A stretch of 36,852 nt of DNA from Planctomycetota bacterium. GTDB lineage: Bacteria; Planctomycetota; Phycisphaerae; Phycisphaerales; UBA1924. The position numbers and the translations under genes were made by a program. The notes below the pieces were generated by a model. The model ran no database searches. It was given only the letters and a program-made list of their open reading frames with translations, and was not told where the DNA came from. The DNA lies in the NCBI GenBank assembly GCA_024276195.1, contig JAJRXR010000053.1:1-36852 (forward strand). Reading direction: 5' to 3'. Positions 1-36,852 of the stretch are shown here, piece after piece. Within the stretch, counting starts at the first letter, position 1; each line of letters starts with the position of its first letter.

Positions 1-991
1 CAGCGCCCGCGTCATTGTCACCGGGGGCGCCGGCTTCCTCGGCAGGCACGTCATCGCGGGCCTCGCCTCCCGCGGCGTCTCCAGCGACCGCATCCTCGTC
101 CCCCGCTGGAAGGACTATGACCTGACCGAGAAGGACGCGGTTGTCCGCCTCTACAACGACGCCTTCGGGGGCGACTGGAACATGGTGATCCACTTGGCCG
201 CCGAGGTCGGGGGCATCGGCGCCAACCTGAAAAACCCGGGCCGATACTTCTACGCCAACATGGCCATGGCCCTGCACCTGATCGAACAAGCCCGCGTCCA
301 CGGCATCACCGAACGCGCCGGACGCTTCATCCAGACCGGCACCATCTGCGCCTACCCCAACCACACACCCGTCCCCTTCAAAGAGGACGACCTCTGGAAC
401 GGGTACCCCGAGGTCACCAACGCCCCGTACGGCGTCGCCAAAAAAGCCGCCTGGCAGATGCTCGACGCCTACAAGCTCCAGTACAACATGGAGGGCGTCT
501 ACGTCCTGCCCGTGAACCTCTACGGCCCGTGGGATAACTTCAACCTCCACTCCTCACACGTCATCCCCGCGCTCATCCGCAAGTGCGTCGAGGCGATCGA
601 CCGGGGCGACGACCACCTGCCCGTCTGGGGCACGGGCGTGGCCAGCCGCGAGTTTTTGTTCGTCGAGGACGCGAGCGAGGGCATCCTGACCGCCGCCGAG
701 CGGATGAACGAGCCCACCCCGATCAACCTCGGCACCAACATGGAAATCACAATCAAGGACCTCGTCCACCTCATCGCCCGCCTCACCGGCTTCTGCGAGA
801 ACGACAGCGAACTCGAGTCCAAAATCCGCTGGGACGCGAGCAAGCCCGACGGACAGCCGCGAAGGTGCCTGGACGTGAGCCGGGCGAAGAAGCTCATCGG
901 CTGGGAGGCGAAGGTGGGATTCGAGGAGGGCTTGAAGCGGACGATCGCGTGGTTCCGGGAGCACCGGGGGGACGCCGGGGCGCGGATGTAG
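1..991 (+). CDS. NAD-dependent epimerase, GDP-L-fucose-synthase-like (5' partial)
   Basis: Short-chain dehydrogenase of the extended SDR family that probably acts on a nucleotide sugar in envelope or exopolysaccharide synthesis. The frame is open from base 2, so the true start lies upstream of the window. The NAD(P)-binding Rossmann motif TGGAGFLG is at bases 20-43. HLAAEVGGIGAN follows, a segment typical of GDP-L-fucose synthases, and YGVAKK supplies the catalytic Tyr-x3-Lys pair. NLYGPWDNF fits the substrate loop of the same family. The gene stops with TAG at 989-991. The next gene starts 11 bases later on the same strand, so co-transcription is possible. Family assignment is firm; the exact sugar substrate (GDP-4-keto-6-deoxymannose versus another) is inferred. 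Confidence 0.85.
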   Translation, partial: SARVIVTGGAGFLGRHVIAGLASRGVSSDRILVPRWKDYDLTEKDAVVRLYNDAFGGDWNMVIHLAAEVGGIGANLKNPGRYFYANMAMALHLIEQARVHGITERAGRFIQTGTICAYPNHTPVPFKEDDLWNGYPEVTNAPYGVAKKAAWQMLDAYKLQYNMEGVYVLPVNLYGPWDNFNLHSSHVIPALIRKCVEAIDRGDDHLPVWGTGVASREFLFVEDASEGILTAAERMNEPTPINLGTNMEITIKDLVHLIARLTGFCENDSELESKIRWDASKPDGQPRRCLDVSRAKKLIGWEAKVGFEEGLKRTIAWFREHRGDAGARM

Positions 992-1002
992 GAGATCGAA
1001 GA

Positions 1003-1800
1003 ATGCCAATGAGTCTTGAACAGCGATTAGCCCGCTTGGAGCGAAGTTCCGCAGTTTGGCGAACTGCCAGTCTTGTGTGTGTGTCGATACTTGTCGCTGG
1101 ATTCCTTGCCGGGGTCTCATCACGCGGGAGCGATCGCATCGATGAGGATGTCCTGCGGGTTCGTGAGATCCACGCCGACATCGTCTACGCGGGAAGAGTG
1201 GATGTACATCGAGAGGGTTCTGACAAGATCGCGGTTCGCTTGCAGAGCATCGATCGTGGTGGTCAGGTTCATGTGTATAGCCCAGATGCCGAGAAACCAC
1301 TCGCTTCAATGCTGATCACGAAAGGAGTCGGTGCGGTCGTGGCCCGGAATGCAGCGGGGAGCGACAGAGCTCTCTTGTCTGTGGAGCCGACGTCTGATAT
1401 GGGGTTTATGGCCTCCTTTGGCTCGCCGGATAACTCGCTCCGCGCGATGCTGACTGGCACGCCTGGAGGCGGGCTGCTGCGGCTGAAATCGCCAGATTCC
1501 GGAAGGTGGTTTGACATCGCCGCAAGCAGCCAGAGCGGAGCCACTGGTATTTTCTTCGGACACGGAGGGAAGGACCGCACTCAAGCAGGCGAGCTCTTTG
1601 TTGATGATAATGGGAACGGGAACTTGATTCTTCGAGACAAAGAAACCACGACCCGTATCTTTCTGGGTCCGAATGAGGATGGGCTGTTTAGCACGGTTGT
1701 CGATGGATATCTCGCGCACACATCTGGCCACGGCGAGTTCGAGATTGTGCCTCACAGCATGGACTCAGTAGATCAACCTGATCCCGACAATGCCCCATAA
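1003..1800 (+). CDS. Hypothetical protein with one N-terminal membrane segment
   Basis: Not recognised. 265 residues: a short charged N-terminus (EQRLARLERS), one hydrophobic helix at about residues 20-38, then an extracytoplasmic region rich in Gly, Asp and Ser with short recurring beta-like segments (for example GVGAVVARN, GATGIFFGHGG, TRIFLGPNEDG). The start at 1003 is chosen because GGAG at 991-994 lies 8 bases upstream; a second ATG at 1009 is an alternative. Codon use is less G/C-biased than in the flanking genes. It probably faces the periplasm or cell surface from a single signal anchor. No function is proposed. Confidence 0.7.
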   Translation: MPMSLEQRLARLERSSAVWRTASLVCVSILVAGFLAGVSSRGSDRIDEDVLRVREIHADIVYAGRVDVHREGSDKIAVRLQSIDRGGQVHVYSPDAEKPLASMLITKGVGAVVARNAAGSDRALLSVEPTSDMGFMASFGSPDNSLRAMLTGTPGGGLLRLKSPDSGRWFDIAASSQSGATGIFFGHGGKDRTQAGELFVDDNGNGNLILRDKETTTRIFLGPNEDGLFSTVVDGYLAHTSGHGEFEIVPHSMDSVDQPDPDNAP

Positions 1801-1854
1801 GATCCGCGATTCGACCAAAATAGAAATGCGAGGCTCGGGTGTCGGGGTCAGTCC

Positions 1855-2328
1855 TCAGCTCATCGCAGCGATCAGGTTTGACACAACCCAGACGCCAAGC
1901 AGCGCGGGCACACCCACCCAGCAGAGCAGAAACCATCTGGTTCGAGCCTTGTCGGAGAGGCGGTCAAGACGCGCCCGAGACACGAACCAGATCGGAAAGC
2001 CGCTCGCGCCGATTGTGGTCAGCCCGATGCCGATCACGCCTACAACAACACTCCCGATGGCGAGGCGAGTCCCGTACTGGCGCTCGGCTTCCTGATTCCA
2101 GTCGATGTGGGACAGGGGATCGGCGCCCCGAGAGGTCTCGTCTGGATCCAAGCGGATGGCAAGCATTGAGTTGCCGCCAAAATCGAAGTCGATCACGCGC
2201 CAAGGGGTCGAGTTTATCCACAGCTGGGCGCCGAGCGACAGCGTCACCAGCAGCCCCCAGAGCCCGCCCCAGAACTGGACATTCTGGATGGGGCTGCGCC
2301 TGGTATCTTCGTCGCTCGTAATCCTCAC
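1855..2328 (-). CDS. Hypothetical membrane protein, three predicted TM helices
   Basis: Not recognised. 157 residues with three hydrophobic stretches at about 18-37, 89-116 and 132-153, separated by a polar region (45-88) and a short basic loop. The start is a GTG at 2328. A TAGACT hexamer on the same strand ends exactly 6 bases before this GTG and no Shine-Dalgarno is visible, so a leaderless transcript is plausible and supports the start. It converges with the hypothetical gene at 1003-1800, with 54 bases between the stops. The composition and membrane layout look like a real small integral membrane protein; no function is assigned. Confidence 0.65.
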   Translation of the reverse strand: MRITSDEDTRRSPIQNVQFWGGLWGLLVTLSLGAQLWINSTPWRVIDFDFGGNSMLAIRLDPDETSRGADPLSHIDWNQEAERQYGTRLAIGSVVVGVIGIGLTTIGASGFPIWFVSRARLDRLSDKARTRWFLLCWVGVPALLGVWVVSNLIAAMS

Positions 2329-2340
2329 GAGACCAGTCTA
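2329..2340 (-). promoter_or_regulatory. -10-like hexamer abutting the start of the 1855-2328 gene
   Basis: On the minus strand, TAGACT (2340-2335) is followed by the 6-nt spacer GGTCTC and then the GTG start. A weak -35-like TTCTCA lies 17 nt upstream of the hexamer. The spacing places the transcription start at or next to the start codon. Confidence 0.5.
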
Positions 2341-2593
2341 GAGCGAAGGCGCCCGACTGAGAACCCACCTCGCCCGATATACGACTCACCTCACAAGATC
2401 GCCTGCATCCACACGCTCTTGACCTTTCGCGCGTGCGAGCCCAACTGCCCTCCCCTTTTCCCTTGCCCCCCGCCCCCCCTCCAGTAGACTCTCTCCAGGC
2501 GTTCACCCCCTGTTCTGGGCTGTGAATCCGCCTGTGGTCTTGTGGTCTCTCCGGTCCGTTTTCTTGGGCCGATATCTCGAAGGGTCTCTGGCG

Positions 2594-4315
2594 ATGAAGG
2601 TCTCTGCTGCGCTGGTTGCTGTTGGTCTGTGCGCGTGCGCTGCGGGCGCCCAGCTCTCGTTCTCCGACGCGACGCTGGCCTCGGGCATCGACTGCGTCTA
2701 CCAAGGCCCGGGCGGCGCGGGCGCCCCGTTCATGGGCGCGGGCGGCGCCGCCGGCGATTTCAACCGCGACGGGCACGAAGACCTCTTCATCCTCTCGGGA
2801 GGCGATGGGCCAGATCATCTGTACATCAACCAGGGCGACGGCGCCTTCGTCGATCACGCCATCGACGCCTCGCTCACGCGCACGCACATCGGCGTCGGCA
2901 TCGGTGTCGGCGACCTCGACAACAACGGCTGGCTCGACATCTTCATCTCCAGCTTCGGCGACGTCGACTCCACCGGCCCGGGCCAGCACCTTCTCTACCT
3001 CAACATGGGCCTGGACACCGCCGGCGTCCCCATCTTCAACGAGGTCGCCCAGCAGGCGGGCGTCGCGACGACCAGCCCGGACGCCGCCGACGGGTTCGGC
3101 GTCGCGATGGGTGATTACGACCTCGATGGTGATCTGGACATCGCCGTCGCGGGCTGGGTGACAGATTCCTACGGCAACCGCCTCTTCCGCAACGACGGGA
3201 CCGACGCCACCGGCATTCCGAACTTCACCGACGTCACCGACAGCGCCATCCTCCGCGACATGCGCACCGTCCACGGCTTCTCCCCCCGCTTCATCGACAT
3301 GAACGGTGATCTCTACCCCGAACTGCTCTGGGTCGCGGACTTCCGCACCAGCAAGTACCTGCTCAACAACACCGACGGCACGTTCTCGGACATGACCAGC
3401 GAAGCCGGGACCGGGCTCGACCTCAACGGCATGGGCAACGCCGCGGGCGATGTCAACAACGACGGGCTCTGCGACTGGTACGTCACGTCCGTCGAAACCT
3501 CCGCCGCCGGCAACATGCTCTACATGAACCAGGGCGACGGCACGTTCGCCGAGCTCGGGGAACAGGCCGGGGTCGAGGACGGCGCGTGGGGCTGGGGCGC
3601 CGCCGTTGTTGATGTCAACCTCGACACCCACCCCGACATCATCGAGACCAACGGCTGGAGCGGGTGGGACTCAAACTCGCTCCTGTTCATCAACAACGCC
3701 GACATGACCTTCACCGAGAGCGCCGTCGCCTCGGGCATGGTCCACGTCGCCCAGGGGCGGGGCCTGATCACCTTCGACCCCGACTCCGACGGCGACCAGG
3801 ACGTCCTCTTCCTGAGCAACCGCGACCCGGCGGCCTTCTTCCGCAACGACACCATCTCGCCCGGGGGCGCCCCCGCCCCCAACTGGATTCGCATCAAGCT
3901 CGACACCTCGCTCGACCCACGCTCGGCGCCCGACGGCTTCGGCGCCCGCGTCGAAGCCGTGACAGGGTCTCTTACCCAGACCCGCTGGATGAGCGCCGGC
4001 TCCAACTACCTCTCCCACTCCGAACTCACCGCACACTTTGGACTCGCGGACGCCACCGCCATCGACCAGCTCCGCATCACCTGGCCCACCGGCCTCGTGC
4101 GCACACTCACCGATGTCCCCGCGAACCAGACCATCACCATCACCTCCTGCCCGGCGGACTTCACGGGCGATGGCGTGACCGATCTCGACGATGTCCTCGC
4201 GTTCCTGGGCCTGTTCGCTGCGAGCGACCGCCGGGCCGATCTCAACGCCGACGCTGTCTCGGGCTTTACCGATGTCCTCGCGTTCCTCAACGCCTTCACC
4301 CTGGCCTGCCCCTAG
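2594..4315 (+). CDS. Exported FG-GAP/VCBS repeat protein with ASPIC/UnbV domain and C-terminal dockerin
   Basis: Probable cell-surface or secreted beta-propeller protein of 573 residues. A signal peptide covers residues 1 to about 20 (VGLCACAAGA, then Q). Repeats with calcium-binding D-x-D/N-x-D-G loops recur through the first 400 residues (DFNRDGHEDLF, DLDNNGWLDIF, DYDLDGDLDIA, DVNNDGLCDWY, DPDSDGDQDVLF). An ASPIC/UnbV segment follows (DGFGARVEAVTG ... HFGLADATAIDQLRITWPTG). The last 55 residues form a dockerin-like pair of calcium loops bracketed by cysteines (CPADFTGDGVTDLDDVLAFL ... FTLACP), the type known from Phycisphaerae. The start at 2594 is favoured by AAGGG at 2580-2584 and by the signal peptide; an in-frame ATG at 2522 would extend it. 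A TAGACT hexamer at 2485-2490 may be the promoter. A strong hairpin follows the stop. Confidence 0.9.
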   Translation: MKVSAALVAVGLCACAAGAQLSFSDATLASGIDCVYQGPGGAGAPFMGAGGAAGDFNRDGHEDLFILSGGDGPDHLYINQGDGAFVDHAIDASLTRTHIGVGIGVGDLDNNGWLDIFISSFGDVDSTGPGQHLLYLNMGLDTAGVPIFNEVAQQAGVATTSPDAADGFGVAMGDYDLDGDLDIAVAGWVTDSYGNRLFRNDGTDATGIPNFTDVTDSAILRDMRTVHGFSPRFIDMNGDLYPELLWVADFRTSKYLLNNTDGTFSDMTSEAGTGLDLNGMGNAAGDVNNDGLCDWYVTSVETSAAGNMLYMNQGDGTFAELGEQAGVEDGAWGWGAAVVDVNLDTHPDIIETNGWSGWDSNSLLFINNADMTFTESAVASGMVHVAQGRGLITFDPDSDGDQDVLFLSNRDPAAFFRNDTISPGGAPAPNWIRIKLDTSLDPRSAPDGFGARVEAVTGSLTQTRWMSAGSNYLSHSELTAHFGLADATAIDQLRITWPTGLVRTLTDVPANQTITITSCPADFTGDGVTDLDDVLAFLGLFAASDRRADLNADAVSGFTDVLAFLNAFTLACP

Positions 4316-4321
4316 AGCATC

Positions 4322-4394
4322 AACCGAGCCGCAAGCGTGAGCTCGCGAGTGTCTCGCAGCACGTCACGAGCTCACGCTCGCGGCTCGGTTTTGT
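4322..4394 (+). terminator. Long hairpin with T-run after the dockerin protein
   Basis: A 24-bp inverted repeat with one mismatch. The left arm is 4322-4345 (AACCGAGCCGC...), the right arm is 4367-4390, and a 21-nt loop lies between. The sequence TTTTGTG begins at 4389. It lies 6 bases after the TAG stop, so it can act as an intrinsic terminator. Its length and GC-rich palindrome also fit a dispersed intergenic repeat. Confidence 0.65.
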
Positions 4395-4413
4395 GATCGC
4401 GCCGGGGAACACC

Positions 4414-4439
4414 CCACCGACCCGAAGACGGGTCAGTGG
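4414..4439. repeat. Palindromic repeat, copy 1 (GACCCG-AAGA-CGGGTC core)
   Basis: An 11-bp stem with one mismatch around the loop AAGA. The 16-nt core GACCCGAAGACGGGTC is identical to the core of a second copy at 34617-34642, some 30 kb away. It lies between the terminator hairpin and the DUF3179 gene. Confidence 0.6.
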
Positions 4440-4575
4440 CACGAATCTCGATCCGCCAAACAAGCCCTGGACCCCCGCTCTCGATCAAGGATTTTCGATG
4501 CCAGCGGAACAATCCGCCCGCGCCGCGTGTCCTCCCTCGTACAAGGCGGTGCGCCCGCCCGAAAAGGAAGCCGCT

Positions 4576-5586
4576 ATGAAACTCCGATCGATATCCGCCG
4601 GGTACGCCCTCGCTCTTTCGGCCCTCGCTCTGGCTGGCGCCGCCCAGCCCGAGCCAGCGCCCACCGACGACGACGGGTTCCACCGCGTCCAACGCCCGGG
4701 CTCTGTTGATCTCGCGACCGAGTACGACCTGACCAACCTGAGCATCCCCGAAGGCGAGATCCACACGCTCCTCCCGCGTGACGCCATCCCCTCGCTGACC
4801 GATCCCAGGCTCGTCCCCATCAGCGAGGGCGACTGGCTCGCTGAGACCGACCGGGTCATCAGCGTCGTGATCGGAGACGAGGCCGTCGCGGCGCCGTTCA
4901 AAATCCTCAACTTCCACGAGATCGTCAATATGACCGTCGGTGGCGAAGCAGTCGCCGCGACCTACTGCCCCCTGTGCGATTCGGCCACCCTCGTCAGCCG
5001 CATCGTCCCCACGGGCGAGACGGACGACCAGGGCGAGCCCGAAACCATCACGCTCGACCTCGGCGTCTCTGGCGCCCTCTACAACTCCAACGTCCTCATG
5101 TACGACAGGCAAACCATGGGCCTCTGGAGTCAGCTCGCCATGCGCGCCGTCTCCGGGCCTCTGGCCGGAACGCCCATGACGCACCTGCCCCTGCGCGTCG
5201 TCTCGTGGCGCGCCTTCAAGAGCGAGCACCCCGACGGGAAAGTCGTCTCCCGCGACACGGGGTACCAGCGCCCCTACGACCGCGTCGCCTACGCGGGCTA
5301 CTTTGCCACCGATGATCTCATGGTCCCCGTGCGCGGCGTGGGCGACGCCATCGACAAAAAGAAAACCCTCGGTCTCGGTGTCCTGAGCGAAGGCCAGGCC
5401 TGGTTCATCCCCTCCGACGTCATTGGTGACCGCTACGAGCTGTCCACCCCCGCAGGCCCCGTCATCGCCCGCGCCACCGACGCCGGCGTCGAGGTCCTCT
5501 CAGCCCCCGAGGGCGTCCACACCGCCCAGACGTACTACTACAGCTGGTCCGCGTTCAACCCCGACGTCACCGTGCTCACCAAATAA
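4576..5586 (+). CDS. DUF3179 domain-containing exported protein
   Basis: 336 residues. It begins with a signal peptide (residues 1 to about 23, ALALSALALAGAAQ) and the rest matches the DUF3179 family. Landmarks are TYCPLCDSATLVSR with the family's conserved CxxC, then GVSGALYNSNVLMYDR, LWSQL and GPLAGTPM. The biochemical function of this family is not established; the conserved cysteines suggest metal binding or redox chemistry outside the cytoplasm, which is inference. The start at 4576 is supported by AAAAGGAAG at 4562-4570. The gene begins 260 bases after the dockerin protein, behind a terminator, and ends 35 bases before the PEGA lipoprotein on the same strand. Confidence 0.88.
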   Translation: MKLRSISAGYALALSALALAGAAQPEPAPTDDDGFHRVQRPGSVDLATEYDLTNLSIPEGEIHTLLPRDAIPSLTDPRLVPISEGDWLAETDRVISVVIGDEAVAAPFKILNFHEIVNMTVGGEAVAATYCPLCDSATLVSRIVPTGETDDQGEPETITLDLGVSGALYNSNVLMYDRQTMGLWSQLAMRAVSGPLAGTPMTHLPLRVVSWRAFKSEHPDGKVVSRDTGYQRPYDRVAYAGYFATDDLMVPVRGVGDAIDKKKTLGLGVLSEGQAWFIPSDVIGDRYELSTPAGPVIARATDAGVEVLSAPEGVHTAQTYYYSWSAFNPDVTVLTK

Positions 5587-5607
5587 GACACACGCCCGGG
5601 GCGGTGG

Positions 5608-5621
5608 TATCCTCCCGGGTC
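5608..5621 (+). promoter_or_regulatory. -10-like TATCCT close to the PEGA lipoprotein start
   Basis: TATCCT at 5608-5613 is followed by an 8-nt spacer to ATG 5622. No Shine-Dalgarno is visible. This supports ATG 5622 over the in-frame GTG at 5604, which would lie upstream of the hexamer. Confidence 0.35.
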
Positions 5622-6047
5622 ATGCGACGAAGCCGTATCATCAACCGTGCCATCCTCACGCTCGCGATGCTCACCCTCCTCACCGGGTGTATCGAGCGGC
5701 GAATCAAGATCACCACCGAACCCCCCGGCGCCCGCGTCTGGTTCAACGATGTCGAGCTCGGCGCCTCGCCCGTCGTCACCGCGTTCACCTTCTATGGCGA
5801 CTACGACGTCCGCGTCGAGCTCGACGGCTACGAACGGATCTCCACCTTCCGCAAGGCCAAGGCCCCCATCCACGAGTGGCCCGGGGTCGATCTTGTCGCC
5901 ACGGCCCTGCCCACACGCATCGAGAACGAGATCCACTGGCACTTCGAGCTCGAGCCCGAGCTGGAATCGGTGCTCGACGCGGAACAGCTCGAGCGCGACA
6001 TGGTCGAACGCTCGGACGAGCTGCGATCAATGCTCGATGGTGAGTAA
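5622..6047 (+). CDS. PEGA-domain lipoprotein
   Basis: 141 residues. A lipoprotein signal (AILTLAMLTLLTGC) places the lipidated cysteine at residue 23. A PEGA domain covers about residues 28-75: IKITTEPPGARVWFNDVELG, the conserved ASP, then YDVRVELDGYE. PEGA domains are small beta-rich modules found in surface-layer and envelope proteins. The C-terminal third is acidic and helical (EPELESVLDAEQLERDM). It is probably tethered to a membrane facing the periplasm. An upstream in-frame GTG at 5604 exists, but the ATG gives a normal lipoprotein leader. The gene is followed by a palindromic element and then a convergent gene. Confidence 0.82.
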   Translation: MRRSRIINRAILTLAMLTLLTGCIERRIKITTEPPGARVWFNDVELGASPVVTAFTFYGDYDVRVELDGYERISTFRKAKAPIHEWPGVDLVATALPTRIENEIHWHFELEPELESVLDAEQLERDMVERSDELRSMLDGE

Positions 6048-6052
6048 GCCCC

Positions 6053-6115
6053 GGTAGGGCAGGCGTCCCGCCTGCCTTGATGGGCAACTGGGACAGGCGG
6101 GACGCCTGCCCCACC
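6053..6115. repeat. 22-bp inverted repeat between convergent genes
   Basis: The arms 6053-6074 and 6094-6115 are inverted copies with one mismatch (GGTAGGGCAGGCGTCCCGCC...), separated by 19 nt. Each arm also contains the smaller palindrome GGCAGGC/GCCTGCC. It starts 5 bases after the PEGA gene and ends 47 bases before the stop of the minus-strand acyltransferase, so it can serve as a bidirectional terminator. No T-run is present on either strand. The sequence has the look of a dispersed intergenic palindrome. Confidence 0.65.
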
Positions 6116-6162
6116 GCTGAGGGCGAGCCAGAGTTGATCTCAGAATCTACCTCACCGCTGCC

Positions 6163-6828
6163 CTAGACGTGGTCGATCACGGCCGCGGGCACACCCATAA
6201 CGCGCCGCCCCACGGGCACTTCCTTGACCACAACCCCCCCGCCGCCCACGACCGACCCGGCCCCGACGCGCAGGCCCGGGAGCACGCGCGAGCCGATACC
6301 AATGAGCGCGTCCTGACCGATCCGCGCCCCGCCGCCGAGCACGCACCCGGGCGCGATGTGCGCGTTGGCGCCGATCTCGGCGTCGTGCTCGACGATCGCG
6401 CCGGAGTTGATGATCGCGTGGGCGCCGATAATCGCGCCGGGGTTGATGATCGCGCCGGGGCCGACGAAAGCCCCGGCGCCGATGCTCGCCTCGGGCGAAA
6501 CGGTCGCGCTCGGGTGGACCACGCTCGCGCACTGGCGCTCGTCGATCGCGTCCGGGTCGAGCCCGTCGATGAGCTGTCGCCGGAGCCAGATCGCGCCGAT
6601 CGCGATGATAAAGCGTTCCCCGCCCGCGGCTCGCTGCTTGAGCTCGTTCAGCGGGCCAACACGCCCCGGCGCGCCCTCGTGAGCGCAGGCTGCGGGCGTC
6701 TGGCAATCATCGAGCACCCCAACGGGATCGAGCCCGGCCATGCGGGCGCCCTCGATCACCACACGGGCGTGCCCGCCGCCGCCGACGATGAGCAGCGTGC
6801 GCGAGTCCGGGCTGGGCGGCAGAGGCAT
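6163..6828 (-). CDS. NeuD/PglD-type sugar O-/N-acyltransferase
   Basis: 221 residues. The N-terminal nucleotide-binding-like segment is LLIVGGGGHARVVIEGARM (residues about 12-30). From about residue 105 a left-handed beta-helix of hexapeptide repeats follows (ASIGAGAFVGPGAIINPGAII...). The segment GAIVEHDAEIG carries the His-Asp pair that acts as catalytic base in PglD/NeuD enzymes. It ends with the usual VVKEVPVGRRVMGVPA. Such enzymes transfer an acetyl group from acetyl-CoA to amino-sugars used in surface glycans, so a link to the epimerase at the left end of the window is possible. The ATG at 6828 is preceded at 6 nt by TAGACT, supporting this start and suggesting a leaderless message. Confidence 0.87.
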   Translation of the reverse strand: MPLPPSPDSRTLLIVGGGGHARVVIEGARMAGLDPVGVLDDCQTPAACAHEGAPGRVGPLNELKQRAAGGERFIIAIGAIWLRRQLIDGLDPDAIDERQCASVVHPSATVSPEASIGAGAFVGPGAIINPGAIIGAHAIINSGAIVEHDAEIGANAHIAPGCVLGGGARIGQDALIGIGSRVLPGLRVGAGSVVGGGGVVVKEVPVGRRVMGVPAAVIDHV

Positions 6829-6863
6829 CGTCGCAGTCTACAGAGAGCGTGCCCGCGTGTCGG
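6829..6863 (-). promoter_or_regulatory. Predicted promoter of the NeuD-like gene
   Basis: On the minus strand, CCGACA is followed by 17 nt, TAGACT (6840-6835), the 6-nt spacer GCGACG, and ATG 6828. The first hexamer matches TTGACA at four of six positions. The spacing predicts a transcript starting at the A of the ATG. Confidence 0.5.
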
Positions 6864-6869
6864 GGCGCC

Positions 6870-6909
6870 AAAAAAAGCGACGCCGGGCTGAACGAGCAGC
6901 CCGACGCCG
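6870..6909 (-). terminator. Minus-strand intrinsic terminator with no annotated upstream gene
   Basis: The arms 6897-6909 and 6878-6890 form a 13-bp stem around a 6-nt loop when read on the minus strand. One base farther on are seven consecutive T (6876-6870). Two positions are G-U pairs in minus-strand RNA but would be A-C mismatches in plus-strand RNA, and the T-run exists only on the minus strand. Direction is therefore clear. It terminates something transcribed leftwards between about 6910 and 7260. Confidence 0.7.
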
Positions 6910-7250
6910 GGTGGGTAGGTGCACGTTGTCTGCTCCATCCATCGGACGGAGCGGTCTCGGGACGAAACATCTCACTCCCCTGGGCAGGCCCAAGGATCTT
7001 CCCACACGTCCCGAGATTACACGCTGTGCGCAAACCCCTCTTGCAGCCGTCGTCTTCACTGTGCTGGACGTCGGCGATATGTCCCATCCAACACCCGAGC
7101 AGCATCTGTCCCTCGCTGCGCGGGCCTGTCATGCTCGAAGGTACGGATGAATGGGCGGGCGACCACCAATTGCCCGGAACGACCGGGAAAAATGGCGCAT
7201 TCATCGAGGATTCCCCGCTTTCCGGGGCTTCGAGAGCGGGCTGTCTTTCC
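6910..7250 (-). ncRNA. Candidate small structured RNA (unrecognised)
   Basis: This stretch has no convincing protein gene. It contains a perfect 10-bp inverted repeat, TCTCGGGACG (6955-6964) with CGTCCCGAGA (7007-7016). Inside it is a second stem, GCCC/GGGC extended by neighbouring pairs, around 6980-6996, so the region could form a long rod. Another short inverted repeat is CCCGG/CCGGG near 7173-7187. On the minus strand it runs into the terminator at 6909-6870. I compared it by eye with 6S RNA, SRP RNA, RNase P RNA and tmRNA and saw none of their core motifs. The 5' end is unknown, so the stated right boundary is only a limit. It could instead be a decayed gene or a leader. Confidence 0.3.
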
Positions 7251-7261
7251 TAGAGTCACGC
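7251..7261 (+). promoter_or_regulatory. -10-like TAGAGT abutting mqnA
   Basis: TAGAGT at 7251-7256 is followed by a 5-nt spacer and ATG 7262. No Shine-Dalgarno is present. A weak -35-like TTCGAG lies at 7229-7234 with a 16-nt spacer. This predicts a leaderless transcript. Confidence 0.45.
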
Positions 7262-8119
7262 ATGCAGGCGCCCATCCGAATCGCAGCTGTCAGCTATCTC
7301 AACACCGCCCCGCTCATCGAGGGCCTCGACACCTGCGCCGATCTCAAGCTCGAGACGCTCGTCCCGGCCCGGATCGTCGATCGCCTGACCCGCACGGGTC
7401 CCGACCGGGCCGACATCGGGCTCGTCTCCGTCATCGACGCCGCCCGGAGCGAGCACCCCCTGGCCCTGCTCACCTGCGGCATGATCGGGTGCGAGGGCGA
7501 AACCCTGACCGTCCGCCTCTTTGCCTCGGTCGAGCCGCAGCGCATCACCCGCCTGCACGTCGATACCGACAGCCACACCTCCTCCGTGCTCGCCCGGGTC
7601 ATCCTCAGCGAGCGGTACGCGGCTGAGCCCGAGATCATCCCCTTCGACGCCCAGGCCTGCGCCCGCGACGGGGCAGACTGGCCCGAGGCCGTGGTGCTCA
7701 TCGGCGACAAGGTCGTCACCTCCGCCCACGCCGCCACGCGGGCCAAGACCCAGATCGATCTGGGCTCCGCCTGGCACGAGCTGACCGGGCTGCCGTTTGT
7801 GTACGCCCTGTGGATGTGCCGCCAGTCCGAGATGGACTCAGACCGGATCCGGGCGGGAGCCGCCCTGCTCGACCGCCAGCGCCGGCGAAACCTCGCCCGA
7901 CTCGACGCTGTCGTCTCGCTCCGGGCCAGCGCCAAGGGCTGGCCCGACGATCTGGCCCGCCGGTACGTAGGCGATCTGCTCCGCTACGACGTCGGCCCGC
8001 GCGAGCGCGAAGGCGTCGCTGTCTTCCTCGCCAAAGCCGCGGCCCTGGGCCTGGCCCCGAGCGCGTCGCCCGTGTGGGCGCCCGCGGACGACCCGGCGCT
8101 CTCCGCGAGCCCGAGCTGA
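7262..8119 (+). CDS. mqnA: Menaquinone biosynthesis protein MqnA (chorismate dehydratase)
   Basis: 285 residues, the usual length for MqnA. The N-terminal IAAVSYLNTAPLIEGL is the family signature. It is followed by a periplasmic-binding-protein-like fold (LVPARIVDRL, DIGLVSVIDA, LLTCGMIGCEGE, VVLIGDKVVTS, LGSAWHELTGLPFVYALWM). MqnA dehydrates chorismate to 3-[(1-carboxyvinyl)oxy]benzoate, the first step of the futalosine route to menaquinone, in the cytoplasm. A menaquinone-using complex I is consistent with the nuo genes later in the window. ATG 7262 is preferred over an upstream in-frame start at 7151, because it matches the family N-terminus and sits 5 nt after a -10-like hexamer. Its stop TGA overlaps the ATG of the next gene (TGATG), implying translational coupling. 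Confidence 0.9.
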   Translation: MQAPIRIAAVSYLNTAPLIEGLDTCADLKLETLVPARIVDRLTRTGPDRADIGLVSVIDAARSEHPLALLTCGMIGCEGETLTVRLFASVEPQRITRLHVDTDSHTSSVLARVILSERYAAEPEIIPFDAQACARDGADWPEAVVLIGDKVVTSAHAATRAKTQIDLGSAWHELTGLPFVYALWMCRQSEMDSDRIRAGAALLDRQRRRNLARLDAVVSLRASAKGWPDDLARRYVGDLLRYDVGPREREGVAVFLAKAAALGLAPSASPVWAPADDPALSASPS

Positions 8120-9795
8120 TGCCCCCGCTGCCGCGACTGCGCATCGGCGCGCTCGACGATCTCGCCAAACAGCTCCGCTTTGCGCCGCGCGAGGCCCTGG
8201 ACCGGCACATCGCCAGCGCCGAACAGCTCGCCTCCGAGCTTGAACCCGCCCGCGTCTACCCCGAAGACTGGTTCATCTTCCGCCTCACGGCCTACCGCCC
8301 CGAGATCGACGAGCCCGCCTCGCTCGTGGGCGAGGCGTTGCTGGGCGATCTCTCCGCGCTCGTCGAGCGTCTGAGCATTGCTGCGGGTCGCACGGGCGAG
8401 GACGCCGGCCCGGGCGCCATGAGCATCGAACAGCTCAGCCAGCGCTGGAGCGTGAGCCGCAAGACGATCGAACGCTACCGCAGGCGCGGGCTTATCGCCC
8501 ACCGCGTGCTCGTCGCGGGCGGCGCCCAGCGCCTGATCTTCCCACTGGCCAACGTCGAATCGTTCGAGCAACGCGAGCGGGCGTTGGTTGCTCGGGCCTC
8601 ATCGTTCACCCGCATCGACGAGCAGCTCAGCGAGACCATCCAGCGCCGCGCGCGCCGGTACCGCGCCTCGCTCGGGCTCTCGCTCAACGAGGCCGCAGCC
8701 CAGCTCGCCCGCAGATACAACCGCTCGCACGAGGGCGTGCGCCAGGTCCTGCGCCGCGCCGACGAGCGAGCGATCAGCCAGGGACATGAGCCCGTCTTCA
8801 CCGAGGCGCCCCCCCCGGATGAGCGCGAGCGCCGCGTCATCCGTCGCGCCGTCCAGCGCGGCATCGAACCCAGCGAGATCGCCCGGCGCACCGGGCGAGC
8901 GCGCGTCAGCGTCGTCCGATCGCTCAACCAGGCCCGCGCCGACCTGCTCCTCAGCCTCGACCTGTCCACCCCGCCGATCGTGACCTTTGAGCGCGACAAC
9001 GCCGCCGAGGTCCTGCTCGCGGGCGAGCCGGTCCGCTCGGGCCTGTGCGTCAGGGCCCCGACCGATCTGCGCGAGCTGAGCGAGGCCTCTCGCCTGCGCG
9101 CCGGCGATGACCCCAGCGCCGAGCGTGAGCGCATCTTCGCGTACCACTATCTCCGCTGGCGAGCCGCGCGTGCTGTCGCCTCGATCGACCGGGCCGCGCC
9201 CTCGGGCGAAACCATCGACGAGTGCGAAACACGCCTCCGCTGGGCCTCACGCCTCAAGGTCTTGCTCGTCGCCAGCCAGCTCCACCTCATCCTCGCCTCG
9301 TTCGACCGGGGCGGGCACCCGAGCGCCGCGATGCCCGCGCCCGAGCTCCGGCGCGCCATCCGCCTCGCCATCGACGCGATCGGGTCCAGCGTGGACCGCT
9401 TCGACCCCTCGCGCGGCGCCCGACTGGCCGCGCCGTGCGCCATGACCCTCTTGCGCCTCACCAGCGCCTGGAAAGACCAGCCCCGCGCCCACTCACCCCG
9501 GCGCGCCGCCCCCCGGCTCTCGCCCGGCACGCCCGTGCCCGACTGGACCCGATCCGTCTGCCCCTGGCAGCGCCAGCTCGACCCCGACCCGAGATTCCCG
9601 GGCGTGCTCGCCCGCCTGGGCGAGCGCGACGCGCTCGTGCTCGCCCGACGGTTCGCTCTGGACGGGCGCCCGCCCGAAACCCTCTCGGCCCTCGCACAGC
9701 GCCTCGGGACCACCCGCGTTCACGCCGCTCGATTCGAGCGCAGCGCCATCCGCGCGGCCCTTAACGCCGCGCGATCCACACACGTTTCAGGATAA
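8119..9795 (+). CDS. Sigma-70-derived multi-HTH protein with degenerate core
   Basis: 558 residues. A helix-turn-helix lies at about 101-131 (SIEQLSQRWSVSRKTIERYR). Two further HTH-like segments are at about 188-212 (NEAAAQLARRYNRSHEGVRQ) and 245-268 (GIEPSEIARRTGRARVSVVR). From about residue 335 the order matches the sigma-70 type I associate with planctomycetes: ERIFAYHYLRWRAA, LRWASRLKVLLVASQLHLIL, then AIGSSVDRFDPSRGARLAAP. The normally conserved F-S-T-Y-A and aromatic residues of region 2.3/2.4 are lost. The C-terminus (LGERDALVLARRFALDG ... TLSALAQRLGTTRVHAARFE) fits region 4. It probably contacts RNA polymerase or DNA, but the altered -10-binding segment argues against an ordinary sigma factor. 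Its ATG overlaps the mqnA stop. Sigma relationship 0.75; function unknown. Confidence 0.75.
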   Translation: MPPLPRLRIGALDDLAKQLRFAPREALDRHIASAEQLASELEPARVYPEDWFIFRLTAYRPEIDEPASLVGEALLGDLSALVERLSIAAGRTGEDAGPGAMSIEQLSQRWSVSRKTIERYRRRGLIAHRVLVAGGAQRLIFPLANVESFEQRERALVARASSFTRIDEQLSETIQRRARRYRASLGLSLNEAAAQLARRYNRSHEGVRQVLRRADERAISQGHEPVFTEAPPPDERERRVIRRAVQRGIEPSEIARRTGRARVSVVRSLNQARADLLLSLDLSTPPIVTFERDNAAEVLLAGEPVRSGLCVRAPTDLRELSEASRLRAGDDPSAERERIFAYHYLRWRAARAVASIDRAAPSGETIDECETRLRWASRLKVLLVASQLHLILASFDRGGHPSAAMPAPELRRAIRLAIDAIGSSVDRFDPSRGARLAAPCAMTLLRLTSAWKDQPRAHSPRRAAPRLSPGTPVPDWTRSVCPWQRQLDPDPRFPGVLARLGERDALVLARRFALDGRPPETLSALAQRLGTTRVHAARFERSAIRAALNAARSTHVSG

Positions 9796-9808
9796 AACCG
9801 CCAACGTC

Positions 9809-11089
9809 TCAGACGCTCGCCAGGCGTGTGCGCACGTTGTCGAGCACGTTCATGAAGTTGATGTAGCTGTCGTAGGGCGAGTCGTACGGGCTGAAATATT
9901 TGTGCACGTCGCCATCGGACCAGAACTTGGTGCACATGTAGTAGAAGTGGTCGCTGGTGGTGAGCTTGCGCCAGTCGCCAATGACGTGCTTCATGGTCTC
10001 GGCCCGCTTCGGGTCGGGCGAAGCCTTGATCTCGATCACGCGGTCCTTGATCTTGCGCTCGAGCCTGTAGGTTTCTTCGAGCGCGTTCCACTGCATCGCG
10101 TTGCCGCGCCACGCGGTCAGGTCGCGCTCCGCGTCGGCCCACGAGATGAACTCGGGCACGTCGTACTCGCCCACGGGCTCGAAGCGTTTGAGCGCTTCGG
10201 TGGGTGTGATAAAGTGGTTTTCGCCGGGCGCGATGTCGAAAATCGCCTCGGGCAGCTTGTCGAGAAACTCGAAGATCCCGGTGTCCGCCCACTGGTGCTC
10301 GCCGAAGGTTTCGTAGTCCATAAACAGGTTGCACAAGAACCCGTCGCCGTTGATCTGGTGGACCCACTTGGCGAACTTCTCCGCCGACAAGGGCCACTCG
10401 CCCCAGCCCTTGTTCGAGAACCGGAACGCGATGTCATCGGAGAGCTGGTAGTTTTTGAGCAGCAGCCCGAACGGGCGCCCGTCGCGCCCGGGCAGCGCCT
10501 CGCCGTCCTCACCGCGCGGCGGCGCGTACACATAGTTGGGCGATCGATACCCCAACCGGCTGTCCACACCCTCGCACAAGCACCCCGAGAACCGTGCGTT
10601 CCCCTCCTCATCCGTCATCGACGCCAGCTCCCGCGCCAGCCCGTTGGAATAGATCAGCTCGGTGTTGCGGAACACCGTCGGCGTCTGCCCGAAAAGATCC
10701 TGGATCTTCTTCGTGTGCATCCCGACCTGCTCGTGAAACTCCTCGCGCGAATAGATAAAGCTCAGCGAGTGGTAGTACGTCTCACCCAAAAACTCGCAGC
10801 ACCCCGTCTCGCTGAGCGCCTGGAACAGCTCGATCACATCCGGCGCGTACTTCTCGAGCTGGTCGAGCACCGTCCCCGTGATCGCGTAGCTCACACGGAA
10901 GTTCCCGTCGTGCCTCCGGACAAGATCGAGGATCTTGCTCGTCGCCGGGCGGTAGCACTTGGCCGCGACCTTCTCGCAGATCTCCCGGTTGGACTTCTCG
11001 TCGAAGTAGAACGGGTCGGTGTTAAAAACGGAGTACCGCTTGAGGCGGTGCGGCTGGTGGACCTGAAAGTAAAAGACAACCGACGCCAT
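9809..11089 (-). CDS. Glycoside hydrolase family 57 (alpha-amylase-like)
   Basis: 426 residues with the conserved GH57 regions. Region 1 is FQVHQPHR (residues 8-15). Region 2 is CCEFLGETYYHSLSF (about 97-111). Region 3 is FRNTELIYSN with the probable nucleophile Glu144. Region 4 is LFMDYETFGEHQW with the probable acid Asp258. GH57 enzymes cleave or rearrange alpha-glucans such as starch and glycogen. No signal peptide is seen, so it is probably cytoplasmic and acts on storage glucan. The start is well supported: GGAGG lies about 6 nt upstream of ATG 11089. It converges with the sigma-like gene, with 13 bases between the stops. The precise specificity (amylase, 4-alpha-glucanotransferase or branching) is not determined. 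Confidence 0.9.
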   Translation of the reverse strand: MASVVFYFQVHQPHRLKRYSVFNTDPFYFDEKSNREICEKVAAKCYRPATSKILDLVRRHDGNFRVSYAITGTVLDQLEKYAPDVIELFQALSETGCCEFLGETYYHSLSFIYSREEFHEQVGMHTKKIQDLFGQTPTVFRNTELIYSNGLARELASMTDEEGNARFSGCLCEGVDSRLGYRSPNYVYAPPRGEDGEALPGRDGRPFGLLLKNYQLSDDIAFRFSNKGWGEWPLSAEKFAKWVHQINGDGFLCNLFMDYETFGEHQWADTGIFEFLDKLPEAIFDIAPGENHFITPTEALKRFEPVGEYDVPEFISWADAERDLTAWRGNAMQWNALEETYRLERKIKDRVIEIKASPDPKRAETMKHVIGDWRKLTTSDHFYYMCTKFWSDGDVHKYFSPYDSPYDSYINFMNVLDNVRTRLASV

Positions 11090-11161
11090 AGCACCCTCCG
11101 AGCGTGTTGATCCGTCCGCTCTATTGTCCCCGCCCGCGCCCCGGGTGCAAGCCCCGATCTC

Positions 11162-12298
11162 TCAGGACTTCATCTGGCTCACCACCGCCACCGCCGCCGT
11201 TGACAGCACCATCACCGGCAAAAACGCCCCGATCCCCGGCGGCACCCCGGGAAGCATCGCCGACGACCCCACCACCCCCAGCAGCAACGCCCCGATCGAA
11301 ATCGGCGCACACTTAAGCGACTGGAGCACCATGTTCGTCGGTACCCGGGTCACAAAGAACGGCAGCGCCATCACCAACGCCAGCAACGACGAGATCATCA
11401 TCGAGATCCGACCCCACCGGATCCGCTGCAGATCCCGGCGCGTCTGGCTGTCGACCTGCTCGCCCCGAGACAGAATTTGCCCGATCTGGGCGAAGCTCAG
11501 GGCGTTGCGGAACTCCTTGTACCGGTTGATCTTCAGCGTCGTCGGGTCCAGGCTCGACTCCACCCTCGCAATCGGCGTCGGCGCCGGGCGCGTTGTCCCC
11601 TCGCCCACACGGATCTCCCGCTGCAGCCCGCCCTCAAGATCCCACCCCCCGTCGCGCCAGACCGCCCGGTCCGCCGTGATCTCGCGGACCGCCTGGCGCG
11701 TCTCCTCGTCGCGCTCGATGATGTAGACCCCCGTGAGCACGTCCGAATCCGCGTCAAACGACACGGCCCGGTACAGCCAGCCCCGCCCGTCCGCCGTCAA
11801 TGGCGCCGCCGTCACCCCGAGCCCGCGCTTGCCCGCGTCCCCGTGGTCCCGCGCCAAGAGCGGCGCCACCCGCGGGATCACCAGCTCCTGGTTCAACGCC
11901 TGCAACGCCGTCATCCCCACCGCGATCACCAGGATCGGCCTGACCACACGGCGCAGCGAGATCCCCGCCGTCAGCATCGCCAGAAACTCCCGGTTGCGCA
12001 CGAGCTGCGAACACGTGAACCCCATCCCCGCGACCAGCACCAGCCCGAGCATAAAGTTGAACAACTGCAGCAGCCGGGGCCACCAGAGGTCCGCGATCAC
12101 CAGCACCGCGATAATCACCCGCCGGAAAAACCCCGGCTCAACCCCGTCGCTCGACGTCCCCAAAACAACTGCGGCCTTGAAGAACCGGTCCACATTCAGG
12201 CTCACGTCGATCACCACCACAAAGCTGAACAAAATCACGAACAGCGTGATCACGTTCGTCAGGTAGAGCCTTGCGATGTAGCGGTCGAGAATGGTCAC
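11162..12298 (-). CDS. LptF/LptG (YjgP/YjgQ) family permease, last gene of envelope operon
   Basis: 378 residues, normal for the family. The N-terminus ILDRYIARLYLTNVITLFVI is the characteristic start of YjgP/YjgQ proteins. Membrane segments cluster at about 10-35, 60-90 and 105-125, then a periplasmic beta-jellyroll-like region (about 150-270), then three more helices at the C-terminus. LptF and LptG form the inner-membrane part of the LPS exporter with the ATPase LptB. Here it is the distal gene of a four-gene minus-strand cluster that begins with a second family member. The GTG start at 12298 fits the family N-terminus. A TAGACT hexamer at 12364-12359, downstream of the PAP2 stop, could give it its own promoter. 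Whether it is LptF or LptG cannot be settled by eye. Confidence 0.85.
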   Translation of the reverse strand: MTILDRYIARLYLTNVITLFVILFSFVVVIDVSLNVDRFFKAAVVLGTSSDGVEPGFFRRVIIAVLVIADLWWPRLLQLFNFMLGLVLVAGMGFTCSQLVRNREFLAMLTAGISLRRVVRPILVIAVGMTALQALNQELVIPRVAPLLARDHGDAGKRGLGVTAAPLTADGRGWLYRAVSFDADSDVLTGVYIIERDEETRQAVREITADRAVWRDGGWDLEGGLQREIRVGEGTTRPAPTPIARVESSLDPTTLKINRYKEFRNALSFAQIGQILSRGEQVDSQTRRDLQRIRWGRISMMISSLLALVMALPFFVTRVPTNMVLQSLKCAPISIGALLLGVVGSSAMLPGVPPGIGAFLPVMVLSTAAVAVVSQMKS

Positions 12299-12377
12299 AG
12301 GTTGGTCACAGGCTGGTCGCGCGATCGGTCCGGGTGGGCGGGCAAAGGGCTTTCGCAGAGTCTACGGGCGCCCGCCC

Positions 12378-13028
12378 TTACACACCGCCCCGGGCCGGCC
12401 TCGCCCCGAGAATGCGACCCAGCCCCCAGGCCACGATCACCCCGATGCTGGCCCCGACCACGACATCCGACGCGAAGTGCGCCCCGCTGAGCAAGCGCCC
12501 GAGCCCGCACCCCGCCGCCAGTAGCAGCATCAGCCACCGCGTTGGCGGGAACAGCACCCCCACCATCGCAGCACCCCCGAACGCGACGGCCGCGTGGCTC
12601 GAGGGCATCCCCAGGTTCCCCCCATCAACAAACCCCTGCAGCAACCCCTTCCAGGTGTACGCCCCATCGTTCTGAATCACGCCATCGCTGACCGGACGCT
12701 CGCGCGAGATAATCAGCTTGCCCAGCTCCGCGATCGCCCCCGCAACCACCGGCGAAACAATCACAAGCAGCCCGCGCCCCATCCCGCGCCGACGGCTCGA
12801 ATCACACAACGCAATCGCCAGCCCGACCACCGCCCACGTCGGGAGATACCCAACCGCCCGAAGAAACTGGTACCAGTCCCGTCGCGCCAGACGCTCCGGG
12901 TCATCGCTGACAAGCAGGTGGAACAGACGCCAGTCCAGCACGCTGCTCAGCACGACGAGCAGAACCATGGCGCCGACGATCCAGATCGTGCGTCGCTTCG
13001 GGTGTGATGCGCGGTGCGCTGCGGTCAT
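12378..13028 (-). CDS. PAP2-family membrane phosphatase
   Basis: 216 residues with several TM helices and the three phosphatase motifs. Motif 1 is K-x6-RP (KLIISRERP, residues 104-112). Motif 2 is PSSHAA (142-147), with Ser in place of the common Gly. Motif 3 is R-x5-H-x3-D (Arg178, His184, Asp188), where His184 would be the catalytic nucleophile. Family members remove phosphates from undecaprenyl pyrophosphate, phosphatidate or lipid A (LpxE/LpxF-like) on the periplasmic face. Its position between an ArnT-like glycosyltransferase and LPS-export permeases makes lipid A or undecaprenyl phosphate the likelier substrate; that is inference from context. It starts 26 bases after the stop of the upstream gene. 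Confidence 0.85.
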   Translation of the reverse strand: MTAAHRASHPKRRTIWIVGAMVLLVVLSSVLDWRLFHLLVSDDPERLARRDWYQFLRAVGYLPTWAVVGLAIALCDSSRRRGMGRGLLVIVSPVVAGAIAELGKLIISRERPVSDGVIQNDGAYTWKGLLQGFVDGGNLGMPSSHAAVAFGGAAMVGVLFPPTRWLMLLLAAGCGLGRLLSGAHFASDVVVGASIGVIVAWGLGRILGARPARGGV

Positions 13029-13054
13029 GGGATCAATGGGCTCATGGGGTCCGA

Positions 13055-14674
13055 TCAGGGCGCCGGTTTCTCGCCCGGGGCATTGTCCCGCGCCGGCGCC
13101 GGTTTGGCAAAGCCCAGAAAGTTCAGCCCGATCAGCGTCGTCCGGTTGGCCTTGGGCTCCATCGGGAGAGGCCCGGCGTCCTCGATCGACCCGAACGCAG
13201 GCGCCCAGGCCCGGATCTGGTGCTCCCCCTGCCCCGTGAAGATCACCGCCGGGCGCCCGAGCAGGCGGGCGGTGACGTCATCGCGCGACAGGTCCGTCTC
13301 GGTCCAGTGGTCGTACTGGCGCGAGCTGCCCCCGATCGCCGTCGCGGCGCAGTACACCGTCGGGCGCCCGGGCAAATAGAACGCGAGCTGGCTCGCCCGC
13401 CCGTAGTGCCCGGTGACATAGAACGCCTCGAGCCCGGTCCGCTCGCGCAGACGCTCGCCCAGCTCCGCCGCCGCCCGGGCGTGCTCGCGCATGCCCGTCA
13501 TCCGGTGGACCGGGATTCGTTCGCCCAACCACGGGACGCGGGCCGCCAGCGTCACGCCAGGCAAAATCAGCACCGTCAGCACCCCCGTCACCGCGCTCGC
13601 CCCCCAGAACAATCGCAGCCACGTCACACGCCGCTGGCGGGCGCTGACGACCATCCACCCCGCCAGCGGGCACAGCGTCACAAACCCGCCCATCGCCCAG
13701 TTGCCCTCCCCCCGCGTGAACACCGTCACCAGCAGATAAAATATAAATATCGGCACAGCGGAAAGGAGCATCAGCCCGGAAAGCTCGCGCGAGCGGCGCG
13801 CCCCGACGGCGCCAGCGACCATCAGCGCCAGCGCCGGCCCCGCGATCGCCGCCTGCAACACCACAAACTCCAGCGTCCACCCGGGCGAGTACGACCACCC
13901 ACCAGACGCCTCCGTCACCCCCTCGCCGCCGGGCGCCCCCAGGTGCCCGAGCAAATGGCGGAATGTCACCCAGTCGTGCTGCGCGTTCCAGATCAGCACC
14001 GGGACCAGCCCCAGGCATGCGATCAAAGCCGCCAGAGCCGCGCCCCTGACCGGGCGGCGCTCGCGCCCGGCTCGCCGGAAAAAATCCATCCCAAGACCAA
14101 CACCCAGCAGCACAATCGTGTACTTGAACAAAAACCCCATGCCCAGCGCCGCCCCCGCGATCACCCAGCCCGGACGCCACCGCTCGCGCGACGCCCGGTA
14201 CCACGCCCAAACCGCGACCGCCCAGCTCGCCAGGTATGGTCCGTCGATCGTCATCAGCACGCTCGTGATCCCGACGCCCGGCAGGCACTGCCACACCGCG
14301 CCCGCGAAGAAACCCACGCGCCGGTCCCCAAACACCCGGCGCGCCAGGTCCGCGATCGCCAGCGTCGAGACCGCGCTCGCCAGCACCGCAGGCAGGCGCA
14401 CCGCCCACTCCACATCCCCGAACAGGCTCGTCGAGAGCCAGATCACCCAGGCCACGCCCGGGCCCTTCGTCGCGTAGCTCCACCCGGGCCTGCGGCTCCA
14501 CTCCCAGTAGTGCGCCTCGTCCTCGGCCAGTGTCAGCTCAGAAAAAAACACCAGCCACACCAGACGGAACGCGAGCAGACCCAGCACCAGCGCCCACAAC
14601 GCCCCTGGGCGAGCCGCCCAGGTAAACACGCTCTGATCGTCGCTGATGCGCACAGGTTGATCGGTCTGGTTCAT
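13055..14674 (-). CDS. GT39/PMT_2-type (ArnT-like) membrane glycosyltransferase
   Basis: 539 residues with about ten or more hydrophobic helices and a C-terminal soluble domain of about 150 residues. The first extracytoplasmic loop carries LAEDEAHYWEWSRRPGWSY, the acidic catalytic-type loop of PMT_2/ArnT enzymes. KGPGVAWVIWL follows, also typical. These enzymes use polyprenyl-phosphate-linked sugars to modify lipid A, lipids or proteins on the outer face of the inner membrane. It begins 7 bases after the large LptF/G-type gene and precedes PAP2, so an operon is very likely. The C-terminal segment (GLEAFYVTGHYGRASQLAFY) resembles the extracytoplasmic tail of family members. Acceptor and donor sugars are unknown. 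Confidence 0.85.
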   Translation of the reverse strand: MNQTDQPVRISDDQSVFTWAARPGALWALVLGLLAFRLVWLVFFSELTLAEDEAHYWEWSRRPGWSYATKGPGVAWVIWLSTSLFGDVEWAVRLPAVLASAVSTLAIADLARRVFGDRRVGFFAGAVWQCLPGVGITSVLMTIDGPYLASWAVAVWAWYRASRERWRPGWVIAGAALGMGFLFKYTIVLLGVGLGMDFFRRAGRERRPVRGAALAALIACLGLVPVLIWNAQHDWVTFRHLLGHLGAPGGEGVTEASGGWSYSPGWTLEFVVLQAAIAGPALALMVAGAVGARRSRELSGLMLLSAVPIFIFYLLVTVFTRGEGNWAMGGFVTLCPLAGWMVVSARQRRVTWLRLFWGASAVTGVLTVLILPGVTLAARVPWLGERIPVHRMTGMREHARAAAELGERLRERTGLEAFYVTGHYGRASQLAFYLPGRPTVYCAATAIGGSSRQYDHWTETDLSRDDVTARLLGRPAVIFTGQGEHQIRAWAPAFGSIEDAGPLPMEPKANRTTLIGLNFLGFAKPAPARDNAPGEKPAP

Positions 14675-14681
14675 GGAAAGA

Positions 14682-16367
14682 TCAATGGCGCTGGAGCACG
14701 CGAAGCGTCAGCGCGGTGTAGATCGCCAGCAGAATAACACCACCCCACAACACCGGGATCCCGATCAGCCCGGAGCTGTGGGTCATCTGCTGGCCCGTGC
14801 TGATGAAGATAATCGTGCCGATCGCGGGGAAGAAGCTCCACAGGTACACCACCAGCGGCAAGGAATCGCGCAGCTTCATCGCCGTCACCGCCCCCGTGAG
14901 CACCATCACCAGACAGCTCACCGCCATCGCCAACCGCTCCTGCTGCTTGCTCGTGATCTCGCGCTGCAGGCGCACAAGATCCTTCTCGAGCGACGCCGCC
15001 GCCAGCGCCACCTGCTGCACCCGCCCGGCGCCTTCCGTGCTCGGGCGCACCTCGCGCAGCAGCTCGTCGCTGCTCATTTCGCGGAGCGCCCGCATCGGAT
15101 CGCCCGTCACCTCGAGCCCCGGGAACTCGACCCGCTCGGTCTGCGTCGTGGGCAGGTTCGCGTCGCGGGCCGCCGTCGAACCGATGATCTCGACGTCCAC
15201 CAGGCGGAGCGTGAACGAGATCCCCGAGCCCGGCGCCGGGCTCGTCGGATCCTCGTACGAGCTCGACTCAGAGATCAGCTTCCCCTCACGCGCCGAGTAC
15301 CGGTCGATCCCCCCGCCGTCCGGGCGGTAGACCTCGAGCTCGATCTTCCCCGTGCTTGTCGGCGCCACCAGCGTCCACCCGTCGCGCTGGCGCAGCGCCG
15401 CCGCCCGAACCAGGAAGCTGTCGCCCTGGTCGTTGCTAAACCGCGCCAGCCCGTCCTGGCGCAGCCGCCTCCGGATCGCCTCCAGCGTCTCCTGCCCCGC
15501 GTACTCACGCGCCAGGTTCAGACGCTTGGCATCGATCCAGTTCATCGCCTCCGGGTTCCGGCGCAGCTCGCGCAGCTTGCCCCACGTCAGAAACTTCGGG
15601 TCGTCCTGGAACGGGTTCGGGATGCGGACCGGGGGCGCCGGCAGCACCTCTCCCCCAACAATCGTCCCGCCCTGGATGCCCCGCGCGTCCTCGAACCGGA
15701 TGAGCGCCGCCGCCGAATCCGAGTCCTCAAACCCCGCCTCCGCCCCAGGCACAAGCAAGATCCACGCGCGCCGGGCCGTGATCATCGTCTCGACCGACCC
15801 GTCCTCGTTCAGATCCACCCCCGCTACGCCCAGCAGCAGATACTGAGCGATCACGCTCGACCCCGGGCGCGGCTCGACCCGCTGCACCTCGTCCGCATAA
15901 ATCTCCGTCGATCCGATCCGCACCGACTCGCCCCGGTCGATCGACCGCACCATGATCTGCATCACGTCCTGCGTGATGAGCCGCTCCATCCGCGTCAGAA
16001 ACCGCGGGATGATCTGCTCGTTCAGAAGCAGCAGCGACATCCCCAGCAACAGCCCGATCGCCGCCGCCGGGACCAGCAGCCCCCGGTGCGACACCCCCCC
16101 GGCCTTGGCCGCGAGTATCTCGTTGTCCTGCGCCAATCGGTGATACGCCAGCGTCGTCCCGAACCCGGACGCGAACGGCAGCGCGTACGCCAGCATCGGC
16201 GGCGTCGCCAGAAGCATGAATCGCACGAACCCCATCACACTCAGCTTCCCGTCCGCCAGCGGCTTGACCGACGCCGCGAACGCGATCACCGCCACCAGCA
16301 CCGCCGTCGAGAGCAGCACCAGGCGCCCGACCTCGAAGAAAATGTAGCGAAAGAGCGTCCAGGACAT
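14682..16367 (-). CDS. LptF/LptG (YjgP/YjgQ) family permease with enlarged periplasmic domain
   Basis: 561 residues, clearly longer than the roughly 360 usual for the family. The N-terminus SWTLFRYIFFEVGRLVLLST and the following three helices match YjgP/YjgQ, as do LLLNEQIIPRF and the final three helices near the C-terminus. The extra length lies in the periplasmic part (about residues 150-480) and includes a jellyroll-like stretch and a charged helical segment. It probably pairs with the second family member at 11162-12298 to form the LPS-exporter core. Start: ATG 16367 is preferred over 16409, because TATGCT lies exactly 6 nt upstream and the family N-terminus begins here. It is the first gene of the cluster and is divergent from the zinc-ribbon gene across only 17 bases. 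Confidence 0.85.
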   Translation of the reverse strand: MSWTLFRYIFFEVGRLVLLSTAVLVAVIAFAASVKPLADGKLSVMGFVRFMLLATPPMLAYALPFASGFGTTLAYHRLAQDNEILAAKAGGVSHRGLLVPAAAIGLLLGMSLLLLNEQIIPRFLTRMERLITQDVMQIMVRSIDRGESVRIGSTEIYADEVQRVEPRPGSSVIAQYLLLGVAGVDLNEDGSVETMITARRAWILLVPGAEAGFEDSDSAAALIRFEDARGIQGGTIVGGEVLPAPPVRIPNPFQDDPKFLTWGKLRELRRNPEAMNWIDAKRLNLAREYAGQETLEAIRRRLRQDGLARFSNDQGDSFLVRAAALRQRDGWTLVAPTSTGKIELEVYRPDGGGIDRYSAREGKLISESSSYEDPTSPAPGSGISFTLRLVDVEIIGSTAARDANLPTTQTERVEFPGLEVTGDPMRALREMSSDELLREVRPSTEGAGRVQQVALAAASLEKDLVRLQREITSKQQERLAMAVSCLVMVLTGAVTAMKLRDSLPLVVYLWSFFPAIGTIIFISTGQQMTHSSGLIGIPVLWGGVILLAIYTALTLRVLQRH

Positions 16368-16384
16368 GGGCGTAGCATAGATCC
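16368..16384. promoter_or_regulatory. 17-bp divergent promoter with overlapping -10 hexamers
   Basis: TAGCAT (16373-16378) on the plus strand is followed by 6 nt and ATG 16385. TATGCT (16379-16374) on the minus strand is followed by 6 nt and ATG 16367. The hexamers share five bases. No Shine-Dalgarno is present on either side, and no clear -35 is visible on either strand. Both messages would start at their ATG. Confidence 0.6.
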
Positions 16385-16918
16385 ATGGGACGATCTCGGA
16401 GTGGCCCAATCAGCAGGCGTTTTAGGAGAGATCGACTGCTCCAGCGCATCCGTCGCTCCAAGGCCCACCAGCCAGGGAATCCCACGTGCGTGAAGTGCGG
16501 CTACGACCTCCGAGGGCTTAATAAAGAGCTGACCTGCCCTGAATGCCACACGACGAGCGATCCGGCCTGGTACGCGCCCCCGTTCGCCGCAGGGTCAATC
16601 GCGCGACGGCGCCTCGTGGCACGGACGATTGGAAGCACTTGGCTGCTCGCGTTCGTGCACGCGGTACTCACGGGCGTGATACTCGCCTCCTGCCTGAGCG
16701 TGGGACCCGACGTATGTCCTTGGTCGGAGCTGCTGGTGCTCGCCGGGCAGCTCGCGGTACTCGGCGGCGTCGCGTCTGTGGCCACATTCCAGAAGCGACG
16801 GCTCTGCTGGGGTCACCGCCGCGGGGTGATCGCGCTGACCGCGTTTCTCTTCTTTGTCATTGTGGGTCTTGCCGCCGAAATTGCCCTCGTCAGCGGTTCC
16901 TCGTCTCACCCCGGCTAA
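16385..16918 (+). CDS. Zinc-ribbon membrane protein, planctomycete type
   Basis: 177 residues. A basic N-terminus precedes a four-cysteine zinc ribbon at about 35-55 (CVKCGYDLRGL ... CPECH). Three hydrophobic helices follow, at about 83-106, 115-130 and 148-170. Proteins beginning with CxxCGYDLRGL..x..CPEC are common in Planctomycetota and of unknown function. ATG 16385 is the only in-frame ATG before the ribbon and lies 6 nt after TAGCAT, so the start is well supported. The 3' end overlaps the convergent cysS end by 29 bases (16890-16918). Confidence 0.75.
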   Translation: MGRSRSGPISRRFRRDRLLQRIRRSKAHQPGNPTCVKCGYDLRGLNKELTCPECHTTSDPAWYAPPFAAGSIARRRLVARTIGSTWLLAFVHAVLTGVILASCLSVGPDVCPWSELLVLAGQLAVLGGVASVATFQKRRLCWGHRRGVIALTAFLFFVIVGLAAEIALVSGSSSHPG

Positions 16919-18488
16919 CTTCCACCTTTCCGCCCGCAACATCCTTGATCGCCAGCCCCATCCCCGCGAGCCGGTCGCGGATCTCGTCCGAACGGGCGTA
17001 GTCCTTGCCTTTGCGGGCCGCCGCCCGCTCACTCAGCAGCGCCTCGACCTCGGGCGAGGGATCCACGCCCTGGTAGACGCCGATCTCCGTCGCCTTCGTC
17101 TCAGCCCGTTCGAGCGAGAGGACACCAAGGACCGAGTCGAACTCTCTTATCATCGCTGCGTCAGCGCGCGATGGCGACTTTGTCGAGTTGATCCAACTGT
17201 TGACAGCGCCGATCGCGCCCGAGATGTTCAGATCGTCGCTTAGCGCCCCCGCGAACGCCTCGCGCACGCTCGTATCAGCATCCCCAGCGCCGCCCCCATC
17301 GCCCTGCTCAACGAACCGGCGCCATCGCTCCACCTGCCTGCCCGAGTCCTTGAGTCCCTGCATCGAAAAATCCGCGTTCGACCGGTAGTGCGACTTGATG
17401 AGTTCCAGGCGGAGCGCCGCCGGCTCGATCCCCTGCGCGAACAGGTCTCTGGGCGTGAAGAACGTCCCCTTGCTCTTGGACATCTTCGCGCCCTCGACCA
17501 TGAGGAACCGCGGGTGGAACCAGTGCCTGGCGAAGCGGTCATGCCCGGTGAAGCAGCACGATTGCGCCCGCTCGCACTCGTGGTGGGGGAAGATGTTGTC
17601 CTCACCGCCTGAGTGCAGGTCGATGACGTCGCCGAGGGCGTTGCGCGCCATGACCGAGCACTCGATGTGCCAGCCGGGGTACCCCTCGCCCACGCGCTCG
17701 CCATCGATCACCGGCCCGTCCCATCGCATCAGGTGGCTCGCATCGCTCTTCCAGAGCAGGAAATCCGCCGGGTGTCGCTTGGACGCCTGGTTCCGGTCGC
17801 TGACGCGCCCCCCGGCGCCCCCCCGGAGCTTGTCGATCGTGTTGCCCGAGAGCTCGCCGTACGCCTCGTACTTCTGCACATCAAAGTAGACCGCGTCGCC
17901 CGCGCGCTAGGCGAAGCCCTTCGAGGCCAGCGATTCGATCATCGAGACCATGCCCTCGATGTTCTCCGTCGCCCGCGGCATCCGCCCCGGATCATCCGCG
18001 ACCTCGCTGGCCACCTTCAAGCCAAGAGCCCTCGCGTCCTCGATAAACCGATCGGCGTAGAACGACGCGATCGCGCGCGGGTCGCGCGGGTCGATGTCCA
18101 CGCCCTCGGGCAGCGTGCCCGACTTCTTCGCTTCTTCGAGCCGACGCCCCGCCACCTCCATCTTGTCCTCGCCCGAGCCGTCGGCCGCCTCGTCGTCGGT
18201 CATATGCCCCACGTCCGTGATGTTCATCACATGCACAACCTCCCGAGGCCCCGCGTGCGCCGCGCCCGATTCGTCGGTCAGCGTGCACAGCGGGCTCTCG
18301 AGCCAGCGCCGGAGCAGATCCGCAGCCAGGAACGAGCGAAAGTTGCCGATGTGCGCGTCGTCGTACACCGTCTGGCCGCATGTATAAAACGTCACACGCG
18401 ACGGATCGCCTGCGACAACCGCTTCCGCTTTCTTTGAGAGCGTGTTGTAAAGCGTCAGCGGGGTCGATGGTCGGCTTTCCTGGCTCAT
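16890..18488 (-). CDS. cysS: Cysteinyl-tRNA synthetase, interrupted by an in-frame amber codon
   Basis: Attaches cysteine to tRNA-Cys in the cytoplasm; class I synthetase. The frame is continuous from ATG 18488 to TGA 16890 (532 residues if read through) except for TAG at 17909-17907 (codon 194). Upstream part: YTCGQTVYDDAHIGNFRSF with the HIGH-type motif and first zinc Cys, then NITDVGHMTDDEA. Downstream part: GWHIECSVMA (zinc Cys), FPHHECERAQS (zinc His and Glu) and KMSKSKG. All catalytic motifs are intact. The amber follows ESLASKGFA and precedes RAGDAVYFDV. Family members usually have Tyr at this point (KGxAY), so one base change from TAC or TAT explains it. ORFs 17907-18488 and 16890-17879 would be called separately. 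A sequencing error, a recent nonsense mutation or suppression are the options. The gene lies 10 bases after the CNNM gene. Confidence 0.88.
17907..17909 (-). other. In-frame amber codon at a conserved Tyr position of cysS
   Basis: Plus-strand CTA at 17907-17909 reads TAG in the cysS frame. Flanking codons on both sides encode conserved CysRS sequence with no frameshift. TAG is used as an ordinary stop by other genes here (for example at 989-991, 4313-4315 and 6165-6163), so a general reassignment of TAG is not supported. Confidence 0.9.
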
Positions 18489-18498
18489 AGACGGGATC

Positions 18499-19842
18499 TT
18501 ACCCCTCGCCCTGCGCCCCGCCCTCGGGCGCGTCCACCAGCGCCGCCTCCACGCGCACCCGCACCACCCGCGTCGCCTCGGCCTCGAGCACCCTCACCCG
18601 CACGACCTTGTCCTCGAACGTGTGCTCGAACGTCTCGCCCGCCTCCGGGATCCGCCCCAGCGCGCGGACCACGAACCCGCCCACCGTGTCGTACTCGTCC
18701 GACTCGGGCAGCTCCAGGCCCAGCGCCTCCAGCTCGTCGTTCGCATCGTCGATGTGCGCCCGCGCATCAATCGTCGCGGCCCGCTCGCGCTCGTGAACCT
18801 CGACCCCCGCCAGATCCTCGTCGTCCTCGTACTCGTCCTGGATCTCGCCGAACACCTCCTCGACGATGTCCTCGATCGTCACCAGCCCCGAAGTCCCCCC
18901 ATACTCGTCGGCGATAAACGCGATATGCACCTTCGCCGCCAGCAGCTCGCTGAGCAGCTCCCGAACCGTCTTCGTCTCCGGCACAAACACCGCGTCACGC
19001 AGGATCTCTCTCAGCACAAACGGACGCCCGTTGCCCGCGTGCAGAATGATCCAACGCAGCAGATCCTTCGCGTACAACACCCCCACAACCTTGTCCAGGT
19101 TCTCCTCGTACACCGGCATCCGCGAATGCCCGATCTCCTCGACCAGGCGCTTGATCTCGACGAGGTCGTCCGTGTACTCGATCGCCTCGATCTCCGTCCG
19201 CGGCGTCATCACCTGCTCGGCCGTCGTTGACCGGAACTCCACCACCGCCTCGATCATGTCCCGCTCGACCTCGTCCAGTCGCCCGCCCCGCTCGCTCTCC
19301 TCGACCGCCAGGAGCAGATCCGCCTCGATCTCCTCGTGCTCGCCGAGCGCCTCGCTGCCCGTCAGGCGTCGGATCACCTCGTCGATGAACCGGGCGATCA
19401 ATCGCGCCGGCGTCATCAGGACGTGCCACACACGAACCGCCCGCGAGGCGAGCATCACCGCCCGCTCGCCCACGTGCTCGCCCACCGCGATCGGCACGAG
19501 CACGCCAAAGACCCAGACCAACGCCGCGCCAAGCCCCAGGCCCAGCCCGACCTCCAGCCACCCGTGCGCCACGCTCCCGCGCATCGCCCCGACCCACATG
19601 ACCGAGGCGAGCGCCACAACCAGATTGCACAAAACGCTCGGCAGCGCCGCCGCCGCCGCGTGCCCGTCGATGTCCGCGAGGATCTCCGCCCCACGCCGCC
19701 GGAGCCCATCCGAGCCGGACCGCTCCACCAGCGCCTCAAACCGCGCCCGCGACATCCGCACCAACGCCTGCTGCACAGACGCCAGCGCAGCGCCAAGCAC
19801 CAGCGCCCCAGCCCCGATGAAAAACCAGACCGTCGCGCTCAC
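18499..19842 (-). CDS. CNNM/CorC-HlyC family membrane protein with CBS pair
   Basis: 447 residues. The N-terminal DUF21/CNNM membrane domain has about four helices in residues 1-135. A CBS-domain pair follows at about 205-330 (VMTPRTEIEAIEYTDDLVEI, GHSRMPVYEENLDKVVGVLY, IADEYGGTSGLVTIEDIVEE). A CorC/HlyC C-terminal domain covers about 345-435 (DEYDTVGGFVVRALGRIPEAG). Members are linked to Mg2+/Co2+ homeostasis and bind adenine nucleotides through the CBS pair; the older name hemolysin is not functionally informative. The GTG start overlaps the stop of ybeY by four bases (GTGA), and cysS begins 10 bases after its stop, so ybeY, this gene and cysS look like one operon. Confidence 0.88.
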   Translation of the reverse strand: MSATVWFFIGAGALVLGAALASVQQALVRMSRARFEALVERSGSDGLRRRGAEILADIDGHAAAAALPSVLCNLVVALASVMWVGAMRGSVAHGWLEVGLGLGLGAALVWVFGVLVPIAVGEHVGERAVMLASRAVRVWHVLMTPARLIARFIDEVIRRLTGSEALGEHEEIEADLLLAVEESERGGRLDEVERDMIEAVVEFRSTTAEQVMTPRTEIEAIEYTDDLVEIKRLVEEIGHSRMPVYEENLDKVVGVLYAKDLLRWIILHAGNGRPFVLREILRDAVFVPETKTVRELLSELLAAKVHIAFIADEYGGTSGLVTIEDIVEEVFGEIQDEYEDDEDLAGVEVHERERAATIDARAHIDDANDELEALGLELPESDEYDTVGGFVVRALGRIPEAGETFEHTFEDKVVRVRVLEAEATRVVRVRVEAALVDAPEGGAQGEG

Positions 19843-20363
19843 GAGGCGTTCCCCCCGCCGCCGGGCGCAAACGTCGCGCCGATCCCCGCAGCCTCGAGCA
19901 GCTCGTCCTCGCGCGCGTGCATCTTCGCGCTCCCCGCCTCATCCGTATCGTCGTACCCGACGCAGTGCAGCACCGCGTGAACGATGTACAGCACCACCTC
20001 GCGCTCGGGCGAATGCCCCAGACGCCGGGCCTGGCGCCTCGCCTCGTCGGCGCACACAAGAATGTCCGCGTCCACCACCCGGTCGTCGCCCGCCTCAAGA
20101 TCGAACGTCAGCACATCCGTCGTCCCGGGCACGCTCTTGTGCAGCTCGTGCGCCAGCGCCATCTCCGAATCGCCCACGATCTTCACCCGGGCCTCGCCCG
20201 AAGCGTCGATCGGCGCCAGCGCCCGGTGCGCGCGCTCAACCACCCACCCGCGCTGCTCGGGCGTGAGGCGTGACGCATCATCGATCAGATCGATCGTGAC
20301 CCCAGGGAGCGCAGTCTCCCCGGGGCAAGGCTCAGGAGGCTCGGATGTTTCGGTGTCGTCCAT
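19839..20363 (-). CDS. ybeY: YbeY endoribonuclease (16S rRNA maturation)
   Basis: 174 residues from ATG 20363. The YbeY core is clear: VKIVGDSEMALAHELHKSVPGTTDVLTFDL, ADILVCADEARRQA, then the zinc site VLYIVHAVLHCVGYDD. The canonical site is H-x3-H-x5-H; here the third ligand position is Asp (GYDD), a variant that also occurs in other lineages. YbeY is a metal-dependent RNase used in 16S rRNA 3'-end maturation and ribosome quality control. Start: an in-frame ATG at 20396 would add 11 residues, but TAGGAT at 20389-20384 lies between the two ATGs and, as a -10, would put the transcript start after 20396. The N-terminal 25 residues (TETSEPPEPCPGE) are a non-conserved extension. The 3' end overlaps the next gene. 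Confidence 0.85.
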   Translation of the reverse strand: MDDTETSEPPEPCPGETALPGVTIDLIDDASRLTPEQRGWVVERAHRALAPIDASGEARVKIVGDSEMALAHELHKSVPGTTDVLTFDLEAGDDRVVDADILVCADEARRQARRLGHSPEREVVLYIVHAVLHCVGYDDTDEAGSAKMHAREDELLEAAGIGATFAPGGGGNAS

Positions 20364-20509
20364 AAGGTGGATCGGCTCGCCCAATCCTATCGGCATCCAG
20401 ACGCCCCGCCAAGAGCATCGTCCATCTCAGCCCCCGCCAGCCCCGCCAAAACCGCCTCCCCTGCTCCGATATCTCGCCCCCAACACCCCCCCGCATGACG
20501 GATCGACGC

Positions 20510-21904
20510 CTAGCTGTGCGCCCCCACCGTCATCTTCACAGGCACGCTCGTCCGGCGCACCCGCGCCTCAAACTCACCCCGGTACTTGTTCATGATCGTC
20601 CGCGTCGCCCAGTTGTTCCCGTCCGCCAGCCCGCAGATCGTCGTCCCCGGCATCGAACCCATGCTCGTCGCCACCTCCAGCGCCAGGTCCAGATCCTTCG
20701 TCCGCGCGTCACCCTCCTCGATCCGGCACAACAACTGGTACAACCACCCCGACCCCTCGCGGCACGGCGTGCACTGACCACAGCTCTCGTGCTTGTAAAA
20801 CCTGGCGATGTTCCGCGCCACCGCGACCATGTCCGTGTCCTCGTCGAACACCGTCGGGCACGCCGTGCCCAATCCCAGCACGTTGTACTTGCGCCCGATA
20901 TCGAAATCCAGCTCGGCCTCGTACTGGTCAGGCCCGAGGATGCCCATGGACACGCCCCCGGGGATGGCGCCCTTGAACTTCTTGCCCCCGCGCATCCCGC
21001 CGCAGAACTCTTCGACCAGCGTCCGGATCGGCATCCCCAGCTCGAACTCGTACACGCCCGGGCGCTCGACATGCCCGGACACTCCCATCAGCTTCGTCCC
21101 GTAGCTCGGCGGCCCACCGATGGACGACTCGACGCCCTGCTCGCAGAACCACTCGCTGCCGTGCTCCAAAATACTTGGCAGGTGCGCCAGCGTCTCGACG
21201 TTGTTGATGATCGTCGGCTTGCCAAACAACCCCTGAATCGCCGGGAAGGGCGGCTTGATCCGGGGCCAACCCCGCTTGCCCTCGATCGCCTCGAGCAGCG
21301 CCGTCTCCTCGCCGCAGATGTACGCCCCCGCGCCGCGGTGCACATAGCACTCCGCGACGAACGCGTCCTGCGAGGCGTTGGTCTGGTTGAGCAGGCCCTT
21401 GGCGCCGAAGATCCCGTGCTCGTACGCCTCTTTGATCGCGTTCTCGAGCACATGCGCCTGGTGGTGGTACTCGCCGCGGATAAAGATGTACGCCTTCGTC
21501 AGGCGGCACGCGTACATGCAGATCGCGATGCCCTCAAGCATCAGGTGCGGATCAAAGTCCATCAGCAACCGATCCTTGAACGTGCCCGGCTCCGACTCAT
21601 CCGCGTTGATCGCCAGATACCGCTCGCCCGCGTCCTTGCCCGCTTCGAGCTTGGGCAGGAACGTCCACTTGACGCCGCACGGGAACCCCGCCCCGCCCCG
21701 CCCGCGCAAAACCGAGTCCTTGACCACCCCCGTCACCTCATCGGGCTTCATGCCCAGCGCCTTGCGCAGCGACTCGTACCCGCCCGTGCGCACAAACTCG
21801 TCGTACCCGACGATGTGCCGGTCCTTGGGATCGCCGAACGGCGCCGTCGGGATGCGCTTGCACAGGGCGTGAGCGCGGGTCGTGTCGTAGACCTTCTTGG
21901 GCAT
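20510..21904 (-). CDS. nuoF: NADH-quinone oxidoreductase subunit F
   Basis: 464 residues, full length for NuoF. The FMN/NADH-binding part contains LRGRGGAGFPCGVKW, YLAINADESEPGTFKDR and GAGAYICGEETALLEAIEG. The C-terminal 4Fe-4S (N3) site has ESCGQCTPCREGSGW and GTTICGLAD. NuoF accepts electrons from NADH and passes them through FMN and Fe-S clusters to NuoE/NuoG in respiratory complex I, on the cytoplasmic arm. A TAGCAT hexamer at 21955-21950 followed by GGAGGCGG before ATG 21904 suggests its own promoter and a leader of roughly 40 nt. It is separated from nuoE by lipoprotein genes and a PH-like gene rather than adjoining it. Confidence 0.95.
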   Translation of the reverse strand: MPKKVYDTTRAHALCKRIPTAPFGDPKDRHIVGYDEFVRTGGYESLRKALGMKPDEVTGVVKDSVLRGRGGAGFPCGVKWTFLPKLEAGKDAGERYLAINADESEPGTFKDRLLMDFDPHLMLEGIAICMYACRLTKAYIFIRGEYHHQAHVLENAIKEAYEHGIFGAKGLLNQTNASQDAFVAECYVHRGAGAYICGEETALLEAIEGKRGWPRIKPPFPAIQGLFGKPTIINNVETLAHLPSILEHGSEWFCEQGVESSIGGPPSYGTKLMGVSGHVERPGVYEFELGMPIRTLVEEFCGGMRGGKKFKGAIPGGVSMGILGPDQYEAELDFDIGRKYNVLGLGTACPTVFDEDTDMVAVARNIARFYKHESCGQCTPCREGSGWLYQLLCRIEEGDARTKDLDLALEVATSMGSMPGTTICGLADGNNWATRTIMNKYRGEFEARVRRTSVPVKMTVGAHS

Positions 21905-22011
21905 AGGTGAAACCGCCTCCGGCTTGGCGTGTGCGACAGATCGGGGGCGATGCTAGGTGACACCGCCTGCGGGTCGAGCGTTGGGCCGCCAAGGACCCAA
22001 CCGCCAGACCC

Positions 22012-22464
22012 CTACGGCTGAATCCCGCCTCCCCACGTCCGCCTTGTCGGGTCCGCCGGCACCCCCCGCAGCCCGCCCCGCGCCGTGTCCGCCTCCACGA
22101 TCTCCCGCTCGAGTTTCAGCGACGCCTTGAACCCGCTCACCCGCAGCAGATATGGCCCCGGCGGGCTCATCGTCAAAATCGTTGGCGCCCCGCCCCCGAC
22201 GGGCTCGACCCGGAACTCCACCCCCCGGTCCGCCCCGCCCTCCGGGATCGCCAGCGAGAACCCGCCCGACGTCCCCGGCGCCAGGTCCACCTGCGCGACC
22301 GACTCGCCCAGCGCGTCAGCCCCGTTCTCGAGCGTCGCCTCGATCCTCAGGCTCGTGTCCGAGAGGTTCGCGATGCTCACCGCCGCGCTCCGGGCAGCGC
22401 CCGAAGAGCAGGCGCCCAGCGTCCCGCACGCGAAAAGCCCAACCGCCACGATCACACGCTTCAT
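22012..22464 (-). CDS. Small lipoprotein B of a local three-member set
   Basis: Not recognised as a named family. 150 residues. The leader KRVIVAVGLFACGTLGAC gives a lipidated Cys at residue 19. The mature part begins with a beta-like segment (AAVSIANLSDTSLRIEATL) that resembles the N-termini of the lipoproteins at 22464-22982 (VQIGIENQTGVTIRASL) and 24452-24838 (YSVELRNESGRPVVASV). Start: ATG 22464 overlaps the upstream stop (TGATG), and a GTG at 22467 is a possible alternative. It is translationally coupled to the preceding lipoprotein and ends 107 bases before nuoF. It is probably periplasmic and membrane-tethered. Confidence 0.72.
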   Translation of the reverse strand: MKRVIVAVGLFACGTLGACSSGAARSAAVSIANLSDTSLRIEATLENGADALGESVAQVDLAPGTSGGFSLAIPEGGADRGVEFRVEPVGGGAPTILTMSPPGPYLLRVSGFKASLKLEREIVEADTARGGLRGVPADPTRRTWGGGIQP

Positions 22465-22982
22465 CACAGGTCCTCCGCCGGCCAGTACTGGTACGGGATC
22501 TCCTCGATCGGGATCTCATCGCTCTGGGCCACGATCAGCAGCGGCTTCTTCCCCTGAGGCTGGACCACCACCACCCGCACCGGAGCCGGCCCGAGCAGCT
22601 CAAACCAACGCACACGCTGGTCCGTCCATGTCGGTGTCACCACCTCCAGGCGCAACCGGATGATCCGCTCGTCCGCGTCGCTCCTCGAAAAAATCGACCG
22701 CACCGGGCGCTTCACGCCCGCGACCTTCTCCGTCCCTCGCGTGATCGTCACGCGCTCGCCGTCGGCGATCGGCGTCACACCCAGATCCCCCGGGCTGTGC
22801 TCGCCCACGTGCAGGCTCGCCCGGATCGTCACGCCCGTCTGGTTCTCGATCCCGATCTGCACCAGCCCGCGCCGCGCCGGCTCATCGCCCGACGTTGTCG
22901 ATTCGAGAAAGCACCCGCCGATCGCCAGCGCCGCCCCGCCCAGCACCAGCAGCACAGCCGCTCTAAGGGTCATCCGCATCAT
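22464..22982 (-). CDS. Small lipoprotein A of a local three-member set
   Basis: Not recognised as a named family. 172 residues. The leader (LVLGGAALAIGGC) gives a lipidated Cys at residue 24. The mature part is predicted mostly beta (VQIGIENQTGVTIRASLHVG, ERVTITRGTEKVAG, IIRLRLEVVTPTW, RVVVVQPQGKKPLLIVAQS). It overlaps the upstream small gene by four bases (ATGA) and the downstream lipoprotein by one base, so the three form one translational unit. The recurring IxNxSG/TG start of the mature domain links it to lipoproteins B and C. Function is unknown; a periplasmic beta-sandwich is the structural guess. Confidence 0.72.
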   Translation of the reverse strand: MMRMTLRAAVLLVLGGAALAIGGCFLESTTSGDEPARRGLVQIGIENQTGVTIRASLHVGEHSPGDLGVTPIADGERVTITRGTEKVAGVKRPVRSIFSRSDADERIIRLRLEVVTPTWTDQRVRWFELLGPAPVRVVVVQPQGKKPLLIVAQSDEIPIEEIPYQYWPAEDL

Positions 22983-23203
22983 GCGTCGTTCTCCGGGGCG
23001 CCCTCGTCCGTGGCGCCGGGTCTGATCTCGATTTCTTCGATCGTCGTCCGCCGAAGGATCACGCCCTCGCGCTCCTCCTGCTCGACCTCGCGCCTAACCT
23101 CGACACGCTCACGCGCCGGCGCCGGCGAGCCGATCGCTCCCCAGACATGCCCGACAAACCGCCCGATCCCGCGCATCCTCGAAATTGGCTTCTGATCCGT
23201 CAT
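22979..23203 (-). CDS. Small charged hypothetical protein
   Basis: Not recognised. About 74 residues from ATG 23203; an in-frame GTG at 23227 is the longer option but would begin almost on the divergent gene's start. It has a short Gly/Trp-containing segment (GIGRFVGHVWGAIGSP) and then a highly charged, probably helical stretch (ARERVEVRREVEQEEREGVI). There is no signal peptide. It is the first gene of the unit with the two lipoproteins (4-bp overlap with the next start), which is the main support for it being real. Confidence 0.55.
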   Translation of the reverse strand: MTDQKPISRMRGIGRFVGHVWGAIGSPAPARERVEVRREVEQEEREGVILRRTTIEEIEIRPGATDEGAPENDA

Positions 23204-23228
23204 ACGCACATATCGTACCCTCGGCACG

Positions 23229-23828
23229 ATGCTTCATGACACGCCAACACCCGCCCCCGCCCCCGACCAAACCCAGGCCCCCGCCCCGCCCGCCGAGCCC
23301 CGCTTCACCGAAACCCAGCGCCTCGCCCAGAACCGCCTCGCCCGCGTCGTTCTCCTCTGCACCTCGATCATCACGGGCCTGATCTTCCTCGCCATCGGCT
23401 TCACCTCGCCCCAGCCCGTGTGGACGACGCTCATCCCGGCCTGGGTCGGGATCGCGGTTGTCATGCCTGCGGCTCTCACACGCCTGAAAATGCGAACCGA
23501 AGTCACCGATTCAGAGCTGATCGTCCGCTGGGCGCCCTTCTACCGCAAGCGCATCCCGCTGGGCGACATCGAGCTGGGCGAGCCCGTCCGCTACCGCCCC
23601 ATCAGCGACGCGGGCGGCTGGGGGATCAAGCACTCGCGCAAGTTCGGCCTCGTCCTTAACGTCTTTGGCGACCGGGGCGTCAAAGTCACCGCCGCCAACA
23701 AGCGCCTGCTCATCGGCAGCCAACGCCCCGATGAACTCGCCAGCGCCATCCTTCAAGGCGCTGTCGAGCACAACGACGATGCTTTGTTGAACGGATCGGG
23801 ATCGGACGAGCCATCAAACAACACCTAG
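23229..23828 (+). CDS. Membrane protein with bacterial PH-like domain
   Basis: 199 residues. A Pro/Ala-rich N-terminus (PAPAPDQTQAPAPPAEP) precedes two hydrophobic helices at about 40-60 and 65-85. A bPH-type module follows: LKMRTEVTDSELIVRWAPFY, then RKRIPLGDIELGEPVRYRP and VFGDRGVKVTAANKRLLIGS. PH-like domains of this kind occur in membrane proteins of uncertain role. The gene ends tail-to-tail with nuoE; the two TAG stops share the palindrome CTAG at 23825-23828, leaving no room for a terminator between them. Confidence 0.7.
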   Translation: MLHDTPTPAPAPDQTQAPAPPAEPRFTETQRLAQNRLARVVLLCTSIITGLIFLAIGFTSPQPVWTTLIPAWVGIAVVMPAALTRLKMRTEVTDSELIVRWAPFYRKRIPLGDIELGEPVRYRPISDAGGWGIKHSRKFGLVLNVFGDRGVKVTAANKRLLIGSQRPDELASAILQGAVEHNDDALLNGSGSDEPSNNT

Positions 23829-24397
23829 CTCGAATGATGCTCCGCGCCCGTCCCACCCTTGGTGTACGTCCCCGCCCGGACACGTTCGATCAACTCTGCC
23901 GCCCGGTCGGGCGTGAGGTTCTCGTGCAGGTCCTCATCGATCAGCGCCACCGGCGCCGTCCCGCACGAGCCCAGGCACTCGAGCTCGACAAGCGTGAACT
24001 TCCCGTCCTCGGTCGTCTCGCCCACGTCGATGTCCAGAACCTCTTTGATGCGCTCTGTCACCGCCGTCGCCTGACAGAACTCGCACGCGATCGACCGGCA
24101 CACCGAGACCAGACACTCGCCCTTGCGGTTGGTCCAGTACTCCTCGTAGAAGCTGGCCGTGTCGAGCACCTCGCTCGGCGGGATCTCCAGGAACTCGCCG
24201 ATCTCAAGCATCGCCTGCGCCGGGATCCACCCGCAGGCGTGCTGGATCATGTGCAGCGCGGGCAGCAGCGCCCCGTGCTTCGTCTCAAACCGGGGCAGGT
24301 ACTCGTCGCGCAGCTCCGCCCGCATCGCATCGGTCAGGTAAGGCTCGGCGCGCCGCTGAACCGTGTCCGTGCCCGATTGTTTCGTGATCCACGCCAT
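23825..24397 (-). CDS. nuoE: NADH-quinone oxidoreductase subunit E
   Basis: 190 residues, typical for NuoE. The N-terminal helical part (LLPALHMIQHACGWIPAQAM) precedes the thioredoxin-like 2Fe-2S (N1a) domain. Its ligands are Cys100 and Cys105 (VSVCRSIACEFC) and Cys141 and Cys145 (ECLGSCG). It pairs with NuoF in the NADH-oxidising module of complex I. ATG 24397 has GGAGG about 6 nt upstream. TAGAGT at 24438-24433 is a likely -10, giving a leader of about 30 nt. It is flanked by a lipoprotein upstream and overlaps the stop of the convergent PH-like gene, so it is not co-transcribed directly with nuoF unless the message runs through about 2 kb. Confidence 0.93.
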   Translation of the reverse strand: MAWITKQSGTDTVQRRAEPYLTDAMRAELRDEYLPRFETKHGALLPALHMIQHACGWIPAQAMLEIGEFLEIPPSEVLDTASFYEEYWTNRKGECLVSVCRSIACEFCQATAVTERIKEVLDIDVGETTEDGKFTLVELECLGSCGTAPVALIDEDLHENLTPDRAAELIERVRAGTYTKGGTGAEHHSS

Positions 24398-24451
24398 CGA
24401 CGCCTCCAGAACTCCACCAACGGGGAGAACAGACTCTAGGAGCCAACCCGC

Positions 24452-24838
24452 CTACTCGACCCGCCGGAGCACGGCCGCCTCCCACGAATCCACGCCGCCC
24501 GCCTCGACCACAAAGATGTTCAAGCCGCGCCGCAGGCGCGTCTCCGTCGCCAGGGCTCCCAGATCGCCAGGACGCCGGACCGAAACCCGCACGCCCCCCA
24601 TCCCGACCCACTCGAACGGACCAAGCTCGCCCGTGCTCCCGCTCGGAATGCGCTTCTGGGCAAGCGTGCGCTCGCCGTCAAAGGCCCCGCCCCGCACCAC
24701 GCTCGCCACCACCGGGCGCCCGCTCTCGTTGCGCAGCTCCACGCTGTACCCGCTCTGGCACGCCCCCAGAACCCCCAGCACCACCCCCAATGCCATCCCC
24801 AGCACTGTCACCCGAACCCTCAACCGCGTCTGGCTCAT
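24452..24838 (-). CDS. Small lipoprotein C of a local three-member set
   Basis: Not recognised as a named family. 128 residues from ATG 24838, chosen because AGAAGGA lies about 6 nt upstream; ATG 24841 and a longer start at 24865 also exist. The leader (LGMALGVVLGVLGAC) gives a lipidated Cys at residue 27. The mature domain starts YSVELRNESGRPVVASVVRG, like lipoproteins A and B, and ends GLNIFVVEAGGVDSWEAAVL. It lies 54 bases before nuoE on the same strand and may be transcribed with it. A TAGACT hexamer at 24880-24875 gives a leader of about 30-40 nt. Confidence 0.72.
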   Translation of the reverse strand: MSQTRLRVRVTVLGMALGVVLGVLGACQSGYSVELRNESGRPVVASVVRGGAFDGERTLAQKRIPSGSTGELGPFEWVGMGGVRVSVRRPGDLGALATETRLRRGLNIFVVEAGGVDSWEAAVLRRVE

Positions 24839-24874
24839 CATCAATCCTTCTCCCGGGGGAACCAAGCCCGGGTC

Positions 24875-24891
24875 AGTCTACACTCCGCCCG
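24875..24891. promoter_or_regulatory. Overlapping divergent -10 hexamers
   Basis: TAGACT on the minus strand (24880-24875) points to lipoprotein C, which has a leader with a Shine-Dalgarno. TACACT on the plus strand (24879-24884) is followed by 7 nt and ATG 24892 of the protease, with no Shine-Dalgarno. The two hexamers overlap by two bases. Confidence 0.45.
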
Positions 24892-25671
24892 ATGCGCCCC
24901 CGCCGCGAGAATCTCCCCCACATCGGCCCCAGGGCACGCCTCGCCCTGGCGGCGCTTCCCCTCGCGTTTCTCGCAATCCTGGGCGCCGCCGGGTGTACCG
25001 CCGTCCTGCCCATCAGCGACGACCAGCTCGACCGCATCCGCAAACGCTCCGCCTGCGTGATGCCCCTGACCTCCGTCACCAGCGCCGGCGCCAGCTTCTT
25101 CGTCACCAGAAACTGGGGCCTTACCGCGGCCCACGTCGTTGACGACGCCCCCCCCGGCGCCCACATCACCATCACCAGCTACGACACGGGCGACACCGTC
25201 AACCTCGCCCTGGCCTTGCCCCCCGGCGCCCGCCTCGACGACCGCGCCCCCGAAGACGACTGGGCCGTCATCTACCGCGCCGACGCCCGCGACCCCGTCC
25301 CCCTCCACTGCGTCACCCCCATCGACCCCGACTACACCCCCAAGATCGGCGACGAGCTCTTCACCGTCGGCCTCCTCCGCCAAGACTTCCAGAACGCCCC
25401 CGAAGACCGCTCCATCCGCACCCTCCGCCTCCGCGTTGTCGATCCCCCGCAAGACCGCGAGCGCTCCGACGAGCTCATCTGGATGCGCTGGCCTCACGAC
25501 TTCGCGCCCCGAGGCTTCTCAGGCGGCCCCGTCTTCGCCGAGTCCGCCTCGGGCGAACTCGTCGCCGTGGGTCTCAACATCCAGGCCGCAAAGCGCGGCT
25601 GGCGCTGGTGGCTGGTCGCAAGACGCATCACACCGGAGATGGTTCGGTTCGCCGAGCGCGCGTCGAGGTAA
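24892..25671 (+). CDS. Lipoprotein trypsin-like serine protease
   Basis: 259 residues. The lipoprotein leader (LALAALPLAFLAILGAAGC) places the lipidated Cys at residue 35. The chymotrypsin-like triad is visible: His81 in LTAAHVV, Asp123 in EDDWAVI and Ser210 in GFSGGPV. No PDZ domain follows, so it is a simple DegP-type catalytic domain on a membrane anchor, probably cutting proteins in the periplasm or at the outer membrane. ATG 24892 is preferred over the in-frame 24790, because it gives the leader and sits 7 nt after TACACT. It is divergent from lipoprotein C across about 50 bases. Substrate unknown. Confidence 0.85.
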   Translation: MRPRRENLPHIGPRARLALAALPLAFLAILGAAGCTAVLPISDDQLDRIRKRSACVMPLTSVTSAGASFFVTRNWGLTAAHVVDDAPPGAHITITSYDTGDTVNLALALPPGARLDDRAPEDDWAVIYRADARDPVPLHCVTPIDPDYTPKIGDELFTVGLLRQDFQNAPEDRSIRTLRLRVVDPPQDRERSDELIWMRWPHDFAPRGFSGGPVFAESASGELVAVGLNIQAAKRGWRWWLVARRITPEMVRFAERASR

Positions 25672-25831
25672 CGCCCGCGAGTGGCCCCCACATCAAGCCA
25701 GACCGTCCTGGAGAGCTTTCAGGGGCGGTTGCGGGCGTTGGTATGCAATCCAGGGGGATTGTTCGCGACGTTGGGCTGCACGCAACGTAAGATCGTCAGC
25801 GGGGTGAGGATGGCGCCCCTAGGAGTTGCCC

Positions 25832-26911
25832 ATGTCCACCCCACCAAGGTCCAAGATCCGACAAGTGGTACTGAGTGTTCTTCCCGGCGATGGTCTTCGT
25901 GCACTATCTAATGCCGAGATCTACGAGCGAGTTGCAGACTCGCTAGGACTCATGCCGAGCGATCTAGAGGTTATCGAGCCAGATGGGCGATCCAAGTTTG
26001 AACACGAAGTCCAATGGGCTCTGAACGACCTGAAGTCGGCAGGCGAAGCTACCACAAAGCGACGAGGCTATTGGTCTCGTTTCGATCAATCTGACGAATC
26101 TACTGCCGTGTGGACACCGACAGATCTTGCAATTCTTCCTCCAAGGGCACAACTGGCGCTCGCGTCACGCTGCGCAATAAGAGTTGCGCCTCTCTTTGCT
26201 CACTCCTGGCCTGATGCCGACAAGACGTTCAGTCTCGCTGTTGAACACGCGCTCTTCATCGCACAAGACGCTTGTTCTGCCCAGGTGTTCACTCCCGCAG
26301 ACGGCACTAAAGCGTACGCCGCGAGTGGCGGAGCGATAGATGCAAGCGACGCCTCCAACAGCACCCCGAGCGCTTCCCACGCCGCATGGGCGGCCGCGAT
26401 TGCTGCTCGCGTTGCAGGTAAGTACATACGCGGCGAATCGCAGATTAGTGCTGACGTCCTCATCGTCATCGAGTACGCTCTCCAGTCCGCAGGGTCATCA
26501 CAGGAATGGAGAGCCCGCACGAATGAGGCGATTCGTTTCGATTATTTACTCCTGCTGGCGCTGTACGGAATTGCTCCAGATGGCACACGCACTGGAGCCG
26601 ACGACCTAGCTGGAGATAACGCTCCCATCCCGCACGAGACGTTCGGCCCGCTCTGGCCGGAGGGCGAGCCGGAAGGATGGCCCGAAAGCTGGCGCGAACC
26701 AAGCCTTGGTGGTACAAATTATGAATTGACTGTGTCCGGCCCAGACGGCGTCGATGCCGATGTCGTCAGAAGCCGCACTGTCAAGCTACTGCGCTTGATG
26801 GATCGGTACGTTCGTGCTTCCGGCGGTCGCGGTGTCCGTCTTTCTGACGACACTGGAGTATCCGAACAGTCTCCATGCCACAGCCCGCAGCCCGTCGGCG
26901 GGGGCATGTGA
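25832..26911 (+). CDS. Protein with Mrr-N-like winged helix and C-terminal helical domain
   Basis: 359 residues. Residues 1-85 resemble the winged-helix N-terminal domain of Mrr restriction proteins: KIRQVVLSVLPGDG, AEIYERVADSLGL, then the family-like ending VQWALNDLKSAGEA ... RRGYWSRF. Residues about 103-250 are Ala-rich and helical (LALASRCAIRVAPLFAHSWP, AAWAAAIAARVAGKYIRG), faintly like Imm5-type immunity domains. FGPLWPEGEPEGWPESW follows near 271-287. No nuclease motif is visible, so this is not a complete Mrr enzyme. The start at 25832 is supported by AGGAG at 25821-25825, 6 nt upstream. Its stop overlaps the next ATG (TGATG). Third-position use is more A/T-rich than in the nuo genes around it, suggesting an acquired cassette. 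Confidence 0.7.
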   Translation: MSTPPRSKIRQVVLSVLPGDGLRALSNAEIYERVADSLGLMPSDLEVIEPDGRSKFEHEVQWALNDLKSAGEATTKRRGYWSRFDQSDESTAVWTPTDLAILPPRAQLALASRCAIRVAPLFAHSWPDADKTFSLAVEHALFIAQDACSAQVFTPADGTKAYAASGGAIDASDASNSTPSASHAAWAAAIAARVAGKYIRGESQISADVLIVIEYALQSAGSSQEWRARTNEAIRFDYLLLLALYGIAPDGTRTGADDLAGDNAPIPHETFGPLWPEGEPEGWPESWREPSLGGTNYELTVSGPDGVDADVVRSRTVKLLRLMDRYVRASGGRGVRLSDDTGVSEQSPCHSPQPVGGGM

Positions 26912-27348
26912 TGCCGACCAAACGTACACGCTCGATAAAGCACAAGATCGTCACGAACCGCCTCCGTATCGGCGGTGACGAACGGGACAAAAAACCTATC
27001 TGGGAGCGCCTTCTGGCAATCGTCATGGAGAAGCTGCCGCTCACCGGAGCTTGGGAGCGAACAACCGAAGAGACGATTATCGAAGATATTTTTGAATCAG
27101 ACTCCGAAGAGATCGTCACGGTTAACGAACAGGCTGAGGCACACCTCCAAAAGGATGCGCAAAAGGCTCTTGAAGCCGAAGCGCGCACAGCAGAACGTCA
27201 ATCGCTCATCTCTGGTCTTGGTGACAAGCCCTCGACCGCTAACCCCGAAGATGTTGCAGATGCAATGCGAAATCTCGCCAAGGAGATTCGCTCCATGCGA
27301 GATGACGGCTATGAGATCAAGCTGCGCGAACTCGATCCTGGCAAGTAA
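26911..27348 (+). CDS. Small charged partner protein of the Mrr-N-like gene
   Basis: Not recognised. 145 residues, highly charged. It has a basic N-terminus (PTKRTRSIKHKIVTNRLRIG), an acidic middle (TTEETIIEDIFESDSEEIVT) and a long probable coiled-coil helix (EQAEAHLQKDAQKALEAEAR). The C-terminal segment is EDVADAMRNLAKEIRSMRDD. It is translationally coupled to the preceding gene through a TGATG overlap. Base composition is unusually low here: 25 of 60 bases in 27061-27120 are G or C by hand count. It ends 4 bases before the stop of the convergent nuoD. The two genes form a compact cassette; a role together is inferred from coupling only. Confidence 0.68.
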   Translation: MPTKRTRSIKHKIVTNRLRIGGDERDKKPIWERLLAIVMEKLPLTGAWERTTEETIIEDIFESDSEEIVTVNEQAEAHLQKDAQKALEAEARTAERQSLISGLGDKPSTANPEDVADAMRNLAKEIRSMRDDGYEIKLRELDPGK

Positions 27349-27352
27349 GTCT

Positions 27353-28642
27353 CTACCGATCCAGCTCCGCCGCCACGATGTTCAGACTCCCCAGCACCGC
27401 CACAACATCCGCGAGCATGTGCCCCTCGATCAGCGGCGCCATCAACTGATAGTTCATGAAGCTCGGCCCACGCGTCCGCACACGCCAGGGCCTGGGCGAG
27501 CCGTCCGAGACGATGTGGTAGCCCAGCTCGCCGTTGGCCGTTTCCTGGGCCGCATAACACTCGGCCACCGGCGGCGTCCACCCCCGGTTGCTCATCACCA
27601 GCTCGAAGTGCTGGATCAGGCCTTCAATGGACCCGTACACCTGGCTCTTGTCCGGCTTGACCATCTTCGAGTCCGCGAACACGTTCACATCGCCGCCCGG
27701 GATGTCGTCGATCAGCTGGTCGATGATCTTCGTTGACTGGCGGATCTCCTCCAGGCGCACGCGGAAGCGGGCGTAGGTGTCGCCCTCCTCGCTGATCGGC
27801 ACGCTGAACTTCACCGCCTCGGCCCCCTGCCCGTCCCAGTTGTCGGCGTAGCACAGGTAGGGCTCGTCCTTGCGCAGATCACGCACCACGCCCGAGGCCC
27901 GCGCGATCGGGCCGGACGAACTCCACCCGACCGCGTCCTCCTTGCTCAAGACGCCCACATTCCGCGTGCGATCCAGGAAAATCCGGTTGCGGCTGAGCAG
28001 CCCGTCAACCTCCTTGATCGCCTGCGCACAGTCGTCGTGCAAGAACGCCTTGACCATCCGCTTGAACGTCTCCTCGTCGGGCAGGTCGTGCATCAGCCCG
28101 CCGACGCGCGTCCAGTCCGGGTGGAACCGCTGGCCCGAGATGTAATCGACGATGTCGTAAATCTTCTCGCGCGGGTTGAACGCGTACAGGAATCCTGTAA
28201 ACGCGCCCAGGTCCAGCCCGGCCGCGCCGACGCACAGCAGATGGTCCTGGATCCGCCCCATCTCCGCCATGATCGTCCGCAGCACCTTGCACCGCGGCGT
28301 GATGTCGATCCCGAACAGCGTCTCCACCGCCCCGTGCCACGCGATGTCGTTGCTGATCGGGCTCAGGTAGTTCATCCGAGACACGATCGTGACGTACTGG
28401 TTGTAGTCCAGATGCTCGCCGAGCTTCTCGAAGCCCGAGTGCAGATATCCGATATGCGGCGTGCACCGCGCGATCCGCTCGCCGTCGAGTTCGAGAACCA
28501 ACCGCAGCGTCGTGTGCGTGGCCGGGTGCTGGGGGCCGAAGTTCAGGACCCACCGGTCGCCGGTATCGACGTGCCCGGACAGATATTCGGTCGTGTCGGC
28601 GTCGGGCGTGAGCCCCTGCTCAGGCGAAAGCGTGTACGGCAC
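27353..28642 (-). CDS. nuoD: NADH-quinone oxidoreductase subunit D
   Basis: 429 residues, standard for a separate NuoD. Landmarks are LNFGPQHPATHTTLRLVLEL with the quinone-site His, GYLHSGFEKLGEHLDYNQ, LRTIMAEMGRIQDHLL and the C-terminal GMLADVVAVLGSLN-type region (here HMLADVVAVLGSL). NuoD forms the quinone-reducing site at the junction of the peripheral and membrane arms of complex I. The GTG start at 28642 has GAGGAG 6 nt upstream, which decides it over the out-of-frame ATG at 28644. No nuoC or nuoB flanks it: upstream is a GH13 amylase and downstream the convergent two-gene cassette. The complex I genes are therefore scattered in this genome. Confidence 0.95.
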   Translation of the reverse strand: MPYTLSPEQGLTPDADTTEYLSGHVDTGDRWVLNFGPQHPATHTTLRLVLELDGERIARCTPHIGYLHSGFEKLGEHLDYNQYVTIVSRMNYLSPISNDIAWHGAVETLFGIDITPRCKVLRTIMAEMGRIQDHLLCVGAAGLDLGAFTGFLYAFNPREKIYDIVDYISGQRFHPDWTRVGGLMHDLPDEETFKRMVKAFLHDDCAQAIKEVDGLLSRNRIFLDRTRNVGVLSKEDAVGWSSSGPIARASGVVRDLRKDEPYLCYADNWDGQGAEAVKFSVPISEEGDTYARFRVRLEEIRQSTKIIDQLIDDIPGGDVNVFADSKMVKPDKSQVYGSIEGLIQHFELVMSNRGWTPPVAECYAAQETANGELGYHIVSDGSPRPWRVRTRGPSFMNYQLMAPLIEGHMLADVVAVLGSLNIVAAELDR

Positions 28643-28687
28643 ATCTGGCTCCTCGTGGTCGGGGCACTATAGGGTTCGCCCCCCCAT

Positions 28688-28896
28688 CAGAGCCGGGAGC
28701 GCCAGCGACCTCGGGGTTCAGGGGATCGGAGAAAAACGTACGCAGAGGTCGCGGAGAGAAAGCAGAGATCGCGGAGCAATCCAATGGAGCCAGATCCAAA
28801 ACCCCAATGAATCTCTCCGTGACCTCCGCGCCCCCTCCGCGCTCTCCGCGTACCTCTTATCCCCCCAGACCGTGGTCGCTCGCGCTCCCGGCTCTG
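28688..28896. repeat. 209-bp nested inverted repeat between nuoD and the GH13 gene
   Basis: The outer arms 28688-28714 and 28870-28896 are inverted copies with 25 of 27 positions matching. Inside them are further inverted segments: GTACGCAGAGGTCGCGGAG near 28738-28756 pairs with the reverse complement of 28833-28852, and CGCGGAG-type units recur (28750-28756, 28770-28776, 28815-28850). The right arm ends directly against the GH13 stop codon. No ORF fits it. It could fold into one long hairpin and terminate the amylase transcript. It has the form of a miniature palindromic element made of CTCCGCG-type repeats. Confidence 0.7.
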
Positions 28897-30531
28897 TCAG
28901 CGAAGATCAACCACATACCCCGTGTTTGGACCCAGCACACCCAGGGGGCGCCAAGAATCCTGCCCCCCCCGATCGGGCCAGTACACCATCGCCCCGTGGA
29001 TCAACTCTCGAAGCCCCCCGCCCGCCTCAACCCCCAGCGCCCCCGCGTCCACGCCCCACCCATCCACGATCTCATCGCCCGAGACATTCACAACCACCAG
29101 CACACGCTGCCCGTCCGCCTCGCGCACAAAGGCAAGCACTCGCTCGTCGCCCGTCTCGACCAGCTCAAAGCTGCCCCTGCTCAGCGCCGGGTTGTCCTGT
29201 CGCAGTCGGATGAGTGTCTTGTACAACCGCAGCAGCGACGCGGGCCTGCCCGCCTGGCGCTCGACGTTCACCTCCGGCGCGTCCGGGTTGACCGCGCGCC
29301 AGGGCTCGCCCGTCGTGAACCCCGCCCGCTCCGGCTCGCCCGTCCACTGCATGGGCGTGCGGATGTCCTCGTCCGGCTTGACGCCCACCATCCCGATCTC
29401 TTCGCCGTAATAAACAAACGGCACGCCCGGCGCCGTCAGCAGGATCGTCGCGGCGCACTTCGCTTTCGCCTCGCTCCCGCCCAACCGCGACATCACCCGG
29501 TCCATGTCGTGATTCCCGATGAATGTCGCGTACCGCCCGCGCTCGTACGCCCCCCAAGCGTTTGACATGGCATTGGCGATCGGCGCCGACCTGCCCGTGT
29601 TGATCGCCTCAGCCGTTGCGAAGCACGTTGTGAACTCGAACGCCGAATCCACGCTCTTGGGGATGTACCGCTTGACAATCTCCGTCTCGTCCCAGATCTC
29701 CCCGACCGTAAAGCACTCTGGGTTGACCGACTTCAGGTACGCGTTGTACCGCTCGAGCCACGGGAACGTCTCGTCGGCGTTCGCCCAGACCACCCCGTCC
29801 TCGATCAGGTGGCGGATCGCGTCCAGGCGGTACCCGTCCGCGCCCATCTCATCGATCCAGAACCTCGAAAAATCGAAGATCGCCTCGGTCGCCCCGGCGC
29901 TGCGCGCGTTGAAGTCCGGCATCCCGTGCCAGAAAAACCCGTAATAGAACTGCCCGTTCTTGTCCCTGAAGTTGTCGTGCCACACCGTGTGCCCGGGCGC
30001 CCCCTCGCCCGTCGGCGGCGTCTTCTCCCACACAAACCAATCATGCTTCTCGCTCAGCGGATCGATCGACTCACGAAACCACGGGTGATCCCACGAGCAA
30101 TGGTTGATCACCATGTCCAGGATCACGCGGACCCCGCGCGCGTGACACGCCTCGACAAGCTCCCTGAAATCATCGTTCGTGCCGTAGTCCGAATCGATCT
30201 TCTTATAATCCGTGATGTCGTACCCGTGGTAGCTGGGCGACTCAAAGATCGGCATCAGCCAGATCGCCGTCACACCAAGATCCGTATCCGTCTCCGGGTC
30301 TCCATCGTTGAGGTAATCCAGGCGTTCGATCATGCCGCGCAGATCCCCGACCCCGTCGCCCGCGAGCGGCCCGGCGGTCGAGTCGGCGAACGAGCGCACG
30401 AAGACGTGATAAAACACCGCCTCGTGCCACCAAGCGCCCGCCCCGGCTTTCTCATGGGCGTCCTCGCCCGCGAGCGCAGGCGCCGCCAACCCCAGCATCA
30501 ACCCACCGACCATCACATTCAGTGCGCGCAT
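28897..30531 (-). CDS. Secreted GH13 alpha-amylase-family glycosidase
   Basis: 544 residues with a signal peptide (LNVMVGGLMLGLAAPALAG) and a full GH13 barrel. Region I is DMVINH (residues 139-144). Region II is GYRLDAIRH with nucleophile Asp237. Region III is VGEIWDE with acid/base Glu278. Region IV is FIGNHDMDR with Asp342. A C-terminal beta domain follows (LVETGDERVLAFVREADGQR). It hydrolyses alpha-glucans or maltooligosaccharides outside the cytoplasm. Start: ATG 30531 gives the signal peptide and has GGGAGA about 6 nt upstream. The frame is open further upstream to 30888, but that region overlaps the divergent permease and has no signal. TATGCT at 30560-30555 is a likely -10. Confidence 0.93.
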   Translation of the reverse strand: MRALNVMVGGLMLGLAAPALAGEDAHEKAGAGAWWHEAVFYHVFVRSFADSTAGPLAGDGVGDLRGMIERLDYLNDGDPETDTDLGVTAIWLMPIFESPSYHGYDITDYKKIDSDYGTNDDFRELVEACHARGVRVILDMVINHCSWDHPWFRESIDPLSEKHDWFVWEKTPPTGEGAPGHTVWHDNFRDKNGQFYYGFFWHGMPDFNARSAGATEAIFDFSRFWIDEMGADGYRLDAIRHLIEDGVVWANADETFPWLERYNAYLKSVNPECFTVGEIWDETEIVKRYIPKSVDSAFEFTTCFATAEAINTGRSAPIANAMSNAWGAYERGRYATFIGNHDMDRVMSRLGGSEAKAKCAATILLTAPGVPFVYYGEEIGMVGVKPDEDIRTPMQWTGEPERAGFTTGEPWRAVNPDAPEVNVERQAGRPASLLRLYKTLIRLRQDNPALSRGSFELVETGDERVLAFVREADGQRVLVVVNVSGDEIVDGWGVDAGALGVEAGGGLRELIHGAMVYWPDRGGQDSWRPLGVLGPNTGYVVDLR

Positions 30532-30593
30532 CAAAGTCTCCCGGGTTCCGGCGCAGCATACGGGCTCTCGCCCGCCGCCCAAAGCCCGCTCCC

Positions 30594-30604
30594 TAGCATG
30601 GGCG
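30594..30604 (+). promoter_or_regulatory. -10-like TAGCAT abutting the permease start
   Basis: TAGCAT at 30594-30599 is followed by 5 nt (GGGCG) and ATG 30605. No Shine-Dalgarno is present. It is divergent from the GH13 promoter hexamer at 30555-30560. Confidence 0.45.
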
Positions 30605-31747
30605 ATGAGCGACTTTCTTTCCCGCTGGGCCTCGGAGTTCTGGACCATCTCGCTCGAGTCGGGCCTCTGGCTCGTCGTCGGATTTCTCCTGGCCGGGTTT
30701 GTCCACACGCTCATCCCGCGCGCGTGGATGGCCAAGCACCTCTCCGGGCGAGGCCCCTGGCCCATCGCCAAGGCCAGCCTCCTGGGCATCCCGCTCCCCC
30801 TCTGCTCGTGCTCGGTCATCCCCGTCGCCGCGGGTCTGCGCGCCTCGGGCGCCTCCCGAGGCTCCTCCGCCGCCTTCATCATCTCCACACCTCAGACCGG
30901 CGAAGAATCCATCCCACTCACCTGGGCGCTCTTCGGCCCCGTCTTCGCCCTCATCCGCCCCGTCATCGCCGTCGCAACCGCCTTCACCGCCGGCCTCCTC
31001 ATCGAAACCCTCACCCCCGAACCACCCCCCGCCAAGCCCGATCAACCAGACCCCTCCCCCAAAAAATCCTGCTGCTCATCGACGCCAGCCCAAACCCCCG
31101 CCCAAACCTGTTGCAACTCCGATCCAGCTCCCGCCGCGCCCACGTCAACCTGCTGCGCCAGCACACCAGACGCGCCCGGGGCGAAGTCCATCGGCGCGCG
31201 CATCATCGAGTCGCTGCGCTGGGGGCTGATCGACATGCCCAAGGATCTGGCGCCGTGGCTGCTTGTGGGCCTGGGCGTGGCCGCGCTCATCGCCGCGCTC
31301 GTGCCCGAGGGCTGGATCGAATCCAACATCGGGACCGGGCTCGTCCCGATGCTGCTGATGCTGCTCGTGGGTCTGCCGTTGTACATCTGCGCAACATCAT
31401 CAACGCCCGTCGCGTTCACGCTCGTCGCGGCGGGCCTCTCCCCGGGCGCCGCGCTGGTGCTGCTGCTGGCCGGTCCCGCGACCAACGCCGCGACCATGGC
31501 CTGGGTCATCAAAGACCTCGGCGGGCGGGCGCTCGTGATCTACCTCGTCGTCATCGCCGCCTTCAGCGTCGCCTCGGGCGTGGCCTTCGACACGTTCCTG
31601 AGCGCCTTCGTCAGCCTCGCCCAGAACGCGCTCGACCACGATCACCACACCCCCAGCCTCCTCCAGATCATCAGCGCCGTCGCGATGCTGACCATGCTCG
31701 CACTCGCCCTGGTCCTGCGATACGCCCCGCGTAGATCGGCTGGGTAG
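30605..31747 (+). CDS. SO_0444-type heavy-metal permease with Cys-rich loop
   Basis: 380 residues. Two blocks of hydrophobic helices (about 15-140 and 205-375) form a DUF318-type permease. The first block carries GIPLPLCSCSVIPVAAGLRA, the second GLPLYICATSSTPVAFTL, the paired internal-repeat motifs of this family. Between them is a Pro-rich cytoplasmic or periplasmic loop with three Cys pairs (KSCCSS, QTCCNSD, STCCAS), which probably binds soft metals. Such permeases are associated with copper/zinc or arsenical efflux; Cu/Zn export is the best guess. A His-rich patch (DHDHHT) near residue 350 adds metal affinity. It is divergent from the GH13 gene and convergent with pepA. Confidence 0.85.
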   Translation: MSDFLSRWASEFWTISLESGLWLVVGFLLAGFVHTLIPRAWMAKHLSGRGPWPIAKASLLGIPLPLCSCSVIPVAAGLRASGASRGSSAAFIISTPQTGEESIPLTWALFGPVFALIRPVIAVATAFTAGLLIETLTPEPPPAKPDQPDPSPKKSCCSSTPAQTPAQTCCNSDPAPAAPTSTCCASTPDAPGAKSIGARIIESLRWGLIDMPKDLAPWLLVGLGVAALIAALVPEGWIESNIGTGLVPMLLMLLVGLPLYICATSSTPVAFTLVAAGLSPGAALVLLLAGPATNAATMAWVIKDLGGRALVIYLVVIAAFSVASGVAFDTFLSAFVSLAQNALDHDHHTPSLLQIISAVAMLTMLALALVLRYAPRRSAG

Positions 31748-31766
31748 ATCGGCTCTCCGAGCCGAT
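31748..31766. terminator. Hairpin between convergent permease and pepA genes
   Basis: ATCGGCTC (31748-31755), a 3-nt loop and GAGCCGAT (31759-31766) begin immediately after the permease stop codon. The stem is perfect over 8 bp. There is no T-run, so termination by this hairpin alone is uncertain. Confidence 0.45.
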
Positions 31767-31808
31767 AGGTCCGGGACAAGTCCGTAACGCCTTGACGACG
31801 AACGCACA

Positions 31809-33296
31809 TCACCCCGCAACCAGCTCCGCCAGCAGCCTCGCCCCGAACCCCGTCGGCCCCGCGATGTACTCGCCCGAGTCCTTGTCCACCGCGTGCGTGC
31901 CCGCGATATCAATGTGCGCCCACGGGATGCCCTCCTTGACAAAGTGGCTCAGGAACGCCGCCCCCTGGATCGGGTGCGCCGCTCGCACCGGCGCAGAGTT
32001 CACGATGTCCGCCACCGGCGACTTCATCAGATCACGGTACTCCTGGTGGTGCGGCAACCTCCGCACCCGCTCGCCGCTCCGATCGCTCGCCCCCTGAACC
32101 TGCGCCCGCAGCCCATCATCATCGCACCACATCCCCGCGTACGTCGAGCCGAGCGCCACCACCACGCCCCCCGTCAGCGTCGCGATATCCACAATAAACC
32201 CCGGCTTCTCCTTGTCGCACGCCCAGCACAACCCGTCGGCCAGCACCAACCGCCCCTCCGCGTCCGTGTTCGTCACTTCAACCGTCACCCCGTTGCGGAA
32301 AGTCAGCACGTCGTCCGGGCGGTACGCCTCGTCAGAGATCGCGTTCTCAGCGCACATCAGCAGCGCTACAACCTTGCGCCTGGGCTTGACGACGCTCGCG
32401 ATCGAGTGCATGGCGCCGATCACAGCGCACCCGCCGTCCTTGTCGCGCTTCATGCCCCGCATCCCGCCGCCGACCTTGATCGACAGCCCGCCCGAGTCGT
32501 ACGTTATCGTCTTGCCCACGAAAACCGCCGGCTTGGCGCCCTTGGCCACGCTCCTGGGCGTGTACTCCAGGCGGATCAGGCACGGCGGAGACTCGCTCGC
32601 CTTGCCCACGTTGATCAACCCCTCGAGCCGCTCCTTGACCAGACGCTCGCCCTTGATGACCGTGCAGCTGAGCGTGTCGAACTGGCGCGCCAGCTTCTGG
32701 CACGCCTTGGCCATGTACATCGTCGTTGCGATGTTTGGCGGCGTCTGGCTCAGCGTCCGCGCCAGGTTCGCCCCCTCCGCCAGCGCCAGCCCTCGCTTGA
32801 GCCCCGCGCTGAAATCTCGGTCCGACGCCCGAACGCTCAGCTTGCCCCGCTTCTTGCCGTTGGTCCCCGAGCCCCGGAACTCGTCGCAGACCCAGCCGAT
32901 GAGCCCGAGCCCCTCGCCCAGGGCCTGGCCTGCCCGCTCCTCATCGACCGCGCGTTTGATCGAGCCGAGCGCACCGTCGAGCGCGATCTCGACGCTCGTG
33001 ATCTTCGCCGACGCGAGCGCCCGCCCGAGCACCCCGCCGCCCCGGCGCAGCGAGCCAACATCGAAGCTGTCCTTCCCGCCCAGGCCCAGGATGAGCACGC
33101 GCTCGAACCCCTCGCCGGGGAACACCTCGACAACAGAGCCCGCCTCGCCCGTCGCCTCGGTCCGCCTGGAGGCAGCGAGGACCGAGCCATCGGGATCGAG
33201 CTTGAGCGTGCCCTTGTCGAGCTTCTGGCCCTTGAACTGGCCAACAACGAGCGCCTGGGCGCCGGAGCGCCCACCAACGGTGATCGACGAAAACAT
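31809..33296 (-). CDS. pepA: Leucyl aminopeptidase, M17 family
   Basis: 495 residues, full length. The C-terminal catalytic domain has the metal and active-site motifs: VGKTITYDSGGLSIK, MKRDKDGG and the M17 signature NTDAEGRL. The ending IAGTHAVDKDSGEYIAGPTG fits the family. It removes N-terminal residues from peptides in the cytoplasm with two divalent metals. The usual GKG at the first lysine is GKT here, but the Lys and Asp ligands are kept. ATG 33296 has GAGGAG about 7 nt upstream, and TATGCT at 33345-33340 is a plausible -10 giving a leader of about 40 nt. It converges with the permease. Confidence 0.93.
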   Translation of the reverse strand: MFSSITVGGRSGAQALVVGQFKGQKLDKGTLKLDPDGSVLAASRRTEATGEAGSVVEVFPGEGFERVLILGLGGKDSFDVGSLRRGGGVLGRALASAKITSVEIALDGALGSIKRAVDEERAGQALGEGLGLIGWVCDEFRGSGTNGKKRGKLSVRASDRDFSAGLKRGLALAEGANLARTLSQTPPNIATTMYMAKACQKLARQFDTLSCTVIKGERLVKERLEGLINVGKASESPPCLIRLEYTPRSVAKGAKPAVFVGKTITYDSGGLSIKVGGGMRGMKRDKDGGCAVIGAMHSIASVVKPRRKVVALLMCAENAISDEAYRPDDVLTFRNGVTVEVTNTDAEGRLVLADGLCWACDKEKPGFIVDIATLTGGVVVALGSTYAGMWCDDDGLRAQVQGASDRSGERVRRLPHHQEYRDLMKSPVADIVNSAPVRAAHPIQGAAFLSHFVKEGIPWAHIDIAGTHAVDKDSGEYIAGPTGFGARLLAELVAG

Positions 33297-33388
33297 GCGG
33301 CATCTCCTCGCCCGGCGCGCTCATCGCGCCGGGGAAAGGAGCATACCGCTCGAATGATGGCCCGGATGCCGCCTCGCGCCCGATCGCC

Positions 33389-33826
33389 TCAGGCCGCCCG
33401 CGATCCTTGCCCGCCAAGCTCCGTCAACGCCCACCTGGCGATGTCGCGGATCGTCACGATCCCGACGCACGCGCCGCGCTCGTTGACCACCGGCAGGCAC
33501 GAGACCCGCGATTCGAGCATCAGGCGGCACGCATCCTCTGCGGGTGAATCCGCCGTTGTCGTCTCGGGCAGGCGCGTCATGATCTGGTGCACATGCTTGC
33601 GCAGCGTGAACGCGTCGCACGACCGCTCCGTGCTCGTCCCGACGAACGGGCTCACCGCCCGAAACACGTCCCGGTCGGACACGAGGCCCACGAGCTTCCC
33701 CTCCTCCACCACGATCAGATGATGGAACGCCGACCGCTCGAAAATCCGGCGCACGTCGTTGAGCGACCGGTCCATATCGACCGTCAGCACCTTGGCCGTC
33801 ATGATGTCGCCAACCAGCACACCCAT
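33389..33826 (-). CDS. CBS-domain pair protein
   Basis: 145 residues made of two CBS domains and little else. The first is VGDIMTAKVLTVDMDRSLND through KLVGLVSDRDVFRA, and the second is VHQIMTRLPETTTADSPAED through CVGIVTIRDIARWA. Stand-alone CBS pairs bind adenosine nucleotides or S-adenosylmethionine and act as energy-state sensors for partner proteins; the partner is unknown. ATG 33826 is preferred. A TTG at 33847 would add seven Gly-rich residues (MGYGGLG) with no domain support. It lies about 90 bases downstream of the pepA promoter region on the same strand. Confidence 0.85.
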   Translation of the reverse strand: MGVLVGDIMTAKVLTVDMDRSLNDVRRIFERSAFHHLIVVEEGKLVGLVSDRDVFRAVSPFVGTSTERSCDAFTLRKHVHQIMTRLPETTTADSPAEDACRLMLESRVSCLPVVNERGACVGIVTIRDIARWALTELGGQGSRAA

Positions 33827-33908
33827 GCCTAAACCCCCGTAGCCCAAACCCCGCGCTCAAGAACTGCTTACCCAGACCATCCCTCTATCGGCCAGCCCCA
33901 GCCCCACA

Positions 33909-33923
33909 TAGACTCCCCCTGCG
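33909..33923 (+). promoter_or_regulatory. -10-like TAGACT close to the HIT gene
   Basis: TAGACT at 33909-33914 is followed by 9 nt and ATG 33924, with no Shine-Dalgarno between. Confidence 0.4.
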
Positions 33924-34514
33924 ATGCCCACCGACAACCCCCCACCGCCCGGACCATCCAGCACGCCCGCCCCGTCCGAGAACCGCCCGCCCGACGCGAT
34001 CTGGGCGCCCTGGCGCCTGGGCTACCTCGAAAGCCTGGACGAATCAGGCCCGCCCGCCAGGCCCGACAGCCCAACCGGGTGCTTCCTCTCCGACGACTGG
34101 CTCGCGCCCGACGACGACATCGCCAACCACGTCATCGTGCGCACAGACGCGGGCATGATCCTGCTCAACGCCTACCCCTACGCCAACGGGCACCTGCTCG
34201 TCGCCCTCGGCGACGGTCGCGCCTCGCTCATGGACTACGCCCCCGAGCAGCGCGCAGCGCTCTGGCGCCTCGTGGACACCGCCTGCGAGCTGATGCAGGC
34301 GGCTCTCGAGCCCCAGGGCATCAACATCGGTGTGAACCAAGGGCGCGCCGCGGGCGCGGGTGTGCCCGGGCACCTGCACGTCCACCTCGTCCCCCGCTGG
34401 TCGGGCGACGTGAACTTCATCACCGCCGTCGGCAACATCCGCGTGATCCCCAGCGCACTCGAACAAATGGACGAACGCTACCGGCGCGCGTGGGACAAAC
34501 TCAAGGGCTCCTAG
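33924..34514 (+). CDS. HIT-family nucleotide hydrolase/phosphorylase
   Basis: 196 residues. A Pro-rich N-terminal tail (PPPPGPSSTPAPSENRPP) precedes IWAPWRLGYLESL, typical of AP4A-phosphorylase-like HIT proteins. The core has GMILLNAYPYANGHLLVAL and INIGVNQGRAAGAGVPGHLH. The histidine triad is HLHVHLVPRW. Such enzymes cleave dinucleoside polyphosphates or adenylylated substrates in the cytoplasm. The start at 33924 is 9 nt after a TAGACT hexamer and gives the expected N-terminus. The gene converges with the PilZ gene; three hairpins lie between them. Confidence 0.9.
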   Translation: MPTDNPPPPGPSSTPAPSENRPPDAIWAPWRLGYLESLDESGPPARPDSPTGCFLSDDWLAPDDDIANHVIVRTDAGMILLNAYPYANGHLLVALGDGRASLMDYAPEQRAALWRLVDTACELMQAALEPQGINIGVNQGRAAGAGVPGHLHVHLVPRWSGDVNFITAVGNIRVIPSALEQMDERYRRAWDKLKGS

Positions 34515-34532
34515 ATTCCGGATACTGGGTGC

Positions 34533-34642
34533 CGTGGAGACGCCGCCGCGGCTTCTCCACGATCGAGTACCAACCGTGCAGAAAGCTAGCGCCGTCTGCA
34601 CGCCACCCTTGCGTCCGCACTGACCCGAAGACGGGTCAGTGC
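34533..34642. repeat. Cluster of three hairpins between convergent genes, incl. palindromic repeat copy 2
   Basis: Hairpin 1: CGTGGAGA (34533-34540) with TCTCCACG (34554-34561), extended inward by GCCG/CGGC. Hairpin 2: CGTGCAGA (34575-34582) with TCTGCACG (34595-34602). Hairpin 3: GCACTGACCCG (34617-34627), loop AAGA, CGGGTCAGTGC (34632-34642), a perfect 11-bp stem sharing its 16-nt core with 4414-4439. The cluster occupies most of the gap between the HIT stop and the PilZ stop and may work as a bidirectional terminator. Confidence 0.7.
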
Positions 34643-34674
34643 TGCGAGATTCGTCTCCTCTTCTCGCCCTTCTC

Positions 34675-35004
34675 TTACGCCGCGAGCTGCAGGTCACACG
34701 CGACGCCAACCGCCCACGCGTTCCCGCTCGCGTCGCATCGGGCGATGGTCCCCGTGCGTCCGGGTGTCACCTCGCCGTGGAAGTACAGCTTGATGCGCGA
34801 CCCCGTCGGCGCCGCCTGACTCAGACGAACCCCGAGCCCCTGGATCGAGGCGTCAACCAACTCGGCCCGGGCCAGGCGCACGTCCCCGTCGTCGGTCGTG
34901 ATCGTCGCGATCGCGTGCCCACGGGTCGCCTGGCGCATCTCGGCGCGCCGGTCATGCTCCGCCTCGCGGGCGTCCTGGAATGAAATCGGCGCGAGCCTGT
35001 CCAT
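34675..35004 (-). CDS. PilZ-domain protein
   Basis: 109 residues, essentially a single PilZ domain. The c-di-GMP-binding signature is present: R20-x3-R24 (RRAEMR) and the D/N-x-S-x-x-G motif DASIQG (residues 51-56). The domain ends with TGTIARCDASGNAWAVGVAC. It probably senses cyclic di-GMP, which in bacteria controls motility, adhesion and exopolysaccharide. ATG 35004 is chosen because it begins just before the domain; the open frame continues to 35139 without support and would reach close to the DAHP synthase stop. Effector partner unknown. Confidence 0.8.
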   Translation of the reverse strand: MDRLAPISFQDAREAEHDRRAEMRQATRGHAIATITTDDGDVRLARAELVDASIQGLGVRLSQAAPTGSRIKLYFHGEVTPGRTGTIARCDASGNAWAVGVACDLQLAA

Positions 35005-35066
35005 GCTCCGGGCTATCGGACATGCCCCGACGCCGCTGAAGGCGAACCGGAAGCGCTGCGCCTCTT

Positions 35067-36476
35067 TCAGCCCCCGAGCTTGCCCGCGAGCAAGAACGCC
35101 AGCTCCAGGCTCTGGGCGTAGTTGAGCCTCGGATCGCACGGCGACGCGTAGTTCAACCCCAGATCCTCCTCACGCACCCCCGACGCCCCCCCCACGCACT
35201 CGGTCACATCCTCGCCCGTCAGCTCGAAATGCACCCCCCCGAGCACGGTCCCGCACCTGGAGTGGACGCCGATGACGCGCTCGAGCTCCTCAAGGATCGC
35301 ATCGAACGAGCGGGTCTTGACGCCCGAATCGGTCGTGATCCCGTTGCCGTGCATCGGGTCGGACATCCACAGCACGCGCTTGCCCGCGCCCTCAACGCCC
35401 TCGACCAGCCCGGGCAGCGCCGCCTCGACACCCGACGCGCCCATCCGCGTGATGAGCACGATCTTGCCCGCCTCGTTGTTCGGATTCAACGCCTCGATCA
35501 GCTCGACCACGCCCCCGGGCGTGGACGTCGGACCAACCTTCACCCCCACCGGGTTCTGAATCCCTCGGAAGAACTCCACGTGCGCCCCGTCAAGGGCGCG
35601 CGTCCGGTCCCCGATCCACGGCAAATGCGTCGTCAGATCGAACCAGCCCTCCTTGCGCGGAACCTCGCGCGTCTGGGCCGACTCGTAGATCAGGTTCAGC
35701 CCCTCGTGGCTCGTGTAGAACTCGACCCGCGTCAGCTCCTCCACACTCTTCTCGCCCAGCGCCTCCATGAACCGCAGCCCGTCGCTCAGCGTCGCGCTCA
35801 TCGCCCGGTACTGCGCCCTGCGCTCGTCCGAGAGTCCCGCGTGCTCCATGAAGCGCAGATCCCAATACTCGGGATGATGAATATCCGCGAACCCGCCCTC
35901 GACGAGCGAGCGGATGAAGTTGAGCGTCATCGCCGCGTGCTGATACCCGCGCACCATCAGGTGCGGGTCCGGCTCGCGCTCTTGCGCGCTGAACCCCGCC
36001 TGATTGACCAAATCCCCGAAGTAGCTCGCCAGCGTCACCTCGCGCCCATCGACCGTCCGCGTCTCCGTCGGGCTCGACCTGGGCTTGGCGTACTGACCGG
36101 CGATCCGACCCACCCGCGTCACGGGCGCCTTGAGCCCGTGCACCAGCACCAGCGACATCTGCAGCAGGATCTTGAGCTTGCTGGCCACCAGATCGGGTCG
36201 GCAATCCGCCAGCGTCTCGGCGCAGTCCCCCCCCTGGAGCACGAACCGCTCGCCCGCCTGCGCCTGCCCAATCTCGGACCTGAGACGCTCGATCTCCCAG
36301 CTTGTGACGAGCGGGGGAAGGGTGCGGAGTTTTTCGCTCGCCCGGGCCGTCGCCTCGCGGTCGGTGTACCTGACCTGCTGCGGATCCAGACGCCCGCGCC
36401 ACGACTCCGGGGTCCAGGCGTTCGCCCCGGATTCGCCCGCGGAATCGGGGCTTTGGTTGGTCGGTGCTGTGCCCAT
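35067..36476 (-). CDS. Class II DAHP synthase (3-deoxy-7-phosphoheptulonate synthase)
   Basis: 469 residues, normal for class II (plant/actinobacterial type). It condenses phosphoenolpyruvate and erythrose-4-phosphate, the first shikimate step, which also supplies chorismate to MqnA. Visible motifs are LQGGDCAETLADC (metal Cys), GRIAGQYAKPRSSPTE, FYTSHEGLNL, VGVKVGPTSTP, WMSDPMHGNG (metal His), HFELTGEDVTEC (metal Glu) and SPCDPRLN (metal Asp). Start: ATG 36476 is preferred, with AGGAG about 10 nt upstream; the longer frame to 36737 has no family support and would cross the divergent gene's start. The upstream gap (36477-36713) holds the promoters of both divergent genes, but I see no convincing hexamer. 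Confidence 0.93.
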   Translation of the reverse strand: MGTAPTNQSPDSAGESGANAWTPESWRGRLDPQQVRYTDREATARASEKLRTLPPLVTSWEIERLRSEIGQAQAGERFVLQGGDCAETLADCRPDLVASKLKILLQMSLVLVHGLKAPVTRVGRIAGQYAKPRSSPTETRTVDGREVTLASYFGDLVNQAGFSAQEREPDPHLMVRGYQHAAMTLNFIRSLVEGGFADIHHPEYWDLRFMEHAGLSDERRAQYRAMSATLSDGLRFMEALGEKSVEELTRVEFYTSHEGLNLIYESAQTREVPRKEGWFDLTTHLPWIGDRTRALDGAHVEFFRGIQNPVGVKVGPTSTPGGVVELIEALNPNNEAGKIVLITRMGASGVEAALPGLVEGVEGAGKRVLWMSDPMHGNGITTDSGVKTRSFDAILEELERVIGVHSRCGTVLGGVHFELTGEDVTECVGGASGVREEDLGLNYASPCDPRLNYAQSLELAFLLAGKLGG

Positions 36477-36713
36477 CGGTCGTCGGCTCCTGCTCGGACG
36501 CTCGCGTTCGAGCCCCCTGATCTTTGCCCGGACGCAACGCCCACGCACCCCCCGCATCGACGCGCACAGGCAAGAACGACGCCCCGCCCCGCGAAAACCG
36601 GGTGAGAAATTGATTCTTGAACCACTTTCGGTCGATTCCGGGCTCACGAATACCTGTTTCTTACCCGCGCCACCCCCGGCGCCATCTCTCACACAAACCA
36701 CGGAGACGAACCC

Positions 36714-36852
36714 ATGCCCGCACGAACCACGACCCACCGCGGTCGCAAGACCACCGCCAAACGGACCGCCAAGCGAACGACCACCTCCGGACGACGCCCC
36801 GCCGCCAAGAAGAGCCCCGCGAAGAAGAGCACGTCCCGCAAGCCCGCCGCCA
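36714..36852 (+). CDS. Histone-H1-like Lys/Arg/Ala-rich protein (3' partial)
   Basis: Only the first 46 codons are in the window; the frame runs off the right edge. The sequence is strongly basic with Ala, Lys, Arg, Thr and Ser (RKTTAKRTAKRTTTSGRR, then AAKKSPAKKSTSRKPAA), including SPAKK-type units like those of histone H1 tails. It probably binds DNA in the nucleoid or forms a basic tail on a larger protein. GGAGA at 36702-36706, 7 nt before ATG 36714, gives a strong start. It is divergent from the DAHP synthase gene. The full length is not visible, so a longer protein with another domain is possible. Confidence 0.7.
   Translation, partial: MPARTTTHRGRKTTAKRTAKRTTTSGRRPAAKKSPAKKSTSRKPAA

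Follow-up and report, generated by a model that had tools for sequence, protein, structure and literature searches.

In this Planctomycetota draft genome (G000; 88 contigs, 3.04 Mb, 91% complete), the gene for cysteinyl-tRNA synthetase (CysRS), cysS, is interrupted by a single in-frame TAG that, to judge from the sequence comparisons below, is very probably one wrong base in the draft-assembly consensus. The cysS frame (16890..18488, minus strand) runs from an ATG at 18488 to a TGA at 16890 of the window, by which we mean the whole 36,852-nucleotide stretch analysed, and the TAG lies at codon 194 (17907..17909, minus strand). In the explanation that we favor, a wrong base in the consensus would have turned the codon for CysRS Tyr 194 into TAG, and the organism itself most likely has a functional, uninterrupted cysS that encodes Tyr there. 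Base errors occur in draft or metagenome-assembled genomes, and this draft is probably metagenome-assembled; that the stops described here are errors and not real mutations is what we infer from their pattern. A strain variant, a suppressor tRNA, an unseen second cysS, and a split enzyme are each possible but less likely than a base error. Were the stops real, it would be remarkable for an essential synthetase to depend on read-through for its production.

The NCBIfam cysS profile TIGR00435 (466 positions) matches both pieces of the gene, which cover its consecutive positions 1–133 and 140–461; neither piece alone reaches the whole-protein cut-off. Specifically, the N-terminal piece of 193 amino acids (17910..18488, minus strand) carries HIGN at residue 46, and the C-terminal piece of 338 codons (16893..17906, minus strand) carries HIEC at 274, HHE at 302, and KMSKS at 335, so that the HIGH-type and KMSKS motifs and the Cys and His residues of the zinc site are all in place. 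The orthologues in the congeners G001, G002, and G003 are 76–83% identical and have an open frame, and G002 and G001 share the gene order around cysS. In a list that may leave out the source genome itself, the named sequences that match the C-terminal piece best are from Phycisphaerales and other Planctomycetota metagenome-assembled genomes at ∼60% identity. Thus, with both pieces matching, HIGN and KMSKS in place and gene order kept, the gene resembles a bacterial cysS of the TIGR00435 type, from which it differs in the TAG that breaks the reading frame at a Tyr column and in a Gln at residue 39. The latter (CAG, 18372..18374, minus strand, in the CGxTVYD motif) replaces a residue that is Pro in 56 of the 57 relatives with a letter there, the exception being Leu in L070, and is possibly a second base error.

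The earlier note on this DNA had described cysS as intact except for one amber codon at a conserved tyrosine position, and both parts of that description are confirmed. The codon-194 column is Tyr in all 58 relatives of the alignment, the codon being TAC or TAT in every one of 73 rows (some duplicate loci included), with TAC in G001 and G002 and TAT in G003; the aligned sequence of 1li5, which we take to be Escherichia coli CysRS, likewise shows Tyr. A family search found cysS matches in 158 of 164 genomes, and among the matches listed a stop is present in three: this genome, G004, and G151. In G004 and G151 the stop, when read, precedes the start codon, and stops in the CysRS matches of other genomes lie, where read, at match ends that run into the natural terminator.

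Purifying selection on cysS is normal on both sides of the TAG and is as strong on the C-terminal piece as on the N-terminal piece. For the whole gene dN/dS is 0.19 against G002 and 0.18 against G003; it is 0.22 and 0.18, respectively, before the stop and 0.175 and 0.185 after it, and seven window neighbors of cysS give 0.07 to 0.32. Moreover, of the 121 columns invariant in all other CysRS sequences, this genome departs at one, the TAG, a kind of departure that is not rare, being seen once or twice in 13 of the 58 relatives. These data imply that the TAG is very recent, is read through, or is absent from the organism. A GTG at 17879 opens a frame ten codons past the stop, from which a second polypeptide might start and assemble with the first. 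Such a two-part CysRS is scarcely credible, as the residues that separate the stop from the GTG (RAGDAVYFDV) hardly differ in the three congeners, where the frame is open, and no ribosome-binding site was seen by eye.

Internal stops were sought as stops flanked, in the same frame, by strong coding signal on both sides, with two settings across 1.215 Mb of this genome (40%, window included), and with the second of them across 0.80 Mb of two control congeners (G001, 455 kb; G002, 344 kb). Tried at random positions in long, clearly coding frames, the coding measure accepted 92% of them, and internal stops were separated from operon junctions by hand, partly by eye. The first setting returned 30 rows in this genome, of which 10 were judged internal (8 TAG, 2 TAA), and the second 28 rows, again with 10 internal (9 TAG, 1 TAA). 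The stop in L150 came from the first setting only and that in L265 from the second only, and the union holds 11 internal stops in 1.215 Mb: 9 TAG, 2 TAA, and no TGA. Under the second setting none of the 6 rows in the 455 kb of G001 and none of the 7 rows in the 344 kb of G002 was an internal stop, where 6.8 would be expected at the rate of this genome (P of none ∼0.001); that setting detected gene ends at similar frequency in all three genomes (838 in G000, 340 in G001, and 253 in G002).

The genes interrupted by TAG are cysS, truB, dxs, an MBL-fold gene, a MacB-like permease, a TPR protein, a class V aminotransferase, a Na/H exchanger-type gene, and L149, and those interrupted by TAA encode a Na/Ala symporter and a KDO transferase; cysS, dxs, and the KDO transferase gene are thought hard to lose. 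The ten stops beyond cysS (8 TAG and 2 TAA) lie at L258:17837-17839, L148:15632-15634, L241:18509-18511, L238:7241-7243, L253:17018-17020, L273:12449-12451, L265:13679-13681, L149:659-661, L259:7431-7433, and L150:8800-8802. For truB, TPR, and exchanger/TrkA_N, Pfam detects the domain before as well as after the stop; for dxs, the aminotransferase, the MBL-fold and MacB-like genes, the symporter, and the KDO transferase, it detects the named family on the downstream piece. The remaining gene, L149, is an unnamed membrane protein with no match in G001–G003 and a downstream piece without a Pfam match. Two TGA rows, in L155 and L267, were rejected as internal stops and read as gene ends, because in each the Pfam domain upstream of the stop is matched to no more than six positions short of its own end (RibD_C to 191 of 197 in L155 and HATPase_c to 108 of 111 in L267) and no family follows; a third, L260, was left out of the count, having no family on either side. 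A homology comparison with congeners (43 and 55 open reading frames) yielded no trusted internal stop outside cysS; its other stops, like the other stop rows of the window, look like upstream extensions or shadow frames.

At the stop sites the congeners carry Ser in dxs (TCG/AGC), the MacB-like gene (TCG), and the MBL-fold gene (TCC/TCG), Glu in the TPR protein (GAG), the class V aminotransferase (GAG), and the symporter (GAG/GAA), Trp in the Na/H exchanger-type gene (TGG), Glu or Ala in truB, and Ala or Arg in the KDO transferase, and none of the aligned congener hits listed has a stop there. The sites thus appear to be drawn from codons that a single base change can turn into a stop, and not from the codons of one amino acid. 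Random single substitutions in the codons of this genome would be expected to give 65% TAG, 17% TAA, and 18% TGA, and the observed 9:2:0 fits that spectrum (P of at least nine TAG, 0.20; P of no TGA, 0.11), so that the amber excess among the internal stops is attributable to codon use. An excess of nonsense codons over the congeners is accompanied by a random-substitution spectrum, in a set sorted partly by eye. Isolated in-frame stops, mixed codon origin, conserved genes, and codon-use proportions are all shared with base errors in draft or metagenome-assembled genomes, and an error rate that we estimate at ∼4 per 10,000 bases would give the observed stops. In a genome with GC-rich codons, random base errors produce mainly TAG, and for that reason a set of in-frame ambers can mimic recoding; asking whether one amino acid is replaced or many is a cheap check.

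The same set of stops bears on the idea that UAG is read through by a suppressor tRNA, in the version of the earlier note one inserting Tyr. The preponderance of TAG (9 of the 11 internal stops in 1.215 Mb, the others being TAA) and the conservation on either side of the cysS stop would suit it. An in-frame UAG in several conserved genes is also a feature of natural amber suppression and UAG recoding. However, two of the internal stops are TAA, codon use by itself predicts the TAG share, and the Ser, Glu, and Trp found in congeners at other in-frame TAGs of the assembly argue against a Tyr-specific reading, internal UAGs here standing for Tyr, Ser, Glu, and Trp and not for one amino acid. The translation apparatus differs from such systems as well. 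Covariance-model searching gives 44 RF00005 matches in the draft, where ARAGORN reads 45 candidates, and none of the 44 tRNAs of the 91%-complete draft has a CUA anticodon by ARAGORN. Genes for RF1, with PAT, and RF2, with SPF, tripeptides that we take to mark the two factors, are both present, and TAG ends 177 of the 739 detected genes, so that UAG is not rare as a terminator and RF1 is not lost. With no CUA tRNA and mixed congener residues, a Tyr-inserting suppressor was rejected, and read-through by any suppressor tRNA is very improbable. Just as improbable is a near-neutral state in which many premature UAG and a few UAA codons in needed genes would be tolerated through unspecific read-through. 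The cysS TAG is not good evidence for special reading of stop codons, because it most likely belongs to a large set of one-base mistakes in the assembly.

The RF1-type gene itself (L171, G000:C34:24312-25379) scores below the NCBIfam prfA curated cut-off, as do its counterparts in all 21 genomes searched, and naming RF1 by the cut-off alone would thus miss genes. Its 354 bits compare with 331–397 in 19 relatives (G004 lists the RF2 type only), and a degenerate RF1 was rejected since a subthreshold score is normal here.

A further possibility raised in the earlier note, that the organism has a second cysS or makes Cys-tRNA by the Sep-tRNA route, found no support. The draft, 91% complete, yielded no second cysS. 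PF01406 has four matches besides cysS. One passes the 27-bit cut-off (32.2 bits) and shares a 1201-amino acid frame with another of the four; the remaining two belong to frames of 628 and 713 amino acids. All were rejected as a second cysS and taken, by inference, for other class I synthetases. The Sep-tRNA route was rejected because SepRS (best 19.6 bits against a curated cut-off of 380.65) and SepCysS (best 25.5 bits against 365.25) are far below their cut-offs in the draft, each of which was passed by 2 of 14 control genomes. An ordinary pseudogene, backed by a second cysS or another Cys-tRNA route in the unassembled part of the genome, would draw on the incompleteness of the draft and on exceptions among 60 relatives: in G059 the C-terminal piece of CysRS matches twice, the additional match (42% identity) lying on another contig (G059:C31:20163-20765), and G042 has no match with the CysRS query. 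Against this stand the 48 relatives with one match and the 10 in which it falls into two or three pieces of a single contig, together with the results for SepRS and SepCysS and the unrelaxed selection on cysS, and we consider such a pseudogene very improbable.

Somewhat less improbable, yet still unlikely, is a stop that is real but confined to one strain or a minority of cells, through a recent nonsense mutation or the collapse of mixed strains, with the growing cells cysS-intact. A consensus can mix strains, and the dN/dS values bear no sign of long decay. Nevertheless, the same explanation would have to cover about ten further nonsense codons, some in genes thought hard to lose, and the congener samples have no internal stops.

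A wrong base was among the explanations offered by the earlier note, and it gains support both from the ∼10 further in-frame stops of mixed origin and from a damaged tRNA gene. The gene for tRNA-Leu(CAA) (L156:15497-15579; G000:C68:25497-25579; minus strand) has a six-base anticodon loop, with one A fewer than in relatives. Among 20 matched relatives, 14 were read, and ARAGORN called CAA, with the usual loop, in 13 of them. The one-base deletion is likely another assembly error. The counterpart in G003, a 60%-complete genome (L184, G003:C108), has a different change, an unusual loop reading TTAAAAA, and ARAGORN does not call it.

Some observations speak against a base error: cysS is the sole gene judged interrupted within the window, and a frameshift scan of 415 kb flagged 25 places of which none is believed, so that the assembly cannot be called grossly bad. 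Five of the 25 lack an explanation by a nearby stop and start and look like antisense frames. A pattern of substitutions only is what short-read errors also look like.

The upstream neighbor of cysS is an open frame for a CNNM/CBS/CorC_HlyC protein (18502..19842, minus strand). Genes of the NuoF, NuoE, and NuoD types of complex I (Complex1_51K, 2Fe-2S_thioredx, and Complex1_49kDa) lie apart from one another on the minus strand at 20513–28642 of the window, separated by other frames that occupy both strands. In addition, a 558-amino acid protein encoded at 8119–9792 on the plus strand, conserved in congeners, matches HTH_17 and Sigma70_r4 just below cut-off and is possibly a sigma-like regulator.
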